NCBI RefSeq assembly: GCF_000317535.1
Contig: NC_019757.1
Span: forward strand, 2,744,501-2,808,500
Length of the DNA stretch: 64,000 nucleotides
Direction of reading: 5' to 3'
Source: Cylindrospermum stagnale PCC 7417
Lineage (GTDB): Bacteria; Cyanobacteriota; Cyanobacteriia; Cyanobacteriales; Nostocaceae
The notes beneath the pieces are model-generated. The model was not told the DNA's origin. It saw only the letters and a list, made by a program, of their open reading frames with translations, and did no database searches. Below, in pieces: positions 1-64,000 of the stretch. The position numbers were made by a program, and so were the translations under genes. Each line of letters opens with the position of its first letter. The stretch's first letter is position 1.

Positions 1-1
1 A

Positions 2-502
2 ATTGTTTCTAATCAAGTACAGTTTTCGCTGGTTGATCGCCGTCCAGAAGTGAACATGATCCAGTTTTGTCAACAACATGATATAAAACTTTTTACTTAT
101 GGCTCAGTTTGCGGTGGTTTGTTATCAGAAAAGTATCTGGGTAAAACCGAACTACGAGCATTTGATTTAGGCACTGTCAGCTTGAAAAAATATAAAAATA
201 TGGTTGATAACTGGGGGGGGTGGCAGTTATTTCAAGAGTTACTTTCTACCCTAAAAAAAATCGCTGATAAGCATGGTGTAAGTATTTCTAATGTGGCAGT
301 GCGTTACGTTTTAGAAAAGCCTAGTGTGGGGGGTGTAATTGTCGGTGCAAGACTTGGTTTATCTGAACATTTAGAAGATAATGCTAAGGTATTTAGTTTC
401 AGTTTAGATGCTGAAGATGTAAATTTGATAGATGCTGTATCTCGTCAATCACGGGATTTATATCAGGTAATTGGTGACTGTGGCGACGAATATCGAAAAT
501 GA
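2..502 (+). CDS. Aldo/keto reductase, C-terminal part (gene starts before the window)
   Basis: The reading frame is open from base 2, so the N-terminus lies outside the window. The visible 166 residues follow the second half of an aldo/keto reductase barrel: an N-Q-V-Q-F-S stretch near the start, a segment ending in T-Y-G-S-V-C-G-G-L-L-S, and late in the protein the V-G-G-V-I-V-G-A-R segment that in this family contacts the NADP(H) phosphate. The family reduces aldehydes or ketones with NADPH in the cytosol; the substrate cannot be read. A MITE begins 12 bases after the stop, so the gene itself is not disrupted. Confidence 0.85.
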   Translation: MVSNQVQFSLVDRRPEVNMIQFCQQHDIKLFTYGSVCGGLLSEKYLGKTELRAFDLGTVSLKKYKNMVDNWGGWQLFQELLSTLKKIADKHGVSISNVAVRYVLEKPSVGGVIVGARLGLSEHLEDNAKVFSFSLDAEDVNLIDAVSRQSRDLYQVIGDCGDEYRK

Positions 503-514
503 GAAATTCCCTAA

Positions 515-645
515 GAGGATGTTTTCAACGTCTTTGGTGATAAATATAACACTCGTAGATCCCCCTAAATCCCCCTTAAAAAGGGGGACTTTCCAAGGGG
601 GGTTGGGGGGATCTCGATCAATTTTGATACTTTTAAAACATCCTC
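515..645. mobile_element. 131-bp MITE with 3-bp TAA target duplication
   Basis: The ends are inverted repeats: GAGGATGTTTT at the left and AAAACATCCTC at the right. They are flanked by a TAA direct repeat at 512-514 and 646-648. The middle holds a G/C-rich dyad (GATCCCCCTAAATCCCCC and its partner). A second, longer relative with the same ends and middle lies at 39349-39585, with a TTA duplication. TNA targets and GAG-starting ends match what is known of the IS1031-type subgroup of IS5; that family assignment is inference. It carries no gene of its own. Confidence 0.85.
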
Positions 646-726
646 TAACGATTAAAATCGCGGAACTACCAGAACAAAGCCTGCCAAAGTCGGCTAGTTA
701 TTAGCATTACATATGTGATTTAAATC

Positions 727-1191
727 ATGATTTCTGACAATAAACCCACTATTACCATTGCGCCTGGAAGTCTTTGTCGGGTGCATCACATTGCCTTAAA
801 TGTCCATGATATGCAAGCTTCGCGGTATTTTTACGGTACTATTTTGGGGTTGCATGAACTCGTTGGCGAAGAAGTACCTGCAACCCTAATTGAACTTGTA
901 GCCGCTGGGAAAGTAGCAAATTTTATCACTCCGGATGGTATGATTTTGGACTTATTTTGGACGCCGGAATTGCTACCACCAGATCCAAATCCAGAGAAGA
1001 GTTTTACTAGAGCTTATCATTTAGCTTTTGATATTGATCCGCAGTTATTTGAGCAAGCTGTCGCCGTTATTAGGGAGAATAAAATTGTCATCGCACATGG
1101 GCCAGTTACCCGTCCTACTGGTAGAGGTGTGTATTTCTACGATCCTGATGGCTTGATGGTGGAAATTCGTTGTGATCCTGCTAACCCATAA
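727..1191 (+). CDS. VOC (glyoxalase/bleomycin-resistance fold) protein
   Basis: 154 residues, the usual length for a single VOC protein with two beta-alpha-beta-beta-beta modules. Module one opens with V-H-H-I-A-L-N-V, module two with Y-H-L-A-F-D-I, and the protein ends with G-V-Y-F-Y-D-P-D-G-L-M-V-E-I, the classic C-terminal strand with the metal-binding Glu. The His in each module and this Glu are the expected metal ligands. Members include dioxygenases, lyases and antibiotic-binding proteins, so the reaction cannot be named. It is followed after 14 bases by a small gene on the same strand and may be cotranscribed. Confidence 0.85.
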   Translation: MISDNKPTITIAPGSLCRVHHIALNVHDMQASRYFYGTILGLHELVGEEVPATLIELVAAGKVANFITPDGMILDLFWTPELLPPDPNPEKSFTRAYHLAFDIDPQLFEQAVAVIRENKIVIAHGPVTRPTGRGVYFYDPDGLMVEIRCDPANP

Positions 1192-1205
1192 AATTAACGA
1201 AACCA

Positions 1206-1484
1206 ATGCAAATATTTAAAGTGATCGAAGATGTAATTACCAACCCGCCAATTCCCCATGAACCATATAGGCAATCATTGAAAGCTTGGGCGATGTATTG
1301 CTTGCGAGATAAGGGTTTTAAAGTCGTTTATGCCCAAAATGCTGATTTTGCGATTGAAATTAAAGGTGGGGATAAGTTCTATTTTAAAGTGGCAAATAGT
1401 GCTGTTGATTTAGATGATTCTCTTAGCTGGATAGTTTGGGATAGCAGCGCCAAACGTGCTAGCCTGATGCCGGCAAAGTTGTAA
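1206..1484 (+). CDS. Conserved-looking hypothetical protein, 92 aa
   Basis: Family not recognised. The protein is small and mixed alpha/beta, with no signal peptide or membrane segment. The middle (K-G-F-K-V-V-Y-A-Q-N-A-D-F-A-I-E-I-K-G) alternates hydrophobic and polar residues like beta strands. It starts 15 bases after the VOC gene and ends 14 bases before the converging kinase gene. The tight spacing and reasonable composition argue that it is a real gene. Confidence 0.6.
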   Translation: MQIFKVIEDVITNPPIPHEPYRQSLKAWAMYCLRDKGFKVVYAQNADFAIEIKGGDKFYFKVANSAVDLDDSLSWIVWDSSAKRASLMPAKL

Positions 1485-1497
1485 TTTTGGGATTTTT

Positions 1498-4400
1498 TCA
1501 GCTGCGACTAACGAGGCTGGCAACTACTGCGGCTAACTCAGCCGGCTCAATGGGTTTTGGTAAATGTAACTGATAACCTGCTTGTATAGCCCGCATTCGG
1601 TCTTCTGGTCTAGCATAGGCTGTTAAGGCGGCGGCGGGAATTTTGCCACCTTGTTCTGGAGATAGCGATCGCAATTTGCGGATGAGAGAGTAGCCATCTT
1701 CCTCAGGCATACCAATGTCGCTGACTAAAACATCTGGCTTCCACTGGGAAATTACTTGCAATGCCTCTTGGACTGACGCCACTACCTGAACGTCTGCTTG
1801 ACAATGTTCAAGTACCGTAGTGATAAATTCACGGCTATCGGCTTCGTCGTCTACAACTAGCACGCGCACGCCGACGAGGGAAGTACACTCATCTCTAGGG
1901 GCGAAATCGGCTTTTTTCCGGCTTTCTGATTTCCAAATCGCTTGTCTGGTGGGTAATAGCAATGGCAGCTTGACTGTAAAAGTCGCTCCTTGTCCCTCTC
2001 CCAGACTGTCTACCTGGACTGTACCACCATGCAATTCTACTAAATGACGGACGATCGCTAATCCTAATCCCAATCCCCCATGTGCCCTAGTGATGGAACT
2101 ATCAGCTTGCCGAAAGCGATCGAAAACGTAAGGCAGAAATTCACGGCTGATCCCAATGCCTGCGTCAATCACTTCGATCTGAACGTAGTTGGGAAGTAGT
2201 TGTTTATTTCTATTACCCATTAGCTCTCGACTATGAGCAGTGATTTGTGAAAGCCTGATTTCTACTTTGCCACCAAGGGGTGTAAATTTGATCGCATTGG
2301 ATAGCAGGTTCCAGATGATCTGCTGCAAGCGCTCGGCATCAGCGGTAAGTAAGAATTGGGAATTTGCATCCTCGGCTTCTCTAAGGAAAACACCATTTGA
2401 AGATACACAGATTTGGGATTGTGGCGACGCCAATTCGCTATTTGCCCCCGCCAAGTCTGGATTCTGTGGCGTCTGCGGCTTCGAGACGAGCAATCGCAAA
2501 TCGATTTCCTTGGCTTGAGCGGCTAGGTTAACAGTCTCAATTGCTGATTCAATTATCGGCACCAAATCACAAGTCCGGACATTTAGCCGCAGTTGGCCTC
2601 TAATCATCCGCGAGATATCCAGCAGGTCTTCAATTAGCTGAGTTTGCATCCTCGCATTGCGCTCGATCGTCTCCAGCCCTTTAGCCGTTTGAGTTTCGCC
2701 AAACTTGCGTGTACGCAGCAATTGAGCCCAGCCGAGAATGGCGTTGAGAGGCGATCGCAATTCATGGGATAAAATCGCCAAAAACTCATCCTTCATCCGG
2801 TTAGCTTGACGCAGCTGCTCAGTTTGCTGCTGCAACGAAGCAATTAAACTAGCGCGTTCGATGGCGATCGCAATTTGGTCGCAAACTGCCTGCATCATCC
2901 CTTTTTGATTTTCGCTAAACTGACACAGAGAGCGGCTGCCAAAAGAAAGAGTCCCTAAAACCCGCCCTTGGGCAATCAACGGATAACAATAATAAGCCGT
3001 AATCCCGAGAGAGCGAATTAATTCTACTTTTGGGTCAGTTGATTGCTGCACGTTCTCTACAGCCATTGGCCGCTGCTCCTGAGCTACAGTCCCACACACC
3101 GCTTGACCAAACTCCAGCCACTCAATTTCTGTTGCTAGTTCCCGTGAAATGCCGCTGTAAGAAGCTAGCTGCATTCGGTGAGCGTTATCCTCAATCAAAT
3201 AGTTAAAATAAACATCCAAACCAATCTGCTCTGCAAGTTTTTGGAAGACACTATCAATCAATGCCACTGGTTGCTGGCTTGAGAGGAGATTATTAACCGT
3301 GTCAAAAAGTAACTGGAGCCTGTTGTTGCCCAAGGTCAGCGCTTTTTCTACCCGCTTGAGATTGGTAACATCTTGGAACACCAACACACAAGTTGCCGGA
3401 TAACCATGCATCGCTGGCAGAGTATCAGCAAATAGAAGTACAGAGCGAATACCGACGCAGGTATGCCAGTCCATCTCCAACCCATCCAGCCTTTCCCCAC
3501 GAGCAACCCGCACTCCAGGCATCATTTCGTGAGGAATGCCTTGGAGTAGCCCATCGAAGTTGTCGCATAATTTACCTTTGGGAAATTCACCTCCAGCAAA
3601 TTCATCAGCGGCTCGATTGGCAAACGTTACCCGCGCCGTTCCTGGTTCGATAAATAGTAGCGGCATCGGCATCAGGTTGAGTACATCTTCCAGCCATTTT
3701 TGATGATTTCGGAGAACTAACTCTACTTGTTTGCGGACTGTAATATCCAAAAAAGCACCGATGCAACCTCTGGTTTGACCCTCCTCGTCAAACAGGGGGG
3801 CGACAGACTCCAATAAATTGACAATTCTGCCATCTTCATGGACAACTTCCACATCAAAATCTATAACTTCCACACCATGAGCGGCAGAGTACTGCATGGG
3901 CAGTTCTTCTGGCAACAGTTCCCTACCCTCGTGGTAAACTTTAAAGTTCGTCGGCTTTTGTTCTTCAGGAGCGCTAAGGGAGGCATTGGTCTCTGGCAAG
4001 ATTTGCAACTGCTTGGCAAAAGATGGGTTAACCTTGATAGTTTGGCACTCAGGATCTTCCGCAATGCCAATGCCGATGGGAATCACTTCCAGCAAAGTTT
4101 GTAACTCATCCACACGGCGCTGTAGGTCTTGATTGAGTTTGAGTATTTTTTCCTCTGCCTGCTTTTGAGCGCTGATGTTGCGAGTCACAGTTGCCAAAGC
4201 AGTTGGTTGACCTGTCTTTTTATCTTTGATCGTGAAGGCGTGGAAATTGACTGGTATCGGTTCACCCGTCTGAAAGTTCCGAAAACGGAATTCTCCCTGC
4301 CAATTTCCTTGAGCGATGACAGCGGGTACAATATGTTCTTGAAAATAGGCTTTGTCATCAGGCAATATGTAATCTGATACCATTATTTGCTTTATATCTG

Positions 4401-5862
4401 CCAAACTCGTCACCCCAACTAGCTTTTGCCCCGCGTCGTTGAGATAGAGAGATCGACCCTCAAGGGAAGCGATCCCAATAAAGTCAGCGCTATTTTCGAT
4501 CAGCGACACAAATTTTTGTTGCTCTGCTGCTGCTCGCTGGCGATCGCTCAAGTTGAGAATGAAACCAACAGCCTCCTGACGCTTTTCTCCCACCAGTGTG
4601 TAACCAACTAAAACCGGGACGCTATAACCATCTTTGTGAATAAATTCTTTCTCATAAGGTACACAAACACCGTTCGCCTTTGCTTGGGTGATGCCTTTCT
4701 CTTCTAAAGGTTGAAACTCCGGGGGCGTAATCTCGTTCAAGCGGATCTTACCTGCTAGCATCTCCTGCCGCGTGTAACCGATCATTCCCAGAAATTCGTC
4801 GTTTGCCTGCTTGACTCCGCCATCCACGTCGGCGAATACAATGCCGATGATGTTAGCATCGACTAAGCTACGCAGTTTCTCTTCATTTATTCTCAATGCT
4901 TCTTGGGCGCGATCGCGTTGGCGGCTGAGGCGTTCAATCACCGTTGCACATTGCCAAACCAAAAAGACAAAAAACACAATTATGACAATGGCAAACAGTG
5001 AGATTGCAAACGCCGCATCGTACATGGAAGCTTGTTGACCTTTAAGTATTAACCACCCAATGACAAAAGGCACTCCAATGACTGGAAGCAACAAACGACG
5101 AGCCAGCAAGCCCCCGTAGGTATCGCTCATTACCACCCGCATCAATCCCTGGTCTGGACGCACCCACAGAACACCAATACACAGCACTAAAAAAGAAAGC
5201 ACTGTGTGTAACGCCATTGATGTGATGTAGTGGTGTATCCCGTAGATAGTTTTCACTTTGTAGGCATAGCCAATCAGCGCCTGTAAGGAAATAAAAGCGG
5301 CTATCAGCACCAAAAACTGAGCATACCAATAGCTAATCCGGCTTTTTTTTTCACCCAACACATACAGAGCTACGCCAATCAGGGTAAAGTTTATGGCTGT
5401 GTTCAACCCCATTCGCCCCGGCTGTGATGTTGTCTCCACAATCGGCGAATCACGGAACAGCATTTCGTCAATACCGATATTCCAGCCAAAGGCATATTCA
5501 ATAATTGTGAGTCCGCTAATCATCGTCACAGCGATCGCACACAGCCTCGAAAGTCTCAAGTAGCGAACAGAAGGAAACCGGGAACCAGCGACGCCCGGAT
5601 CAGGAGAATTCCTGTTCTGTTTCAATCCTCTCTGCAATAGCCACAGTGAGATCCCAGACAGTAACAAGCAGAGTGCTGTATTCACCTTCATTGTTGCGGC
5701 ACTGCCAGGGAAGCCACTCTTGAGAACTGCGATATCGAAACACCAGCTAACTAGTACCAAGCTGCCGACCAAGATAGCTATCGTGCTAGTAACTCGCGCT
5801 ACCCATAAATTTCTAGGGTATTTATCTAGGTCTTGCAGCCACAAGCGGTTGACATTTAACAT
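1498..5862 (-). CDS. Membrane-bound multi-PAS/GAF hybrid histidine kinase with receiver
   Basis: 1454 residues. Order: about eight membrane helices (roughly 25-305); four PAS-type sensor segments (about 325-845); a GAF domain (about 857-1004); a HisKA dimerisation domain with S-H-E-L-R-S-P-L-N carrying the phosphoacceptor His near 1033; an ATPase domain (N box L-L-S-N-A-I-K-F-T near 1190, D-A-G-I-G-I-S, and G-G-L-G-L-G-L-A-I-V-R-H near 1264); and a C-terminal receiver with the phosphoacceptor Asp in V-S-D-I-G-M-P-E-E-D near 1379. All catalytic boxes are present. The signal and downstream partner are unknown. The linker between HisKA and the ATPase (about 1121-1172) carries an extra stretch that looks like repeat DNA read in frame. 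Confidence 0.9.
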   Translation of the reverse strand: MLNVNRLWLQDLDKYPRNLWVARVTSTIAILVGSLVLVSWCFDIAVLKSGFPGSAATMKVNTALCLLLSGISLWLLQRGLKQNRNSPDPGVAGSRFPSVRYLRLSRLCAIAVTMISGLTIIEYAFGWNIGIDEMLFRDSPIVETTSQPGRMGLNTAINFTLIGVALYVLGEKKSRISYWYAQFLVLIAAFISLQALIGYAYKVKTIYGIHHYITSMALHTVLSFLVLCIGVLWVRPDQGLMRVVMSDTYGGLLARRLLLPVIGVPFVIGWLILKGQQASMYDAAFAISLFAIVIIVFFVFLVWQCATVIERLSRQRDRAQEALRINEEKLRSLVDANIIGIVFADVDGGVKQANDEFLGMIGYTRQEMLAGKIRLNEITPPEFQPLEEKGITQAKANGVCVPYEKEFIHKDGYSVPVLVGYTLVGEKRQEAVGFILNLSDRQRAAAEQQKFVSLIENSADFIGIASLEGRSLYLNDAGQKLVGVTSLADIKQIMVSDYILPDDKAYFQEHIVPAVIAQGNWQGEFRFRNFQTGEPIPVNFHAFTIKDKKTGQPTALATVTRNISAQKQAEEKILKLNQDLQRRVDELQTLLEVIPIGIGIAEDPECQTIKVNPSFAKQLQILPETNASLSAPEEQKPTNFKVYHEGRELLPEELPMQYSAAHGVEVIDFDVEVVHEDGRIVNLLESVAPLFDEEGQTRGCIGAFLDITVRKQVELVLRNHQKWLEDVLNLMPMPLLFIEPGTARVTFANRAADEFAGGEFPKGKLCDNFDGLLQGIPHEMMPGVRVARGERLDGLEMDWHTCVGIRSVLLFADTLPAMHGYPATCVLVFQDVTNLKRVEKALTLGNNRLQLLFDTVNNLLSSQQPVALIDSVFQKLAEQIGLDVYFNYLIEDNAHRMQLASYSGISRELATEIEWLEFGQAVCGTVAQEQRPMAVENVQQSTDPKVELIRSLGITAYYCYPLIAQGRVLGTLSFGSRSLCQFSENQKGMMQAVCDQIAIAIERASLIASLQQQTEQLRQANRMKDEFLAILSHELRSPLNAILGWAQLLRTRKFGETQTAKGLETIERNARMQTQLIEDLLDISRMIRGQLRLNVRTCDLVPIIESAIETVNLAAQAKEIDLRLLVSKPQTPQNPDLAGANSELASPQSQICVSSNGVFLREAEDANSQFLLTADAERLQQIIWNLLSNAIKFTPLGGKVEIRLSQITAHSRELMGNRNKQLLPNYVQIEVIDAGIGISREFLPYVFDRFRQADSSITRAHGGLGLGLAIVRHLVELHGGTVQVDSLGEGQGATFTVKLPLLLPTRQAIWKSESRKKADFAPRDECTSLVGVRVLVVDDEADSREFITTVLEHCQADVQVVASVQEALQVISQWKPDVLVSDIGMPEEDGYSLIRKLRSLSPEQGGKIPAAALTAYARPEDRMRAIQAGYQLHLPKPIEPAELAAVVASLVSRS

Positions 5863-6563
5863 TGAGGTTCATACTTCCGTATTTATACTGCAATTACTGT
5901 AATCCTCAGTATGGGAACGGGATATTACTTAGATAATAGTATCTAAGAATACCTTATCTTTGGCTGAGTTTACATCTACCTAAGTGCATATTTTCAAAAA
6001 GCGGGATATGGAGTATGGAATTCTGGCGGCGAAAAAATCTATCTTTGTGCAGATTTCTGAATTACCGACTGTATTGGTTATGATCATTTCCCCGGCGCCT
6101 GCTCGAATTTAAGCAAGAGTTGAATAACCGTAAATACACGGTAATTGGTAATTGGTGATTGGTGATTGGTAATTGAGAAGATAAATAAGAGACTTTTTCC
6201 CTAATTACCCCTGAGACAGTCGTGCTTCCAGTCTCGTCTAGCAGCAACAAGGAACTTCCAAATAAAAAAACATCCCATCACAGAGGGATAAGGAAGACAA
6301 GGAGGGAAGAAGTTGTGTTGAATGCAGAAATTGGCTAATTTATTTTTTGGAGTTCTGCAAAAATCCGCCAATCTCATCTCTATTTAAGTAGATTTTTGAG
6401 TTCTATCGCCATGCAGATATATTACTGAATAAATCCGGTTTAAGATAGCACAGAAATCAGTTGCCATATAGATTCGCAGAACCTGCTAGAGAGAATTTAG
6501 TAGGGAAAAAAAGCGGCTCTTGCGATCGCCAAAAAAAATTTAGGCTTGGGACGCTACAAAAAT
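5863..6563. other. 700-bp intergenic region between divergent genes
   Basis: This region separates the divergent kinase and FAD/Rieske genes, so it should hold both promoters; no convincing -10/-35 pair was picked. It contains an 8-bp dyad CTTAGATA-4-TATCTAAG at 5928-5947, close enough to the kinase start to be an operator, and a heptad tandem repeat at 6142-6176. No coding frame of convincing composition was seen. Confidence 0.5.
6142..6176. repeat. Heptad short tandem repeat (TAATTGG type), 5 units
   Basis: Five consecutive 7-bp units: TAATTGG twice, TGATTGG twice, then TAATTGA. Heptad short tandem repeats of this kind are characteristic of heterocystous cyanobacterial intergenic DNA. Confidence 0.9.
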
Positions 6564-8093
6564 ATGAATATGCAAAACGACTCAGGAAAAACGATTTCTC
6601 TTTGGATGACAACGGCACAAGTGCCCGATCAACCAGTTCTCACCGAAAACATCCAGGCAGATGTGTGCATCGTCGGCGCGGGGATGGCGGGGATGTCAAC
6701 CGCCTATATGTTAAGCCGTGCAGGTAAGTCAGTGGTGGTGCTGGACGATGGGGCAATTGGTGGGGGACAAACAGCGCGGACAACAGCACACCTCTCAAAT
6801 GTCTTGAGTTATCGCTATTACGAACTGGAGGAAATGCATGGAGAAACCGGTGCAAAACTGATTGCTCAAAGTCATAAAACAGCGATTGAGACAATTGAAG
6901 CGATCGCTAAAACCGAACAAATTGACTGTGACTTCAAGCGACTTTCCGGCTATCTTTTTCCCCCAGACCTGAAATCTACAGATGAAATCAAGCGAGAACT
7001 AGCAGCAGCGCACCGGGCTGGACTAACCGAAGTCGAACTGGCGAATAGATCACCCCTAAAAGACTTTGACACAGGATTGTGTTTGCGTTTTCCCCAACAA
7101 GGGCAATTTGACCCGCTCAAGTATCTCCGGGGATTAGCTGAAGCAATTCAACGCCAGGGCGGTAAAATTTACACAAACACCCACGTAGAAAAAATTGCCC
7201 CTGGTACGCCTCCCCGCGTCGAGACAAGTAACGGTCATCTCGTCACCGCTAATGCTGTAGTTGTCGCCACCAACTCCCCCATTAGTAACTTGGCGACTAT
7301 GCACTTAAAGCAAGCCCCATACATGACTTTTGCTATTGGTGCAAAAATACCTCACGATTCCATTCCTCAAGCACTTTATTGGGATACCCTCGACCCTTAC
7401 CATTATGTGCGATCGCAAAACATTGACAATCAATATGATGTCCTAATTGTGGGCGGTGAAGACCACAAAACCGGACAAGCTAACGATGCTGATGCCCGGT
7501 ATGCCAGACTTGAGACATGGACGCGAGAACGTTTCCCAATGGCAGAAGAGATTTTATATCGCTGGTCGGGACAGGTAATGAATGCTGATGATGGTATAGC
7601 CTACATCGGTAAAGACACAGAAAATGTCTATATCATCACCGGAGATACAGGCTTGGGAATGACCCACGGCACGATCGCAGGTATGATCTTAACTGATACG
7701 ATTTTGGGACGAAAAAACCCCTGGGCACAACTCTACGACCCATCAAGAATCAAAGTTAGTGCCAATGCAGCCAGTGAATTCATCTCTGAAAATCTCAACG
7801 TTGCCCTCCAGTACTTAGATTGGCTAACACCAGGAGAAGTGGATTCCGTCGAAAAGATCGCCCCCGGTACAGGTGCCATAGTCCGGCGTGGTTTGACAAA
7901 AGTCGCCGCCTACCGAGACGAAAACAACACCCTACATCAGCATTCCGCAGTCTGTACCCACCTCAAATGCATCGTCGCCTGGAATTCTTCCGAAAAAACC
8001 TGGGATTGCCCCTGTCATGGTTCGCGGTTTGATACCCAAGGAAAGGTACTCAACGGCCCAGCGATTAACCCTCTTGAACCAGCAGATAAGTAG
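6564..8093 (+). CDS. FAD-dependent oxidoreductase with C-terminal Rieske [2Fe-2S] domain
   Basis: 509 residues from the ATG at 6564; an upstream TTG at 6546 is in frame but less likely. An N-terminal Rossmann motif V-G-A-G-M-A-G (about 38-44) binds FAD, as in DAO-type oxidoreductases. The C-terminus is a Rieske domain with C-T-H (C464, H466) and C-P-C-H (C482, H485), giving the two Cys and two His ligands. The fusion should pass electrons between FAD and the iron-sulfur cluster; the substrate is unknown. The protein ends only about 25 residues after the last ligand, slightly short for a Rieske tail. It is transcribed away from the kinase. Confidence 0.88.
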
Positions 8094-8149
8094 TCAATGA
8101 ATTAGGAAAATTGCGCCTCCCCTTTTTTAAGCCGGGTTGGCGGTACCTT

Positions 8150-8611
8150 GTGAACTACCACACACTCACCCGAAGCGGGTAGAGTGTGGGCTTCTCCCTT
8201 CAACAACCACAGCCGCCACAGTAGTAGACCTACGCCCATACTGTTTTGGTCTTACATAGCCTTCAGGAGCAATAACGCTGGTCCCCAACGCCAATACACG
8301 CAAGCCTTCATTTTTAAGATTTTTCGCCGCATTAATATCTCTGTCGTGTCTTTGTTGTTCTGTCTCGTAAGACATCTCAAGATAAAAAGCCCCATTTTTA
8401 GGAAGAATAGTAAACTCTTTAACCTTGGAGTAATCAATATTTGATGGCATTGGCAGGAAAAATTCGGAAACGCCAAACCATCTTTTAACTGTCAGCCCCA
8501 AAGAAAATCTAAGTTGACCATCAACAAAAGTTGGTTTTTGTCCCCCAGAGTTTGGATAAGGGACTTGAAAAAGCTTTGAACCTTTGAGGTAATCTGGTGC
8601 TTTTGGTTTGA
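8150..8611 (-). pseudogene. Chimeric, internally deleted tnpB (IS200/IS605) remnant with right end
   Basis: The minus strand reads as TnpB pieces. The C-terminal half (8166 to about 8355), including H-D-R-D-I-N-A-A-K-N (RuvC-III), is almost identical to the intact tnpB at 30746-31954. The upstream part (about 8355-8611) is a TnpB-like beta-rich segment of a different subfamily, with F-Q-V-P-Y-P-N-S-G-G-Q and R-W-F-G-V-S-E-F-F-L-P. The junction skips RuvC-I, RuvC-II and the zinc finger, so it cannot be active. The element end is set at 8150 because identity with the other copy begins at GTGAACTACC. A hairpin (CCACACACTC pairing with GAGTGTGGG) lies at the end. Confidence 0.85.
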
Positions 8612-8642
8612 AATGTAGCTAGGGAGAAAACAACAGAAATTT

Positions 8643-9041
8643 ATGCTGACACAAGAAGACTACAAAACCCACAACCACGTCAAATTCTTAGTTAACTATC
8701 ATTTTGTGTGGATACCGAAGCGCAGAAAGAAAGTTTTAACAGGTGAGATAGCCACAAGAACCCGCCAGATTTTTGCAGAACTGGCTATAGACAAAGAATG
8801 GGATATTTTAGCTTTAGAAGTAGCCCCAGACCATATACACTTATTTGTTAGCGTTAAACCAACGGATACCGCACACCTTGTAATTAAGGCATTTAAAGGT
8901 CGTTCTAGCTATTAGTTGCGTAAAGAGTTTCCGCAACTAAAAAAACTACCGTCAATTTAGACAAGTAGTTATTTTGTGAGTACAGATGGGAATGTTAGCA
9001 GCGAAGCAGTTAGGCGTTATATTGAAGACCCACACCACGGA
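8643..9041 (+). pseudogene. Y1 transposase tnpA (IS200/IS605) remnant with two stops
   Basis: The first 90 residues are a TnpA_IS200 HUH transposase: N-Y-H-F-V-W-I-P-K-R-R-K near the start and the metal-binding H-x-H in D-H-I-H-L-F-V. A TAG at 8913-8915 interrupts it, and a second TAG near 8958 stands where Trp is expected. The frame then resumes with T-S-S-Y-F-V-S-T-D-G-N-V-S-S-E-A-V-R-R-Y-I, which contains the catalytic Tyr. It is divergent from the tnpB remnant, the IS605 arrangement. Two nonsense changes make it a dead copy. Confidence 0.85.
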
Positions 9042-9089
9042 TAATATAGACCCACACCACGGCACTTATCATCAAAAGTACGGGATAGC

Positions 9090-9521
9090 CTATTGTTCTT
9101 GCCATTCTACATCTAATCTTATATATTCATCCCAGGCATATATATACTGATACATTTCATTCAGAACATATATCGATAATGCCTGACCGTTATGTTCAGA
9201 GATGAAGGCCTTACCTTCTATCCGCCAAGAGGTTGCGTCGTTCCAGTTTTTATAGAAACCAACAGAACCTCTACGTACAGACAGCCACCACCCGGCTTGA
9301 TTATGATAATATGTCCGGCCGTCATGAATGTGGAAATAGGGGGTTATACCTATCGGCCTATCTGAGACAACACACCACTCGTCAGTATCTGCACCTAGCC
9401 ATCCTATGTCATCCCCATTTACACTCAGTTTAAGGTAAAAAATGTTACTGCCAAGAGCCGCTCTCTCTTTAGTCACTTCAGGCAAAAACTTACCAGTCGG
9501 TTTTATACTTCTGGGATCCAT
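9090..9521 (-). CDS. Small aromatic-rich orphan protein, possibly beta-trefoil
   Basis: 143 residues, start supported by AGGAG five bases upstream. Family not recognised. It has no signal peptide or membrane segment and is unusually rich in Trp, Tyr and Phe. After about 28 residues it can be read as three stretches of roughly 38 residues with similar rhythm: ending in Y-F-H-I-H-D-G; then Y-Y-H-N-Q-A-G-W-W-L-S-V to S-W-R-I-E-G; then A-F-I-S-E-H-N-G-Q-A-L-S to R-L-D-V-E-W. This hints at a threefold beta-trefoil, the fold of many lectins, but it is pattern inference only. It lies beside a dead IS605 element. Confidence 0.55.
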   Translation of the reverse strand: MDPRSIKPTGKFLPEVTKERAALGSNIFYLKLSVNGDDIGWLGADTDEWCVVSDRPIGITPYFHIHDGRTYYHNQAGWWLSVRRGSVGFYKNWNDATSWRIEGKAFISEHNGQALSIYVLNEMYQYIYAWDEYIRLDVEWQEQ

Positions 9522-10258
9522 GATTGCTCCTATTTAGATGTTGTTTTAAACTAAATAACTCTTTACGTAAACTAGAGGTTGAAAGCTCGCACTTTCGCTT
9601 TTCTTAGCCAAAAGCAGGCTTTAAACTATTGCTACACCGTAGCTGTTTTGAATTTAGTTGTTAGCGCAATTAATTTTAAGTATAATTTGATGAATACATG
9701 ATGGTAAATTGTAAATAATACTGAATTATCTTGAAAAATACATAGTATTACCTAAGTAACAAGTGTGAAAGCATCTAAACATACATAGAACTTACGCACT
9801 GTAAAAAGGGTAAACGCCACATCTGAAGCAATCAACCTTCTCGAACGCTGTGCATTTGTGCTGGGTGCGATTTGACCTGTCAAGAACAAAGGCGATCACA
9901 GTCGCAGTGACCGGATCGCCTTTCCTCTAAGAAAAATTGCTACTTCTTGCTTGTTCCAGAAAGTTAGGCAGAATGGTTCATGGCAACTTGCTACGCTGTT
10001 TAATTATCTATATTTATACTACAAATTAATAGAGAGTCAGATCAAACCCCACAGGAAAATTGGTTGCAGCCATAACCCTATATACTAGACTAGAATTTGC
10101 TAAATTTTAAATTTTTGTAAATTTAGATACCAGAACTTATTAGCTCTTAGATGAAATCTAGAGTATCTGTAGTTTTCATGTTCAGTCAAAACTATATCCA
10201 GTATCATCAATAAACTGCGGATTTCATGTGGTATAAAAATCAAAAGAGGAGTGAAAAC
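9522..10258. other. 737-bp intergenic region, no gene seen
   Basis: AT-rich region between divergent genes. The only clear structure is a hairpin at 9888-9923 (AAAGGCGATC pairing with GGATCGCCTTT). It is not followed by a strong T run and is not next to a gene end. No coding frame was supported. Confidence 0.5.
9888..9923. repeat. Hairpin, AAAGGCGAT stem
   Basis: Inverted repeat AAAGGCGATC / GGATCGCCTTT with a 15-base loop. It resembles a terminator stem but stands alone about 400 bases from either neighbouring gene, so its role is open. Confidence 0.6.
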
Positions 10259-11089
10259 ATGGATTTACGTAGAGATGCATTGCAAATCCTCAAAGAAACT
10301 AGCCGAACTTTTTATATCCCAATTAGTATTTTACCATCAGGCTTGCAGGAAGCAGTTGCATCAGCATATTTGTGTATGCGTGCCATTGATGAAATTGAAG
10401 ATCATCCAGAACTGGATAACGCCACAAAGAGACAACTGCTACGAAACATTAGCTTGACATTACAGGCAGGGGTTGATGGTTTCGCGGTTGATGCCTTTTC
10501 CGTAGGCTTTAGCGGCTATGAGGCTTCTTTAGCAGAAGTTAGCGTGCGGATTAGAGAATGGTCAATATTGGCACCAGAAAGCATTGCCCCACGGATTTGG
10601 GATGCGACTGCGGCAATGGCAGATAGAATGGCTGATTGGTCAGAAAGAAACTGGAAAATTGATACAGAGTCGGATTTAGATCGTTATACATTTGGCGTTG
10701 CCGGCGCGGTGGGATTATTGCTTTCTGACTTATGGTCTTGGTATGATGGGACTTCAACAAACCGCACTCAGGCGATCGCCTTTGGTCGGGGCTTACAAGC
10801 AGTAAACATTCTGCGTAACCACAGTGAAGATTTAAAGCGTGGAGTTGATTTCTACCCCACGGGTTGGAATAACACAAATCTGCAAGAGTATGCACGTCGC
10901 AATTTAGCCTTGGCAGATGCTTACACCAGTTCACTTCCTGCTGGCCCTGTCTTGCACTTTTGCCAAATTCCCTTAACTTTAGCTCATGGCACCCTTGAGG
11001 CCCTAGCTAATGGTAAAGAAAAACTCAGCCGCAGTGATGTTTTTGCGCTTATTGAAACGCTGATTGGTGTAAATATGAAAGCCAGCTAA
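10259..11089 (+). CDS. Squalene/phytoene synthase-family protein
   Basis: 276 residues from the ATG at 10259, chosen because AGAGGAG lies eight bases upstream; a GTG-type extension from 10226 is unlikely. Family marks: S-R-T-F-Y near residue 15, the first acidic motif D-E-I-E-D (44-48), D-R-M-A-D-W in the middle, and a second motif region N-I-L-R-N-H-S-E-D-L-K-R-G-V-D-F-Y-P. The family joins two prenyl diphosphates head to head. In the second motif the usual first Asp is Asn (N187), which may weaken Mg2+-diphosphate binding. It stands alone, not in a carotenoid or hopanoid operon, so the product is uncertain. Confidence 0.85.
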   Translation: MDLRRDALQILKETSRTFYIPISILPSGLQEAVASAYLCMRAIDEIEDHPELDNATKRQLLRNISLTLQAGVDGFAVDAFSVGFSGYEASLAEVSVRIREWSILAPESIAPRIWDATAAMADRMADWSERNWKIDTESDLDRYTFGVAGAVGLLLSDLWSWYDGTSTNRTQAIAFGRGLQAVNILRNHSEDLKRGVDFYPTGWNNTNLQEYARRNLALADAYTSSLPAGPVLHFCQIPLTLAHGTLEALANGKEKLSRSDVFALIETLIGVNMKAS

Positions 11090-11703
11090 TAATCTCTTAC
11101 AACAGCTAGCGATCGTACAGACGTGGTTATTCGCGTCTGTCCAAAGCCAAAGTTGACTGACTAGTAGCGCTTCTCTACGAGACGGTACGCTAACGCGGAA
11201 TTAAAAATTAAAAAATGTTATAGTTTATATCTTTTGTCTAATTTAAATCGTAGCTTTATTTCAGCCGTGATGTACTAATGAGCTAAACCACATCTAGTTT
11301 GCATAATAGACATAGCAGTGAAAATTAAATATACATTATACAGAACCCAATGTTGAGACGTTACATGCGACGTCTCAACATTCTTTATCACTTTTATGTC
11401 TAATGTTAAATAAATTGTACATTTCTTGTAGGGATAGGATTCCTATTTGATTTTTGAAAAACCTGCGTACACCTCAATTTATCATCTCTTGACTTCTTAC
11501 CTTGTGCCTGAGTGCCTTTTGCCTGCCTTCATCGGTAAGTTCAAAATTAAAATCTGAATGCTATCGCACGCCTAAATAATTCGTGAAAAATTTTATTGCC
11601 TCTTGCCTTTTGCCTTCTACCAGCAAGTTCACAAATCAAATAGGACTGCTATATATAAATATTATTGTCTTCTAAAATAGGACAATTATACTAACAAGTT
11701 TAT
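11090..11703. other. 614-bp intergenic region with dispersed repeats
   Basis: Holds a small palindromic-repeat scrap (about 11166-11200, TCTACGAGACGGTACGC), the motif TAGTACATCACGGC in reverse orientation near 11253-11280 (forms also at 15868 and 40026), a strong hairpin at 11349-11382, and T/C-rich stretches of the TGCCTTTTGCC type. No coding frame was seen. Confidence 0.55.
11349..11382. repeat. Perfect 13-bp hairpin (AATGTTGAGACGT stem)
   Basis: AATGTTGAGACGT and its exact complement flank an 8-base loop. The GAGACGT/ACGTCTC core recurs in hairpins at 53669-53694 and, less exactly, 39971-40018, so this is a dispersed palindrome. It could act as a bidirectional terminator. Confidence 0.8.
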
Positions 11704-12762
11704 ATGAGACTTAATTGTAACCCCTACTACGAAACAAAATTTGGTGCCGCTTATTTAGGCAACAGCCTGGAACTAATGGCAGATATTGGCGACGAAAGTA
11801 TCGATTTGATTTGCACCTCTCCACCATTTGCACTGGTTCGTAAAAAAGAATACGGAAACGTTGATGCCGATGAATATGTTGAATGGTTTAAAGATTATGC
11901 AGCACAATTTTACCGCATTCTTAAACCGACTGGCTCACTAGTTATTGATATTGGTGGCAGTTGGATTAAGGGGATGCCAGTTCGTTCACTTTATCATTTT
12001 GAATTGGTTGTTGCTTTGTGCAAAGCAAAAGAAAAAGGCGGACTTGGGTTTTATCTGGCACAAGAATTGTATTGGTATAATCCAGCAAAACTACCCACCC
12101 CGGCTGAATGGGTGACAATTCGCAGAGAAAGAGTAAAAGATTCGGTAAATACGATTTGGTGGCTGTCAAAAGAACCGCATCCTAAAGCGAATAATAGAAG
12201 GGTTTTAAAGCCTTATAGCAATGCAATGAAAAATCTTTTGAAGAATGGTTACAAAGCTAAAATTAGACCTTCAGGTCATGACATTTCCGATAAATTTAGA
12301 AAGGATCAAGGAGGGGCTATTCCCCCGAATATTATTGATGGACGTTGCCATATAGATAAAGGAGAAATAGGACAACCAACTCTCATACAAGAAAATTTAT
12401 CTGAAGATTTAGTTCAACCAGTCAATCTGATTTCTGCCTCGAATACTGCTTCCAACGATTATTATCAAAAACGTTGCAAAGAAGAAGGTTTCAAGCCACA
12501 CCCAGCAAGATTCCCTCACGCCTTACCAGAGTTTGTGATCAACCTTTGTACAGAACCAGGCGATATTGTTTTAGAACCTTTTGCCGGTTCTAATATGACA
12601 GGTCGAGTTGCAGAAACCTTACAAAGACGCTGGTTAGCTTTTGAGATTGATGAACAATATATCATCAGTTCCCAACTGAGATTTGAAGAAAATGCTCCTT
12701 TGGTTGTTGAACCTCCAGCAGATTTACCAAAAGTAGCATCAAAAAATGCTGGATCTAATTAA
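11704..12762 (+). CDS. Solitary DNA methyltransferase, TSPPF type (probably N4-cytosine)
   Basis: 352 residues. Catalytic motif IV is T-S-P-P-F at 38-42 and the AdoMet-binding motif I P-F-A-G-S-N is at 292-297. This order (catalytic motif first) is the beta class of amino-methyltransferases. The S-P-P-F form is typical of N4-cytosine enzymes, whereas D-P-P-Y marks N6-adenine enzymes; the modified base is therefore inference. No restriction endonuclease gene lies beside it, so it is likely a housekeeping orphan methyltransferase. The target sequence cannot be read from the protein. Confidence 0.88.
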   Translation: MRLNCNPYYETKFGAAYLGNSLELMADIGDESIDLICTSPPFALVRKKEYGNVDADEYVEWFKDYAAQFYRILKPTGSLVIDIGGSWIKGMPVRSLYHFELVVALCKAKEKGGLGFYLAQELYWYNPAKLPTPAEWVTIRRERVKDSVNTIWWLSKEPHPKANNRRVLKPYSNAMKNLLKNGYKAKIRPSGHDISDKFRKDQGGAIPPNIIDGRCHIDKGEIGQPTLIQENLSEDLVQPVNLISASNTASNDYYQKRCKEEGFKPHPARFPHALPEFVINLCTEPGDIVLEPFAGSNMTGRVAETLQRRWLAFEIDEQYIISSQLRFEENAPLVVEPPADLPKVASKNAGSN

Positions 12763-12893
12763 AACAAAGCCCTCACAGTTATGATAAGTATTCAACCTGA
12801 TATTACTCCAAAAGGATTTTACTGCTGACCGCTGCTGTAAAATCTCTATAATCGAGAGTAAATTTTCAGAGTAGTTCGATCTAGCAAATATAA

Positions 12894-15176
12894 TCAATTT
12901 TCTGGATAGACAAACGCAGGCACTCTCTTATAAGCTGGTGTCCCCGAACGCTCTTCAATTTGCGGTTTAAAGATCACATTTACCTCAGGGTAAAACATTA
13001 ATGCAGATCCCGGACGCATTGCTCCATAAATAATCTCCACATTTTCTAGTTTGCCAACATTTCCCTGAACTGTGACACGCTGATGTTCTCGCAAAGATGC
13101 GCTTTCTACATCAGAGCGATTCATTAAAATGCAATTACGGTGAGGCATTCCCCGGAACTTATCTTCAATTTGATAGACAACAGTGTTATGTTGAGCATAA
13201 CTGCGTCCTGTCATCAATGTGACAATTACACCTTTAGTACCATCAGGAATCCCCAAGTCTTTAGCTACTGGCAGGGTTAAATCTGGTAGTGGTGTAATAA
13301 ACATATAAGCTTTTCCAGAGGGAGTTTTGAAGAGAGGGGCTGTTAAAATGCGATCGCTAATCGTAAATTCCTCTTTGGTTTGATCAATAGTCGCCAGATT
13401 CTCATACCCTGGAACAGTTTGGGCAATTAGTTGGCGAATATATTTGGTATCTTGTAATTTGCGCCAATTAACTGGATATTCGCCATGAATCCGATGGGCT
13501 AACTCAGTTAAAAATTCCACTTCGGGAATCAAATCTGCATCTTTTAGATGTGTCTTACCTTGATCATTAAGACGCACAAAATTATTACCCGACTCTACCG
13601 TTGTTTTATGTGGGTTCTCGAAGCGATTGAAGACGGGAATAATGATCGTATTTTTACTTGCCAATCCGTTGAAATGCCCCAAATTCGGTTTAGTAGCGAG
13701 ATAGATAATAGTTTCAATGTTGCCTAATGCCCGCTTGATTTGAGTTGAATTTGGACTGGCTGCATACAAATTACCACCGAGACAGAGGAGAGTATCAACC
13801 TTACCAGCGTCCGCAGCTTCAATCAAGGTATGAGCGTTGTATCCCTTCACCCGACTTAAAGAACGTCCCAAGAGCTTTTCTAGGGCTGACTGCATTTCTT
13901 GTTTGAGTTGATGTACCGTCACACCCATTGAACCAAAGCCTTGAACGTTGGAATGTCCACGAATCGGCATTGTTCCAGCACCTAGTTTGCCTACATTGCC
14001 TGTTAACAAAGCTGTGTTGGCGATGCTGAAGACGTTATCAACTCCGTTGGCCTGTTGGGTGATGCCCATCGCCCAAGCGAAGACGACGCGCTGGGAAGTG
14101 CCGATCATTTCCGCCGCAATTTCGATTTCTTCGCGAGATATGCCACAGGTTTGCAGAATAATTTCCCAATTGAGCGATCGCACTTGTTCGATGATAGCTA
14201 ACCATCCTTCTGTATATTGCTGAAGGAATTCATAATTGACGAGATCCTTCTCAATCAATGCTTTTTGAATACCGAGAAAGACTGCTACATCGCTCCCAGG
14301 AATCGGTTGGATGTAATGAGAAGCAATTTCTGAACCTTTGAGCAAAGATTTAATCGGATAGGCGGGGGACGCAAATTTGACCAGACCGATTTCAATTAAG
14401 GGATTGATAACAATGATTTTGCCACCGCGATCGCGCAGTTGAATGAGTTCGTTGATCAACCGGGGATGGTTGGCGGGGGCGTTAGAACCGATCAAAACGA
14501 CGCAATCACTTTGTTTGAGATCAGCAAGACTCACCATCGATGTGCCAGAACCGAACATCTGATTGAGTGCAAATGTCGATGGTGCGTGACAAAGATCCGA
14601 ACAGTCAGCTAGATTATTTGAGCCAAGCGATCGCATCATCAATTGCAGTAAAAACGCCGCTTCGTTGGAAGAACGACCAGAACTATAGGAAGCTACTCGT
14701 TCAGGAGTTTTCCGAAAAGCAGATAAAGCAATTTCATAAATCTCATCCCAACTGATGCGTTCATAATGAGACTTACCTTGACGTAAAATTACTGGAAAAC
14801 TCAACCTGCCAAGACCGTCTGCTTCCAGGGATGTGAGTTTTTGGAGTTCGTTAATACTGTGTTGTTCAAAGAAGTGGCTAGGGACTGGGGGTTTAATTTC
14901 AGCGGAGATAGCTTCAACACTTTTCATACACCGCTGGAGTTTTTCCCCTTCTTCATTAGTAAAACCACCTTTTTGTCCACCAGTTCCCCAGGCACATGAC
15001 AAGCAAGCACTTTTATGAAGTAAAGTTTTCCAGAGTTTTGGTCCTTCTGGCGACAATGTATGATTTGCCCAGTACTTAATAATAGGTAAACCGCCCCCAA
15101 ATTCCGGCATATTCTCGTTTGTCTCTTCTAACAGAGGTAAGGAATGGATATTATGCAAGTTATCTTTATCCATCAT
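12894..15176 (-). CDS. YdeP/FdhF-type molybdopterin oxidoreductase
   Basis: 760 residues, related to the alpha subunit of formate dehydrogenases but of the stand-alone YdeP-like branch. The N-terminus has C-L-S-C-A-W-G (C58, C61) and a further Cys at 83, less than the full 4Fe-4S ligand set of true FdhF. D-C-S-D-L-C-H-A-P-S (191-200) lies where the molybdenum ligand region is expected. The C-terminal domain (about 630-755) is the molydopterin-binding barrel. Substrate unknown; formate activity should not be assumed. No partner subunit gene is adjacent. A DUF2237 gene lies about 230 bases upstream on the same strand. Confidence 0.85.
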   Translation of the reverse strand: MMDKDNLHNIHSLPLLEETNENMPEFGGGLPIIKYWANHTLSPEGPKLWKTLLHKSACLSCAWGTGGQKGGFTNEEGEKLQRCMKSVEAISAEIKPPVPSHFFEQHSINELQKLTSLEADGLGRLSFPVILRQGKSHYERISWDEIYEIALSAFRKTPERVASYSSGRSSNEAAFLLQLMMRSLGSNNLADCSDLCHAPSTFALNQMFGSGTSMVSLADLKQSDCVVLIGSNAPANHPRLINELIQLRDRGGKIIVINPLIEIGLVKFASPAYPIKSLLKGSEIASHYIQPIPGSDVAVFLGIQKALIEKDLVNYEFLQQYTEGWLAIIEQVRSLNWEIILQTCGISREEIEIAAEMIGTSQRVVFAWAMGITQQANGVDNVFSIANTALLTGNVGKLGAGTMPIRGHSNVQGFGSMGVTVHQLKQEMQSALEKLLGRSLSRVKGYNAHTLIEAADAGKVDTLLCLGGNLYAASPNSTQIKRALGNIETIIYLATKPNLGHFNGLASKNTIIIPVFNRFENPHKTTVESGNNFVRLNDQGKTHLKDADLIPEVEFLTELAHRIHGEYPVNWRKLQDTKYIRQLIAQTVPGYENLATIDQTKEEFTISDRILTAPLFKTPSGKAYMFITPLPDLTLPVAKDLGIPDGTKGVIVTLMTGRSYAQHNTVVYQIEDKFRGMPHRNCILMNRSDVESASLREHQRVTVQGNVGKLENVEIIYGAMRPGSALMFYPEVNVIFKPQIEERSGTPAYKRVPAFVYPEN

Positions 15177-15334
15177 GTAGCTTACTTACACCTCTTAGTT
15201 ATGTCTAAACTATGTTGCTTGCAATCAGTGTCAGGAGATCACCAACTTTCGAGTACGATTTTTAGACCCCTTGATTTTTTTTTATTGACACGACGTTGTA
15301 AACGTTTTAATCGCTTACTTTGATGACGTTGCAA

Positions 15335-15374
15335 CGCTTGTGGTAAAGCATTTTTAGCTTTCATACCACAAGCG
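15335..15374. terminator. Strong hairpin followed by T run
   Basis: CGCTTGTGGTA pairs with TACCACAAGCG, and the stem continues inward through AAAGC/GCTTT. On the plus strand it is followed by ATTTTTATGTTTT. It lies between the DUF2237 gene stop (15408) and the oxidoreductase start (15176), both minus strand, so it may end DUF2237 transcription. Degenerate relatives occur at about 23652-23684 and 24146-24196. Confidence 0.65.
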
Positions 15375-15407
15375 ATTTTTATGTTTTGTTTTAGCGCTTC
15401 AAAACAC

Positions 15408-15779
15408 CTAAGAGAGAGTTAGGGCGTGTTTTTGCAAATCATCTAAATTACAGACCTCTAAGGCTCTTGCATGGGTGGCTGAAAGCACAACTGGTGGCGC
15501 AACGCCAGCTTCAAGGGCTTCTTGCCAACGCGCTGCACACAAACACCAACAATCACCAGGTTTCAATCCAGGGAAATTAAAAGCAGGAACAGGGGTACTC
15601 AGGTCATTTCCCAACGATTTGGTAAACGCCAAAAATTCTGCTGTTACTTGGGCACAAACAACGTGCATTCCAAAATCTTGACCACCTGTATGACAAAACC
15701 CGTCGCGGTAATACCCAGTTATGGGATTCGTGCAGCAAGCTGACAAATTTGTGCCGAGTACGTTTTTAGCATCTGCCAT
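15408..15779 (-). CDS. DUF2237 family protein
   Basis: 123 residues from the ATG at 15779, chosen because AGGAT lies just upstream; seven extra residues are possible from 15800. The sequence shows the family pattern: N-V-L-G-T-N-L at the start, F-C-H-T-G, D-x-G-x-H-V-V-C-A-Q-V-T-A-E-F-L, P-G-L-K-x-G-D-x-W-C-L-C-A-x-R-W, and a C-terminal A-T-H-x-x-A-L-E. Several conserved Cys and His suggest metal binding. The molecular function of the family is not known. Confidence 0.85.
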   Translation of the reverse strand: MADAKNVLGTNLSACCTNPITGYYRDGFCHTGGQDFGMHVVCAQVTAEFLAFTKSLGNDLSTPVPAFNFPGLKPGDCWCLCAARWQEALEAGVAPPVVLSATHARALEVCNLDDLQKHALTLS

Positions 15780-15957
15780 ATTTAATCCTATATTCTGCAA
15801 GTCTTTTAATTTAGCTTACATATAACCTCCCAGAGTATTTCAACTTATTTTGACATTACGAATCACACTAGTACATCACGGCGGAAATAAAGCGACCAGT
15901 CAAAATACCTGAAAGCTTTACAGTACAAGCTTTTTAATTTTGAATATTAAATTTTTA

Positions 15958-16052
15958 ATTCCGCGTAAGCGCAAAGCGCAGGCTCCGCGAACGCTAAGGC
16001 GGAGCCTGCCGTAGGTAAAGGCTATACGCGTAGCGTCTCGTAGAGATAGCGG
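15958..16052. repeat. Composite palindromic dispersed repeat
   Basis: A run of short dyads (GCAGGCTCCGCGAACGC / AGGCGGAGCCTGC, then ACGCGTAGCGTCTCGTAGAGA). The pieces resemble small palindromic elements at 11166, 34523, 52703, 55049 and 58391. It sits in the 276-bp gap between the DUF2237 gene and the GH13 gene and is probably non-coding. Confidence 0.7.
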
Positions 16053-16076
16053 TACTAGTGAACTGCAAACATAAAG

Positions 16077-17975
16077 CTAAACATTTGCGTAATAAATTCT
16101 TCCCCAATTAGAGTTTAAATTTTGTCTCTCCAACAAATATTTGTTAACTGGGAATTCTTCACCATTTAATAAATCTTTCCATCGACCATTGTGGGGAAAA
16201 GGAACATCGACAACTTGGTCAAAACTTGAGCAATTTAAGACGATAATAAATTTTTCTACTTGACCATCTTTGCCGATACCCCAGCGATGATAAATAATAA
16301 CATCCTTGTCAATATTAACGCCATAGCCTTGATAATTAAATTTAGTATTTGTCTCGTCGTAATTATCAGGGTAAAAGAAAGGTGAACAGAGTGAAGGATA
16401 ATTTTTTCTGATCTGAATCAGTTTTCTGTACAAGTTAATTAATCTACTACCGATAAAATCAGTACTGCGTTCCCAATTAACTGGTCTGGATTGTACACGA
16501 TCAGGTCCACTTTCCGGCAAATAATATTCATCGCCAAATTCCTGACCATTATGAATCAGTACTGTACCAGGCAATGTCAACAGTGCTATAGCATAAGGCT
16601 GAGTTTTAAACCAATTTTCCTCTCTAGAGACACCAACTCTAGAACCACCAACTTTATTAACTAAAGTGCCGTGGTCATGATTCTCAATGTAGATTACAGG
16701 ATTATTGCCTGGATAAAAATCTCTACTGGTATGCATGGCCCTCATAATTGACGTATTAACGTTGCCAGATGAACCAGAGTCAAAAGCCTGAAACATTAAA
16801 GGATCATACCAACAACCTGTTGCACCAATTCTATTGGTATCATCAATTGCCTGATATCTATTATCAGTTAAATGTTCTATCATCAAAGCAATATTTGTTC
16901 GATTAGTACCATATAGATAACCATGCAGGTTTGAAATAAGTCTACTAATTCCAGGATCTACACCATCTCTACGGAAAAATCCCAAAGTGTAATCAAAACG
17001 TATGCCATCAATTTGATATGTATCTAGCCAATATTTGCATACATCAAAGATAAATTCCTGAGCACATTTATTATCAAAATTTAGTTCTTCAAAAAAACCT
17101 CCACGCTCGAAATCGCCAATAAAAGGCGAATCTTGTGGATTCTGGTACAGCCAATAATAAGGGAAGCCTCTACCTGGGTTATTTTGATCTACATCTACAT
17201 GGTTAAAAACACCATCCATGATCACATGGATATTACGGCTATGAAGCTCATCGATTAGCATCTGTAGCCTAAATAACCTATCAAGATTCGCCTCTAATTC
17301 GTCTGGAGATTGGGGATTGGTATAACGGTCTTCAATAGCAAAATATAAAAATGGATTGTATCCCCAACTAAAATTACGACCATAAGTAGCTGTCCAGGGC
17401 ATAAACTCAACAGCATTAATACCCAAACCTACAAAATAATCAATTTTTCCTCTAATTATGTCTAAGGGAGCATTTCCTTCAACTTGGGGATTTCTATGAT
17501 CAAACAGGTTTTCAACAAAATCATCAATCATGATTTCATATATTATTAAGTCCTTTGGTGTCAGGCGGTTAGCTATAGGTTGGACATTTTGAACTGGGTT
17601 TCCACCAACAACAAAAGCAGAATTTTCATTATTTGGATCTAGACCACTATATTTGGTGCAAGGGTCACCACACCATCTTTGCTCATTATTTTCAAAAGTG
17701 ACAAAGAATTTGTATTGATAAAACCCATCACACAGAGTGGTTTCATAAGAATATAACCATCCTTTAGGATGGTCTTGTTTTGTCATTTCTGGGGCAGTAT
17801 TAATGTCCCAATTTTGCTGATTAATCTTCTCTTGAAAATCGCCAACCACTTGAATATTTCTAATACACGGAATTCCACCTTTTATATATTGTGCAGGATC
17901 TTTATGACTGTCTGGAAAGAAAAGCTTAAAAGTAACATTGTTGCCAGCAGTAACCACACCAAATTTTTCGTACAT
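16077..17975 (-). CDS. GH13 alpha-glucan-active enzyme (branching-enzyme-like)
   Basis: 632 residues. The first about 150 form a CBM48-like beta domain (V-V-G-D-F and G-F-Y-Q-Y-K-F-F-V). The barrel carries the four GH13 regions: V-I-M-D-G-V-F-N-H-V (about 252), G-I-R-F-D-Y with the nucleophile Asp (about 325), L-M-I-E-H with the acid/base Glu (about 366), and I-E-N-H-D-H-G with the third Asp (about 431). A small C-terminal beta domain follows. No signal peptide, so it acts in the cytosol on glycogen or oligosaccharides. Glycogen branching versus debranching or hydrolysis cannot be settled by eye. No other glycogen genes are nearby. Confidence 0.85.
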   Translation of the reverse strand: MYEKFGVVTAGNNVTFKLFFPDSHKDPAQYIKGGIPCIRNIQVVGDFQEKINQQNWDINTAPEMTKQDHPKGWLYSYETTLCDGFYQYKFFVTFENNEQRWCGDPCTKYSGLDPNNENSAFVVGGNPVQNVQPIANRLTPKDLIIYEIMIDDFVENLFDHRNPQVEGNAPLDIIRGKIDYFVGLGINAVEFMPWTATYGRNFSWGYNPFLYFAIEDRYTNPQSPDELEANLDRLFRLQMLIDELHSRNIHVIMDGVFNHVDVDQNNPGRGFPYYWLYQNPQDSPFIGDFERGGFFEELNFDNKCAQEFIFDVCKYWLDTYQIDGIRFDYTLGFFRRDGVDPGISRLISNLHGYLYGTNRTNIALMIEHLTDNRYQAIDDTNRIGATGCWYDPLMFQAFDSGSSGNVNTSIMRAMHTSRDFYPGNNPVIYIENHDHGTLVNKVGGSRVGVSREENWFKTQPYAIALLTLPGTVLIHNGQEFGDEYYLPESGPDRVQSRPVNWERSTDFIGSRLINLYRKLIQIRKNYPSLCSPFFYPDNYDETNTKFNYQGYGVNIDKDVIIYHRWGIGKDGQVEKFIIVLNCSSFDQVVDVPFPHNGRWKDLLNGEEFPVNKYLLERQNLNSNWGRIYYANV

Positions 17976-18226
17976 ACAATCTTATGAATCTAGTTGCTAG
18001 GTAATATTTAAAATCTATGTACTACCTATCGTTTATTCCTCTAACTTTAGAAATAGATTTAGTTTATTTGTTATTTTATAAGGCTAGATGAATATCCATT
18101 TTTATCGCGATTATCGGTCGGATTAAATACAATTGAGGGTGGGGTTTTCCATTGGTGTTAACTTAACGTTAAAACCTAGTAACGACGGTATAACAACATT
18201 TACCCAATTACCAATTAATCCAGAAG

Positions 18227-18298
18227 AACCCCACCCCGGTTTTGCTGGCGCAAAACCTCCCCTCCCCTCATGAGGGGAGGGGATTGAGGGGTGGGGTT
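18227..18298. repeat. Nested palindrome, CCCCTCCCCTCA core
   Basis: A perfect 24-bp palindrome at 18259-18282 (CCCCTCCCCTCA meeting its complement) sits inside an outer inverted repeat, AACCCCACCCC at 18227-18237 and GGGGTGGGGTT at 18288-18298. Non-coding; resembles dispersed cyanobacterial repeats. Confidence 0.85.
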
Positions 18299-18470
18299 AA
18301 ACGTATGTGGAACAACAGTTTCACCTTAAGTTGATATTCATGGGGGTTTCCCCCTACAGGGTTTGCGATTTAAAACTGTAACTCACTGATATGAAAACCG
18401 CTATAATTATTTCACTTAATTTTAAATTGCTATAAGCAATTTTATAGCAATTCTAATTTTTTTGAAAATC

Positions 18471-18601
18471 CCCAGACTGTGGGTTAAAACTAGCAAAAGC
18501 ATATTAGTAGGGTGCGTCAGACTCGATAATTTGCTAACTATCAATAAATTTTCGATATCTGACGCACCCTACAAGAGACATTGAGATTTTGACAGTCTGG
18601 G
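18471..18601. repeat. Doubly nested inverted repeat downstream of hpnH
   Basis: Outer arms CCCAGACTGT (18471-18480) and ACAGTCTGGG (18592-18601) enclose perfect 15-bp arms GTAGGGTGCGTCAGA (18507-18521) and their complement (18558-18572). It ends 9 bases before the hpnH stop codon and may act as its terminator, but the 131-bp length and clean arms also fit a small mobile element. Confidence 0.85.
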
Positions 18602-18610
18602 AATTATCAA

Positions 18611-19627
18611 TTATTTACCAAACACACTGCCAATAGCCCGTGCCATGTTTTGCGGTTGCATCGCATCTATTGCTGCGGTCGGTTCATAACCACAGTGAAC
18701 CATGCAATCAGCACATTTGGGATTACCACTAGCACGACCGTATTTACTCCAGTCAGTTTTTGCTAATAGTTCATCAAAGCTGGTGTAATAACCTTCATTC
18801 AAAAGATAGCAGGGTTTTTGCCAACCGAGAACGCTGTAACTAGGGCTACCCCAAGGTGTGCATTCGTAGTCTTTTTCACCGATGAGAAAATCTAGAAATA
18901 GCGGGTTGTGATTAAAGTTCCAGTTCTTTTTACCGGCTGTGTATGGGGCTAAGATTTGGCGGAAGAGGGCGCGGGTTTGTTCCCGCTGGAGGAAATGATC
19001 TTGATCTGGTGCCCACTCATAACTGTAGCCTGGAGAAATCATCATCCCATCAGTATTCAGTGTTTCTAGGAAGTCGAAAAACTCTTGCATTTCTTGAGGA
19101 TTACAACCTTCAAAAATAGTGGTGTTGGTGGTGACACGAAAGCCTTTAGCTTTGGCGGCGCGAATGGCTTTGACGGCGATATCAAAAACGCCTTTGCGGT
19201 CTACACATTGATCGTGCCATTCCCGCATTCCATCTAAATGGACGCTGAAAGTTAGATAAGGTGAAGGTTGAAACTTATCTAGGCTTTTTTCTAACAACAG
19301 AGCATTAGTACACAAGTAAATATACTTTTTGCGCTCAATTAATCCCCGAACAATTACATCAATTTGGGGATGTAACAGCGGTTCTCCTCCAGGAATAGAA
19401 ACTACTGGTGCGCCGCATTCTTCAACTGCGGCAAAGCACTGTTCTGGGGTAAGGTTTTGCTTGAGTATTTCTGTTGGGTGCTGGATTTTTCCACAACCAG
19501 TACAGGCAAGGTTACAGCGGAAAAGAGGTTCCAACATCAATACTAGGGGAAAGCGTTTACGCCCTTTTAATCGCTGGGTAACGAGATACTTGCCGATATC
19601 TATTGCTTGTTGTAGATTAACTGCCAT
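18611..19627 (-). CDS. hpnH: HpnH, radical-SAM adenosylhopane synthase
   Basis: 338 residues from the ATG at 19627, chosen for AGAGGAG ten bases upstream; a longer frame opens at 19690 but is not needed. The radical-SAM cluster is C38-x3-C42-x2-C45 in [12 protein letters not shown], and later Cys sit in a C-terminal twitch ([14 protein letters not shown]). The family is known to join the 5'-deoxyadenosyl radical to diploptene, making adenosylhopane, the first step in extended hopanoids. It lies 79 bases downstream of hpnA on the same strand. hpnG, the next enzyme of the route, is 5 kb away on the other strand. Confidence 0.93.
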
Positions 19628-19705
19628 TGTTTTTATCACTCCTCTGTTATATGGAAAAACACCACTGTCCAAGTCAAAACTAAAAAGCACGCACTGGGCT
19701 TACTA

Positions 19706-20698
19706 CTAGCTTTTATTGACATAGCCTTGAGAGACAAACCAATCTACAGCATCTTTGAGTGCTAGATTCAGGGAAGACTGAGGTAAACCCAACTCGCGGA
19801 CAGCCTTAGAGGCATCATAATACATAGGTTGTTTCGCCATGCGGACACCATCTAAAGGTACTGAGGGCGTTTTACCTAAAGGTGCGAGGATTTTTTCATC
19901 AACCCAAGCAGCGCTGTAGGGTATCCAAGGGGGGATAGATTTTTGGGGTGGTTTTAAGCCGGTGATTTCGGCGAGTTGTTCTAGCAGTTGCTTGAGGCTG
20001 AGGTTTTGGTTTCCTAAGATATAGCGATCGCCTGATTTTCCCTTTTGCAACGCCAGTAAGTGCCCCCTGGCTACATCTCGGACATCAATAAAGTTCAAAC
20101 CAGTATCTAAATAAAAGGGCATTTGTCGCCGTAAAAACCGCAGGATAATATCGCCGGTTGGGGTGGGTTTGATATCCATTGACCCAATGGGGCTGCTAGG
20201 ATTGACGACAACGATTTCCTGTCCCAGACTTGCGGCGGCGATCGCTACTTGTTCAGCGAGAAACTTCGATTTTTTGTAATCACCCACCAATTTCTCTAAG
20301 GGACTCTGATAACTTTCATCTACGACTTTACCAGATGCCCCCACCCCAATCGCGGCTACGGAACTGGTGTACACAGTGCGTTCAATTCCAGCTTTTTGGG
20401 CGGCTGCCAAAACATTGCGCGTACCTTGGACATTATCAAAGTAAAGTTGCTCTTTGTCTACTTGCCATAGAGAATAATGGGCAGCGACATGAAATAGATA
20501 TTGACAACCTTGCATTTGCTGCCACAAATCCGGGTGATTCAAATCGCCTTTGACAATTTCTACGGGTAAACCCCGGAGATTTCCCAAGTTACTGCTAGGG
20601 CGTACCAAAGCTTTAACGGTGTATCCTTCTTGTAACAACAACCTCACAACATGGGCACCAACAAAACCTGTACCCCCGGTAACAAATACTTGCGTCAC
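19706..20698 (-). CDS. hpnA: HpnA, hopanoid-associated NAD-dependent epimerase
   Basis: 330 residues, an extended short-chain dehydrogenase of the sugar-epimerase type. The NAD motif is T-G-G-T-G-F-V-G near residue 7 and the active-site Y-K-K-S-K fits Y-x3-K. HpnA belongs by family to hopanoid gene clusters; its exact substrate is not settled. Its start codon overlaps the stop of the upstream RND permease by four bases (20695-20698), so the two are translationally coupled, and hpnH follows. Confidence 0.88.
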   Translation of the reverse strand: MTQVFVTGGTGFVGAHVVRLLLQEGYTVKALVRPSSNLGNLRGLPVEIVKGDLNHPDLWQQMQGCQYLFHVAAHYSLWQVDKEQLYFDNVQGTRNVLAAAQKAGIERTVYTSSVAAIGVGASGKVVDESYQSPLEKLVGDYKKSKFLAEQVAIAAASLGQEIVVVNPSSPIGSMDIKPTPTGDIILRFLRRQMPFYLDTGLNFIDVRDVARGHLLALQKGKSGDRYILGNQNLSLKQLLEQLAEITGLKPPQKSIPPWIPYSAAWVDEKILAPLGKTPSVPLDGVRMAKQPMYYDASKAVRELGLPQSSLNLALKDAVDWFVSQGYVNKS

Positions 20699-23367
20699 AG
20701 GTTTTCCCTCTGCTTAAACCGGGGAAACCAATCATCTAAGATGGCGTAAACCACTGGGACAACAATTAAACTGAGGATAGTGGATGTTACCAAACCGCCG
20801 GCAATAGCTACAGCCATAGGCGATCGCAATTCGGAACCCGCACCCAAACCCAAAGCGATGGGTACCATCCCCAAAATAGTCGAAGCTGTAGTCATCATAA
20901 TTGGTCGCAGACGCACTGGCCCAGCCTTGAGAATCGCCTCTGTCCGGTCTAACCCAGATTCCCGTAGCTGGTTGATATAATCCACAATCAAGATGGCGTT
21001 TTTGTTCGTGATTCCCAGCAAAAACACAAAACCGATCAGGGAAATCATCCCGAAATCACTCTTGGTAATCAGTAACGCCAACATCGCCCCCACCAATGCC
21101 AAAGGTAAAGAAACCCCAATTACCACAGGGTCTACCCAGCCTTTAAACAGCCAAATCAGCACCACCACAATACACAGTGCCGATAAACCCAAAGTTGCGC
21201 CAAAACTGCCAAACACCTCACCTTGGCGGGCAGAATCTCCTCCCAAGTCCAAAGAAACACCAGGGGGAATTACAGCTTTAGCTTCAGCCACGACTTTATC
21301 TGTAGCATTACCCAAGGTTAAATCCTTACCCAAATTTGCACCGATATAAGCCACCCGCTGATTATTCAAATGCTCAATTTGAAAAACTGTGTCTTGTTTG
21401 GTATCACCTGTAATGGTGACATCAGCAAATCCTGGTAGTTTCTCAATTCGCTCTTTAATTGCTTTGGTTGTTTTGCTGAGTGCTTTCAGGTCATCACCCC
21501 GCAAAGCTATTTGAAGCGGTTTTTGACCACCAGTATCGACAAATTGAATATCTTCAACGCTGGTTGTGACACCAGAAAGATTAGGCAAAGAAGCACGGAA
21601 CTGATCTTGAAGTTCTGAAGTTTTAATTTCCCGATTTTCCTTCAACTTCACATAAAGCGTGCCTTTATTTGGCTCACCCTCACGAGAACCAATAGTAGTA
21701 AATACCGTTTCCACTGCGGGAGACTTTCTCACAACCGCTTCCAGTTTTTTCGCCACCTCCAAAGAATCATTCAACGGGTTGGGGATGGGAATTGAAGGGG
21801 AAATTCCTGCCTGTGCGGCCTGTGCTGCTAGCTTCTGCAAAGTAGCCTGATCAGGAATATTTGGCAGAGGAGCAGTATAAACTATATTGAACTCACCCCG
21901 GTCGAGTTTGGGAATAAATCCTTTAGGAATCAGGGGAATTAGCGCTATCCCAGCCACAAAACTGAGGACAGCTAACCCCAAAACTATCCCTCGGTGGCTC
22001 AAAGACCACCCCAACAAGTTTTGGTAAGATTGGGCAAAACCCGCCCAGAGATTGCTTTCTCGGCGTGGAGAACGGGAAGCTGTGGGTTTCAGCCAGTAGA
22101 TACACAGCACCGGCGATAAAGTCCGGGCTACCATCATCGAAGTGAGCATCGCTGCTGAGACAGTGATGCCAAATGGCTTAAAGAATTGACCAATTACCCC
22201 ACCCATCAAACCTATGGGGAGAAAAACCGCTACCGCTGTAAATGTAGCAGCGGTGACAGTTAGCCCAATTTCATTTGTAGCAATCAAAGCAGCTTGCCGG
22301 GGAGTTTCCCCATCTTCGACGTGTCGCATGATGTTTTCTACATCAACGATCGCATCATCGACAATACTGCCAATCACCAAAGCCAGTGCCAGCAAAGTAA
22401 TTGTCTCTAAATTAAAGCCATAAATCGCCATCACAATAAACGTTCCCAGCAAAGAGACAGGAATCGCTAAGGCAGAAATTAGGGTAGCTTGCCAATTCCA
22501 TAAAAATGGATAGATGACGATGATTGACAAAGCGATCGCTTCAATGAGTGCATCTATCGTTGACTTGGTAGCATCGCGGATATATTTTGCCTGAGTAGCG
22601 GCTAAAGAGAGTTTGATATCCTTCAAGCTAGACTGTAGCCGTTGGACTTCCTTCTCTACCAGGCTGACAACTTCCAAGGTGTTAGCGCTACCGCGTTTAA
22701 TTACCTGAAAAGCCAAGGCATCTTTGCCATTAAACCGAATTAAATTTGCTCCTGCTTGGGGGGCTGCATTTGCGGCACTTGGGGGCGTAGCGGAGCTAGC
22801 ATTGCCCAATAGAGAGACCTTTAAAACGCCAGGCAATTTAGCGATCGCCGGCACGATTTGCTCTTTTGCCAATTTACTCAAATCGCCGAGATTCCGCGAA
22901 GGACTCTCAATGGCGTAGCTAATAGCCGCCGACTCATTTAAATTCAAGGGAATAATTTTATAATTTGCTCCTTGAGGTAAAGTCAACTTTTTGAGTACAG
23001 ATTCAGCGTTGCTGGTGGCTGTTTCTAAATTCGTCCCCACAGCAAAAGCCAGACTAACAGCAGATTGTCCTGGATAAGTGGATGAGCGAATCTCGTCAAT
23101 TCCTTCCAGAGATTTCAGTTGCTCTTCCAGTGGAAGAGTGAGTTTTGCTTCCGTATCCAAAGCCGTAGTTAGCGGTGCTTGAGCATTCACCACCACCACC
23201 GGAAAGGTAATATCAGGAAACAAAGCATACTTCAGGGAACTGAAAGCTAAAATACCGGCTATAGTTACGGCTAGCCAAAAGCAGACCGTGAGCCAAGAAT
23301 GTGCGATCGCTAATTTAGAAATATTAAAGCGCTCTCGTGCTGATTTTGCGCTATTAGACTTTACCAT
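20695..23367 (-). CDS. RND-family (AcrB-type) inner-membrane transporter heading the hopanoid operon
   Basis: 890 residues, shorter than AcrB (about 1050), with one membrane helix, a periplasmic domain, six helices, a second periplasmic domain and five or six helices. The proton-relay motif of the fourth helix is present (G-S-I-V-D-D-A-I-V-D-V-E-N, two Asp), as is the tenth-helix Lys in G-I-T-N-K-N-A-I-L-I-V. The length loss falls in the periplasmic porter loops. It overlaps hpnA by four bases. By context it could move hopanoids or their precursors between membranes, but it is AcrB-like and not the HpnN type, so that role is inference. No membrane-fusion protein gene is adjacent. Confidence 0.87.
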   Translation of the reverse strand: MVKSNSAKSARERFNISKLAIAHSWLTVCFWLAVTIAGILAFSSLKYALFPDITFPVVVVNAQAPLTTALDTEAKLTLPLEEQLKSLEGIDEIRSSTYPGQSAVSLAFAVGTNLETATSNAESVLKKLTLPQGANYKIIPLNLNESAAISYAIESPSRNLGDLSKLAKEQIVPAIAKLPGVLKVSLLGNASSATPPSAANAAPQAGANLIRFNGKDALAFQVIKRGSANTLEVVSLVEKEVQRLQSSLKDIKLSLAATQAKYIRDATKSTIDALIEAIALSIIVIYPFLWNWQATLISALAIPVSLLGTFIVMAIYGFNLETITLLALALVIGSIVDDAIVDVENIMRHVEDGETPRQAALIATNEIGLTVTAATFTAVAVFLPIGLMGGVIGQFFKPFGITVSAAMLTSMMVARTLSPVLCIYWLKPTASRSPRRESNLWAGFAQSYQNLLGWSLSHRGIVLGLAVLSFVAGIALIPLIPKGFIPKLDRGEFNIVYTAPLPNIPDQATLQKLAAQAAQAGISPSIPIPNPLNDSLEVAKKLEAVVRKSPAVETVFTTIGSREGEPNKGTLYVKLKENREIKTSELQDQFRASLPNLSGVTTSVEDIQFVDTGGQKPLQIALRGDDLKALSKTTKAIKERIEKLPGFADVTITGDTKQDTVFQIEHLNNQRVAYIGANLGKDLTLGNATDKVVAEAKAVIPPGVSLDLGGDSARQGEVFGSFGATLGLSALCIVVVLIWLFKGWVDPVVIGVSLPLALVGAMLALLITKSDFGMISLIGFVFLLGITNKNAILIVDYINQLRESGLDRTEAILKAGPVRLRPIMMTTASTILGMVPIALGLGAGSELRSPMAVAIAGGLVTSTILSLIVVPVVYAILDDWFPRFKQRENL

Positions 23368-23564
23368 CTTAAAAATTCATCGAGCAAGTGACGCCATTAC
23401 TTACGTCATGCTACAGCAAGCGGTTGTTGTTTGGGCGTTTGGATGGCTGATAAAAGCTATTGTCTGCCATACAGACCATTCGTAGACAGCAATGCTGTGC
23501 CCCTACCGCTGATCCAATTTTTATCTAATCAGGGACATACCCAAAACATAGTTGAACGAGTTAA

Positions 23565-23682
23565 TAAATCAAAAATCTTCCCGCCGCTTCTTGATTTCCT
23601 GCAAACAGCAGCTTGAAATGTGGAAAGCTACAACCGATTAACTTACAACGCTTGTGGTAAAGCACTTTCAGCTTTTACACTA
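23565..23682 (+). repeat. Partial direct duplication of the end of the STAS-like gene (copy A)
   Basis: About 118 bases here match 24068-24196 with roughly 15-20% mismatches. They cover the codons for K-S-K-I-F-P-P-L-L-D-F-x-Q-T-A-A-stop and the AAAGCTACAACCGATTAACT-hairpin region beyond. The preceding frame (from 23431) does not look like the parent gene, so this is a stranded 3' end. The 463-bp gap around it also precedes the RND operon and probably holds that promoter. Confidence 0.8.
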
Positions 23683-23834
23683 CAATTAATTATGACTGGC
23701 GCGACTCCTCAAAACCTCAGAATCCTGAAGATGACTTAATTGTAGAGGGCTGGCGACGGTGCGCTGATGGAACCTTTGAAAAAATCGCCGAAACCGAACA
23801 AAATACAATAGATAAAACGGAGGATGCACAGTGA
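23661..23834 (+). pseudogene. C-terminal coding remnant coupled to the STAS-like gene
   Basis: A frame open from 23661 with no usual start codon reads W-R-D-S-S-K-P-Q-N-P-E-D-D-L-I-V-E-G-W and ends at TGA 23832-23834. The stop overlaps the GTG start of the next gene in the string GTGA, the usual coupling arrangement, and the composition is protein-like. It appears to be the tail of an upstream gene whose front was replaced by copy A of the duplication. Family not recognised. Confidence 0.5.
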
Positions 23835-24121
23835 CATCTTTTTTATGCGACCAGGTGATAGACTTTGATGCTGTTGATGCTTATGAAGCCAAAGACATAG
23901 AAAAGCTAGTAAATCAGATACAAACATTACTTACAACTGATAAAAATTCCAAAGTTGTAGTTTTGCTGAGAAATGCTCATTACCTAACGACAAAAGCCTT
24001 TGCTGTCCTATATAGCTACCTTCGTCAGCAACCGTCAGGCGATGTAGTGCTGATACTTGTCTCTGCGGATAAATCAAAAATCTTCCCGCCCCTGCTGGAT
24101 TTCGTGCAGACAGCAGCTTGA
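23831..24121 (+). CDS. Small STAS-like (anti-sigma antagonist type) protein
   Basis: 96 residues from GTG, with GGAGG eight bases upstream. The pattern S-K-V-V-V-L-L-R-N-A-H-Y-L-T-T-K-A-F-A-V-L followed by a second strand V-V-L-I-L-V fits a STAS core (strand, loop, helix, strand). The loop lacks the D-S-S/T-G phosphoacceptor motif of classic antagonists, so phosphorylation control is doubtful. Its start overlaps the upstream remnant's stop. Its 3' end and flank are partly duplicated at 23565-23682. Confidence 0.6.
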   Translation: MTSFLCDQVIDFDAVDAYEAKDIEKLVNQIQTLLTTDKNSKVVVLLRNAHYLTTKAFAVLYSYLRQQPSGDVVLILVSADKSKIFPPLLDFVQTAA

Positions 24122-24432
24122 AACGTAGAAAGCTACAACCGATTAACTGACAACACTTGTGTTCAAGCACTTTCAGCCCTTACACCACCGCAAGCGTTTT
24201 TTGCTGATATTCCTTTTCCCCTCTTCCTTGGCGTTCTTGGCGTCTTGGCGGTTCGTTAAAAAAGATATACTAACGACACAAAAAGCGAATCTTAACTCTT
24301 CTTCCCTCTTCCTCATATCAATTAGATACGACACGCGTGACGGATTTGAAACAAAAAGCAAGCGAATCGTAACTCTTCTTCCTTCTCCCCTCTTCCTCTG
24401 CGTCCTCTGCGCCTGGAGCGGTTCGTTACAAA
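24122..24432. other. 311-bp intergenic region, repeat-rich
   Basis: Begins with copy B of the duplication (to about 24196), including a degenerate form of the CTTGTGGTAAAGC hairpin, followed by two T/C-rich repeats of the type TTGGCGTCTTGGCGGTTCGTT (near 24230 and 24400). No gene was seen. The hpnG promoter must lie here but was not located. Confidence 0.5.
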
Positions 24433-25092
24433 ATGCTTAACACCCCACCCATCAACACAATAATTGTTCCCCAAGGAGCAGAATATCAAGCAGTGAAACG
24501 CGGCTTAAACCGAGCCAGCGGTGAAAAACCCAACGTCATAGCGATTCCCGTAGGAGTACAGCCCCTACGCCAATACTTGCAACAGTGGACAGGAGAGAAA
24601 AATAGAATATTGCTGATGGGTTTATGTGGAAGCTTGCAGACACACCACACAGTTGGGGATGTCGTGTTGTACAAAGATTGTAATTATCAGGGAAAACTGC
24701 AAAAGTGTAACAACACACTCACCGCACAGATTCAAACCCATATACCAGATAAAGTAACACTTGTCAAATCATTAACAAGCGATCGCCTAATTTGGTCAGC
24801 AGCCGAAAAACGTTATCTAAGTGAGAACACTGGTGCTGATGTAGTAGATATGGAAGGATATGCCGCCCTAGAGTTTTTCCCAACCCTCGCCATATTGCGA
24901 GTAGTCAGCGACAACGCCCAGCACGATATACCCGATTTAACATCAGCCATTAGCCTGGATGGTTCACTAAAACCCTTAGAAATAGCGATCGCATTTTTCC
25001 GCCAACCTTTAGCTGCAACTCGGTTGATTCGTGGTTCCTTACGCGGGTTAAAAGTGTTAGAACAAGCCACAACTTCACTATTTTCTACCTAG
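24433..25092 (+). CDS. hpnG: HpnG-type nucleoside phosphorylase superfamily protein
   Basis: 219 residues of the phosphorylase/MTA-SAH nucleosidase fold: P-Q-G-A-E-Y at the start, L-L-M-G-L-C-G-S-L (the glycine-rich phosphate site), and D-V-V-D-M-E-G-Y-A with R-V-V-S-D-N later, the nucleoside-binding Glu and catalytic Asp region. HpnG is known to remove adenine from adenosylhopane, the product of HpnH, giving ribosylhopane on the way to bacteriohopanepolyols. Its closeness to hpnA and hpnH supports this over a general nucleosidase. It is transcribed divergently from the hpn operon. Confidence 0.8.
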   Translation: MLNTPPINTIIVPQGAEYQAVKRGLNRASGEKPNVIAIPVGVQPLRQYLQQWTGEKNRILLMGLCGSLQTHHTVGDVVLYKDCNYQGKLQKCNNTLTAQIQTHIPDKVTLVKSLTSDRLIWSAAEKRYLSENTGADVVDMEGYAALEFFPTLAILRVVSDNAQHDIPDLTSAISLDGSLKPLEIAIAFFRQPLAATRLIRGSLRGLKVLEQATTSLFST

Positions 25093-25298
25093 AAAAAGTG
25101 AATAAGTAGGTAAATGCTAGTAGGTAATTCGCTCCATTCTCTTACCAAGGGAAGATGGATTGAATTCATATACTTATCTTAGGGTGTATGGAACCGAGTT
25201 AAGATATACCTCTATAATCTTTTAGCCAGATTAAAATCACCCCAATAGGTGGTTTTAAACTTTTTCTCTGTAGTTTAGGCAAAAATTGAGGCTTGGCA

Positions 25299-26018
25299 AT
25301 GAATACAATCCGTGTAGTTTTAATTGAAGATCACGACCTTACACGAGTTGGTATCCGTGCTGCATTGCAGAAAGTGGATAACTTTGAAGTCGTCGGCGAT
25401 GCTAGAGATGCCGAGTCTGGTCTAAAGCTACTAAACGCCACCCAACCAGATGTAGCGATAGTTGATGTCGGTCTGCCTAATATGAGCGGGATTGAGTTGA
25501 CCCAACACTTCAAAAATTCAACAGATCCAGAACAAATTTCTGAAACCAAAATTTTGATTATGACCATGCAGGATAGTCCAGAAACTGTTCTCGCTGCCTT
25601 TGCTGCTGGGGCAGACTCTTACTGTATGAAAGATGCCAGCATTGATAAATTGGTAGATGCTTTGCGAAGCACCGCTAGTGGAAATGCCTGGATTGACCCA
25701 ACAATTGCTCGAATCGTCTTGCAGCAGACTCAAAAAACTTCCATTGCTGGCGACGGAAATGCTCTACCTGACACAATTGCCATCAACGGCTTGCCAGCAA
25801 AATATAGCCAGATTGTCGAAAGCTTTCCCCTGACACCACGAGAATTAGATGTTTTGCGGCTGATTGTCGACGGATGCAGTAACGCGGCGATTGCCGAGCA
25901 ACTATACATTTCAGTAGGTACAGTTAAAACACACGTTCGGAGTATTCTGAATAAGCTATGCGTCAGTGACCGCACTCAGATAGCAGTTCGTGCTTTGCGA
26001 GGTGGATTAGTCGCGTAA
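25299..26018 (+). CDS. NarL/LuxR-type response regulator
   Basis: 239 residues from ATG 25299 with TTGAGG upstream. An N-terminal receiver (V-V-L-I-E-D-H-D, phosphoacceptor Asp in A-I-V-D-V-G-L-P-N, K in C-M-K-D-A-S) is followed by a LuxR helix-turn-helix near the end (L-T-P-R-E-L-D-V-L-R-L-I and V-G-T-V-K-T-H-V). It binds DNA when phosphorylated; targets are unknown. The next gene, a hybrid kinase, starts 36 bases downstream on the same strand and is the natural partner. Confidence 0.92.
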   Translation: MNTIRVVLIEDHDLTRVGIRAALQKVDNFEVVGDARDAESGLKLLNATQPDVAIVDVGLPNMSGIELTQHFKNSTDPEQISETKILIMTMQDSPETVLAAFAAGADSYCMKDASIDKLVDALRSTASGNAWIDPTIARIVLQQTQKTSIAGDGNALPDTIAINGLPAKYSQIVESFPLTPRELDVLRLIVDGCSNAAIAEQLYISVGTVKTHVRSILNKLCVSDRTQIAVRALRGGLVA

Positions 26019-26054
26019 CATCCTCAAAGCTATCGGACATACTGAAAACCTACT

Positions 26055-29000
26055 ATGACTGAAGCATTGCCCGAAAAGGCTTTAAGCCAAGCTCCCCTAC
26101 CCGCGAACGAAGTCGAACGCTTAACAGCACTTTATCGGTACAATGTTCTCGACACTCCACCCGAAGCTGCTTTTGATCGCATCACAGTTCTGGCTGCGCG
26201 GCTATTTGACATCCCAACTGTACTGGTTTCCCTGGTAGACGAATCGAGGGTCTGGTTCAAATCTAGCGTCGGGTGCGACACTCGTGAAATTAACAGGGAA
26301 GCGACCATTTGCAACTTTGCAGTTTGGCTGAACGAGATTTTAGTCATTCCAGATACCACAAAAGATGATCGCTTTGTGAATAATCCTTTAGTGCAGGATG
26401 AACAAGGCGTTCGTTTCTACGCAGGTGCCCCCTTGCTCACCCATGATGGCTTTAACTTGGGTACCCTGTGTCTGTTAGATAGCAAGCCACGGCAACAGTT
26501 GAGTGTTGAGCAAAAAGCCACCCTGACCGACCTAGCCGCAATGGTTGTAGATGAACTAGAGCTACGACTAGCATCTGGGAGAATCGCCCAGATAGATGCT
26601 GCCTTGCTACAGGTGACTCAGGGAGTTTCAGCAGTCACCGGCGAGGCATTTTTATTGTCTCTAGTGCAACACTTCACCCAAGTTTTAGGGATGGATTATG
26701 CCTACATCGGTCTGGTGATTGGTGATGAGCCAGAGGCAGTGAAAACCATAGCTGCTTGTGAACAAGGTCAGGTCGTGGACAACTTTGAATATTTGCTGCG
26801 TGACACGCCTTGTCAAGAAGTGATTCAGCAAAAAAAAATCTGCTGCTATCCCCGTGGAGTGCAAGCTCAATTTGCCGACGCCCAGATGCTGGCGCAGATG
26901 GAAGTAGAAAGTTATGTGGCGATTCCGTTTTTCGACTCTACAGGCACTCCCCTAGGATTGCTTGGTGTCATGGGACGAAAACCTCTAGAAAACGTCCAAC
27001 TAGCATCCGCCCTGCTCACGCTCTTTGCGATGCGGATTGTGACTGAACTAGAGCGACAACAAGCCGAGGAGGCGCTAAGGCAGCGCGAAACAGAACTTCG
27101 CTTGATCACGAATACAGTCCCAGTTTTGATTTCCTTTGTAGATTCCGAGCAGTGCTATCGCTTCAATAATCGGGCTTACGAAGAATGGTTTGGCAAGAAC
27201 GCAGCAGACATCTATGGTAAGCATCTGTGGGAGGTTTTGGGCGAATCGGCATATCAAGTGATTCGTCCCTACGTAGAGCAGGTATTAGCAGGAGGGCAAG
27301 TCACCTTTGAGAGTCAGGTTCCTTTCAAAGATGGTGGAACACGATACATCAGCGCCACTTACGTTCCCCGACTTGACAGCCAAGGAAATGTGGAAGGATT
27401 TGTGGCGTTGGTCAGCGACATGAGCGAACAACTTGCGGCGCTCCGCGATCGCCAGCAGGCTTATGAGGCACAGCAGGAGAGTGAAGCACGGTTTGAGATC
27501 CTGGCAGACTCAGCTCCTGTATTGATCTGGATGTCTGGACTCGATAAACTCTGCTATTACTTCAGTCAAGCTTGGCTCGACTTTACCGGGCGGACTCTGG
27601 AACAAGAAATGGGTAACGGTTGGCTGGAAGGCGTCCATCCTGATGAGCTAGAACATTGCATAGATACCTATGCTACTGCCTTTGATGCCCGTCAAAAGTT
27701 CATGATGGAATATCGCCTGCGGCGCTTTGATGGAGAGTATCGCTGGATTTTAGATATCGGCGTCCCTCGGTTTACACCAGACGGTAGCTTTGTTGGTTAT
27801 GTCGGTTCCTGTATAGACATCACTGAACGCAAGCACTTTGAAGCAGAACGCGCTCAACTCCTAGCTCGCGAGCAACAGCAGACCCGCCTGTTACAAAAGC
27901 TGGCTGAAGCATCTCTCACGATCAACTCCACCCTATCGCTCAACGAACGGCTGCGGCTAATCACAGACCAAGCTCGCGAAATCATCGCCACTCATCAATC
28001 TGTTACCAGTATGACGGATAGTGATAACTGGGCACAAGCAATCCATACGGTGTCTCTCTCAGATAAGTATGCACAGTGGCGCGATTACAATCAGCAGCCA
28101 GATGGCTCTGGTATCTATACACTCGTCTGTCGTACGCAACGTGTTACGCGAATGACTCAAGCTGAACTAGAAGCGCATCCAAATTGGCATGGGTTTAGCT
28201 TGGAAGAAAGTAAACATCCTCCTATGCGTGGTTGGCTAGCTGCACCTCTCACCAGCCGTAACGGCAAGAACCTCGGTTTAATTCAACTCTCAGACAAATA
28301 CGAGGGTGATTTCACTCCAGAAGATGAAGCCATTTTAGTGCAACTGGCTCAGATGGCATCCTCAGCAATCGATAATGCTCAACTCTATGAAGCATCTCAG
28401 CAAGCTAATCGGGTCAAGGATGAATTTCTGGCAGTGCTTTCCCATGAATTGCGATCGCCTCTTAGCCCGATTTTAGGCTGGTCACAGTTGCTGCAAACCC
28501 ATTCGCTCGATGCAGCCAAAACCCATCAAGCCCTAACTGTGATTGAACGTAATGCCAAATTGCAGGCTGAACTGATTGACGATTTACTAGATGTCTCTAA
28601 AATTTTACAAGGCAAACTCAGCCTGAATATCTGCCAGGTCGATTTGACATCGATGATTCAAGGCGCAATCGAAACAGTGCGGCTAGCTGCGGTTGCCAAG
28701 TCTATTCAAATACAGACAATGTTTAAACCGAATGTAGGCAAAGTTTCCGGTGATCCTAGCCGATTGCAGCAAGTGATTTGGAATCTCCTCTCCAACGCTG
28801 TCAAATTCACCGATGTCGGCGGACTGGTGAACATTCAACTCGAACGGCTTGGCTCTCAAGCCCAGATCACTGTCAGCGATACGGGTAAAGGCATATCTCC
28901 AGACTTTTTGCCTTATGTCTTTGACTACTTCCGCCAAGCAGATGCGACGACAACCAGAAAGTTTGGTGGATTGGGGTTAGGGCTGGCGATTGTCCGTCAT

Positions 29001-29522
29001 TTAGTCGAACTGCATGGCGGCACAGTTCAGGCACAGAGTTTGGGAGTTGGACAGGGAACCACCTTTACAGTGCTACTCCCGCTGATACTACCTCTACCCG
29101 AGACAAACCAAGAATCTCAACAATCTCGGCAATCCCTAGATTTGAGTGGTGTAAAAATTTTAGTAGTGGATGATGATGTCGATACACGGGAGTTTATTGC
29201 TTTCCTGCTAGAGCAGTATGGAGCTAGTGTGAGAGTAGTAGCCTCAGCCAGGGAGGTGCTAACCGCTTTAACTCAATCTCGGCCAGACGTGCTATTGAGC
29301 GATATTGGTATGCCAGAAGAAGATGGCTATATGCTAATTCAGCAAGTGCGAACCCTGCCTCCAGACAAGGGGGGGCTGATTCCGGCGATCGCACTCACCG
29401 CTTATGCTGGAGAAATTAACTATCAGCAGGCACTAAAAGCAGGCTTTGAAAAACATATTCCTAAGCCTGTAGAGCCAGATAAGCTAGTTGAAGCAATTTC
29501 CAACTTAGTCGTTAAAAAATGA
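26055..29522 (+). CDS. GAF/PAS hybrid histidine kinase with receiver
   Basis: 1155 residues, no membrane helices, so cytosolic. Order: GAF (about 30-170), second GAF-like (185-335), two PAS (345-460 and 475-600), GAF (620-785), HisKA with V-L-S-H-E-L-R-S-P-L-S (His near 798), ATPase domain (L-L-S-N-A-V-K-F-T, D-T-G-K-G-I-S, G-G-L-G-L-G-L-A-I-V), and a receiver with Asp near 1082 in L-L-S-D-I-G-M-P-E-E-D. No Cys in a typical bilin-binding position was picked out, so it need not be a phytochrome. The C-terminal half closely resembles the kinase at 1498-5862. It probably signals to the preceding response regulator. Confidence 0.9.
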   Translation: MTEALPEKALSQAPLPANEVERLTALYRYNVLDTPPEAAFDRITVLAARLFDIPTVLVSLVDESRVWFKSSVGCDTREINREATICNFAVWLNEILVIPDTTKDDRFVNNPLVQDEQGVRFYAGAPLLTHDGFNLGTLCLLDSKPRQQLSVEQKATLTDLAAMVVDELELRLASGRIAQIDAALLQVTQGVSAVTGEAFLLSLVQHFTQVLGMDYAYIGLVIGDEPEAVKTIAACEQGQVVDNFEYLLRDTPCQEVIQQKKICCYPRGVQAQFADAQMLAQMEVESYVAIPFFDSTGTPLGLLGVMGRKPLENVQLASALLTLFAMRIVTELERQQAEEALRQRETELRLITNTVPVLISFVDSEQCYRFNNRAYEEWFGKNAADIYGKHLWEVLGESAYQVIRPYVEQVLAGGQVTFESQVPFKDGGTRYISATYVPRLDSQGNVEGFVALVSDMSEQLAALRDRQQAYEAQQESEARFEILADSAPVLIWMSGLDKLCYYFSQAWLDFTGRTLEQEMGNGWLEGVHPDELEHCIDTYATAFDARQKFMMEYRLRRFDGEYRWILDIGVPRFTPDGSFVGYVGSCIDITERKHFEAERAQLLAREQQQTRLLQKLAEASLTINSTLSLNERLRLITDQAREIIATHQSVTSMTDSDNWAQAIHTVSLSDKYAQWRDYNQQPDGSGIYTLVCRTQRVTRMTQAELEAHPNWHGFSLEESKHPPMRGWLAAPLTSRNGKNLGLIQLSDKYEGDFTPEDEAILVQLAQMASSAIDNAQLYEASQQANRVKDEFLAVLSHELRSPLSPILGWSQLLQTHSLDAAKTHQALTVIERNAKLQAELIDDLLDVSKILQGKLSLNICQVDLTSMIQGAIETVRLAAVAKSIQIQTMFKPNVGKVSGDPSRLQQVIWNLLSNAVKFTDVGGLVNIQLERLGSQAQITVSDTGKGISPDFLPYVFDYFRQADATTTRKFGGLGLGLAIVRHLVELHGGTVQAQSLGVGQGTTFTVLLPLILPLPETNQESQQSRQSLDLSGVKILVVDDDVDTREFIAFLLEQYGASVRVVASAREVLTALTQSRPDVLLSDIGMPEEDGYMLIQQVRTLPPDKGGLIPAIALTAYAGEINYQQALKAGFEKHIPKPVEPDKLVEAISNLVVKK

Positions 29523-29677
29523 TGGCGACAGATGGAAGCGAGATACCCCAGATACACCAAGCGGTTTCCAATCCAAAATCTAAAATTGGTATAAGCTCTC
29601 GGCATAAGTCTTGTGAGGGATGAAGCGAACGCCAATCCAACGTATCACATGGAAGAAGTAGACCCAGAATATTTACC

Positions 29678-30694
29678 ATGCAATTGAAGCCAATTAATCA
29701 GCAGGTAGTGGTCATCGTTGGGGCTTCCAGTGGGATCGGGCGAGAAACAGCGCTGAAGTTTGCCCATGGTGGGGCTTCCTTAGTAGTTGCAGCACGTAGC
29801 GAACCAGGGCTAAAGTCCTTGGTGGAGCAAATCCGTGGCAATGGCGGTCAAGTGATATCTGTGATTGCAGATGTCAGTGACTTTCAGCAGGTAAAAGCGA
29901 TCGCCGACAAAGCCGTGGCAGAATACGGAAGATTAGATACTTGGGTTCATGCTGCGGCTACAGGTATACTCGCCCCCTTTGAGAAAATCACACCAGAGGA
30001 ATTTGCCCGCGTCGTTGATGTGACTTTGATGGGACAGGTACATGGGGCAATGGCCGCCCTACCCTACCTCAAACAAGAGGGACGAGGGGCGCTGATTCAT
30101 ATTTCCTCAGTCGAGGGTAGGCGTGCTCTACCGTTGCAAAGTCCCTACTCTGCCGCCAAACATGGTTTAGAAGGTTTTTTAGAAGCCTTGCGGGTGGAAT
30201 TGCAACAGGAAAAATGGCCGATTAGTGTCACTTCTGTCAGACCTTCGGTGATTAATACACCTTATTACAACAAAGTTCGCACCAAGCTAGGGGTGAAACC
30301 GACGGGAATACCACCATATTACCAACCAGATATTGTTGCCGATGCCATTGTTTATGTTGCTGAACACCCGAAGCGAGATTTTATCGTTGGGGATACAGGC
30401 AAAGTATTAGATCTGCTGCAACGCATCTCTCCTGAATTAGTGGATGCGCTGTTTTTAGCGATCGCATTTTCGGGACAGCGCACCGATGAGCCAAAATCAG
30501 AAGATGCGCCAGATAATGTATTTGCACCGATTCCCGGCTACGACAGAGTAGAGGGAGACTTTAGAAACTTGACAATCCCAACTTTTTTCGATTGGTTGGA
30601 TATGAATCCCCCGCTAAGGTGGGGGGCGTTAGCGTTAGCAGCCTTGGGGGTAGTGGCATTTGTTAGTGGGTGGCGTCAAGGGAATGATCTTTGA
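29678..30694 (+). CDS. Short-chain dehydrogenase with C-terminal membrane anchor
   Basis: 338 residues. The NAD(P) motif G-A-S-S-G-I-G is at 15-21, the active-site Ser near 143, and Y157-x3-K161 in Y-S-A-A-K. The family usually has about 250 residues; the extra C-terminus runs through a linker and ends with a hydrophobic helix (A-L-A-L-A-A-L-G-V-V-A-F-V-S-G-W), suggesting a single membrane anchor. The substrate is not known. It lies 155 bases after the kinase gene and immediately before an IS605-type element. Confidence 0.88.
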   Translation: MQLKPINQQVVVIVGASSGIGRETALKFAHGGASLVVAARSEPGLKSLVEQIRGNGGQVISVIADVSDFQQVKAIADKAVAEYGRLDTWVHAAATGILAPFEKITPEEFARVVDVTLMGQVHGAMAALPYLKQEGRGALIHISSVEGRRALPLQSPYSAAKHGLEGFLEALRVELQQEKWPISVTSVRPSVINTPYYNKVRTKLGVKPTGIPPYYQPDIVADAIVYVAEHPKRDFIVGDTGKVLDLLQRISPELVDALFLAIAFSGQRTDEPKSEDAPDNVFAPIPGYDRVEGDFRNLTIPTFFDWLDMNPPLRWGALALAALGVVAFVSGWRQGNDL

Positions 30695-30723
30695 TGAGTT
30701 TTTCATGCCCTACAATTTGAATA

Positions 30724-31954
30724 GTGAACTACCACACACTCACCCTCAGCGGGTAGAGTGTGGGCTTCTCCCTTCAACAACCACAGCCGCCACAGTAGTA
30801 GACTTACGCCCATACTGTTTTGGTCTTACATAGCCTTCAGGAGCAATAACGCTGGTCCCCAACGCCAATACACGCAAGCCTTCATTTTTAATATTTTTCG
30901 CCGCATTAATGTCTCTGTCGTGTCGCTCTTTACAGTGCGGACAATCAAATTCACGCACAGACAAATCCATTTTTGGCAGTGGCTTCAAGGTATGGAAGCA
31001 AAGATGAGTTGAAGCAAAGAATCGACCTATTTCTAGATAGACTTTGCCCAGCATTTCGGCTTTGTACTTGAGCATGGTACAAAACATTCCCCAGCCAGCA
31101 TCAGATATTGCCTTGGCTAGGCAGCGGTTCTTGACCATGTTTCTGACTGCCAAATTTTCTACCACTATGACTTGGTTTTCGTCTACTATCTTGCGTGATA
31201 GTTTGTGTAGAAAGTCTTCGCGGACTCTTTTGATTTTGGAATGAACCTTGGCTACCGCAAGCTTTGCTTGGCGACGATTGTTGGTCGTTTTATCCTTCTT
31301 GCGAGACAGTTTTTTTTGCTTACGAGCTAGATTCCTTTCGTACTTCTTTGTCGCTCTAGGGTGTTGATATTTTGAGCCTTCAGAGGTGACAGCGAAATCA
31401 GTTAGACCTATATCTATACCAATCACATTACCTTTACTACTAGACTCTGGGCATTCAATCCCATCATCTACTAGCATCGAAGCAAAATATCTACTGTCAG
31501 GATTTTTGGATAAAGTCACAGTTTTAACTGTACCCTGAATATCTCTATGAACCTTGGCTTTAACAGTACCCAACTTGCCAGGGAATTTAATCTGACAATT
31601 GTTCAAGACTTTGACATTTTGAGGGTACTGGATTGACTGTTTTCCTTGGCGGTTCTTGAATGTGGGATACATTGCCCGACCATCAAAGAAGTTGCCAAAT
31701 GCCACACCTAGATTTAACACAGACTGTTGAAGGCATTGGGAGTAGCACTCGGACAACCATTGAAATTCAGCCTTCCATAAAGGTATGAACTTCTTCATTG
31801 TCATGGCTGTAACACCTTTGCCAGTCTCAAGGTATGTCGCTGTCATCGTAGCCAAAGACTGATTCCAAACCCAACGTACACAACCGAAAGCCTGAGCAAG
31901 ATGAGCTTGCTGGGCTTTTGTTGGATAGATTCGGACTTTGACAGCTTTTAGCAC
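30724..31954 (-). mobile_element. IS200/IS605-type element carrying tnpB only, with right-end hairpin
   Basis: The right boundary is placed at 30724, where identity with the remnant at 8150 begins (GTGAACTACC). The end carries a hairpin (CCACACACTC / GAGTGTGGG). The left boundary beyond 31954 is not certain. No tnpA lies beside it, so it would need one in trans. In this family the right end overlapping the tnpB 3' end is the source of the guide (omega) RNA, so an RNA is expected here, with its guide read from minus-strand flank beginning TATTCAAATTGTAGGGC. This RNA is inference. Confidence 0.8.
30746..31954 (-). CDS. tnpB: TnpB, RNA-guided nuclease of IS200/IS605 (apparently intact)
   Basis: 402 residues from GTG, a normal TnpB length. 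N-terminal K-V-R-I-Y-P-T; RuvC-I Asp in G-I-D-I-G-L; RuvC-II Glu in V-V-E-N-L-A-V-R-N; RuvC-III Asp in R-H-D-R-D-I-N-A-A-K-N: the full catalytic triad. The zinc-finger region before RuvC-III has C-P-H-C as the second knuckle, but the first is S-T-H-L-C-F-H-T, a single Cys with nearby His instead of C-x2-C. TnpB enzymes cut DNA next to a target motif using the element's own RNA. The near-identical C-terminus in the dead copy at 8150 points to recent activity. Confidence 0.9.
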   Translation of the reverse strand: MLKAVKVRIYPTKAQQAHLAQAFGCVRWVWNQSLATMTATYLETGKGVTAMTMKKFIPLWKAEFQWLSECYSQCLQQSVLNLGVAFGNFFDGRAMYPTFKNRQGKQSIQYPQNVKVLNNCQIKFPGKLGTVKAKVHRDIQGTVKTVTLSKNPDSRYFASMLVDDGIECPESSSKGNVIGIDIGLTDFAVTSEGSKYQHPRATKKYERNLARKQKKLSRKKDKTTNNRRQAKLAVAKVHSKIKRVREDFLHKLSRKIVDENQVIVVENLAVRNMVKNRCLAKAISDAGWGMFCTMLKYKAEMLGKVYLEIGRFFASTHLCFHTLKPLPKMDLSVREFDCPHCKERHDRDINAAKNIKNEGLRVLALGTSVIAPEGYVRPKQYGRKSTTVAAVVVEGRSPHSTR

Positions 31955-32109
31955 AAGACTTAGATGGCTTCTTTGATTGCTCTAAGAGCATCTTAGGCGA
32001 TAATACTGGAGAAAGCAAGGAATTTGTTCACCTACTCATACCGACGCCCATCTCCCGCTGGCTGTGCCAATGCATCTAGTGGACGGGTGGAATCGGCGGC
32101 TCACTCGCA

Positions 32110-32154
32110 TTCATCCCGACGCTCACCTGAGTACAGGTTGAGCGCGGGGATGAA
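32110..32154. repeat. Imperfect 20-bp hairpin upstream of the FIST gene
   Basis: TTCATCCCGACGCTCACCTG (32110-32129) pairs with CAGGTTGAGCGCGGGGATGAA (32134-32154) apart from one bulge and one mismatch. It may be the end hairpin of another IS200/IS605-type element or part of the left end of the tnpB element; no boundary could be fixed. Confidence 0.65.
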
Positions 32155-32204
32155 AGCTGTTTCAGCTAAATTCAAAAGTAAGGCAAACTTGCTAGAATGT
32201 GACA

Positions 32205-33371
32205 ATGCTAAAAGTTGCTGTTGGTCACAGTGAAGATCCTGATTCTCAAGGTGCTATTGAGGAAGTCCTAGCTCAATGCATCAAAGCCTTGACAGGCAAT
32301 CTTCCTCAAGCCGGTCTGTTATTTGCTGCCATTGATTTTGAACATAGCCTAATCCTCCAAGCAATCAATCAGATGTTTCCTGAAATCGAACTGATTGGTT
32401 GTACCACAGATGGAGAGATGTCCTCAATATTGGGTTTTCAACAAGACTCTCTCACACTCATGCTTTTCTGCTCTGATACGGTAGAAATCCATGCAGGAGT
32501 AGGATATGAAACCAAAGAGAATCCGCTGACTGCTGCTCAACAAGCAGTGCAACAAGCAACTGAAAACAGTAGCACACCGCCCAAACTTTGTATTACCCTA
32601 CCCGCTAGCTATACAGCAGACGGTTCAATCACCAGCAGTGATGCGATTCTTAGCGGATTGGAGTTAGCTTTAGGTTCACAGATACCGATTATTGGTGGTA
32701 TGGCTGGAGATCAATTCAGGATGCAAACAACTTATCAATTTTGCCGAACTGAAGTACTCACTGATGCTCTACCCGTTCTGATATTTTCTGGAGATTTGCA
32801 ATTTTCCTACGGAAAAGGATGTGGGTTGCAACCGATTGGAAACAAAAGTATTGTCACTAAATCTCAGGGAACAGTTCTATATGAGATTGATGGAAAACCT
32901 GCACTCGAATTTTACCAACGCTATTTAGGTGATCGCCTACCAAGTCCTGAAAATGGACTAGCTGTTTATGAACAAGATAGCGAGTACTATTACATGAGGG
33001 TTCCTAATAGTTGCGATCCGGAAACAGGCAGCATTAATTTTCTTTGTAATATTCCTGAGCAAGCAGTAGTACAAGTCACTGAAAGTAGTCGGAATGAAAT
33101 AATTGCCGCCGCTGAAACTTCCTTAAAGATGGCTTTAGAAAACTATCCAGGCACAGAACCAGAAGCTGTTTTGCTATTTTCTTGTTGCTGTCGCCGTTGG
33201 ATTTTGGGTACGAGAGCTAAAGAAGAATTTAATCTTGTAAAAAACGTCCTAGAGCAAACAATACCTATCTGCGGTTTTTATACTTACGGTGAATTTGTGC
33301 CCATGAATTTACAGGGGTTAAATTATTATCACCAAGAGACATTTGTTAGTCTAATTCTAGGTACAAAATAA
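32205..33371 (+). CDS. FIST-domain sensory protein
   Basis: 388 residues from ATG 32205; a GTG two codons upstream is also possible. The N-terminal half shows FIST (G-L-L-F-A-A-I-D-F, then I-G-C-T-T-D-G-E) and the C-terminal half FIST_C (G-K-G-C-G-L-Q-P-I-G, late V-L-L-F-S-C-C-C-R-R and I-C-G-F-Y-T-Y-G-E-F). FIST is a predicted small-ligand sensor, possibly for amino acids. No signal peptide, so cytosolic. A histidine kinase starts six bases downstream, so the pair looks like a split receptor: FIST senses, the kinase transmits. Confidence 0.9.
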   Translation: MLKVAVGHSEDPDSQGAIEEVLAQCIKALTGNLPQAGLLFAAIDFEHSLILQAINQMFPEIELIGCTTDGEMSSILGFQQDSLTLMLFCSDTVEIHAGVGYETKENPLTAAQQAVQQATENSSTPPKLCITLPASYTADGSITSSDAILSGLELALGSQIPIIGGMAGDQFRMQTTYQFCRTEVLTDALPVLIFSGDLQFSYGKGCGLQPIGNKSIVTKSQGTVLYEIDGKPALEFYQRYLGDRLPSPENGLAVYEQDSEYYYMRVPNSCDPETGSINFLCNIPEQAVVQVTESSRNEIIAAAETSLKMALENYPGTEPEAVLLFSCCCRRWILGTRAKEEFNLVKNVLEQTIPICGFYTYGEFVPMNLQGLNYYHQETFVSLILGTK

Positions 33372-33377
33372 CAGTTT

Positions 33378-34448
33378 ATGGAATCCGCAGACAATGAAGA
33401 GCAAATTAAGAGATTAGAAAAAGAAATTCGGATTCTGAAAAAAAAACTAGAGCGTTCTGAAGAAGATCGATACCAACTAGAGGACGCCAGTGAACGCAGC
33501 GAGGCTATCCTCAAAGGTGTGATTCGAGAGTTGGAAGAGTCGCAAACCACTTTAGCAAACCGCAGCCGTGAGCTAGAAATCGCCCTAGAAAACCTCAAAG
33601 CATTGCAGGTAAAACTTGTTGAATCTGAAAAAAGGTCTGCTCTTGGCGTTTTGATTGCTGGTATCGCCCACGAAATTAACAATCCCATTAGCTTTATCTA
33701 CGGAAACTTGCCCTATGCTAATAATTATTTTCAAGATTTATTCAGACTAATTCAACTATATCAGCAGTCTTACCCTGAACCAGTCGATGTAATTAAACAA
33801 GAACTTGAAGCAATCGAACTAGACTTTCTCAAAAAAGATTTAGAAAAAATATTTCAATCAATGCATGTTGGAGCAGAGCGAATTGCTGGAATTATCAAAT
33901 CACTAGGAATTTTTTCTCGATTTGATGAAGCCAGTTTTAAAGAAGTTGATATTCATGAAGGAATTGATAGCACGCTGGTGATTTTAAATAACCGCTTGAG
34001 AGCAACTCCAGAAAATCCAAATGGCATTCGATTGATTCGAGAATATGAACAACTACCTTTGGTTTCATGCTATCCCGGTCAACTAAATCAGGTATTTATG
34101 AATATCTTGTCTAATGCGATTGATGCGTTAGAAGAAGCAAATCAGCAGCGGACGCCTGAAGAAATTATTGCACATCCCAACACAATTTCGATTTATACTC
34201 GTCTGATAGCTGGGAATCAGATCATGATATCAATTGCCGACAATGGTCTCGGAATTCCAGAGACAATTAAATCAAGATTATTTGACCCCTTCTTCACTAC
34301 TAAAACGGTGGGTAAAGGAACTGGATTGGGTTTATCTATCAGCTACCAAATTGTGACTGAACTACATAAAGGTCAACTTGATTTTAATTCAACCCTAAAA
34401 AAAGGCACAGAATTTGTTTTGACACTACCAATAAAAACTAAAGATTAA
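33378..34448 (+). CDS. Histidine kinase with N-terminal coiled coil, partner of FIST protein
   Basis: 356 residues. Residues about 5-85 form a charged coiled coil (repeated [11 protein letters not shown]-type heptads) with no membrane helix or PAS/GAF. Then I-A-H-E-I-N-N-P-I with phosphoacceptor H98, and an ATPase domain with [21 protein letters not shown] and G-T-G-L-G-L-S-I. There is no own sensor domain, which fits taking its input from the FIST protein encoded just before. No response regulator gene follows, so the output partner is elsewhere. Confidence 0.9.
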
Positions 34449-34777
34449 GCCAGAAACTAGCTACACGCCTGAGTAGGGTGCTAGGGCTAAAGTCTGTGTC
34501 AAATCAGCAAGGAGAAAGCGATTACCTACGGTAGGCTGCGCCAACGCAGAGGTTAAACATTTCTAGCTCGGTCTGGGTGTGTCGCATCAGCCGCAGGAAA
34601 TGACCTTCAGTGTCAAGAGCGATCATAAAACCAGCCGATACTTGATTGAATAGTCAAGTATACTGTAGGCGCTCGCTTGTTTTCCCTGATTGTATTGGTG
34701 GGAGGGTTCGCCCAAGGAACACTGCGATAATTTCCTTAGGGGAAGTTGAGACAATTTATTATTTGGAAGTTCCTTAC
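34449..34777. other. 329-bp intergenic region with a short coding-like scrap
   Basis: Contains a palindromic scrap (CCTACGGTAGGCTGCGCC near 34524). On the minus strand, about 34520-34640 reads as a protein-like stretch of about 37 codons (F-M-I-A-L-D-T-E-G-H-F-L-R-L-M-R-H-T-Q-T-E-L-E-M-F) bounded by stops and ending in the repeat. It may be a gene fragment; the family was not recognised. Confidence 0.4.
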
Positions 34778-35293
34778 CTAATCTTTTGGGCCTTGAAATT
34801 TAGAAAAAACTGATACTTCTACAGGTAGGAGAGCAGTGTTGTTGACCGTGAATTCTTGGAATCCTAAAATTGCTATGTATTTATATGTGGAGTTACCAAA
34901 GTTTACTCCAATAATTGGATAGTTTTTTGTAGGCAATCCACAAGAATGCACTGTAACCTTAAATGTTTTTTTGGTAGCAGGGTTAATGATAAAAAACAGG
35001 TCGCCCACTAATGAACCTTCTGGGTTATACACTCTGTATAAGAATTTAGGTTGCTTTTTACTGTTATTACCATAAATTAACAGGTTGTAAGGCGCTCCTG
35101 AATGAGAAACAATCTTTCCTTTATACTTAAAGCCTGGAAATACTGTGGTATAAGGCTCACAGTTACTAGGAGCACCTGGAGGAGTCACCTCAGTAACATC
35201 GACAAAAGCTGCCAATGCAGATTCACGAGAGATATGCCCCAAAGATATGGTCGTTAGGATTGTTCCAAATAAATAAAATTTCTTTAGCATCAT
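34778..35293 (-). CDS. Exported protein of unknown function, 171 aa
   Basis: An N-terminal signal peptide (K-K-F then hydrophobic G-T-I-L-T-T-I-S-L-G, cleavage likely after A-L-A near residue 29). The mature part is beta-rich with two Cys (in S-N-C-E-P-Y and H-S-C-G-L-P) that could form a disulfide. Family not recognised. It lies about 200 bases downstream of the CHAT/TPR gene on the same strand; both are exported, so a shared role at the cell surface is possible but unproven. Confidence 0.65.
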   Translation of the reverse strand: MMLKKFYLFGTILTTISLGHISRESALAAFVDVTEVTPPGAPSNCEPYTTVFPGFKYKGKIVSHSGAPYNLLIYGNNSKKQPKFLYRVYNPEGSLVGDLFFIINPATKKTFKVTVHSCGLPTKNYPIIGVNFGNSTYKYIAILGFQEFTVNNTALLPVEVSVFSKFQGPKD

Positions 35294-35496
35294 AATACGT
35301 AAACCGATTGCTCAAGAATGAGAATCAAGAGATGATGGACAGGTGAAGCAAGTATAACCGTTATTTTGCTACATTGCCATCAGGCTATCATTGGATAATT
35401 TATTTGTTGGAGTTCCCTAATTGAAGTGCAGAATGTGCGCTATGGCAATCAAGAGTAAGTTGTTTTGAAAGCGCACGTCGCGCCATTTCCATCTGC

Positions 35497-38400
35497 TCAC
35501 CGCCACTCACCTTGTAAAGTGAAAGCCGCCCAATAATAAGGTGCGGCGTAGTTTTGATGGCGCCACATTTCTATTTGTGCAGACCGGAGTGCCACGGCAG
35601 GCTTTAATTTTTCTTGCAGCATTTTTTGGTAAAATACCTTCATCAGTTCCGACGTGGCCTGATCATCGACACTCCACAAACTCACCACAACTCGCGAACT
35701 ACCAGCATACATAAATCCTCTTGTCAACCCCACTAATCCTTCTCCCTTAACTTCTTCTCCCAGTCCGGTTTGACAGGCGCTGAGTACCACCAGTTCGGCT
35801 GGTAGGTTGAGGTTGAAGACATCGTGCAGACGCAAAAAGCCATTTTGTGGTTTACCCTGATTGTCAAATAGCGACAACACGACTCCTGATAATTCTGGTT
35901 GCTTGCTGTTGAGAATGCCATGAGTAGCGAAATGGACGATGCGATATTGACTCAACTCATTGCTGGTGGCTGTGGTACGACTAGCAGTAAAATCAAAAGC
36001 TGGTTTGCGATCGCTAATCGGTACAAAAGAAAGAATTTGCTCGGCTTCTTGGCGCGTAAACTGCAACCGTGCAAAGTTAATATTTGCATCTCTAGCGGAT
36101 CTATTTAAAGCCAAACTGTCTAAACTACCTTTTGTTGGTGCAAGTGGGCGTTTACCTTGGAGACGTTCATCATCACCGCTAAAAATGGGATCTGCCAACA
36201 CAGCTAATGTCTTAGGTGCTGGTTTGCGCCCTTTGTGTTCACCTCTGAGGACGGCTAAAGTAGACGCTGAGGGTAAAGAGATGATTTCGTGGTTTAGCAA
36301 TAATGGTTCATAGCTGCCGCTTTTTTGTGATTTTGGTATGGTTAAAGCAGTAAATGGCACATATTGTAAAGCACCATCGCTGACAATCACTAAGCGTTTC
36401 TGTCCCAGTTGCTCGGCTACTGGTGCCAGGATGATTTGAGATAAAGCATCGAAAGCTGGGCTATTTTTTCGATATGGGGTGGTTATGGCTTGACGGAACT
36501 TTTGCACAGCAGCTTCGATATCTGCACGTTTGGGAAGTTCATAACTAGTAATGCCTTTGTTCGTAACTGCCCAAAGATAACTGCGTTCCGTTCCAAGGGA
36601 ATATTCTAAAAGTAGAGTGTCGTCATCAAGTACCTGCTGCTGAATTTCTGCCAGTGTCAGAGGTTGCGGTTGAGTTAACGCTGCATAACGGGGACTGGTG
36701 GCGCGAATTTGCGTTTGAACTTGTCGATATTGTTCTAGAAGTACTTCACTTTCTTTTTTTAGGGCTTGGGACTGTGCCTCAGTATATTTACCAGTTAATA
36801 ACTCTATCTGGCGTTTTTCTAATGCATCGAGTTGTTGTTGTAAGTCGCGTTCTTGGGAAAGTAATTTTGGCGCTACACCTTGACGAATATCGGCATTAGC
36901 TTCTGTCAGCAGTTCCAAAAGACTACGGGCGCGGGCGCGTTCACTCGTTTGCAGTGCTAGAGCAGCGTATCCTTTCGCTGGTTGCTGTTTGTCTAACTGC
37001 ATCAACAAGTCGATGTAGAACTGATAATAATCTTGCACTGTGGCAAAGTAGGCAGTACGCAGTTCTTGAGAAGTAACTTTAGTGCGGATATCCTCAACGA
37101 TTTTAATTGTGGCTTCTATTTGGGTACGAGCCGCATTAAAATTACCGCGATCGCGTTCTGTCACAGCGATTTTGTACTGTGTAGCGGCAACTCCGGTGCG
37201 ATCGCCTAATTTGCGCCGGATTTTTAGTTCCTGATTGTAATGTTCAATTGCTGGCTGCGGCTGCTTTAATGAATTATAAGCTTTAGCAATATTGCCCAGA
37301 ACGTTGGCTTCGGCCACAGGAATGCCTAGCGTCTGGAACCTAGAAACAGACTGTTGAGAGAATAAGAATGCTTTTCGATAATCGCCTGAAGCTTGATACA
37401 CTCTACCCAATAAAGCCAAAGCAGAAGCTTCGCTAAAGCTACTTTGTTGTTTGCGTGACAATGCAAGCGCTTGGTTGGCAACATCCAGCGCTTGGGGATA
37501 ATCCTTCAACGACTCATAAACCCTAATGATGCCTGTGAGTGTGGTGAATTCCTGAAAGACTGCCCCCTGTTCCTGCCACAGTTTCAGCGCTTGGTTGTAA
37601 TATTCCAGCGACTTGGGATAATCTTGGGTTGTTCGGTAAACGCTGCCAATATTATCTAGGGTTTGGGCAACCTTAGTGCCATCGCCAATTTTCCGAAACA
37701 CATCCAGCGCTTGGTTATAAGTTTCAATACTTAATTTATAGTCACCCAACGCACTATATAGTTTAGCGATATAGCTGATTGTATTTGCTGCCTCAAGGCG
37801 ATCGCTCACTTGACGCTGGAGAGTTAACGCTTGGTTGTAAAAGTCCAGTGCTTGCTGATAATCGCCCAAAGATTCATAAATTGCCGCGATATTGCCCAGC
37901 GTGAAAGCTTCCCTATTGCGATTTTTATTAGCACGCTGTAACACCAAACCTTGGTTCAAAGAGTCGAGGGCTTTCTGCTTTTGCCCTAACTTGTCATACA
38001 AAAAACTGATTTGTGACAGAACCTCAGCTTCCCCAAAGCGGTTTCCTAACTTTTGCCAAAGCACAAGCGCTTGGTTAAAGTAATCCAACCCCTTTTGATA
38101 ATCGCCCACAGCCAAATAAGTTCCGCCTAAACTCATAAAAGTTACTGCTTGGCTGCCGGGGTTCAATTGTGGCGATTTTTGCTGCAAATCCAGCACTAAG
38201 CTAAAAGATTCTAGTGCCTTTTGAGTCTCCCCCAAAGAGTTGTAGAGTGTAGCGATAATCGTCAGAGTATCAGCTTGTCCAGCCAAATCCTGCCTTGTTC
38301 GGTGAATTTCCAGCGCCTGATTTAGTACCTCTAATGCCTTTTGCGGTTCCCCCAATTGGGTGTAGAGTTGACCGATAATTTGCAGGGTTTCAGCTTGTCC

Positions 38401-39096
38401 ATTAAAATCTTTCTCAGTACGTTGAATCAACAGTGCTTGATTGTAAGAGTCAAGTGCCTTCTGAGTTTCGCCCAAACTAAAATAAACTCTACCAATACTC
38501 ACCAGGGTAGTAGCTGCTGTAGAGGCTTGTTTTTCAGCTTGAAATAATGACAAAGCTTGGTTGTAAGATGAGAGTGCTTTTTGCTTCTCACCCAAGTTAG
38601 CGTAAGCATTACCGATAGACTGAAGCAACACCGGAACTCCCAGGCGATCTTTGAGTTCACGTCTAATTGCTAGTGCCTGATTAAAATATTCCAGCGCCTG
38701 TTGGTTGTCACGTTGGATATAGTAGATCGTACCGATGCTGAAAAGAGTTGTAGCTTCATTTTGGCGATCGCTATGCGGGTGCTGTTGCCCATCGCCTAAC
38801 TTCTGCCAAATCTTCAGAACTTCCAAGTATTTACCAAGGGCCTGTTGCCGAGATGCTGCCGTTCCTTGCTCAAAGAGTTTGTCTGCTTCCTGTAACAGTT
38901 GCTTTGCCTGTGCATCAGAATTGATATTTTGCGGTGTAGCCGTTGGTTGTTGAGCAAGCTTCAAACTTTTTGCATCTGCTGTCACACCAACCGACTCTGA
39001 CAACAACATCATACAGACAAAGACAAAAAGCGTATTACGGCTGAAAAATCGGCTCAATCGCCATTGCATTTGCTGAAAAATCTGCCATTTTTTCAT
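35497..39096 (-). CDS. Exported TPR-CHAT protein (caspase-like protease family)
   Basis: 1199 residues. A signal peptide or N-terminal anchor (about 15-40, F-V-F-V-C-M-M-L-L) is followed by about 14 tandem tetratricopeptide units of 40 residues (about 85-700), an alpha-helical spacer, and a C-terminal CHAT domain (about 850-1199). The clan-CD dyad is present: His in V-H-F-A-T-H-G and Cys in V-L-S-A-C-Q-T-G. CHAT domains are proteases of the caspase/separase fold and TPR arrays bind partner proteins. Substrate unknown. TPR-CHAT proteins are common in filamentous cyanobacteria. Confidence 0.92.
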   Translation of the reverse strand: MKKWQIFQQMQWRLSRFFSRNTLFVFVCMMLLSESVGVTADAKSLKLAQQPTATPQNINSDAQAKQLLQEADKLFEQGTAASRQQALGKYLEVLKIWQKLGDGQQHPHSDRQNEATTLFSIGTIYYIQRDNQQALEYFNQALAIRRELKDRLGVPVLLQSIGNAYANLGEKQKALSSYNQALSLFQAEKQASTAATTLVSIGRVYFSLGETQKALDSYNQALLIQRTEKDFNGQAETLQIIGQLYTQLGEPQKALEVLNQALEIHRTRQDLAGQADTLTIIATLYNSLGETQKALESFSLVLDLQQKSPQLNPGSQAVTFMSLGGTYLAVGDYQKGLDYFNQALVLWQKLGNRFGEAEVLSQISFLYDKLGQKQKALDSLNQGLVLQRANKNRNREAFTLGNIAAIYESLGDYQQALDFYNQALTLQRQVSDRLEAANTISYIAKLYSALGDYKLSIETYNQALDVFRKIGDGTKVAQTLDNIGSVYRTTQDYPKSLEYYNQALKLWQEQGAVFQEFTTLTGIIRVYESLKDYPQALDVANQALALSRKQQSSFSEASALALLGRVYQASGDYRKAFLFSQQSVSRFQTLGIPVAEANVLGNIAKAYNSLKQPQPAIEHYNQELKIRRKLGDRTGVAATQYKIAVTERDRGNFNAARTQIEATIKIVEDIRTKVTSQELRTAYFATVQDYYQFYIDLLMQLDKQQPAKGYAALALQTSERARARSLLELLTEANADIRQGVAPKLLSQERDLQQQLDALEKRQIELLTGKYTEAQSQALKKESEVLLEQYRQVQTQIRATSPRYAALTQPQPLTLAEIQQQVLDDDTLLLEYSLGTERSYLWAVTNKGITSYELPKRADIEAAVQKFRQAITTPYRKNSPAFDALSQIILAPVAEQLGQKRLVIVSDGALQYVPFTALTIPKSQKSGSYEPLLLNHEIISLPSASTLAVLRGEHKGRKPAPKTLAVLADPIFSGDDERLQGKRPLAPTKGSLDSLALNRSARDANINFARLQFTRQEAEQILSFVPISDRKPAFDFTASRTTATSNELSQYRIVHFATHGILNSKQPELSGVVLSLFDNQGKPQNGFLRLHDVFNLNLPAELVVLSACQTGLGEEVKGEGLVGLTRGFMYAGSSRVVVSLWSVDDQATSELMKVFYQKMLQEKLKPAVALRSAQIEMWRHQNYAAPYYWAAFTLQGEWR

Positions 39097-39241
39097 AAAA
39101 ACACCTATATATTTAACCTAACTATTCCTGACTTGATTTTTCACGGCGAAAAGTCTTCCAAAATCTCACCCTCTACTGACGGACATCCCTCTCTATGCGT
39201 TGGAGAGGGACAGGTAAAGCGATAGCAAAACCAGGGTTAGG

Positions 39242-39841
39242 TAATACAGCACTTTCCAGTAACGTGTAAGTACAATAATGTAAAATAGATAAGCTATTAT
39301 TATGAAACCATATTCCGTTGATCTCAGAGAAAAAGTAGTCAATGCTTAGAGGATGTCTGAAAACTTTTTGGTGATGTATCAAGCACCCGTAGATCCCCCT
39401 AAATCCACGCCAGTCGCTCATGGGGAGCCACTGCGTTGGACGGGTTTCCCGGCTTAAAGCAAGTGGCGTGGAGACCCCCAAGACCGCGCTGGCTCCCCTT
39501 CTGGGGGACTTTGACTCCAATTCCCCCCTTGGAAAGGGGGGTAAGGGGGGATCTAGATCAATTCCGATACGAATCAGACATCCTCTTATCACTCAGGAGA
39601 TATTTCAGTTAGAAAGTTAGCTGTAAACTTTGGTGTTGATAAAGCTTTTGTGCAAAAAATGTTGAAACAGTATCAAGAGCAAGGACATGTTAATCCTGGT
39701 AAGCAAGGGACAAGAAAAAAAGCAGTACTAGCAGAATCGGGGACGCAACTTGTTGCATTGGTAGAAAAATACAGCACTTTCCTGAATCATGAAGGGTGCG
39801 AATGCGGAAAGCCAATACCTACAGCGCTTGGGCAAAAATGA
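39242..39841 (+). pseudogene. IS630-family transposase remnant split by a MITE
   Basis: From ATG 39302 the frame reads M-K-P-Y-S-V-D-L-R-E-K-V-V-N-A, the helix-turn-helix start of an IS630 transposase. It is interrupted by the MITE at 39349-39585. Removing the MITE and one TTA copy restores the frame (Y-H-S-G-D-I-S-V-R-K-L-A-V-N-F-G-V), which continues to about 39770 (L-V-A-L-V-E-K-Y) before losing similarity. The DDE catalytic part is absent. The left end (TACAGCACTTTCCAGTAACG near 39244) matches that of the second remnant at 53386-53604. Confidence 0.85.
39349..39585. mobile_element. 237-bp MITE with TTA target duplication, inside IS630 remnant
   Basis: End inverted repeats are GAGGATGTCTGA and TCAGACATCCTC, with TTA at 39346-39348 and 39586-39588. 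The internal AGATCCCCCTAAATCC and GGGGGGATCTAGATCAATT segments match the 131-bp MITE at 515-645. The extra roughly 100 bp (about 39405-39500) is a palindromic segment (ACGCCAGTCGC to GTGGCGTGGAG) that seems to have inserted into the MITE, giving three nested events at one spot. Confidence 0.85.
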
Positions 39842-39842
39842 G

Positions 39843-39925
39843 GCGATAGCGAAGCGCTGCTGCGAAGCGCAGATCGCTATTTGAGATTAAATTACTGGTG
39901 CTGGGTGTCAAGAATGCAGAGTTAT
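39843..39925 (-). pseudogene. 3'-end remnant related to the exported gene at 51173-52965, with palindrome
   Basis: On the minus strand the last codons read L-C-I-L-D-T-Q-H-Q-stop, followed by TCTCAAATAG and a GCGAT-to-ATCGC palindromic element (39843-39877). This matches the end of the exported gene at 51173 (F-G-V-F-D-R-Q-H-stop, TCTCAAATAG and a GCGAT-to-ATCGC element at 51134-51150). Only the tail survives. Confidence 0.55.
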
Positions 39926-39970
39926 AGACATTGAGCCGGAATGTGTCCCATTTTGCCGTTATCTCAATCG

Positions 39971-40018
39971 AAACCACATAGTAGAGACATTTCATGAAAC
40001 ATCTCTACAATGTGGTTT
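39971..40018. repeat. Hairpin AAACCACAT with GTAGAGA inner arms
   Basis: Outer arms AAACCACAT (39971-39979) and ATGTGGTTT (40010-40018), inner arms around TTTCATGAAA. The core resembles the dispersed palindrome at 53669-53694. It lies 120 bases past the stop of the adhesin gene and may serve as its terminator. Confidence 0.7.
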
Positions 40019-40089
40019 TAATGATACTAGTACAGCACAGCGCAAATAAGCAGATTATTCCAAATTAACAAAACGCTTACGTTGTAATC

Positions 40090-40117
40090 ATTTTGAATTT
40101 TGAATTTTGAATTTTGA
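40090..40117. repeat. Heptad short tandem repeat (ATTTTGA), 4 units
   Basis: Four exact consecutive 7-bp units, just downstream of the adhesin stop. Same class as the heptads at 6142 and 63789. Confidence 0.9.
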
Positions 40118-40140
40118 ATTCTGCCTTGTGGTACTAGAAG

Positions 40141-43100
40141 CTACACCAAGGTAGTTGTAAAGTTATTGAGTCCTAGAGCGCCGGTTAAACCTGTCACCTC
40201 AATGACGGCATCAGCAGTGGCATTAAAGCCGGCTGTAGCATCATTAATAGCGACAAAGGTACGGCTACCAAAGGTGAATTGAGCAGCAAAGTTAGAACCA
40301 AAATTAGCGTTGGTTAATGCGGCTGCAATGCCGACTGTATCAAGAGTTGCCACAGTTCCCGCATTAGAGAATCCGGTGCGTGCAGTAGAAACAAGGAATA
40401 AATCATTACCAGCGGTAGCAGTGAAGTCAGTAATAACGTCATAGTTGCTAAAAACGGAATCAGCTAAGTTGCGGTAGTCAAAACGGTCTGCTCCAAGTCC
40501 CCCAGTTAGAGTATCTTTTCCAAGTCCACCGGTTAGGATGTCGTCGCCTTCATTGCCTTTTAGAAGGTTATTCAAATCATTCCCTCGTAATGTGTCGTTT
40601 AAACTACCGCCAATTGCATTTTCCACATTGATGAAAGTCTGCGAACCTATAGTCATGCCTAAAGTCAAAGAGAGATTTTCATTGAGCGACTGTTGTCCAG
40701 CAAGGCTAAGGTCCAGATTGATGGTTTTAGTCGTGGTTGCAGAGAAGTCTAGTGTGCCATTACTAGCATCGATGACAGTGAATTTTTCCCAACCTTGTAC
40801 CTCTATGCGATCGGCTATGAGATCATACGATGGCGATTCTTGAGCAGAAACGTACCTATCATGGTCTGTTTTCAGAGCTATTTTGCCATCACCAGTATTG
40901 ATGAGAGTGAATTTTTCCCAACCTTGTACCTCTGTGCGATCGGCTACGAGATCATACGACGGCGATTCTTGAGCAGAAACGTACCTATCATGGTCTGTTT
41001 TCAGAGCTATTTTGCCATCACCAGTATTGATGAGAGTGAATTTTTCCCAACCTTGTACCTCTGTGCGATCGGCTACGAGATCGTACGACGGCGATTCTTG
41101 AGCAGATAGAGCAGAAACGTACCTATCATGGTCTGTTTTCAGGGCTATTATTGTTTCATTGATTGTGTCTGCTCCTTGTGATGTGTCCGCATCAAAGATA
41201 TATGTATTATCTCCTGTTCCACCGTTCAGGATGTCATCGCCAGCGCCACCAATCAGGGTATCATTGCCAGCACCACCATTGAGAGTGTTATTACCACTGT
41301 TGCCAGTAATGATGTCACTACCAGCACTACCTGTACCATTAATCGCGGCTGTTCCTGTAAGAGTCAGGTTTTCAATGTTAGGCAGGTTGGCTAGGCTAAA
41401 GGTGACACTGGATTGAATTGTATCTGTGCCTTCTCCCGCATTTTCGGTAATCGTATCGGTGGTGGTATCAACAACATAGATATCGTCACCTAACCCACCA
41501 ATCAGGGTATTAATGCCAGCACCACCATAAAGTGTGTCGTCACCAGCACCACCATTGAGAGTGTTATTACCATTGTTGCCAGTAATGATGTTATTACCAG
41601 CATTACCTGTACCATTAATCGCGGCTGTTCCTGTCAATGTCAGGTTTTCAATGTTAGGCAGGTTGGCTAGGCTAAAGGTGACACTGGATTGAATCGTATC
41701 TGTGCCTTCTCCCGCATTTTCGGTAATCGTGTCTGTGGTGGTATCGACAATGTAGATATCATTGCCTAACCCACCAATTAGGGTATCAATGCCAGCACCA
41801 CCATTAAGAGTGTTGTTGCCATTGTTGCCAGTAATGATGTTATTACCAGCATTACCTGTACCATTAATCGCGGCTGTTCCTGTCAATGTCAGGTTTTCAA
41901 TGTTAGGCAGGTTGGCTAGGCTAAAGGTGACACTGGATTGAATCGTATCTGTGCCTTCTCCCGCATTTTCGGTAATCGTGTCTGTGGTGGTATCGACAAT
42001 GTAGATATCATTGCCTAACCCACCAATCAGGGTATCAATGCCAGCACCACCATTAAGAGTGTTGTTGCCACTGTTGCCAGTGATGGCGTTATTACCAGCA
42101 TTACCTGTGCCATTAATCGCAGATGTTCCTGTCAGGGTCAGGTTTTCAATGTTAGGCAGGTTGGCTAGGCTAAAGGTGACACTCGATTGAATTGTATCTG
42201 TGCCTTCTCCCGCATTTTCGGTAATGGTGTCTGTGGTGGTATCGACAATGTAGATATCATTGCCTAACCCACCAATTAGGGTATCAATGCCAGCACCACC
42301 ATTAAGAGTGTTGTTGCCACTGTTGCCAGTGATGGCGTTATTACCAGCATTACCTGTACCATTAATCGCGGCTGTTCCTGTCAATGTCAGGTTTTCAATG
42401 TTAGGCAGGTTGGCTAGGCTAAAGGTGACACTGGATTGAATCGTATCTGTGCCTTCTCCCGCATTTTCGGTAATCGTGTCTGTGGTGGTATCGACAATGT
42501 AGATATCATTGCCTAACCCACCAATTAGGGTATCAATGCCAGCACCACCATCAAGAGTGTTGTTGCCACTGTTGCCAGTAATGATGTTATTACCAGCATT
42601 ACCTGTACCATTAATCGCGGCTGTTCCTGTCAATGTCAGGTTTTCAATGTTAGGCAGGTTGGCTAGGCTAAAGGTGACACTCGATTGAATTGTATCTGTG
42701 CCTTCTCCCGCATTTTCGGTAATGGTGTCTGTGGTGCTATCGACAATGTAGATATCATTGCCTAACCCACCAATCAGGGTATCAATGCCAGCACCACCAT
42801 TAAGGGTATTATTAACAGCATTACCTGTGATGACGTTATTAGCTGCATTACCTGTAGCGTTAATCGCGGCTGTTCCTGTCAGGGTCAGGTTTTCGACGTT
42901 GGCTAGGGCAGCTAGGCTGAAGGTGACACTCGATTGAATTGTGTCTGTTCCCTCTCCTGCATTTTCGGTAATCGTGTCTGTGGTGGTATCGACAATGTAG
43001 ATATCATTGCCTAACCCACCAATTAGGGTATCAATGCCAGCACCACCATTAAGAGTGTTGTTGCCACTGTTGCCAGTGATGGCGTTATTACCAGCATTAC

Positions 43101-46100
43101 CAGTACCGTTAATTGCGTCTGTTCCCGTTAGGGTGAGGTTTTCGACGTTTGCTAGGTCAGCCAGGCTGAAGGTGACGCTGGATTGAATTGTATCTGTTCC
43201 CTCATTGGCATTTTCAGTAATCGTATCAGTGGTGGTATCGACAATATAGACATCATCACCTGTACCACCTATAAGGGTGTCAATACCTGCATCACCACTC
43301 AGGGTGTTATTAGCAATATTACCTGTAATAACGTTATTAGCTGCATTACCAGTACCGTTAATTGCGTCTGTTCCCGTTAGGGTGAGGTTTTCGACGTTTG
43401 CTAGGTCAGCTAGGCTGAAGGTGACGCTGGATTGAATTGTATCTGTTCCCTCATTGGCATTTTCAGTAATCGTATCAGTGGTGGTATCGACAATATAGAC
43501 ATCATCACCTGTACCACCTATAAGGGTGTCAATACCTGCATCACCACTCAGGGTGTTATTGCCAGCACCACCATCAAGAGTGTTGTTGCCACTGTTGCCA
43601 GTGATGGCGTTATTACCAGCATTACCAGTACCGTTAATTGCGTCTGTTCCCGTTAGGGTGAGGTTTTCGACGTTTGCTAGGTCAGCTAGGCTGAAGCTGA
43701 CACTGGATTGAATTGTATCTGTTCCCTCATTGGCATTTTCCGTAATCGTGTCAGTGGTCGTATCAACAATGTAGATATCCTCACCTGTACCACCTATGAG
43801 GGTATCAGCTCCTGCACCACCATCGAGGATGTCATTGCCTGCACCACCATTGAGAGTGTTGTTGCCACCGTTGCCTGTGATAACGTTATTACCTGTGTTA
43901 CCAGTCCCGTTAATTGCTGCTGTTCCTGTTAGGGTGAGGTTTTCAACGTTGGTTAGAGCAGCTAGGCTGAAGCTGACACTGGATTGAATTGTATCTGTTC
44001 CCTCATTGGCATTTTCCGTAATTGTGTCAGTAATGGTATCGACAATATATGTGTCATTGCCTGTGCCACCTATGAGGGTATCAACTCCTGCACCACCATC
44101 GAGGGTGTCATTGCCTGCACCACCATTGAGAGTGTTGTTGCCACTGTTGCCTGTGATAACGTTATTACCTGTGTTACCAGTCCCGTTAATTGCTGCTGTT
44201 CCTGTTAGGGTGAGGTTTTCAACGTTGGTTAGAGCAGCTAGGCTGAAGCTGACACTGGATTGAATTGTATCTGTTCCCTCATTGGCATTTTCCGTAATTG
44301 TGTCAGTAATGGTATCGACAATATATGTGTCATTGCCTGTGCCACCTATGAGGGTATCAACTCCTGCACCACCATCGAGGGTGTCATTGCCACCTAATCC
44401 CTCAATTTTGTCATTATGGGCTGTTCCTATGATGGTATCGTCATTGGGAGTACCTGTGAGATTGCGAATGTTAAGTACGAAAGTATCACTTGCGGTTGCT
44501 CTACTAGTATCCGTGACTATTACCTTGATGTTCAATAAACCTACATCTGCTAGTGTAGGAGTGCCAGTAAATGTGCGTGTAGTGGGATTAAAATTTAACC
44601 AATTGGGTAAGGGACTACCATCTTCTTTGATAGCTGTATAACTTAGGCTGTCACCTATATCTATATCGGAAAAGGTGTTTTCAGGAATAGAGAAGCTGAG
44701 TGGAGTATTAGAACCAAATAGTTGGTCAACGATCGCATTCTTTAATACAGGCGTGTCATTGGTATTAGCTACCGTTAATATGAAAGTGTCAGTAGCAACC
44801 AAGCCTGATTTATCTTTGGCTTCTATTTTGATGCTGATTCCACCGACTTCGCTATTAGTTGGAGTACTGTTGAAGGTACGAGTCGCTGCATTAAAGGTTA
44901 ACCAATTTGGTAAGGAATTGCCATCTTCTAAAGTTGCAGAATAGGTGAGAACATCCCCCGCATCAACATCGCTGAAGGTGTCGCTAGGAATGATGAAGGT
45001 AAAAGCACTATCTTCTGTCGCTGTTTGGTCTGTAAGTGCCTGTTTTAAGGTCGGTGCTTCGTTGACATTGCGGAGATTAATGATTACTTGGCCACGACCA
45101 ACCACGTTTCCTGTTCCGTCGGTAGCTTGAACTATCAACTGGTAGGCAGGGATAGTTTCAAAGTCTAACATTGTGTTGACATTGACAGTGATTTGACCAG
45201 TATTGGAGTTGATCGCAAAGGCATTGTTATTATTCCCAAAAATGATGCTGTAGATATGATTATCCCCATATCCAACACTACCTACTACTGTATTTTGGAT
45301 TGTGTTTTCATTCAGAGCGAAGAACTTGCCTATATTTTTAATTGTCTGTTGATCTCCACCACCACCACCACCTCCTCCTCCGAAACCGAAGGGAGGAGGT
45401 GGTGGTAAACCATCTCCTCCATCTTCAGATGAGCTATCATTGTTATCTTCAGGTTGATTGATGACGGTTAAAGTGAAACGTTTTGAGTAGCTCAAACCGC
45501 CGTTGTCTGTCGCTTCAATATAAAAGCTGACAGTACTTCCGTCCTGATAGTTTAGGCTTTGACTATCTTTGAGTTTCAGTAGCCAACCATCGATGACATC
45601 GATGACCTCGAAGCGGTTATCACTAACACTAAAACTATGGCTACTGTTGGCATCTTCATCACTTACTTGTACATCGCTGATGGCTGCACCTGGTACTTTT
45701 TCAACTACCTCATCGTTAGACAATGTAATGTCTGTTGGGGCTTCGTTGAGATCCCGGAGATTAATAGTGATGTTGGCAGTAACTTTCAGATTTGTGGTGC
45801 TGTCGTTAGCTTCTACTTTTAATTGGTAGCTCTTAGAAGGGGTTTCATAATTTAACTTAGCGTCGCCACTAACAGTAATTTCACTCGTTGTTTGGTTGAT
45901 GGCAAAAGCATTATTATTATTGCCTGGAATAATATTGTAAGTAAGATTATCGCTTGCTTGACTGGGAGCAACCCTACCCACTGGTTTTCCTTGCTCACTG
46001 TTTTCATCAACAGTAAATGTGTTGTTAGGGAGAATAATCTTTTCTATAGAGGAATAATACTGAGTGACATTCCCAATTTCTACTCTACCCCAATTGCTAC

Positions 46101-49100
46101 CAAAGCTGAAGGAATCACTTTTAACTCTTACTGTTCCAGGTACCAAACCGCTGTAGTCTAATGTGTCTTCACCAGGTCCACCATCAAAGGAAAAGTAATC
46201 ACTAGGATTTGCTACTGTGATGTAGTCATTGCCTTGACCAAGTTCAAATTTTTCTATGGATTGGAGTTGATGGGTATAAGTTTGCCCATTGGCAGCAAAG
46301 CTCGCTGTGGAATTACCACCTCCATTATCTCTTAGTTGTATGCTGTTTTGCTGATTCTCATATGTAGCTGCATCGAAGCCAACATCACCATTAAGAATGT
46401 CATTACCTTCTCCGCCATCCAGGGTGTCATTACCTTCTCCGCCATTCAGGATGTCATCACCTGCGTTGCCATTCAAGGTGTCATCACCTGCGTTGCCATT
46501 CAAGGTGTCATTACCTACTCCGCCATCCAGGGTGTCATTACCTTCTCCGCCATTCAGGATGTCATTACCTTCTCCGCCATTCAGGGTGTCATCACCTGCG
46601 TTGCCATCCAGGGTGTCATCACCTGCGTTGCCATTGAATCTATTTGCTACATTGTTACCTATAATATGGTCTTTATAATCGCTACCCTCTACATTTTCCA
46701 ATGTTACGCCAAACGCGATCGCTGTTCCAAAATTAGTCGTGAAGTGATTAGAAGGGGAAGGCTCTCCCAAAGCGGTATATCTATCGCCAGTCAGGGAATT
46801 ATTAGTTGTGATAATACCACTCTTTACTCCTGCGGCTGTATATGGATATCCATCCAAACCTTGTCCCTTCAAATCAAAGAAGTAGTAATCATTAGAATTA
46901 TTAGGGCTATTTAAATTTGGAAGTGCGGAAAAGTCTAATGTATCTATACCACCAGCATCCCAGATAGTCTGCTTAAGACGATAATTTGTATTAAAGAATA
47001 AGTCGGTATATGGTATCCCACCGTCCACTTTAAACTTATCAACCTCTGTAAACTGATAAATATTATTATTGCTTTTATACTGTGCATTTGAACCATACAA
47101 AAATTGCAATGCCTTAATATCATAAGGCATGGGAGTGGTGTTGTTACGAACTCCGTTATACGACATTATAGTATTAGTCGAATTATCATCTCCATATGCT
47201 ATGTCTGTGTTATCTCTTACAGCGGCTTTCTGTTCTCCGTTGTAATTCCCTGGGTGGTTCAAACCAAGAGCATGAAGAGTTTCATGTATTAGAGCGGAAA
47301 AACCTACAGACCCTGGTTTACTTTGGAATCCTGATGTTGATGTATTATTGTCGTTCCAGTAACTTAAATGCACATCACCAGATAGCGGCTTATTTGGATT
47401 AGGATTATTCGCATAGGCATATTGGCTAGATGAAAGGATAGCTCCCATATTTGATCCCATGTAGCGGATTTGCCCATAGTGTCCACTACCATTTTCTACA
47501 ACTTCCTCAAATTGAACATTAATAAAAGAAGGAATTATTTGACCGAGAATCCGTCTGATATTATTCTTCGTTTCTGATGTTAGTTCGTAAACTCTTTCGT
47601 TTCCTTGATATGATTCAGTATTATTAAAGAAACTATAAGTGATTACAGTTTTACCACTAGTATCCACTTTAGACTCACTTGAGTCTGAAATCCATTTATA
47701 AAAATCACCTCCATCTTTAATAAATGATAATCCAGTATTAATATACTCACCAAACTCAATGCTGGGATTCAAATCTCTAAAATTGCTGATCGTGCTCAAA
47801 TTTTTCTTAGGTTCGATAGTTCGTCCCATTAAAGTAATGAACTTATTATTGATCATCCCCTTAATATCAGAAATCCGAAGTCCCAATGTATAACTAGAAT
47901 TAGTATTAAAGTCTAACTGAGTGATGTCGTTAGCTGTAATGACACCTGTATTAGCATCGATAGAAAAATAATTGTTATCATTCCCCTCAATAATGCTGTA
48001 GGTTATCTCATCTCCTTCTGGATCTGTAGCCACAACTTTTCCAATGGCTTGCTTACTGTTTTCATCAAGACTAATAGTTGGGTCAATAATGAAAGTTTGG
48101 TCTTCAACAACTGGAGCTTCGTTAACATTACTCACATTCAGGGTGAAGCTACGTGTGAAACTCTGGGAGGGTGTACCGTTATCTGTGGCGGTAATATTCA
48201 AGTTAACAGTGGGTTCAGCTTCAAAGTTGAGACTTTGACCGGCTTTGAGTTTGAGTTGTCCATTCACCACTTCAAAGCGACTGTCATTGACACTGAAGCT
48301 ATGACTACTACCTGCATCGGGGTCACTCACTGTTAATGTGCCAATCACCGCAGCCACGGCGTTTTCTGCCAGGCTGTTGTTAGATAAGGTGATGGCTGTG
48401 GGGACTTCATTAACATTACTCACATTCAGGGTGAAGCTACGTGTCAAACTCAGGGAAGGTGTACCGTTATCTGTGGCGGTAATATTCAAGTTAACAGTGG
48501 GTTCAGCTTCAAAGTTGAGACTTTGACCGGCTTTGAGTTTGAGTTGTCCATTCACCACTTCAAAACGGGTGTCATTGACACTGAAGCTATGACTACTACC
48601 TGCATCGGGGTCACTCACTGTTAATGTGCCAATCACCGCAGCCACGGCATTTTCCGCCAGGCTGTTGTTAGATAGAGTGATGGCTGTGGGGACTTCATTA
48701 ACATTACTGACGTTCAGGCTGAAGCTACGTGTCAAACTCAGAGAGGGTGTACCGTTATCTGTGGCGGTAATATTCAAGTTAACAGTGGGTTCAACTTCAT
48801 AGTTGAGACTTTGACCGGCTTTGAGTTTGAGTTGTCCATTCACCACTTCAAAGCGGTTGTCATTGATGCTGAAGCTATGATTACTACTCGCATTGGGACT
48901 ACCAATCATTAACATCCCAACTATTGGATTAACAGCATCAGGGTCAGTGACTGCTAATGTGCCAATCACCGCACCAACAGCATTTTCTGCCACACTGTTG
49001 TTAGATAAAGTGATGGCTGTAGGAGCTTCGTTAACGTTGGTGACATTCAGGCTGAAGCTACGAGTTACACTCAGATTGCCATTATCTGTGGCAGTAATAA

Positions 49101-50787
49101 CCAGGTTAACAGTGGGTTCAGCTTCATAGTTGAGACTTTGACCGGCTTTGAGTTTGAGTTGTCCATTCACCACTTCAAAACGGGTGTCATTGACGCTGAA
49201 GTTATAACTACTACTTGCATCGGGGTCACTAACTGTTAATGTGCCAATCACCGCAGCCACGGCATTTTCTGCCAGGCTGTTGTTAGATAAAGTAATATCT
49301 GTCGGGGCTTCGTTGACGTTGGTGACATTCAGAATTAAAGTACTTGTGTCGCTCAAATAGGGTCTAACGTTATCTGTGGCGGTAATAGTCACATAAATGG
49401 TGGGTTCAGTTTCAAAGTTGAGACTTTCACCGGCTTTGAGTTTGAGTTGTCCATTCACCACTTCAAAGCGGTAATCATAGGTGCTGAAGCTATAACTGCT
49501 ACCCGCATCGGGGTTAATAACTGCTAATGTACCAATGATTGCACCAACTGTATTTTCTGCTACACTTTTGTTAGATATAGTAATACCTGTTGGGTATTCG
49601 ATGACGTTGCTTACACCAAAAGTTATTTCTTGTTCGTAGGAGTACCCACTTTGGTCTGTGGCTTGAACTCTAATGCTGTAACTGTTTTTAGTTTCGTAAT
49701 CAAATACAGTGTAGGTTTCGAGTTGATTATTGATAATCGTAAAGAGACTGTTATCAGTTGCACCTGTTCCTTCTACTAAGCTATAGGTGAAGGTGTTATT
49801 AGGATTTGAGTCTGTGGTACTAAAATTACCAATTACTCCACGAGCCTGATTTTCCGGTATTTTAGTGCCTTGCCACTGAGACAACTTGACTTCAATGATA
49901 CCTACAAAAGAGGCATATTCACTGTTATCATTCCATCTGCCATTACCGTACATCGCCACATAATGTTCTCTGTTATTTGTATTATTTGGTTCACCTGGCT
50001 CCCAGTTAGTATAAGTAGAGGTTTCACCGTTCGCCCACCTGAACTGGCCTTCTGTCACCTGGTCTGTCAACCCAATCCAAAAAGTTTGACTACCAAAGGT
50101 AAAGGTATTGACTAACCAATCTTGCTCTGCTTGAGAGTTGATGGTGACAAGATTTTCCCCTAAACTTTCTGCTTCATTTTGAGCTTCTTGCCATGGGGCA
50201 TAGGTACTGAGGTGATAGATAGACCCATTAAACTGGTAGTAATTATTGGGTAAGAATACAGTGCTGAGGATTGTGAAGACGGAACTATAAGCCTCCATTA
50301 CCTGAACCTGCAAAGCCAGAGGCGCTTCAATCAATCCAGTGGCATATTCTAATGACCAGTCTCCACCCAGTGCAGCACTACCAGTCAAATCATCAGATGC
50401 TGCTACATCTGCCCCAGTTAACTGACTAATTTGCTGTACAAAAGCTTTACCTACAACTCCCTGAGCAACATCACAACCATACAGCAAGATGTCTCCTGTA
50501 GCCGTGAGAGATTTACCCCACTGTTGCAATTCTGAACCATAACCATTGAGGCTTTCCGAGTTCAGCAAAGTTGAACTAAGTGACAAACTACCCTCTGCAC
50601 CGTGAGAGATAATCTGAAGGCTATCAACGTCTGTAAGTCCTGCTAAATTCTCAGTAATTTGCCTAATACCATCCCGTCTGGGGTCAAGAATAAACACCAA
50701 TGTGCCTGGTTCGACACCATTAACCAGATTCTGGTAATCTGCAACCGTAGGATCAATGAAAACGACTGTTTTGGTAGATTGTGCCAT
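40141..50787 (-). CDS. Giant RTX adhesin: DUF4347, C-type lectin, cadherin-like repeats, metzincin protease, Ca-binding repeats
   Basis: 3548 residues from the ATG at 50787 (the frame opens with TTG at 50826). Order: DUF4347 (about 5-165; S-H-G and Y-G-C-D could be a His/Cys pair, H62 and C105); C-type lectin domain (about 186-300, W-E-P-G-E-P-N-N and W-N-D); cadherin-like repeats (about 310-1000); metzincin protease with H-E-T-L-H-A-L-G-L-N-H (zinc ligands H1168, H1172, H1178) and Met-turn I-M-S-Y; RTX nonapeptides (about 1380-1470); more cadherin-like repeats; a Pro/Gly linker (near 1795); He_PIG-like repeats; twelve 83- or 92-residue RTX units (about 2130-3210); a triplicated insert; a serralysin-type C-terminus. 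This fits type I secretion and Ca2+-dependent surface adhesion. No secretion genes are nearby. Confidence 0.92.
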   Translation of the reverse strand: MAQSTKTVVFIDPTVADYQNLVNGVEPGTLVFILDPRRDGIRQITENLAGLTDVDSLQIISHGAEGSLSLSSTLLNSESLNGYGSELQQWGKSLTATGDILLYGCDVAQGVVGKAFVQQISQLTGADVAASDDLTGSAALGGDWSLEYATGLIEAPLALQVQVMEAYSSVFTILSTVFLPNNYYQFNGSIYHLSTYAPWQEAQNEAESLGENLVTINSQAEQDWLVNTFTFGSQTFWIGLTDQVTEGQFRWANGETSTYTNWEPGEPNNTNNREHYVAMYGNGRWNDNSEYASFVGIIEVKLSQWQGTKIPENQARGVIGNFSTTDSNPNNTFTYSLVEGTGATDNSLFTIINNQLETYTVFDYETKNSYSIRVQATDQSGYSYEQEITFGVSNVIEYPTGITISNKSVAENTVGAIIGTLAVINPDAGSSYSFSTYDYRFEVVNGQLKLKAGESLNFETEPTIYVTITATDNVRPYLSDTSTLILNVTNVNEAPTDITLSNNSLAENAVAAVIGTLTVSDPDASSSYNFSVNDTRFEVVNGQLKLKAGQSLNYEAEPTVNLVITATDNGNLSVTRSFSLNVTNVNEAPTAITLSNNSVAENAVGAVIGTLAVTDPDAVNPIVGMLMIGSPNASSNHSFSINDNRFEVVNGQLKLKAGQSLNYEVEPTVNLNITATDNGTPSLSLTRSFSLNVSNVNEVPTAITLSNNSLAENAVAAVIGTLTVSDPDAGSSHSFSVNDTRFEVVNGQLKLKAGQSLNFEAEPTVNLNITATDNGTPSLSLTRSFTLNVSNVNEVPTAITLSNNSLAENAVAAVIGTLTVSDPDAGSSHSFSVNDSRFEVVNGQLKLKAGQSLNFEAEPTVNLNITATDNGTPSQSFTRSFTLNVSNVNEAPVVEDQTFIIDPTISLDENSKQAIGKVVATDPEGDEITYSIIEGNDNNYFSIDANTGVITANDITQLDFNTNSSYTLGLRISDIKGMINNKFITLMGRTIEPKKNLSTISNFRDLNPSIEFGEYINTGLSFIKDGGDFYKWISDSSESKVDTSGKTVITYSFFNNTESYQGNERVYELTSETKNNIRRILGQIIPSFINVQFEEVVENGSGHYGQIRYMGSNMGAILSSSQYAYANNPNPNKPLSGDVHLSYWNDNNTSTSGFQSKPGSVGFSALIHETLHALGLNHPGNYNGEQKAAVRDNTDIAYGDDNSTNTIMSYNGVRNNTTPMPYDIKALQFLYGSNAQYKSNNNIYQFTEVDKFKVDGGIPYTDLFFNTNYRLKQTIWDAGGIDTLDFSALPNLNSPNNSNDYYFFDLKGQGLDGYPYTAAGVKSGIITTNNSLTGDRYTALGEPSPSNHFTTNFGTAIAFGVTLENVEGSDYKDHIIGNNVANRFNGNAGDDTLDGNAGDDTLNGGEGNDILNGGEGNDTLDGGVGNDTLNGNAGDDTLNGNAGDDILNGGEGNDTLDGGEGNDILNGDVGFDAATYENQQNSIQLRDNGGGNSTASFAANGQTYTHQLQSIEKFELGQGNDYITVANPSDYFSFDGGPGEDTLDYSGLVPGTVRVKSDSFSFGSNWGRVEIGNVTQYYSSIEKIILPNNTFTVDENSEQGKPVGRVAPSQASDNLTYNIIPGNNNNAFAINQTTSEITVSGDAKLNYETPSKSYQLKVEANDSTTNLKVTANITINLRDLNEAPTDITLSNDEVVEKVPGAAISDVQVSDEDANSSHSFSVSDNRFEVIDVIDGWLLKLKDSQSLNYQDGSTVSFYIEATDNGGLSYSKRFTLTVINQPEDNNDSSSEDGGDGLPPPPPFGFGGGGGGGGGDQQTIKNIGKFFALNENTIQNTVVGSVGYGDNHIYSIIFGNNNNAFAINSNTGQITVNVNTMLDFETIPAYQLIVQATDGTGNVVGRGQVIINLRNVNEAPTLKQALTDQTATEDSAFTFIIPSDTFSDVDAGDVLTYSATLEDGNSLPNWLTFNAATRTFNSTPTNSEVGGISIKIEAKDKSGLVATDTFILTVANTNDTPVLKNAIVDQLFGSNTPLSFSIPENTFSDIDIGDSLSYTAIKEDGSPLPNWLNFNPTTRTFTGTPTLADVGLLNIKVIVTDTSRATASDTFVLNIRNLTGTPNDDTIIGTAHNDKIEGLGGNDTLDGGAGVDTLIGGTGNDTYIVDTITDTITENANEGTDTIQSSVSFSLAALTNVENLTLTGTAAINGTGNTGNNVITGNSGNNTLNGGAGNDTLDGGAGVDTLIGGTGNDTYIVDTITDTITENANEGTDTIQSSVSFSLAALTNVENLTLTGTAAINGTGNTGNNVITGNGGNNTLNGGAGNDILDGGAGADTLIGGTGEDIYIVDTTTDTITENANEGTDTIQSSVSFSLADLANVENLTLTGTDAINGTGNAGNNAITGNSGNNTLDGGAGNNTLSGDAGIDTLIGGTGDDVYIVDTTTDTITENANEGTDTIQSSVTFSLADLANVENLTLTGTDAINGTGNAANNVITGNIANNTLSGDAGIDTLIGGTGDDVYIVDTTTDTITENANEGTDTIQSSVTFSLADLANVENLTLTGTDAINGTGNAGNNAITGNSGNNTLNGGAGIDTLIGGLGNDIYIVDTTTDTITENAGEGTDTIQSSVTFSLAALANVENLTLTGTAAINATGNAANNVITGNAVNNTLNGGAGIDTLIGGLGNDIYIVDSTTDTITENAGEGTDTIQSSVTFSLANLPNIENLTLTGTAAINGTGNAGNNIITGNSGNNTLDGGAGIDTLIGGLGNDIYIVDTTTDTITENAGEGTDTIQSSVTFSLANLPNIENLTLTGTAAINGTGNAGNNAITGNSGNNTLNGGAGIDTLIGGLGNDIYIVDTTTDTITENAGEGTDTIQSSVTFSLANLPNIENLTLTGTSAINGTGNAGNNAITGNSGNNTLNGGAGIDTLIGGLGNDIYIVDTTTDTITENAGEGTDTIQSSVTFSLANLPNIENLTLTGTAAINGTGNAGNNIITGNNGNNTLNGGAGIDTLIGGLGNDIYIVDTTTDTITENAGEGTDTIQSSVTFSLANLPNIENLTLTGTAAINGTGNAGNNIITGNNGNNTLNGGAGDDTLYGGAGINTLIGGLGDDIYVVDTTTDTITENAGEGTDTIQSSVTFSLANLPNIENLTLTGTAAINGTGSAGSDIITGNSGNNTLNGGAGNDTLIGGAGDDILNGGTGDNTYIFDADTSQGADTINETIIALKTDHDRYVSALSAQESPSYDLVADRTEVQGWEKFTLINTGDGKIALKTDHDRYVSAQESPSYDLVADRTEVQGWEKFTLINTGDGKIALKTDHDRYVSAQESPSYDLIADRIEVQGWEKFTVIDASNGTLDFSATTTKTINLDLSLAGQQSLNENLSLTLGMTIGSQTFINVENAIGGSLNDTLRGNDLNNLLKGNEGDDILTGGLGKDTLTGGLGADRFDYRNLADSVFSNYDVITDFTATAGNDLFLVSTARTGFSNAGTVATLDTVGIAAALTNANFGSNFAAQFTFGSRTFVAINDATAGFNATADAVIEVTGLTGALGLNNFTTTLV
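40778..41150 (-). repeat. Triplicated 129-bp (43-aa) unit inside the adhesin gene
   Basis: Nearly identical units start (plus-strand view) at 40778, 40907 and 41036, exactly 129 bp apart. Each encodes A-L-K-T-D-H-D-R-Y-V-S-A, then D-L-V-A-D-R-T-E-V-Q-G-W-E-K-F-T. The first-translated copy has three extra residues. The sequence resembles fascin/lectin-type beta-trefoil units; three make one trefoil. It interrupts a serralysin-like stretch that reads smoothly without it. Confidence 0.85.
41160..44400 (-). repeat. Twelve tandem 249/276-bp units in the adhesin gene
   Basis: The marker GATTGAATTGTATCTG (or its close variant) recurs at about 41411, 41687, 41936, 42185, 42434, 42683, 42932, 43181, 43430, 43706, 43982 and 44258. 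Spacing is 276, then eight times 249, then 276 three times. The 27-bp difference is exactly one RTX nonapeptide. Each unit encodes Y-I-V-D-x-x-x-D-T-I-T-E-N-A, a strand-rich spacer, then G-G-A-G-x-D-T-L-type Ca2+ repeats. Confidence 0.9.
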
Positions 50788-51172
50788 GATTAGGTTCTTA
50801 TCTGTATGTGTAAGTATATTCGTCAACTAAGTAAATAAAACTGTTATTCTACTTACATTACTCAACTGCGTACTGAGTAATTTACTGATAATAACCCATT
50901 AGTGACAAGTCAAAGGCGAGTAAATTTTATAAATTAAATTTTGTCAATATGTCTAAATATAGAAATAACTCTGCATAAGAATGATAATCATATAAAGGGC
51001 TGGGGTCAGCAAGCCTGTCATTTGCCACCACTTAACTCTTAAAAGCCTTGTCTTGTAAAGCTTCTAGAAAAAAACGCACTCTTACTCGTTGTGTGGCGGG
51101 AAACGTCAGCTTCGGTGATTTTAGCCCCTCTAGGCGATGGCGCAGATCGCTATTCTATTTGAGATAAAACTT
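50788..51172. other. 385-bp intergenic region upstream of the adhesin
   Basis: AT-rich near the adhesin start and probably its promoter, though no -10/-35 pair was chosen. It also has a GCGAT-to-ATCGC palindromic element at 51134-51150. No gene was seen. Confidence 0.45.
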
Positions 51173-51584
51173 TTAGTGCTGTCGGTCAAAAACGCCGAAC
51201 TGTGATTTAACACCATTAACAATCACCTCCAACTTTCCAGACTTATAGCCCTGATAAATAGTAGCTCTGTTTAAGTTGGTATAATCAGCCCTGTAAACGT
51301 CTCTGTATAGGTTCCAGTCTACATATCTGCCATCTCTCCACACCTTGGGAGTTGTGCCGGTGTACTGAAGTTTTACCCGATTCTTAAGGGAAATATACTC
51401 AGCCACTGCTCCATTGGTTTTTAACCGTGAATTTACCAAGGTAGTTAGTTTGAAATTATCATAGTTTCCCTCGCCCACCTCCAAAGCAAACCCAGCTATA
51501 CCTTCACCCTTGACAGTAGAAATAACTAAATCATCTGGGTAATTTGGTGCAGGGGTGAAATTGCCAAACTTTAGGTTGATGGGT

Positions 51585-51618
51585 GCGATCGCCTCCGGCG
51601 GGCGCTCTGCGCCATCGC
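51585..51618. repeat. 26-bp palindromic insert in a HIP1 site (frameshifting)
   Basis: Between GCGAT and ATCGC (minus-strand view) lies GGCGCAGAGCGCCCGCCGGAG-type sequence. Deleting 26 bp leaves one GCGATCGC and restores the reading frame of the host gene. Confidence 0.8.
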
Positions 51619-52702
51619 TAAATCAGTCTTCTCCAGTTTAATAAATAATTTTCCCCCAAGAATCTCAACCACTGCCGATTTAGGTAAGAAGAACTGCACA
51701 TCACCCGTGCCCAACCAAACTGCTAAATTCTGATATTGAGCTATGGAGTGGGGTTTTGACGACGAGGGAATAAAGTAATCAACACCCCGGCGAGAGTTGT
51801 AAGCCATCATTTTAAACCCACTCCAATCAGCAGCGCTGCCTTCTGCCAAGGTTCCCAACTGGTAAGTTTCGCTAAAATACAGAGTTTCGTGAAATGCTGG
51901 CGGCTTGTCCTCTTTCCAGTTGAGATAGTCAGGTTTAGAGTTGAGCAGTTCTAGGGGCTTGATAAATTCCTTTCTCGCTAACGCCACCGCGACTCCGGGG
52001 GGACGATAGCTGCTCATAATTAAATGCACCAAATCAGGATTTTGATTTAAATCCTTCACCGGTGAATCACCAAAATACAAGCCCAACGCCTGAGATGCAC
52101 CACTGCACCATACACAATTCCCCTTACCATAGTCTCGTTTGCTGGGGCCACCAAAGGCACCACGCCAGTACTTTAATGCCCCGGTGGTGGTGAACCAATC
52201 TAACGCAGACTTGGCATATTGCTTTACTTCTGGGTCTTTGGCGTAATCATACAAATTTACATAGGTGGTTAAACCGTGCCCAAGGTAGATTTCACTATCC
52301 CACTCACCTTGTCCTGTTTGGTAGAGCGATCGCACCTTTTGAGCAATTCTTCCTTTATAAATTAGTCGTGTCCGCTCGTTTCCAACTTCTTCTGCAAATA
52401 AGTAAACTGCAACTTCCCGCATCGCCTTGAGGTTGTCAGTGTCCCGACAATCAACCCAGGTATCGCAGTTATCGGTTGAGTTTTCCCAAAACTTGCGGGG
52501 TTGATCAAAATGTTGAGTAAGGGGGTCAACTTTAGTAAATAACCTCATTGCTTCCCTCATTCTTGACTTGTAACCAGGACTGAGAAACTGTCCAAAGCCA
52601 AAGTATTTCCTAATTTGCCCCTTGAGTGTAAAGCCAGAATAAAAGTCTATCCCCAATGTATGAGAGTGTAACTCAGATTGTTTATCCTTACCTTCCAAAA
52701 AT

Positions 52703-52755
52703 GCGATAGCGTTCGCGAAGCGTGTGCCCTGCACTCAGCGCTCCGCAGTAATCGC
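52703..52755. repeat. 45-bp palindromic insert in a HIP1 site (nonsense)
   Basis: Sequence GCGAT-45 bp-(AT)CGC, with arms GCGATAGCGTTCGCG and CGCTCCGCAGTAATCGC. Deleting 45 bp leaves GCGATCGC. The length is a multiple of three but an in-frame TGA is carried within. Confidence 0.85.
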
Positions 52756-52879
52756 TTCCTCTTTATTTCCCCTAAGAAAGTCAATCATCGCTCTGGGATA
52801 GCTTTGTTTCTCATACTCGTAGGCTGTGCTGCCGTAAATACCCGCAGGAAATTTTTCTAAATACTCTGCTGAACGTTCT

Positions 52880-53307
52880 TTAAATTCTGCCTCTAGTTGT
52901 GGACTCCAGGCTAGCACTGCCCTCTGAGCTATTAGTAAAATTAAAATTGTTAGTAGTTTTTTCATAATTGAATAGACTTAACGCCCACCAGGCAATATGT
53001 GTAAACTGACCCGATTCAAACCAAGTAAGTGTGTAAATTAAATAGGCAATAATTACCCCAGCCAGTGGGGAATAATTTGATTTAACTACTCTAACCAGAC
53101 AGTATCCAAATATCAATAAACATAAAGCTAATCCAGGTATTCCAATAGATATAGCCCAATCAATTATTAAATTGTGTGATTTTGTGTAAGGCACTTTAAT
53201 CATTTCATGGGTATGCACACTTTTAATTAAATCATGCGAAATACTAAAGCAATCCATACATAGCCAAATAATGGCTTTTCATTAATTTTTTTAACTGATG
53301 ATTGCAT
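52880..53307 (-). pseudogene. O-antigen polymerase/ligase (Wzy-type) C-terminal fragment, frameshifted
   Basis: The fragment reads I-N-E-K-P-L-F-G-Y, loses one base near 53256, and resumes D-C-F-S-I-S, then K-S-H-N-L-I-I-D-W-A-I-S-I-G-I-P-G-L-A-L-C-L-L, the hallmark of the Wzy_C/O-antigen ligase family, followed by membrane helices. The front of the gene is missing where the IS630 remnant lies. Its end overlaps the next gene's start by 86 bases. Together these suggest a former exopolysaccharide gene group. Confidence 0.75.
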
Positions 53308-53385
53308 ATAAAATGCCTGCCAGATGTAAGTTTTTCAGTAAGGACTCCGGTCTAAATTTGAGGGATTAAATCCGGGGTTTGCACA

Positions 53386-53604
53386 TTAGGATTAACATTG
53401 TCCTTGCTCTTGATACTGTTTCAACATTTTTTGCACAAAAGCTTTACCAACACCAAAGTTTACAGCTAACTTTCTAACTGAAATATTTCCTGAGTGATAA
53501 GCATTAACTACTTTTTATCTGAGATCAACGGAATATGGTTTCATAATAATAGTTTATCTATTTTGCATTATTGTACTTCACGTTACTGGAAAGTGCTGTA
53601 TTCC
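53386..53604 (-). pseudogene. Second IS630 transposase N-terminal remnant
   Basis: Start ATG at 53544 (minus strand), M-K-P-Y-S-V-D-L-R then TAA in place of Glu; the same helix-turn-helix sequence as 39302 follows, with one inserted base near 53397. The terminal sequence (AATACAGCACTTTCCAGTAACGTGAAG) lies at about 53576-53602. Nonsense, frameshift and loss of the catalytic part make it dead. Confidence 0.85.
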
Positions 53605-53668
53605 CTCTGTTCGATAAATGATAAATTGCATTGAGAGAGACTTGTGTGTACACCTTAGCCTAAAAACA

Positions 53669-53694
53669 TAGAGACGTTTCATCAAACGTCTCTA
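53669..53694. terminator. Hairpin TAGAGACGTTT / AAACGTCTCTA
   Basis: Perfect 11-bp stem with a 4-base loop, 30 bases past the stop of the minus-strand M48-like gene. It probably ends that transcript, although the T run after it is weak. A dispersed palindrome class (compare 11349-11382). Confidence 0.6.
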
Positions 53695-53723
53695 CATTCA
53701 CCCGAACCAGCTAACAAAACTAA

Positions 53724-54605
53724 TCACCAAGAAGTCAAAAAATTCCACCCTTCCTTTCCTTCCGGTATATCTAACTCTTTCTGTTGAACTAAAGCATCAT
53801 ATTCTCCTGAATCAACCCATTTCAATAACTCTCCAGCCCGCATAACTACCCAAGAAAGACCAGTTTCGCTATAACTCAATATTTTAGTTACCTGATCCAA
53901 ACTATCAAAGCTATTAGCTGCAAACTCACGGGCTTGGACAAGGAAATCGTCAATTACAGTAGTAGTCAAATACTCTTCTGGCAAACCTGCGAGTTTCATC
54001 AGTGCAGTAGTTGCCACATTAATATCTTGACAAGCCAGTAATCCAGCACGATCAGCAGTGAACCTAGCCATCATCAGCCAATTATACAAAGCCAGTTCCA
54101 TTCCAGTAGCTACCAAGCCACCAAACCCCAGTGTGGTACTGGTCAACAAATTTTTTAAAGTTGGCATCACAAATGCCATTTGGTGATAAATCATGCTCTC
54201 ACTCTTAATGCGAGCGACTTCGTGTCCCAAAACGTAAAGTAACTCATCTGCGTTCAGCCACTCCATTGCATCTAGATTTATACCAATAATGGACTTTTCC
54301 ACCCCGACAATGTAGGTTTTAATGTGCCCTGTACCTCGAAACAGATACATTTCAGGTACTGTGGGAACATCAAGAATTCGACAAGTTTCTACAAGTGGCT
54401 GATGCAATTGAGGAAAATTATTAGGCGTAACTCTGATTTCACTGCCAAGGCTTTGTAGCCTAAGTAGACGATCAATTCCGTACTCATTAATTTTTTTGAG
54501 TAGTGGGGAAACACCAGGCATATTTTTCAAAGAAGCCAAAGCTTTGCGGTCAAATGGGTGTTCATAAGCTTGTGAACTCAGTCCAGTTAATATTTTTCTC
54601 GTCAT
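53724..54605 (-). CDS. M48-like protein lacking canonical zinc ligands
   Basis: 293 residues resembling Ste24/HtpX-type peptidases over A-D-E-L-L-Y-V-L-G-H-E-V-A-R-I-K-S and F-T-A-D-R-A-G-L-L-A-C-Q-D. The active motif H-E-x-x-H is here H128-E129-V-A-R132: the second zinc His is Arg. The third ligand, normally Glu four residues before the Asp of the second motif, is R181. Two of three ligands are thus missing. A weak hydrophobic stretch lies at about 142-178. It is either a non-catalytic relative or a decayed enzyme; the intact long frame favours the former. Confidence 0.8.
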   Translation of the reverse strand: MTRKILTGLSSQAYEHPFDRKALASLKNMPGVSPLLKKINEYGIDRLLRLQSLGSEIRVTPNNFPQLHQPLVETCRILDVPTVPEMYLFRGTGHIKTYIVGVEKSIIGINLDAMEWLNADELLYVLGHEVARIKSESMIYHQMAFVMPTLKNLLTSTTLGFGGLVATGMELALYNWLMMARFTADRAGLLACQDINVATTALMKLAGLPEEYLTTTVIDDFLVQAREFAANSFDSLDQVTKILSYSETGLSWVVMRAGELLKWVDSGEYDALVQQKELDIPEGKEGWNFLTSW

Positions 54606-55155
54606 TGGTTTTGAAGTTTTTGTAGGTTATGTTGTAGAAACTGGTGGGATACAAGCTTTTTGTCTAAAAGCTAATTAAAATTAGCAGCTAACTGCATTTT
54701 TTGCCAATAAATTTAACTTTAACTGAAATTGAACGTCAGAATTGACCTTTTAGGATTCCAAAGAGGTCGATTCTTGGTTAACCGAACCGTATTGGCTGCC
54801 GACCTAGCTCTCATGCTAAATGGGGTGACAGAAGTACGGTTATTGCTGGATTTTTCAGCAACACAAGCAGCAAATCTTTTGTCCAGCACGAATATCTGCA
54901 TTGTCGATGCAGTAGGAACCGACAAACTAGTGACTTGGTTGAAGGGGAAGTGAAGATTACCCATCAAGTAATGCAGATATCAGTGCAGAAACACAAATTT
55001 TTTGTGAATTCGCCTAAATCCCTCATAAATGCCGATAAATCTACAGAACGCTCTGCGAACGGGCATAGCTGCGCTTACCGCGTAGCGTCTCGAAATAAAG
55101 AAACATATGTAAGAATATATATGTTTTGTATACATAAACACAAATTTACAAAAAC
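54606..55155. other. 550-bp intergenic region
   Basis: A 74-codon plus-strand frame at 54729-54953 has protein-like hydrophobic spacing, but its start (TTG) has no ribosome site and it overlaps an equally long minus-strand frame, so it is not called. A palindromic repeat scrap (CGCTCTGCGAACGGGCATAGCTGCGC to GTAGCGTCTCG) lies at about 55048-55092. Confidence 0.4.
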
Positions 55156-55776
55156 ATGAAAGCAGCAATTGTCGCTTCTTTGACCTTACTCAGTTTGACT
55201 GCTCCTGCATTAGCTGTTACCACCGAGCAATATAAATTCCAGGGAGAAAGCGCTTCAGCCTATTTTTATCAAAATGATGGCTGCAACTCAACCTATGTTG
55301 ATGTTTATGCTTTTGAAAATGCCACTAAAAATGCGCCGGGTGCACCAACTAAGCAGTCAGAGGTTTACATCTACTATTCAAACTATAACTACTGCACCGC
55401 AACCAAGTCCTATGGTTCTGGCGCTAGTAAAAACCCAATCTTCAAAAGTAACAAATCGCTGCAATCTGCCTCTTTGAATGGTACTTTCACCGTCACTGAT
55501 TACTTATCAGGGCCTACTGTCAAAAGGGCACCGCTTACTAAAACCGTAGACTTGGCTTTGACATGGACAGGTGTCGGTGATATATACCGTGGCAATAATC
55601 ACAGTCACAATCAAGGGCCTGGCTACAGATCAAATTTTCGCTCTGTCGGTGCTTATCGTGATGCCAAAGTTGCCGGCACTGTTACCTTAGATGGGACAGA
55701 CCTAATTGCAAATCTGTCTAGCAATGCTTCTTTGAGTTTTTCTAACAGCGCTTCTCTGTCTATTACCAAAAACTAG
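55156..55776 (+). CDS. Exported protein of unknown function, 206 aa
   Basis: The signal peptide is clear: M-K-A-A-I-V-A-S-L-T-L-L-S-L-T-A-P-A-L-A, cleavage after residue 20. The mature part is rich in Ser, Thr, Asn and Tyr, with two Cys (D-G-C-N-S and Y-N-Y-C-T) that may pair, and alternating beta-strand patterns. Family not recognised. It stands alone between minus-strand genes. Probably periplasmic or surface. Confidence 0.7.
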   Translation: MKAAIVASLTLLSLTAPALAVTTEQYKFQGESASAYFYQNDGCNSTYVDVYAFENATKNAPGAPTKQSEVYIYYSNYNYCTATKSYGSGASKNPIFKSNKSLQSASLNGTFTVTDYLSGPTVKRAPLTKTVDLALTWTGVGDIYRGNNHSHNQGPGYRSNFRSVGAYRDAKVAGTVTLDGTDLIANLSSNASLSFSNSASLSITKN

Positions 55777-55941
55777 ACTGTAGTTTGATTGGGAAGAATT
55801 CTTTGTTGCTTGGTATAAACCAAGCGAGTAAATCCATTGCCATCCGTCAGTTCGTCCATCCGTCCACAGACTGATTATTTATATCTACAGTTTCTGTGGA
55901 CGTGACCGAAGGACGATTTTGGACGCTAATTTCGGTCAAAT

Positions 55942-56883
55942 TTACACACAATCGCTATTTGTCTGTTTCTCTGTTTCTCCTTCTTCAACTTTTTGAGGCT
56001 TTTTTTTCGGAATTGGTTTTTGTGGAGCATTAGGGCGCTCGACATGATCTTTTTTAGATGGTCGTTGCACTCGAGGCTGATTTTTTTTAGCCTCTTGTTG
56101 CACCGTGGCTTTATCTTGTTTGGAGGCTTTGAGAAATTTGGGTGCAGTTTCTTGGGGTAGCGCGGTGAGTGCTACAAAACCGAAGACATCACGCCCCGGC
56201 ATAAATTTCGCCTTGAGGCTGACAAATGCTGGACGCCCTTGCTCTTCTTTCGGCACTTTGGGATTAAATCTGAAGGGTCTAACAGGTGCATCCTTCCACA
56301 ACAGGGGTATGTGGCTAGCTTTCATGAATTTCACTTTTTGGGCAGGCTCTGCCTGCTTAATATATTCGAGTCTTTCACTGCTAAAGTTGCGGAAGACTGA
56401 GATGCAAGGAGTCGGGCAGACGGGAATAAACTGCCACAGACCAGAAAATTTAAACTCTAGGTCTTCTAACTCTTCGGAAATTACTTCTCCAAATCGTGCT
56501 CTGTCAAAGCCCACTAGCTGAAAAGCGATGACTGATGGTTGTTCTTTTTTGGGAAAATGAATTGCCTTAGGATAAACTACTAAACGCTGATTTCGGTTGC
56601 CAGTAACGTTTATTTCTTTGGTCAGAGCGTCAAATACTTTGCGTTTTTGCGGAATGTAGAAAAGTTGGTATTCAGAGCGACCGATGGTAATAGTGTTTTT
56701 GCCATTTGGATTTAAGTTGACTTCTCCAGTAATTATGCCCACAGCTTGAAATATCGCTCCCGAATCTGACAGGGCATCTATCTGTTTGTCGGTATCAAGT
56801 TCAACTTGTTGATCAACAGATGGGGCTTCAATTGGGGTTACAGCCTCGTTTGGCTCATTGGGGGTAGGTTCATTAGATGCCAT
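55942..56883 (-). CDS. Conserved-looking hypothetical protein with charged tails
   Basis: 313 residues. An acidic, Pro-rich N-terminus (1-45), a beta-rich core (about 45-235, including T-I-T-I-G-R-S-E-Y-Q-L-F-Y and a segment P-V-C-P-T-P-C), and a strongly basic Lys/Pro/Gln tail (about 245-305) that could bind nucleic acid. No signal peptide or membrane helix. The core pattern suggests an OB-like beta barrel, but this is only inference. Family not recognised. Confidence 0.65.
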   Translation of the reverse strand: MASNEPTPNEPNEAVTPIEAPSVDQQVELDTDKQIDALSDSGAIFQAVGIITGEVNLNPNGKNTITIGRSEYQLFYIPQKRKVFDALTKEINVTGNRNQRLVVYPKAIHFPKKEQPSVIAFQLVGFDRARFGEVISEELEDLEFKFSGLWQFIPVCPTPCISVFRNFSSERLEYIKQAEPAQKVKFMKASHIPLLWKDAPVRPFRFNPKVPKEEQGRPAFVSLKAKFMPGRDVFGFVALTALPQETAPKFLKASKQDKATVQQEAKKNQPRVQRPSKKDHVERPNAPQKPIPKKKPQKVEEGETEKQTNSDCV

Positions 56884-57159
56884 AATTTGCAGTGATTGGC
56901 TGGAATTTAAGCTTGATCGACTTGTAATTCATCCAGTAAAAATAGTGAGTTACCCAATATTCTAAACTAGCTCAACTGCGCCAGTATGATGCGCCTTAGT
57001 GGCGATCGCGAAAATTACGCCAGCTGTGGCCCTGCCATGAAGCTTTCAGCAGGGGAGCAGTTCGAGTTGCGGGTGGTGCGTGAGCTAATTTATGCCTCAT
57101 TTTAGTCTGACCACGCCACTACGAGGTGAAAGTTTTGCATGTTATTCGAGCCAATTTTA

Positions 57160-58206
57160 TCAACCACTCCCAGGCACTACAGCCACGATCTTTTCCCCTT
57201 CGTCCACCGTTACCCGCGCCAAGCCAAATTGCTCAATTACGGCGGCATTTGTCGTTAAGTGGGTACTCACTTCAGCCACCCGGTATTGACTTTCCTGTGA
57301 GGCTAAAGCAGCGGGTAACAATAACTGATCTCCTAAATGTTCATCGACAGGTGCGCCGGTTTGATGAAACTTCAGCAACTGTTCACAAGCCATGTCTGCA
57401 ACCTTTTCCGCAGTCAAGCGCAACCGCCCCAACCCACCAAACCCAGCCAAGGAATTTTTATACTCTGCCGTTAAGAAAATACCCGCACCTGCTGCTACCC
57501 CTGTTTCTCGCAACGTTTGGACAGCAGCTTTTAATCCTGCTGCCGTTAACAAATTTTCGGCACGATTCGCCATTCGTTGGGGAATATGGGCAGGTAATTC
57601 TGTGACCACCGCTAGTCCCCGCACTCGCTGCAAATCTCCCCGTTGCAGCAAATTAATGCCTTCAATTTGACTACCACCACTAACAAGCAACTTTACTTCT
57701 CCCCCACCTTGGGGATGCCACCCCCAAGCGCCTAACTTAATTTTTGCATCTATACCCATGCGCTGCAACATCGGCAAATAAACTTGCTGAATATAGAAAA
57801 TTGTCGGGCTAAAGCTAACATGAGTTCCACCCCGTAAGGTTATCTGAGAATCACCTGTTGCTAAGGCTAAAGGTAAAAGGATGGTTTGTAAAATGAGCGT
57901 AACCGCCCCAGCGGAACCCATTGGTTGGGCTTCTTTGACATCAAAGGTGTAATTTCCTGCTTGTACAGAACTACTGGGGATGAATTCTAGCATCATTGAA
58001 CCCAAAGCATCACCCCGCAACTGGGCCTGGCAAATTCTCGCCGCAGCGCGAACTGAGGTGAGGTGTTGTGGTGCTAGTCCTGGTTTTGGGCGTCCGGCGC
58101 GGATGCCGGCTATGCGTATTGCATGGCCTGTGATGGCGGCTAGACTCAGGGATGTGCGGAGAATTTGTCCTCCTCCCTCTCCGTAGGAACCGTCAATTTC
58201 AATCAT
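57160..58206 (-). CDS. rtcA: RtcA, RNA 3'-terminal phosphate cyclase
   Basis: 348 residues, normal length. The N-terminus D-G-S-Y-G-E-G-G-G-Q-I-L-R-T-S-L is diagnostic, as are R-P-K-P-G-L-A-P-Q-H and the C-terminal P-V-D-E-H-L-G-D-Q-L with the nucleophilic His near 290 that carries AMP. The enzyme uses ATP to turn an RNA 3'-phosphate into a 2',3'-cyclic phosphate. No rtcB or rtcR is nearby, so it is not in the enterobacterial-type operon. Confidence 0.95.
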   Translation of the reverse strand: MIEIDGSYGEGGGQILRTSLSLAAITGHAIRIAGIRAGRPKPGLAPQHLTSVRAAARICQAQLRGDALGSMMLEFIPSSSVQAGNYTFDVKEAQPMGSAGAVTLILQTILLPLALATGDSQITLRGGTHVSFSPTIFYIQQVYLPMLQRMGIDAKIKLGAWGWHPQGGGEVKLLVSGGSQIEGINLLQRGDLQRVRGLAVVTELPAHIPQRMANRAENLLTAAGLKAAVQTLRETGVAAGAGIFLTAEYKNSLAGFGGLGRLRLTAEKVADMACEQLLKFHQTGAPVDEHLGDQLLLPAALASQESQYRVAEVSTHLTTNAAVIEQFGLARVTVDEGEKIVAVVPGSG

Positions 58207-58291
58207 GGGTATTTTTGGATGCTACCGTTAATTTGACCCCTCTCCAAACCTCTCCCCGAAACTGAGAGAGGCTTTGATTTTACCTTGTTAA

Positions 58292-58331
58292 GAGCCTCTG
58301 ACTGGGAATGCCCATTCGCAGTCAGAGGCTC
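58292..58331. repeat. Hairpin GAGCCTCTGACT / AGTCAGAGGCTC
   Basis: A perfect 12-bp stem with a 16-base loop. It lies upstream of rtcA and downstream of the converging side of the TPR gene, with no T run. Probably a dispersed palindrome. Confidence 0.75.
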
Positions 58332-58339
58332 CAGTATTA

Positions 58340-58570
58340 ACTCCGTCGAACGCAAGATAAAGGTATCAAAGTCTCACGCAAGGGCGCAATTAAACGCAGA
58401 GGGGAGACGCTGCGCGAACAAGCCGGGAGACCCTAGTCGAGCAGTGGCTCCCCGTTGTAGCGACTGCTGTCGCGCAAAAGTATACGCAGAGGAACGCCAA
58501 GAATTAAGGCTCGTTTTCCGGGTAACTCTGCGTTTAAAAACTCTAGTTTTGATGTTGAACGGCGCTTGGA
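58340..58570. repeat. Composite dispersed-repeat block
   Basis: A chain of short repeat pieces (AACGCAGAGGGGAGACGC, GAACAAGCCGGGAGACCC, GAGCAGTGGCTCCCCG, TACGCAGAGGAACGCCAAG). Several match the insert inside the MITE at 39405-39500 (GGGAGCCACTGCG, GTTTCCCGGCTT). No gene; fills most of the 448-bp gap between rtcA and the TPR gene. Confidence 0.65.
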
Positions 58571-58654
58571 TGCCATGTTCTGACAATAACCTCAAATTAG
58601 GCACTTAAGCAGGCAAAAGTTAGTCCACCCAACTAAATTGTTAAACCTCATGTT

Positions 58655-59125
58655 TTAGCTGAGTCTAAGTGTACATTCTAAAATCAATTTTTGATTTACT
58701 AGAGAATAGGGTTGAATTTTTAAAGCGCGCTGAAAAGCTTGGATAGCTGCACCATATTCTTTCAGTGCTGCATAACACAAACCCATGCCATGAAGCGCCC
58801 CAAAATGTACTGGATTTATTTGGATCACCATCTGACAATCCGCCAGAGATTTTTTATAATTGCCAATGCTGTAGTAGAGAAAAGCACGGCGATTCCAGGC
58901 TTCAGCAAAATCTGGTTGTTGTTGGATCAGTTCTGTAAGTAATTTCTCGGCTTCGGCAATTTCCCCAGCATCCAGCAATTTTTGACTATGATCAATTTTT
59001 TCTAGCCCATATATTCCCTTTTGCTGGAACCAAATCCGCCAGATTTTTCTGGTGGCTTGCTCACGAACTGAGACATCGGGATTTTTCAAGTCTTCAAGTA
59101 AGGAAGTGATAGATAAAGAATCCAT
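58655..59125 (-). CDS. TPR repeat protein, 156 aa
   Basis: The N-terminal 45 residues are helical with a conserved W-R-I-W. Three tetratricopeptide units then follow (about 50-150): A-G-E-I-A-E-A-E-K-L-L, F-A-E-A-W-N-R-R-A-F-L-Y-Y-S-I-G-N-Y, and F-G-A-L-H-G-M-G-L-C-Y-A-A-L-K-E-Y. Protein-binding adaptor by family; the partner is unknown. Its 5' end faces the URC operon promoter across 339 bases. Confidence 0.85.
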   Translation of the reverse strand: MDSLSITSLLEDLKNPDVSVREQATRKIWRIWFQQKGIYGLEKIDHSQKLLDAGEIAEAEKLLTELIQQQPDFAEAWNRRAFLYYSIGNYKKSLADCQMVIQINPVHFGALHGMGLCYAALKEYGAAIQAFQRALKIQPYSLVNQKLILECTLRLS

Positions 59126-59253
59126 GAATTTGAGATGGGTAAATGTATCTTCGGTTCAACTTTCGCACAAAATTATCTACTAAGTTAGGCTGAAAGTCAT
59201 CCTTGAGTTTTTCTAGAGCAATTGCAAATTAGACAATTGTTGTGTTATCTATT

Positions 59254-59295
59254 GTATTCAGTAATACTGTTATTACTACGATCAACGTCTAAAAT
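59254..59295 (+). promoter_or_regulatory. Canonical NtcA-activated promoter of the URC operon
   Basis: GTA (59254-59256), 8 bases, TAC (59265-59267), 22 bases, then TAAAAT (59290-59295). This is an exact GTA-N8-TAC-N22-TAN3T, the known class II architecture for NtcA activation, where the NtcA box replaces the -35. The expected transcript start is near 59302, leaving a leader of about 165 bases before the first gene. NtcA is the nitrogen-control CRP-family regulator of cyanobacteria, active when 2-oxoglutarate is high. The match is direct observation; regulation is inference. Confidence 0.8.
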
Positions 59296-59464
59296 CAGGA
59301 GCGATTGGTCATGCTGTATGGGTCGCGAAGCGAAATAAAGCATTTGAGAATGACTCTTTGCCAAAAGTCCCATAGAGCAGACACTTTTAAAGTTTAAAAC
59401 ACACTATTGGTAGTTGACAAATCCCTGGTGACTAATAGTTGATTAACACATAACAAAATAACAA

Positions 59465-60730
59465 ATGACTATGCCAAAGCAAAACAGCGTTTCCAGGCAT
59501 ATTGTGCTTACTTCCCATCCGAGTCGCTTTGGCCCGAAGCCGATCGCTATTCAATGGGGGGCAGCTGATCCGATGACACGGGGGCCGATTATTGCGACGC
59601 TGACTCAGCAGGGACACCGGAATGTAATTGGGACTCATTCTGGCAGTTATGCAGTTTATCGTGCTTTAGCTGTGGCTAGCGGGGCGCTACAATCGGATCA
59701 CCGGGCGGATCTGACTAATACATCACCGGTGGAGCATATTGGCCCTTATTCTAGCTGGGCTGACCCTGATAAAATTGTATCCCTTGATCCTTATGGGGCG
59801 ATCGCATCTGAGGTATTTGCTTCATATTACAAACAGGGCTATGATATCCGCCCGACAATCGCCATTACCAAGGCTCACATCAATATGCCAGAACTGCAAT
59901 ATGCTGTAGCTAAAGGGCGCTTGCAGGTGGATGGCAAGATTTTGAAGGCAAATGGCGATTTGGTCGTGACTAAAGCCGCTATTGAGCCAGTTTGGTATTT
60001 ACCGGGAATCGCCAAGCGCTTTGGCATTACAGAAGCCGAGTTACGCCGGGCTTTATTTGAACAAACTGGGGGGATGTTCCCAGAACTGGTAACACGTACA
60101 GATTTGGAGGTGTTTTTACCACCAATTGGCGGGTTGACGGTGTATATTGTTGGTGATTTAGAGGCGATCGCCGATCCAAGCAAACCTCTAGCGTTGCGGG
60201 TACATGATGAATGCAACGGTTCTGATGTTTTTGGCTCAGATATTTGCACCTGTCGCCCTTATTTAGCACATGGCATTGAGGTGTGTGTGCAAACAGCCCA
60301 AGCAGGCGGTGCGGGTGTAATTGTCTATTGTCGCAAAGAAGGCCGCGCCTTGGGAGAAGTGACGAAATTCCTCGTTTATAATGCCCGCAAACGTCAAGCA
60401 GGTGGCGATCGCGCTGATGCCTATTTTGCCCGGACAGAATGCGTCGCAGGTGTCCAAGATATGCGCTTTCAGGAACTCATGCCGGATGTGTTGCATTGGT
60501 TGGGAATTACTCGGATTGATCGCATGGTGTCAATGAGTAATCTCAAGTTTAACGCTATCACTGCGGCAGGGATTGAGATTGTCGAAAGAATCGCTATTCC
60601 TGAAGATTTGATTCCTGACGATGCACGGGTAGAAATTGAAGCTAAAAAGGCTGCTGGTTATTTCACTACTGGTGATGTGTTAGATGCTGATGGTTTGGCT
60701 GATTTGAAGGGGCGGGGATTAGATTCTTAG
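59465..60730 (+). CDS. urc1: GTP cyclohydrolase II-like protein, URC1 type (uracil catabolism)
   Basis: 421 residues; ATG at 59465 or 59471. The N-terminal about 200 residues are absent from ordinary RibA. The C-terminal half is the GCHII fold: H-D-E-C with zinc Cys C250-x10-C261-x-C263, then R-K-E-G-R-A-L-G, the counterpart of the Q-E-G-R-G-I-G loop with the catalytic Arg, and a late M-S-N-L-K-F in place of T-N-N-P-x-K. This is the URC1 form known from the yeast URC route, which acts on a pyrimidine nucleotide, not GTP, so riboflavin synthesis is unlikely. The URC4 gene begins 121 bases after its stop. Confidence 0.85.
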   Translation: MTMPKQNSVSRHIVLTSHPSRFGPKPIAIQWGAADPMTRGPIIATLTQQGHRNVIGTHSGSYAVYRALAVASGALQSDHRADLTNTSPVEHIGPYSSWADPDKIVSLDPYGAIASEVFASYYKQGYDIRPTIAITKAHINMPELQYAVAKGRLQVDGKILKANGDLVVTKAAIEPVWYLPGIAKRFGITEAELRRALFEQTGGMFPELVTRTDLEVFLPPIGGLTVYIVGDLEAIADPSKPLALRVHDECNGSDVFGSDICTCRPYLAHGIEVCVQTAQAGGAGVIVYCRKEGRALGEVTKFLVYNARKRQAGGDRADAYFARTECVAGVQDMRFQELMPDVLHWLGITRIDRMVSMSNLKFNAITAAGIEIVERIAIPEDLIPDDARVEIEAKKAAGYFTTGDVLDADGLADLKGRGLDS

Positions 60731-60851
60731 GGGGTTTCCCGCCCAGATTTGCTGTAGGGGTGGGGTTTCCCGCCCATTTTCGGTTGACAAATGGGGGTGA
60801 AGAGTGGAGATACGAACCGCCCAGACGCAGAGGACGCAGAGAGAGGGGGAA

Positions 60852-62048
60852 ATGATTGCATATCTTCGTTCGCCGGTGGCGATTCGGGAACGTTGTGGGG
60901 AGTTGTTTGAGTTGGTGGTTGAGGGTAAGTCGCGTCATTTTGTTTGCGATTTGACGCGGTTGGCAGGGGTGGCGGATTATGTGATTGAGGTGATGAGGGC
61001 GGAATACCCGGATTTACAAGTTCCTTTTCACAGTCGTTGGCGGCATTTTCAGGCTGGGGGTGTGCCAAGATTAACTGAGTTGAATGAGGTGTTGGCGGGG
61101 TTAACGCCTCAAGAAAAGGCTGCTGCTAAGTTTGATTTGGCAATTATCAGTGTTTTGTTGGATGCGGGGGCGGGGCATGATTGGCGTTATCATGAACAGG
61201 AGACTGGTTTGAGTTTTGGGCGTTCTGAAGGTTTAGCTGTTGCTAGTTTCCAGATGTTTTGTCAAGGTGCTTTTTCTGGTGAAGGGTGGCTGCAAGTCGA
61301 TGCTGAAAAATTGCAAGCGTTAACAGAATCAGAATTAGCAACTGGCTTTCAGGTAAATGCTGATAATCCTTTGGTGGGAATTTCTGGGCGGTTGAGTTTG
61401 TTGCAAAGGTTAGGTGAAGCTTTGGTGTCTGCACCTCATTTGTTTGGAGATGAAAACCCCCGTCCAGGAAATTTGGTAAATTATCTTTTGGGGAAAGCTG
61501 AAAATGGGCAGTTAGCAGCTACCACTGTATTTAGCGCCGTTCTGGAAGGATTGAGTGATATTTGGCCGGGAAGATTAGAAGTGGCTGGGGTAAATTTGGG
61601 GGATGTGTGGTTTCACCCAGATGTTGCTGATAATAATTTGGTGCCATTTCACAAGCTTTCCCAATGGTTGACATACTCTCTTTTGGAACCACTGCAAGAA
61701 CTGGGTTTAACAATCACTGGAAAAGATGCCCTCACCGGATTACCAGAATATCGTAATGGCGGTTTATGTCTGGATTTGGGGTTAATCAGCGCTAAATATC
61801 CTGAGATTTTGCACTCATCTCACTCGGTGGCATCAGAAATTATAGTTGAATGGCGTGCCTTGACGGTGATTCTTTTGGATTTGATTGCTGTTACAGTCCG
61901 CGACAAGTTGGGAATGAGTGCTGAAGAATTACCCTTAGTTAAAATCCTCCAAGGGGGAACTTGGACGGCTGGGCGGAAAATTGCTGCTGAACTTCGCACG
62001 GGTGGTTTACCCCCGATAAAAATAGAAAGCGATGGTACTGTATTTTAA
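60852..62048 (+). CDS. urc4: URC4-type (DUF1688) uracil catabolism protein
   Basis: 398 residues from ATG 60852, chosen because GAGAGGGGGA precedes it; an in-frame ATG at 60804 would translate a dispersed repeat (ACGCAGAGGACGCAGAG). The sequence shows the DUF1688 pattern: L-R-S-P-x-A-I-R-E-R-C at the start, F-H-S-R-W-R-H-F-x-A-G-G, D-A-G-A-G-H-x-W-R-Y and G-L-A-V-A-S-F near 110-150, and D-V-W-x-H-P later. URC4 is required for uracil breakdown in yeasts; its reaction is not settled. The gene sits between urc1 and upp, as expected for one pathway. Confidence 0.9.
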   Translation: MIAYLRSPVAIRERCGELFELVVEGKSRHFVCDLTRLAGVADYVIEVMRAEYPDLQVPFHSRWRHFQAGGVPRLTELNEVLAGLTPQEKAAAKFDLAIISVLLDAGAGHDWRYHEQETGLSFGRSEGLAVASFQMFCQGAFSGEGWLQVDAEKLQALTESELATGFQVNADNPLVGISGRLSLLQRLGEALVSAPHLFGDENPRPGNLVNYLLGKAENGQLAATTVFSAVLEGLSDIWPGRLEVAGVNLGDVWFHPDVADNNLVPFHKLSQWLTYSLLEPLQELGLTITGKDALTGLPEYRNGGLCLDLGLISAKYPEILHSSHSVASEIIVEWRALTVILLDLIAVTVRDKLGMSAEELPLVKILQGGTWTAGRKIAAELRTGGLPPIKIESDGTVF

Positions 62049-62054
62049 CTAGTA

Positions 62055-62130
62055 GTGCAGGCGTCTCGCCTGCACATAACTGCACATAACTGCACATAAC
62101 TGCACATAACTGCACATAACTACACATCAC
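62055..62130. repeat. Hairpin plus 10-bp tandem repeat between urc4 and upp
   Basis: A perfect hairpin GTGCAGGCG-TCT-CGCCTGCAC (62055-62075) runs into TGCACATAAC repeated five times exactly (62071-62120) and once degenerately (62121-62130). It lies just after the urc4 stop and could reduce read-through into upp. The TGCAC of the hairpin arm is also the first repeat unit, so the array probably grew from the hairpin. Confidence 0.9.
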
Positions 62131-62175
62131 TCTCGTGCCGCCTGTTCTAGATTTAATTAAATAAAATTCTCAAAT

Positions 62176-62811
62176 ATGTATAATCAAGTAATACTAATTG
62201 AACATCCATTAATTCAGCACAAACTCACGCTGATGCGAAAAGCTGACACCAGCACAACGAAATTTCGTAATCTTCTCAAAGAAATTAGTTTGTTGTTGGC
62301 TTACGAAGTAACGCGAGATTTGCCGCTGAAATATGAAGCGATTAAAACACCTTTAGCGCCGATGAATGCGCCAGTATTAGCACCTGATAAAAAGCTGGTT
62401 TTAGTTTCTGTGATGCGGGCGGGGCAAGGAATTTTAGATGGGATGCTGGAATTGATGCCAACTGCACGGGTGGGGCATATTGGTTTATATCGTGATCCGA
62501 AAACATTGATTCCAATTGAGTATTATTTCAAAATTCCTGAAGATGTGGAAAAGCGAGATATGTTGGTGGTAGATCCGATGTTGGCAACTGGTAACTCTGC
62601 TGTGGCGGCGGTGGAAAGACTAAAATCAACTAATCCCTTATCGATTAAGTTTGTCTGTTTACTCGCTGCACCGGAAGGGATTGAGCATTTCTGTGCTGTT
62701 CACCCAGATGTCCCACTATATACTGCGGCGATTGATGACCATTTGGATGAACATGGTTATATTATTCCCGGTTTGGGGGATGCAGGCGATCGCTTATTTG
62801 GGACAAAATAA
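62176..62811 (+). CDS. upp: Uracil phosphoribosyltransferase
   Basis: 211 residues, standard length. It starts with the typical [12 protein letters not shown] and has V-M-R-A-G-x-G for the diphosphate site, the PRPP loop [11 protein letters not shown] near 133-143, and the C-terminal uracil site [12 protein letters not shown]. It makes UMP from uracil and PRPP. In salvage this feeds nucleotides; in the URC route the same reaction is the first step. Its stop is 7 bases from that of the converging ABC permease. Confidence 0.96.
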
Positions 62812-62818
62812 TTAGTGG

Positions 62819-63751
62819 TTATTGCCGTTCGCCTTTAATGTAGGGAACGCCTAAAGCCTTTGGGGGTGTGGATTTGCCCGCTAACCCCACTAAGGCTAAA
62901 ATAGCGATCGCATAAGGCAACATGAGCAAAAACTGATAGGGAATATTTACACCCATTGCCTGAATTCGCAGTTGCAACGCTTCTGTCGCCCCAAACAGCA
63001 AACAAGCTAAACTACTACCTATAGGATGCCACCTACCAAAGATTAAAGCAGCGATCGCCATAAATCCTTTACCAGCACTCATCCCCTCGGCAAAAAATCT
63101 CACCTGTACTAAAGTTAAATAAGCACCCCCCAAACTGGCAAGACAGCCACCAATAATCACGGCGCCATAACGCACCAATGGCACTTTTACCCCAGATGTA
63201 TCAGCAGCTTGAGGATATTCCCCCACCGCCCGCAAGGTTAAACCAAAGCTGGTGTGAAATAAAATATATCTAGTTAAGGCAATTAACAGCAACAGTAAAT
63301 AAACAAAAATATCTTGTTGAAATAGCAGAGTTCCAATTAAGGGAATATCCGCCAAACCGGGAATTTTTATCGCCTCAATTCCTGGTAATCTTTGGGTGCT
63401 AGCACCGCTAAACACCAGCCGCGCCAAAAACGATGTCATCCCCGCAGCCAAAAGATTAATCGCTAACCCTGACACTAACTGATCAACAAGCAAACTGACA
63501 CTTAAAAAAGCATGAAGTAAACCCACCAAACCCCCAGCAATTAAGGCGGCGAACATCCCCAACCAAGCATTACCAGTGTAAAAGGTGGCAGCAGCGCTAG
63601 TAAAAGCACCAGTTAACAACATTCCTTCCAGGGCAATGTTTAACACCCCTGAACGTTCCGAGTAAAGTCCCCCCAAAGTGGCGAATGCTAGGGGTACAGC
63701 TAGATGTAAGCTAGCAATCAGGTAATCAGAGAAGAAGTTGAGGTGATTCAT
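62819..63751 (-). CDS. Nucleoside-type ABC importer permease (YufQ-like)
   Basis: 310 residues with about nine membrane helices. The family mark G-L-Y-S-E-R-S-G-V-L-N-I-A-L-E-G-M-L-L lies near residue 28-46, and G-x-G-F-M-A-I-A-A-L-I-F-G-R-W-H-P is near 225. This is the smaller permease of BMP/basic-membrane-protein nucleoside importers. It pairs with the permease encoded just upstream and is likely to bring uridine or other nucleosides into the cell for the URC enzymes encoded on the opposite strand. Confidence 0.9.
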   Translation of the reverse strand: MNHLNFFSDYLIASLHLAVPLAFATLGGLYSERSGVLNIALEGMLLTGAFTSAAATFYTGNAWLGMFAALIAGGLVGLLHAFLSVSLLVDQLVSGLAINLLAAGMTSFLARLVFSGASTQRLPGIEAIKIPGLADIPLIGTLLFQQDIFVYLLLLLIALTRYILFHTSFGLTLRAVGEYPQAADTSGVKVPLVRYGAVIIGGCLASLGGAYLTLVQVRFFAEGMSAGKGFMAIAALIFGRWHPIGSSLACLLFGATEALQLRIQAMGVNIPYQFLLMLPYAIAILALVGLAGKSTPPKALGVPYIKGERQ

Positions 63752-63788
63752 AAAGCTTTTTTAAACGCAGAGTATCGCAATATCTGCA

Positions 63789-63816
63789 TTTTTAATTTTT
63801 AATTTTTAATTTTGAA
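63789..63816. repeat. Heptad tandem repeat (TTTTTAA), 4 units, overlapping a gene end
   Basis: Units TTTTTAA three times and TTTTGAA once. The stop codon of the upstream permease (TTA on the plus strand, 63792-63794) and its last codons fall inside the array, so the repeat encodes the end of the protein (S-K-L-K-I-K-N). Confidence 0.85.
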
Positions 63817-64000
63817 TTGTTCACCCGTCTTTCTACGGCGAGACTGATGGCAATAAATAACACGGTTAAACCTTGAATGGCATAAACTACAGTTACGGGA
63901 ACACCGGCGCTGCGTTGCATGACATTAGCACCACTGCGAAGGGAGGCAAAAAATAGGGAATTTAACACCACACCGATCACACTACCACGACTTAAAAAAG
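63792..64000 (-). CDS. Nucleoside-type ABC importer permease, C-terminal part (gene continues past the window)
   Basis: The frame is open to the window edge. The visible about 69 residues have the C-terminal helices of the larger permease of BMP-type nucleoside importers: V-V-L-N-S-L-F-F-A-S-L-R-S-G-A, M-Q-R-S-A-G-V-P and V-Y-A-I-Q-G-L-T-V-L-F-I-A. The last about seven residues come from a heptad repeat. It precedes its partner permease by 40 bases in the same operon. Confidence 0.85.
   Translation of the reverse strand, partial: FLSRGSVIGVVLNSLFFASLRSGANVMQRSAGVPVTVVYAIQGLTVLFIAISLAVERRVNNSKLKIKN

Follow-up and report, generated by a model that had tools for sequence, protein, structure and literature searches.

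The 64,000-nucleotide stretch of Cylindrospermum stagnale PCC 7417 DNA considered here (the window) contains three genes of the URC type behind a motif that resembles an NtcA-activated promoter. The question raised by this locus is whether that motif places uracil breakdown under nitrogen control. An initial reading made from the letters alone (the sequence-only reading) had proposed the gene order urc1, urc4, upp, and both the gene families and the coordinates agree with it. On the plus strand, urc1 (59465..60730) encodes a GTP cyclohydrolase II-like enzyme of the PRK07198 family (765.4 bits, cut-off 403) with GTP_CH_N and GTP_cyclohydro2 domains, urc4 (60804..62048) encodes a DUF1688 protein, and upp (62176..62811), of the urc6 type, encodes a uracil phosphoribosyltransferase. 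urc4 is listed as starting at the GTG at 60804, but could plausibly start at the in-frame ATG at 60852 instead. The Urc1, Urc4 and Urc6 families are all present together. Of 24 Nostocales loci, 23 have them in the identical order and the remaining one is interrupted by a contig end. Assignment of Urc1 as a riboflavin enzyme (RibA) was disfavoured: it lies below the RibA cut-off (TIGR00505, 53.3 bits vs 205.85), and a separate GTP cyclohydrolase II-like frame, with 32% identity over query positions 237-378, is encoded elsewhere in the genome. Among solved structures, 7ej3 and 7eev, both named GTP cyclohydrolase II, were close relatives of Urc1, and the literature search recognised no paper as theirs; the structure search found no solved structure for Urc4 up to E 1.

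The exact GTA-N8-TAC-N22-TAN3T pattern that had been proposed ahead of urc1-urc4-upp was confirmed at 59254-59295 with zero mismatches. It consists of a putative palindromic NtcA-type operator, GTATTCAGTAATAC (59254..59267), common to both directions, and a urc-side -10 element, TAAAAT (59290..59295, plus strand), 22 nt from the box. The same box, when read in the opposite direction, forms a second exact N22-TAN3T match (59226-59267) with the -10 element TAATTT (59226..59231, minus strand), also 22 nt away, facing a divergent gene for a 156-aa TPR-repeat protein (58655..59125, minus strand); the sequence-only reading was silent on this direction. Homologues of the TPR protein occur in 180 of 217 genomes of the family (E <= 1e-40). 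In class II NtcA promoters the box centre lies about 41.5 nt from the transcription start, and transcription is induced by nitrogen shortage; the urc-side start is predicted to lie near 59302. The best explanation, to which a probability of roughly 0.55 is assigned, is that a single NtcA-type operator, located between TPR and urc, can serve a class II activator bidirectionally and is flanked at 22 nt on each side by a -10 element.

Frequency alone was rejected as a criterion for the match because the pattern occurs at background level. The 42-bp pattern was found twice in 64 kb against 0.38 expected, two matches were reached in nine of 100 shuffles of the window, and the genome-wide count was 49 vs 55 for the reversed control, i.e., no enrichment. 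These figures would suit a chance palindrome that relatives have in common by descent, as would the far-side TAN3T at a non-canonical spacing in the glnA set described below. That explanation is nevertheless very improbable, given that, of 86 intact urc1-bearing genomes of the family (90 genomes minus the fragments G106, G109 and G156 and the short contig G180), 74 have GTAN8TAC no more than 420 nt from urc1 though many of the surrounding intergenic columns diverge, and that a spacing-specific -10 peak is present on both sides. The conservation of the box in relatives and the TAN3T peak at spacing 22 make the match credible above chance.

All 74 conserved boxes read GTA-N6-AATAC. Among the 14-mers of the gap the box has a conservation of 0.82 (median 0.68), and the top 14-mer, at 0.84, lies in a block near the TPR start. 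These comparisons support the box as a conserved NtcA-type element. The conservation that was expected upstream of orthologous urc1 genes held in the 74 genomes and failed in 12, which include all five intact genomes of genus g37, where the box is broken. The box was found in 23 of the 24 loci read as Nostocales, some of which are also among the 86 family genomes, and the counts were not summed. Among 56 urc1 loci read as non-Nostocales (43 cyanobacterial, 13 other), GTAN8TAC occurred within 600 nt in one; these Nostocales and non-Nostocales counts cover the best 80 of a larger number of urc1 loci, and one of the 56 has 374 nt upstream only. A box general to urc1 was rejected on this result. 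A box kept only alongside urc1 was also rejected, as it was present in 21 of 55 urc1-less, TPR-bearing genomes examined (out of at least 90), and, of the remaining 34, 15 carry a box with one mismatch in roughly the same position. The raw contrast of 74/86 with 21/55 is confounded by lineage.

The spacing of TAN3T from the box was then compared on the two sides. With the window included, TAN3T was present at spacing 21-23 in 39 of the 74 boxes on the urc side and likewise in 39 on the TPR side; 20 boxes had both, 16 neither, 19 the urc side only and 19 the TPR side only. Weighted by genus, TAN3T at spacing 22 reached 0.42 on the urc side and 0.33 on the TPR side, the next-best single spacing in the range 14-44 being 0.08 and 0.10, respectively. 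Three-wide windows out to 109 nt gave 0.58 (urc) and 0.51 (TPR) at 22 vs at most 0.27 and 0.30 elsewhere. The urc-side -10 at 21-23 was absent in 35 of the 74 boxes, including all 7 of g18 and all 4 of g42. Across 287 kb of background from the same loci, 72 GTAN8TAC boxes were found, 13 of them one-sided and none two-sided, at 20-24 as well, which also speaks against a chance palindrome.

Established NtcA targets served as controls. The glnA set comprised 29 loci (30 minus L324, which was below the cut-off); a box was found within 600 nt in 22, and all 22 had a gene-side -10 at 22-23. The source genome's own glnA is among the control loci with both elements. On the far side of the glnA boxes TAN3T occurred at 21-23 in 0 of 22 and at spacing 20 in 17, and 19 of 22 were two-sided at 20-24. 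For urtA, a box was found in 12 of 23 loci, 10 of the 12 with a gene-side -10 at 22-23 and none two-sided at 21-23. In the source genome itself, within the stretches read, the ntcA region has a GTAN8TAC that lacks a -10, and the urtA region has no GTAN8TAC. TAN3T on both faces at 21-23 distinguishes the urc boxes (20/74) from those of glnA, whose far-side element often lies at 20, and of urtA. However, the glnA result implies that a conserved far-side TAN3T can stem from shared descent, and because of these 17 boxes the two-sided argument is suggestive and no proof.

The earlier proposal of an NtcA promoter of urc can accordingly be retained as regards the conserved NtcA-type element, but not as a dedicated urc promoter, because the site faces TPR equally well and also occurs in urc1-less genomes. 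It might even be argued that the operator is mainly that of TPR, with NtcA acting on TPR and urc1 a mere neighbour with its own proximal promoter. In 19 of the 21 boxed urc1-less genomes the TPR start and the box are indeed about 128-145 nt apart, 19 of the 74 boxes have the TPR-side -10 without the urc-side one, the gap from box to urc1 is longer in several genomes, and a block next to urc1 is conserved without the box. An operator belonging mainly to TPR is rather unlikely: at 22 the urc-side peak equals the TPR-side peak in sharpness, the urc-side -10 stands alone in as many boxes, TPR has its own conserved block close to its start, and the boxed urc1-less genomes have the TPR-side -10 in just 2 of 21. 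As the urc-side -10 was found in only 6 of the same 21, neither face is clearly maintained in genomes that lack urc1.

The conserved block near the TPR start (59155..59200, minus strand) was recognised by conservation among relatives. It overlaps a sigma-70-like match, ATGACT-17-GATAAT (59200-59172), although such matches are at chance level (2 found, 1.2 expected). The urc1-proximal block, TAGTTGACAaaT...TAATAgTTgATaAAA (59410..59447, plus strand), is kept also in box-less genomes and is possibly a second promoter or operator; TTGAC was found no more than 95 nt from urc1 in 11 of the 12 genomes that lack the box and in 51 of the 74 that have it. Between the predicted urc-side start and this block lies a stretch (59313..59382, plus strand) that is mostly without counterpart in 45 aligned genomes, most of its columns being near zero and a dozen partly aligned. 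A genus mate (G040) likewise carries additional sequence at this place.

The ChIP consensus of NtcA sites has T/C at positions 4-5, A at 10-11 and A/T flanks (PMC3898017). In the window box, 3 of the 4 secondary core positions agree with it, as do all 6 flanking A/T positions. The 74 boxes have on average 2.77 of 4 core features, vs 1.56 in 73 background boxes, and a flank score of 4.91 of 6 vs 3.77. The core-feature score is not very diagnostic, because glnA boxes reach only 1.91 (urtA, 2.25). The genome encodes NtcA (383.6 bits, above the cut-off), and the NtcA model has seven other, weaker matches in it, all below the cut-off. These matches would be compatible with the box binding another dimeric regulator, e.g., of the CRP family, that has a GTA-N8-TAC-like site and is unrelated to nitrogen, as would the AATAC of all 74 boxes, which is more specific than the NtcA core demands, and the CTAC in which glnA boxes mostly end (14/22). 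Such a regulator is nonetheless quite improbable, since the secondary positions resemble the ChIP-derived consensus, one urtA box, GTATTCTAGAATAC, is nearly identical to the conserved urc1 box, and the -10 spacing of 22 matches that of glnA and urtA (22-23). The same paper lists glnA, nirA, urtA and ntcB as canonical NtcA-activated class II promoters (PMC3898017). The urc box is like those compared (glnA and urtA) in its GTAN8TAC, its TAN3T at 22-23 nt and its ChIP-type secondary positions, and unlike them in its target, a presumed pyrimidine-breakdown cluster. NtcA likely controls urc, although not exclusively.

A route from the box to nitrogen can be proposed. The genome encodes urease alpha (175.9 bits), the urease subunit that was searched for, and UrtA (527 bits), both above their cut-offs; together with NtcA, their presence means that urea from the URC route could feed nitrogen metabolism. 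At NtcA-activated class II promoters, binding of NtcA is stimulated by 2-oxoglutarate. Nitrogen shortage would raise 2-oxoglutarate, NtcA would bind the box, and the bound protein would recruit RNA polymerase to either face. With the urc face active, more Upp, Urc1 and Urc4 would be made and, by the yeast model, would convert uracil to 3-hydroxypropionate and urea, the latter yielding ammonium via urease, such that the organism would use nitrogen from uracil. The second conserved element, beside urc1, probably provides an NtcA-independent or uracil-responsive input. We infer NtcA as the binder, firing from both faces, one transcript for the three genes, and the direction and benefit of the regulation. 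More tentatively, and with considerable doubt, the locus may be a two-way nitrogen switch in which one palindromic operator drives uracil breakdown and TPR, jointly or alternately, lineages having kept one, the other or both faces and TPR perhaps being a partner in RNA nitrogen recovery.

If correct, this would bring the URC-type pyrimidine route of a cyanobacterial lineage under its general nitrogen regulator, comparable with rut and NtrC in Escherichia coli, whose rut enzymes and regulator differ from those of cyanobacterial urc. It would also make RNA building blocks a testable nitrogen source for these cyanobacteria when nitrogen is short, and provide a naturally occurring example in which a single NtcA site feeds two divergent promoters, one-sided lineages being available for comparison. 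Published work describes URC1, URC4 and URC6 of Lachancea kluyveri as serving uracil breakdown (PMC7530994), the same three families in Schizosaccharomyces pombe as a uracil-induced cluster, urg1-urg2-urg3 (PMC2174524), pyrimidine breakdown by the E. coli rut operon as under the general nitrogen regulator NtrC (PMC10891134), and pyrimidine catabolism genes of Mycobacterium smegmatis as raised by nitrogen limitation (PMC4617892). The GTP cyclohydrolase II-like, DUF1688 and uracil phosphoribosyltransferase proteins are common to the yeast and cyanobacterial systems, whereas the latter has a bacterial gene row, urease (alpha) in place of the yeast urea amidolyase, and a nitrogen-control-like box where the yeast urg genes are uracil-induced. 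The M. smegmatis pathway is reductive, unlike URC. A literature search with most subscription journals outside its range returned no paper on cyanobacterial URC genes, their biochemistry or NtcA control.

Further features of the locus were recorded. Comparison of 58600-62900 with known RNA elements gave no match up to E 1. A terminator-like hairpin lies between urc1 and urc4 (60758-60775); such hairpins are no commoner than in shuffles. Convergent with upp is a gene for a BPD_transp_2 ABC permease (62819..63751, minus strand), followed by a second permease-like frame that extends past the window end; neither frame has an NCBIfam match that reaches its curated cut-off. Of the 24 Nostocales urc loci whose flanks were examined, 14 have a homologue of the BPD_transp_2 permease nearby, one of them at 40% identity only.

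The pattern that a sequence-only reading had placed upstream of urc1-urc4-upp, GTA-N8-TAC-N22-TAN3T, was recovered without mismatch: GTATTCAGTAATAC at 59254-59267, with TAAAAT 22 nt further on. The row of genes behind it was likewise confirmed by the gene families found, comprising a GTP cyclohydrolase II-like gene (urc1, 59465-60730), a DUF1688 gene (urc4, ending at 62048) and a uracil phosphoribosyltransferase gene (upp, 62176-62811). A short tandem repeat, ctgcacataa, lies between urc4 and upp in about five copies (62070-62130). Because the box is a palindrome, a pattern search of the window also found it on the minus strand, and there, in a match absent from the earlier reading, it has an exact N22-TAN3T towards a TPR gene of 156 residues (58655-59125). 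An RNA 3'-phosphate cyclase gene (57160-58206) adjoins the TPR gene and recurs upstream within several Nostocales urc loci, possibly indicating a link to RNA turnover.

The pattern alone does not exceed chance. The window holds two full matches against 0.38 expected, a number reached by 9 of 100 shuffles, and the genome holds 49 against 55 for a backwards-read control. Relatives were therefore compared, using a family set of 217 genomes in which urc1 was found in 90 (E <= 1e-120) and the TPR gene in 180 (E <= 1e-40). The upstream regions of all 90 were read and four were dropped as fragmentary or at a contig end, leaving 86. The box, sought in these relatives that keep the urc genes, was present in 74 (GTAN8TAC within 420 nt of urc1), and all 74 boxes read GTA-N6-AATAC. 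Aligning 45 of these genomes gave the box a conservation of 0.82, which placed it among the top 14-mers of the gap (median 0.68); the best of these (0.84) belongs to a block close to the start of the TPR gene. Outside the Nostocales, the box occurred within 600 nt in one of 56 urc1 loci among the best 80 loci of a longer list. Judged by its frequency in the family, its 14-mer score and this scarcity elsewhere, the box is a lineage-specific, well-kept element.

The frequency of TAN3T was measured at each distance from the 74 boxes, with their 32 genera weighted equally. It peaked at spacing 22 on both faces, at 0.42 towards urc1 and 0.33 towards the TPR gene, the next best single spacing within 14-44 reaching 0.08 and 0.10, respectively. 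Three-wide windows at 22 gave 0.58 (urc side) and 0.51 (TPR side), against maxima further out of 0.27 (urc side, at 46) and 0.30 (TPR side, at 97). Each side carried TAN3T at 21-23 in 39 of 74 boxes: both faces in 20, the urc face only in 19, the TPR face only in 19 and neither in 16. The window and its genus mate are both two-sided. As background, 287 kb flanking 24 Nostocales loci contained 72 GTAN8TAC, of which 13 had one -10 and none had two.

Boxes of glnA and urtA served as controls. For glnA, the box was within 600 nt in 22 of 29 relatives, and all 22, the window's own glnA included, had a gene-side -10 at 22-23; for urtA, 12 of 23 loci examined had the box, ten of them with such a -10. 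Whereas 20 of the 74 urc/TPR boxes were two-sided at 21-23, far-side TAN3T at that distance was seen in 0 of 22 glnA and 0 of 12 urtA boxes (1 of 12 for urtA at 20-24). In the glnA upstream regions (L295-L323), 17 of 22 boxes had a TAN3T facing away from glnA at spacing 20 and two had one at 24, and a 20-24 window would make 19 of 22 glnA boxes appear two-sided. A far-side TAN3T can thus be inherited by descent, which weakens a two-way reading of the urc/TPR box; this is tempered by its peak lying at the canonical 22 on both sides.

Boxes were also scored at core and A/T flank positions taken from excerpts of an NtcA ChIP study (PMC3898017). The core score (of 4) was 2.77 for urc/TPR boxes, 1.56 for background (73 boxes), 1.91 for glnA and 2.25 for urtA; the flank score (of 6) was 4.91, 3.77, 5.55 and 5.17, respectively. 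Since both scores exceed background, the urc/TPR boxes look like NtcA sites at these positions, although the core score is a poor discriminator and all 74 boxes belong to a single homologous family.

Several observations argue against simple control of urc by NtcA. The urc-side -10 at 21-23 is missing in 35 of 74 boxes, including every box of genera g18 (seven) and g42 (four), and in genus g37 the box is broken in all five genomes with intact urc1. Within the stretches that were read, the window's own ntcA region has a GTAN8TAC that lacks a -10, and its urtA region has no GTAN8TAC. Moreover, 21 of 55 urc1-less genomes retain the box, in 19 cases at a distance of roughly 128-145 nt from where the TPR gene starts, so retention is not strictly dependent on urc1. 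An operator mainly for the TPR gene would suit this retention; however, a TPR-side -10 accompanies only two of these 21 boxes and a urc-side -10 six, so in the absence of urc1 there is no clear maintenance of either face, and we consider that alternative rather unlikely. The proposed NtcA promoter therefore stands in part: the box is conserved and NtcA-like, but it is shared with the TPR gene and kept without urc1. We slightly favour (probability about 0.55) an NtcA-type shared divergent operator of which urc is one client; the result is a probable new NtcA target, unusual in its two-faced arrangement.

The gap contains further conserved blocks. One, TAGTTGACA...TAATAGTTGATAAAA (59410-59447), immediately precedes urc1 and is conserved even where the NtcA-type box is lost; its TTGAC is present in 51 of the 74 boxed genomes and in 11 of the 12 that lack the box, whereas about 6% of mononucleotide shuffles contain it. 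No sigma-70-type -10 was seen at the usual distance from it. This block may be a basal promoter, or a uracil-responsive operator bound by a uracil-sensing regulator. The TPR gene has its own block just upstream (59155-59200; AACTTTCGCACAAAATTATC, plus strand), which holds the best-kept 14-mers of the gap and whose sigma-70-like match is by itself no more than chance. The stretch at 59313-59382 mostly lacks a counterpart in aligned relatives and makes the predicted urc1 leader longer; the box-to-urc1 distance is likewise greater in several other genomes.

According to excerpts of the respective papers, fission yeast has a uracil-induced urg cluster with the same three families as urc1, urc4 and upp here (PMC2174524); Lachancea kluyveri uses URC1, URC4 and URC6 to break down uracil (PMC7530994); E. 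coli expresses rut through NtrC when nitrogen is limiting (PMC10891134); and pyrimidine catabolism rises under nitrogen limitation in M. smegmatis (PMC4617892). Among the open-licence PMC papers listed by the searches, none dealt with cyanobacterial URC genes or with their control by NtcA. The genome encodes NtcA (383.6 bits, over cut-off), urease alpha and UrtA (each over cut-off), so urea from the presumed URC route could be used by this organism. Urc1 falls below the RibA cut-off and above that of PRK07198, and another GTP cyclohydrolase II-like frame lies elsewhere in the genome; Urc1 thus need not serve riboflavin synthesis. After upp, on the opposite strand, are two frames resembling BPD_transp_2 permeases, the first identified by Pfam and the second by weak NCBIfam matches. 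A homologue of the first was encountered within reach of 14 of the 24 Nostocales loci, in one case at only 40% identity, and a nucleoside would be our guess at the permease substrate.
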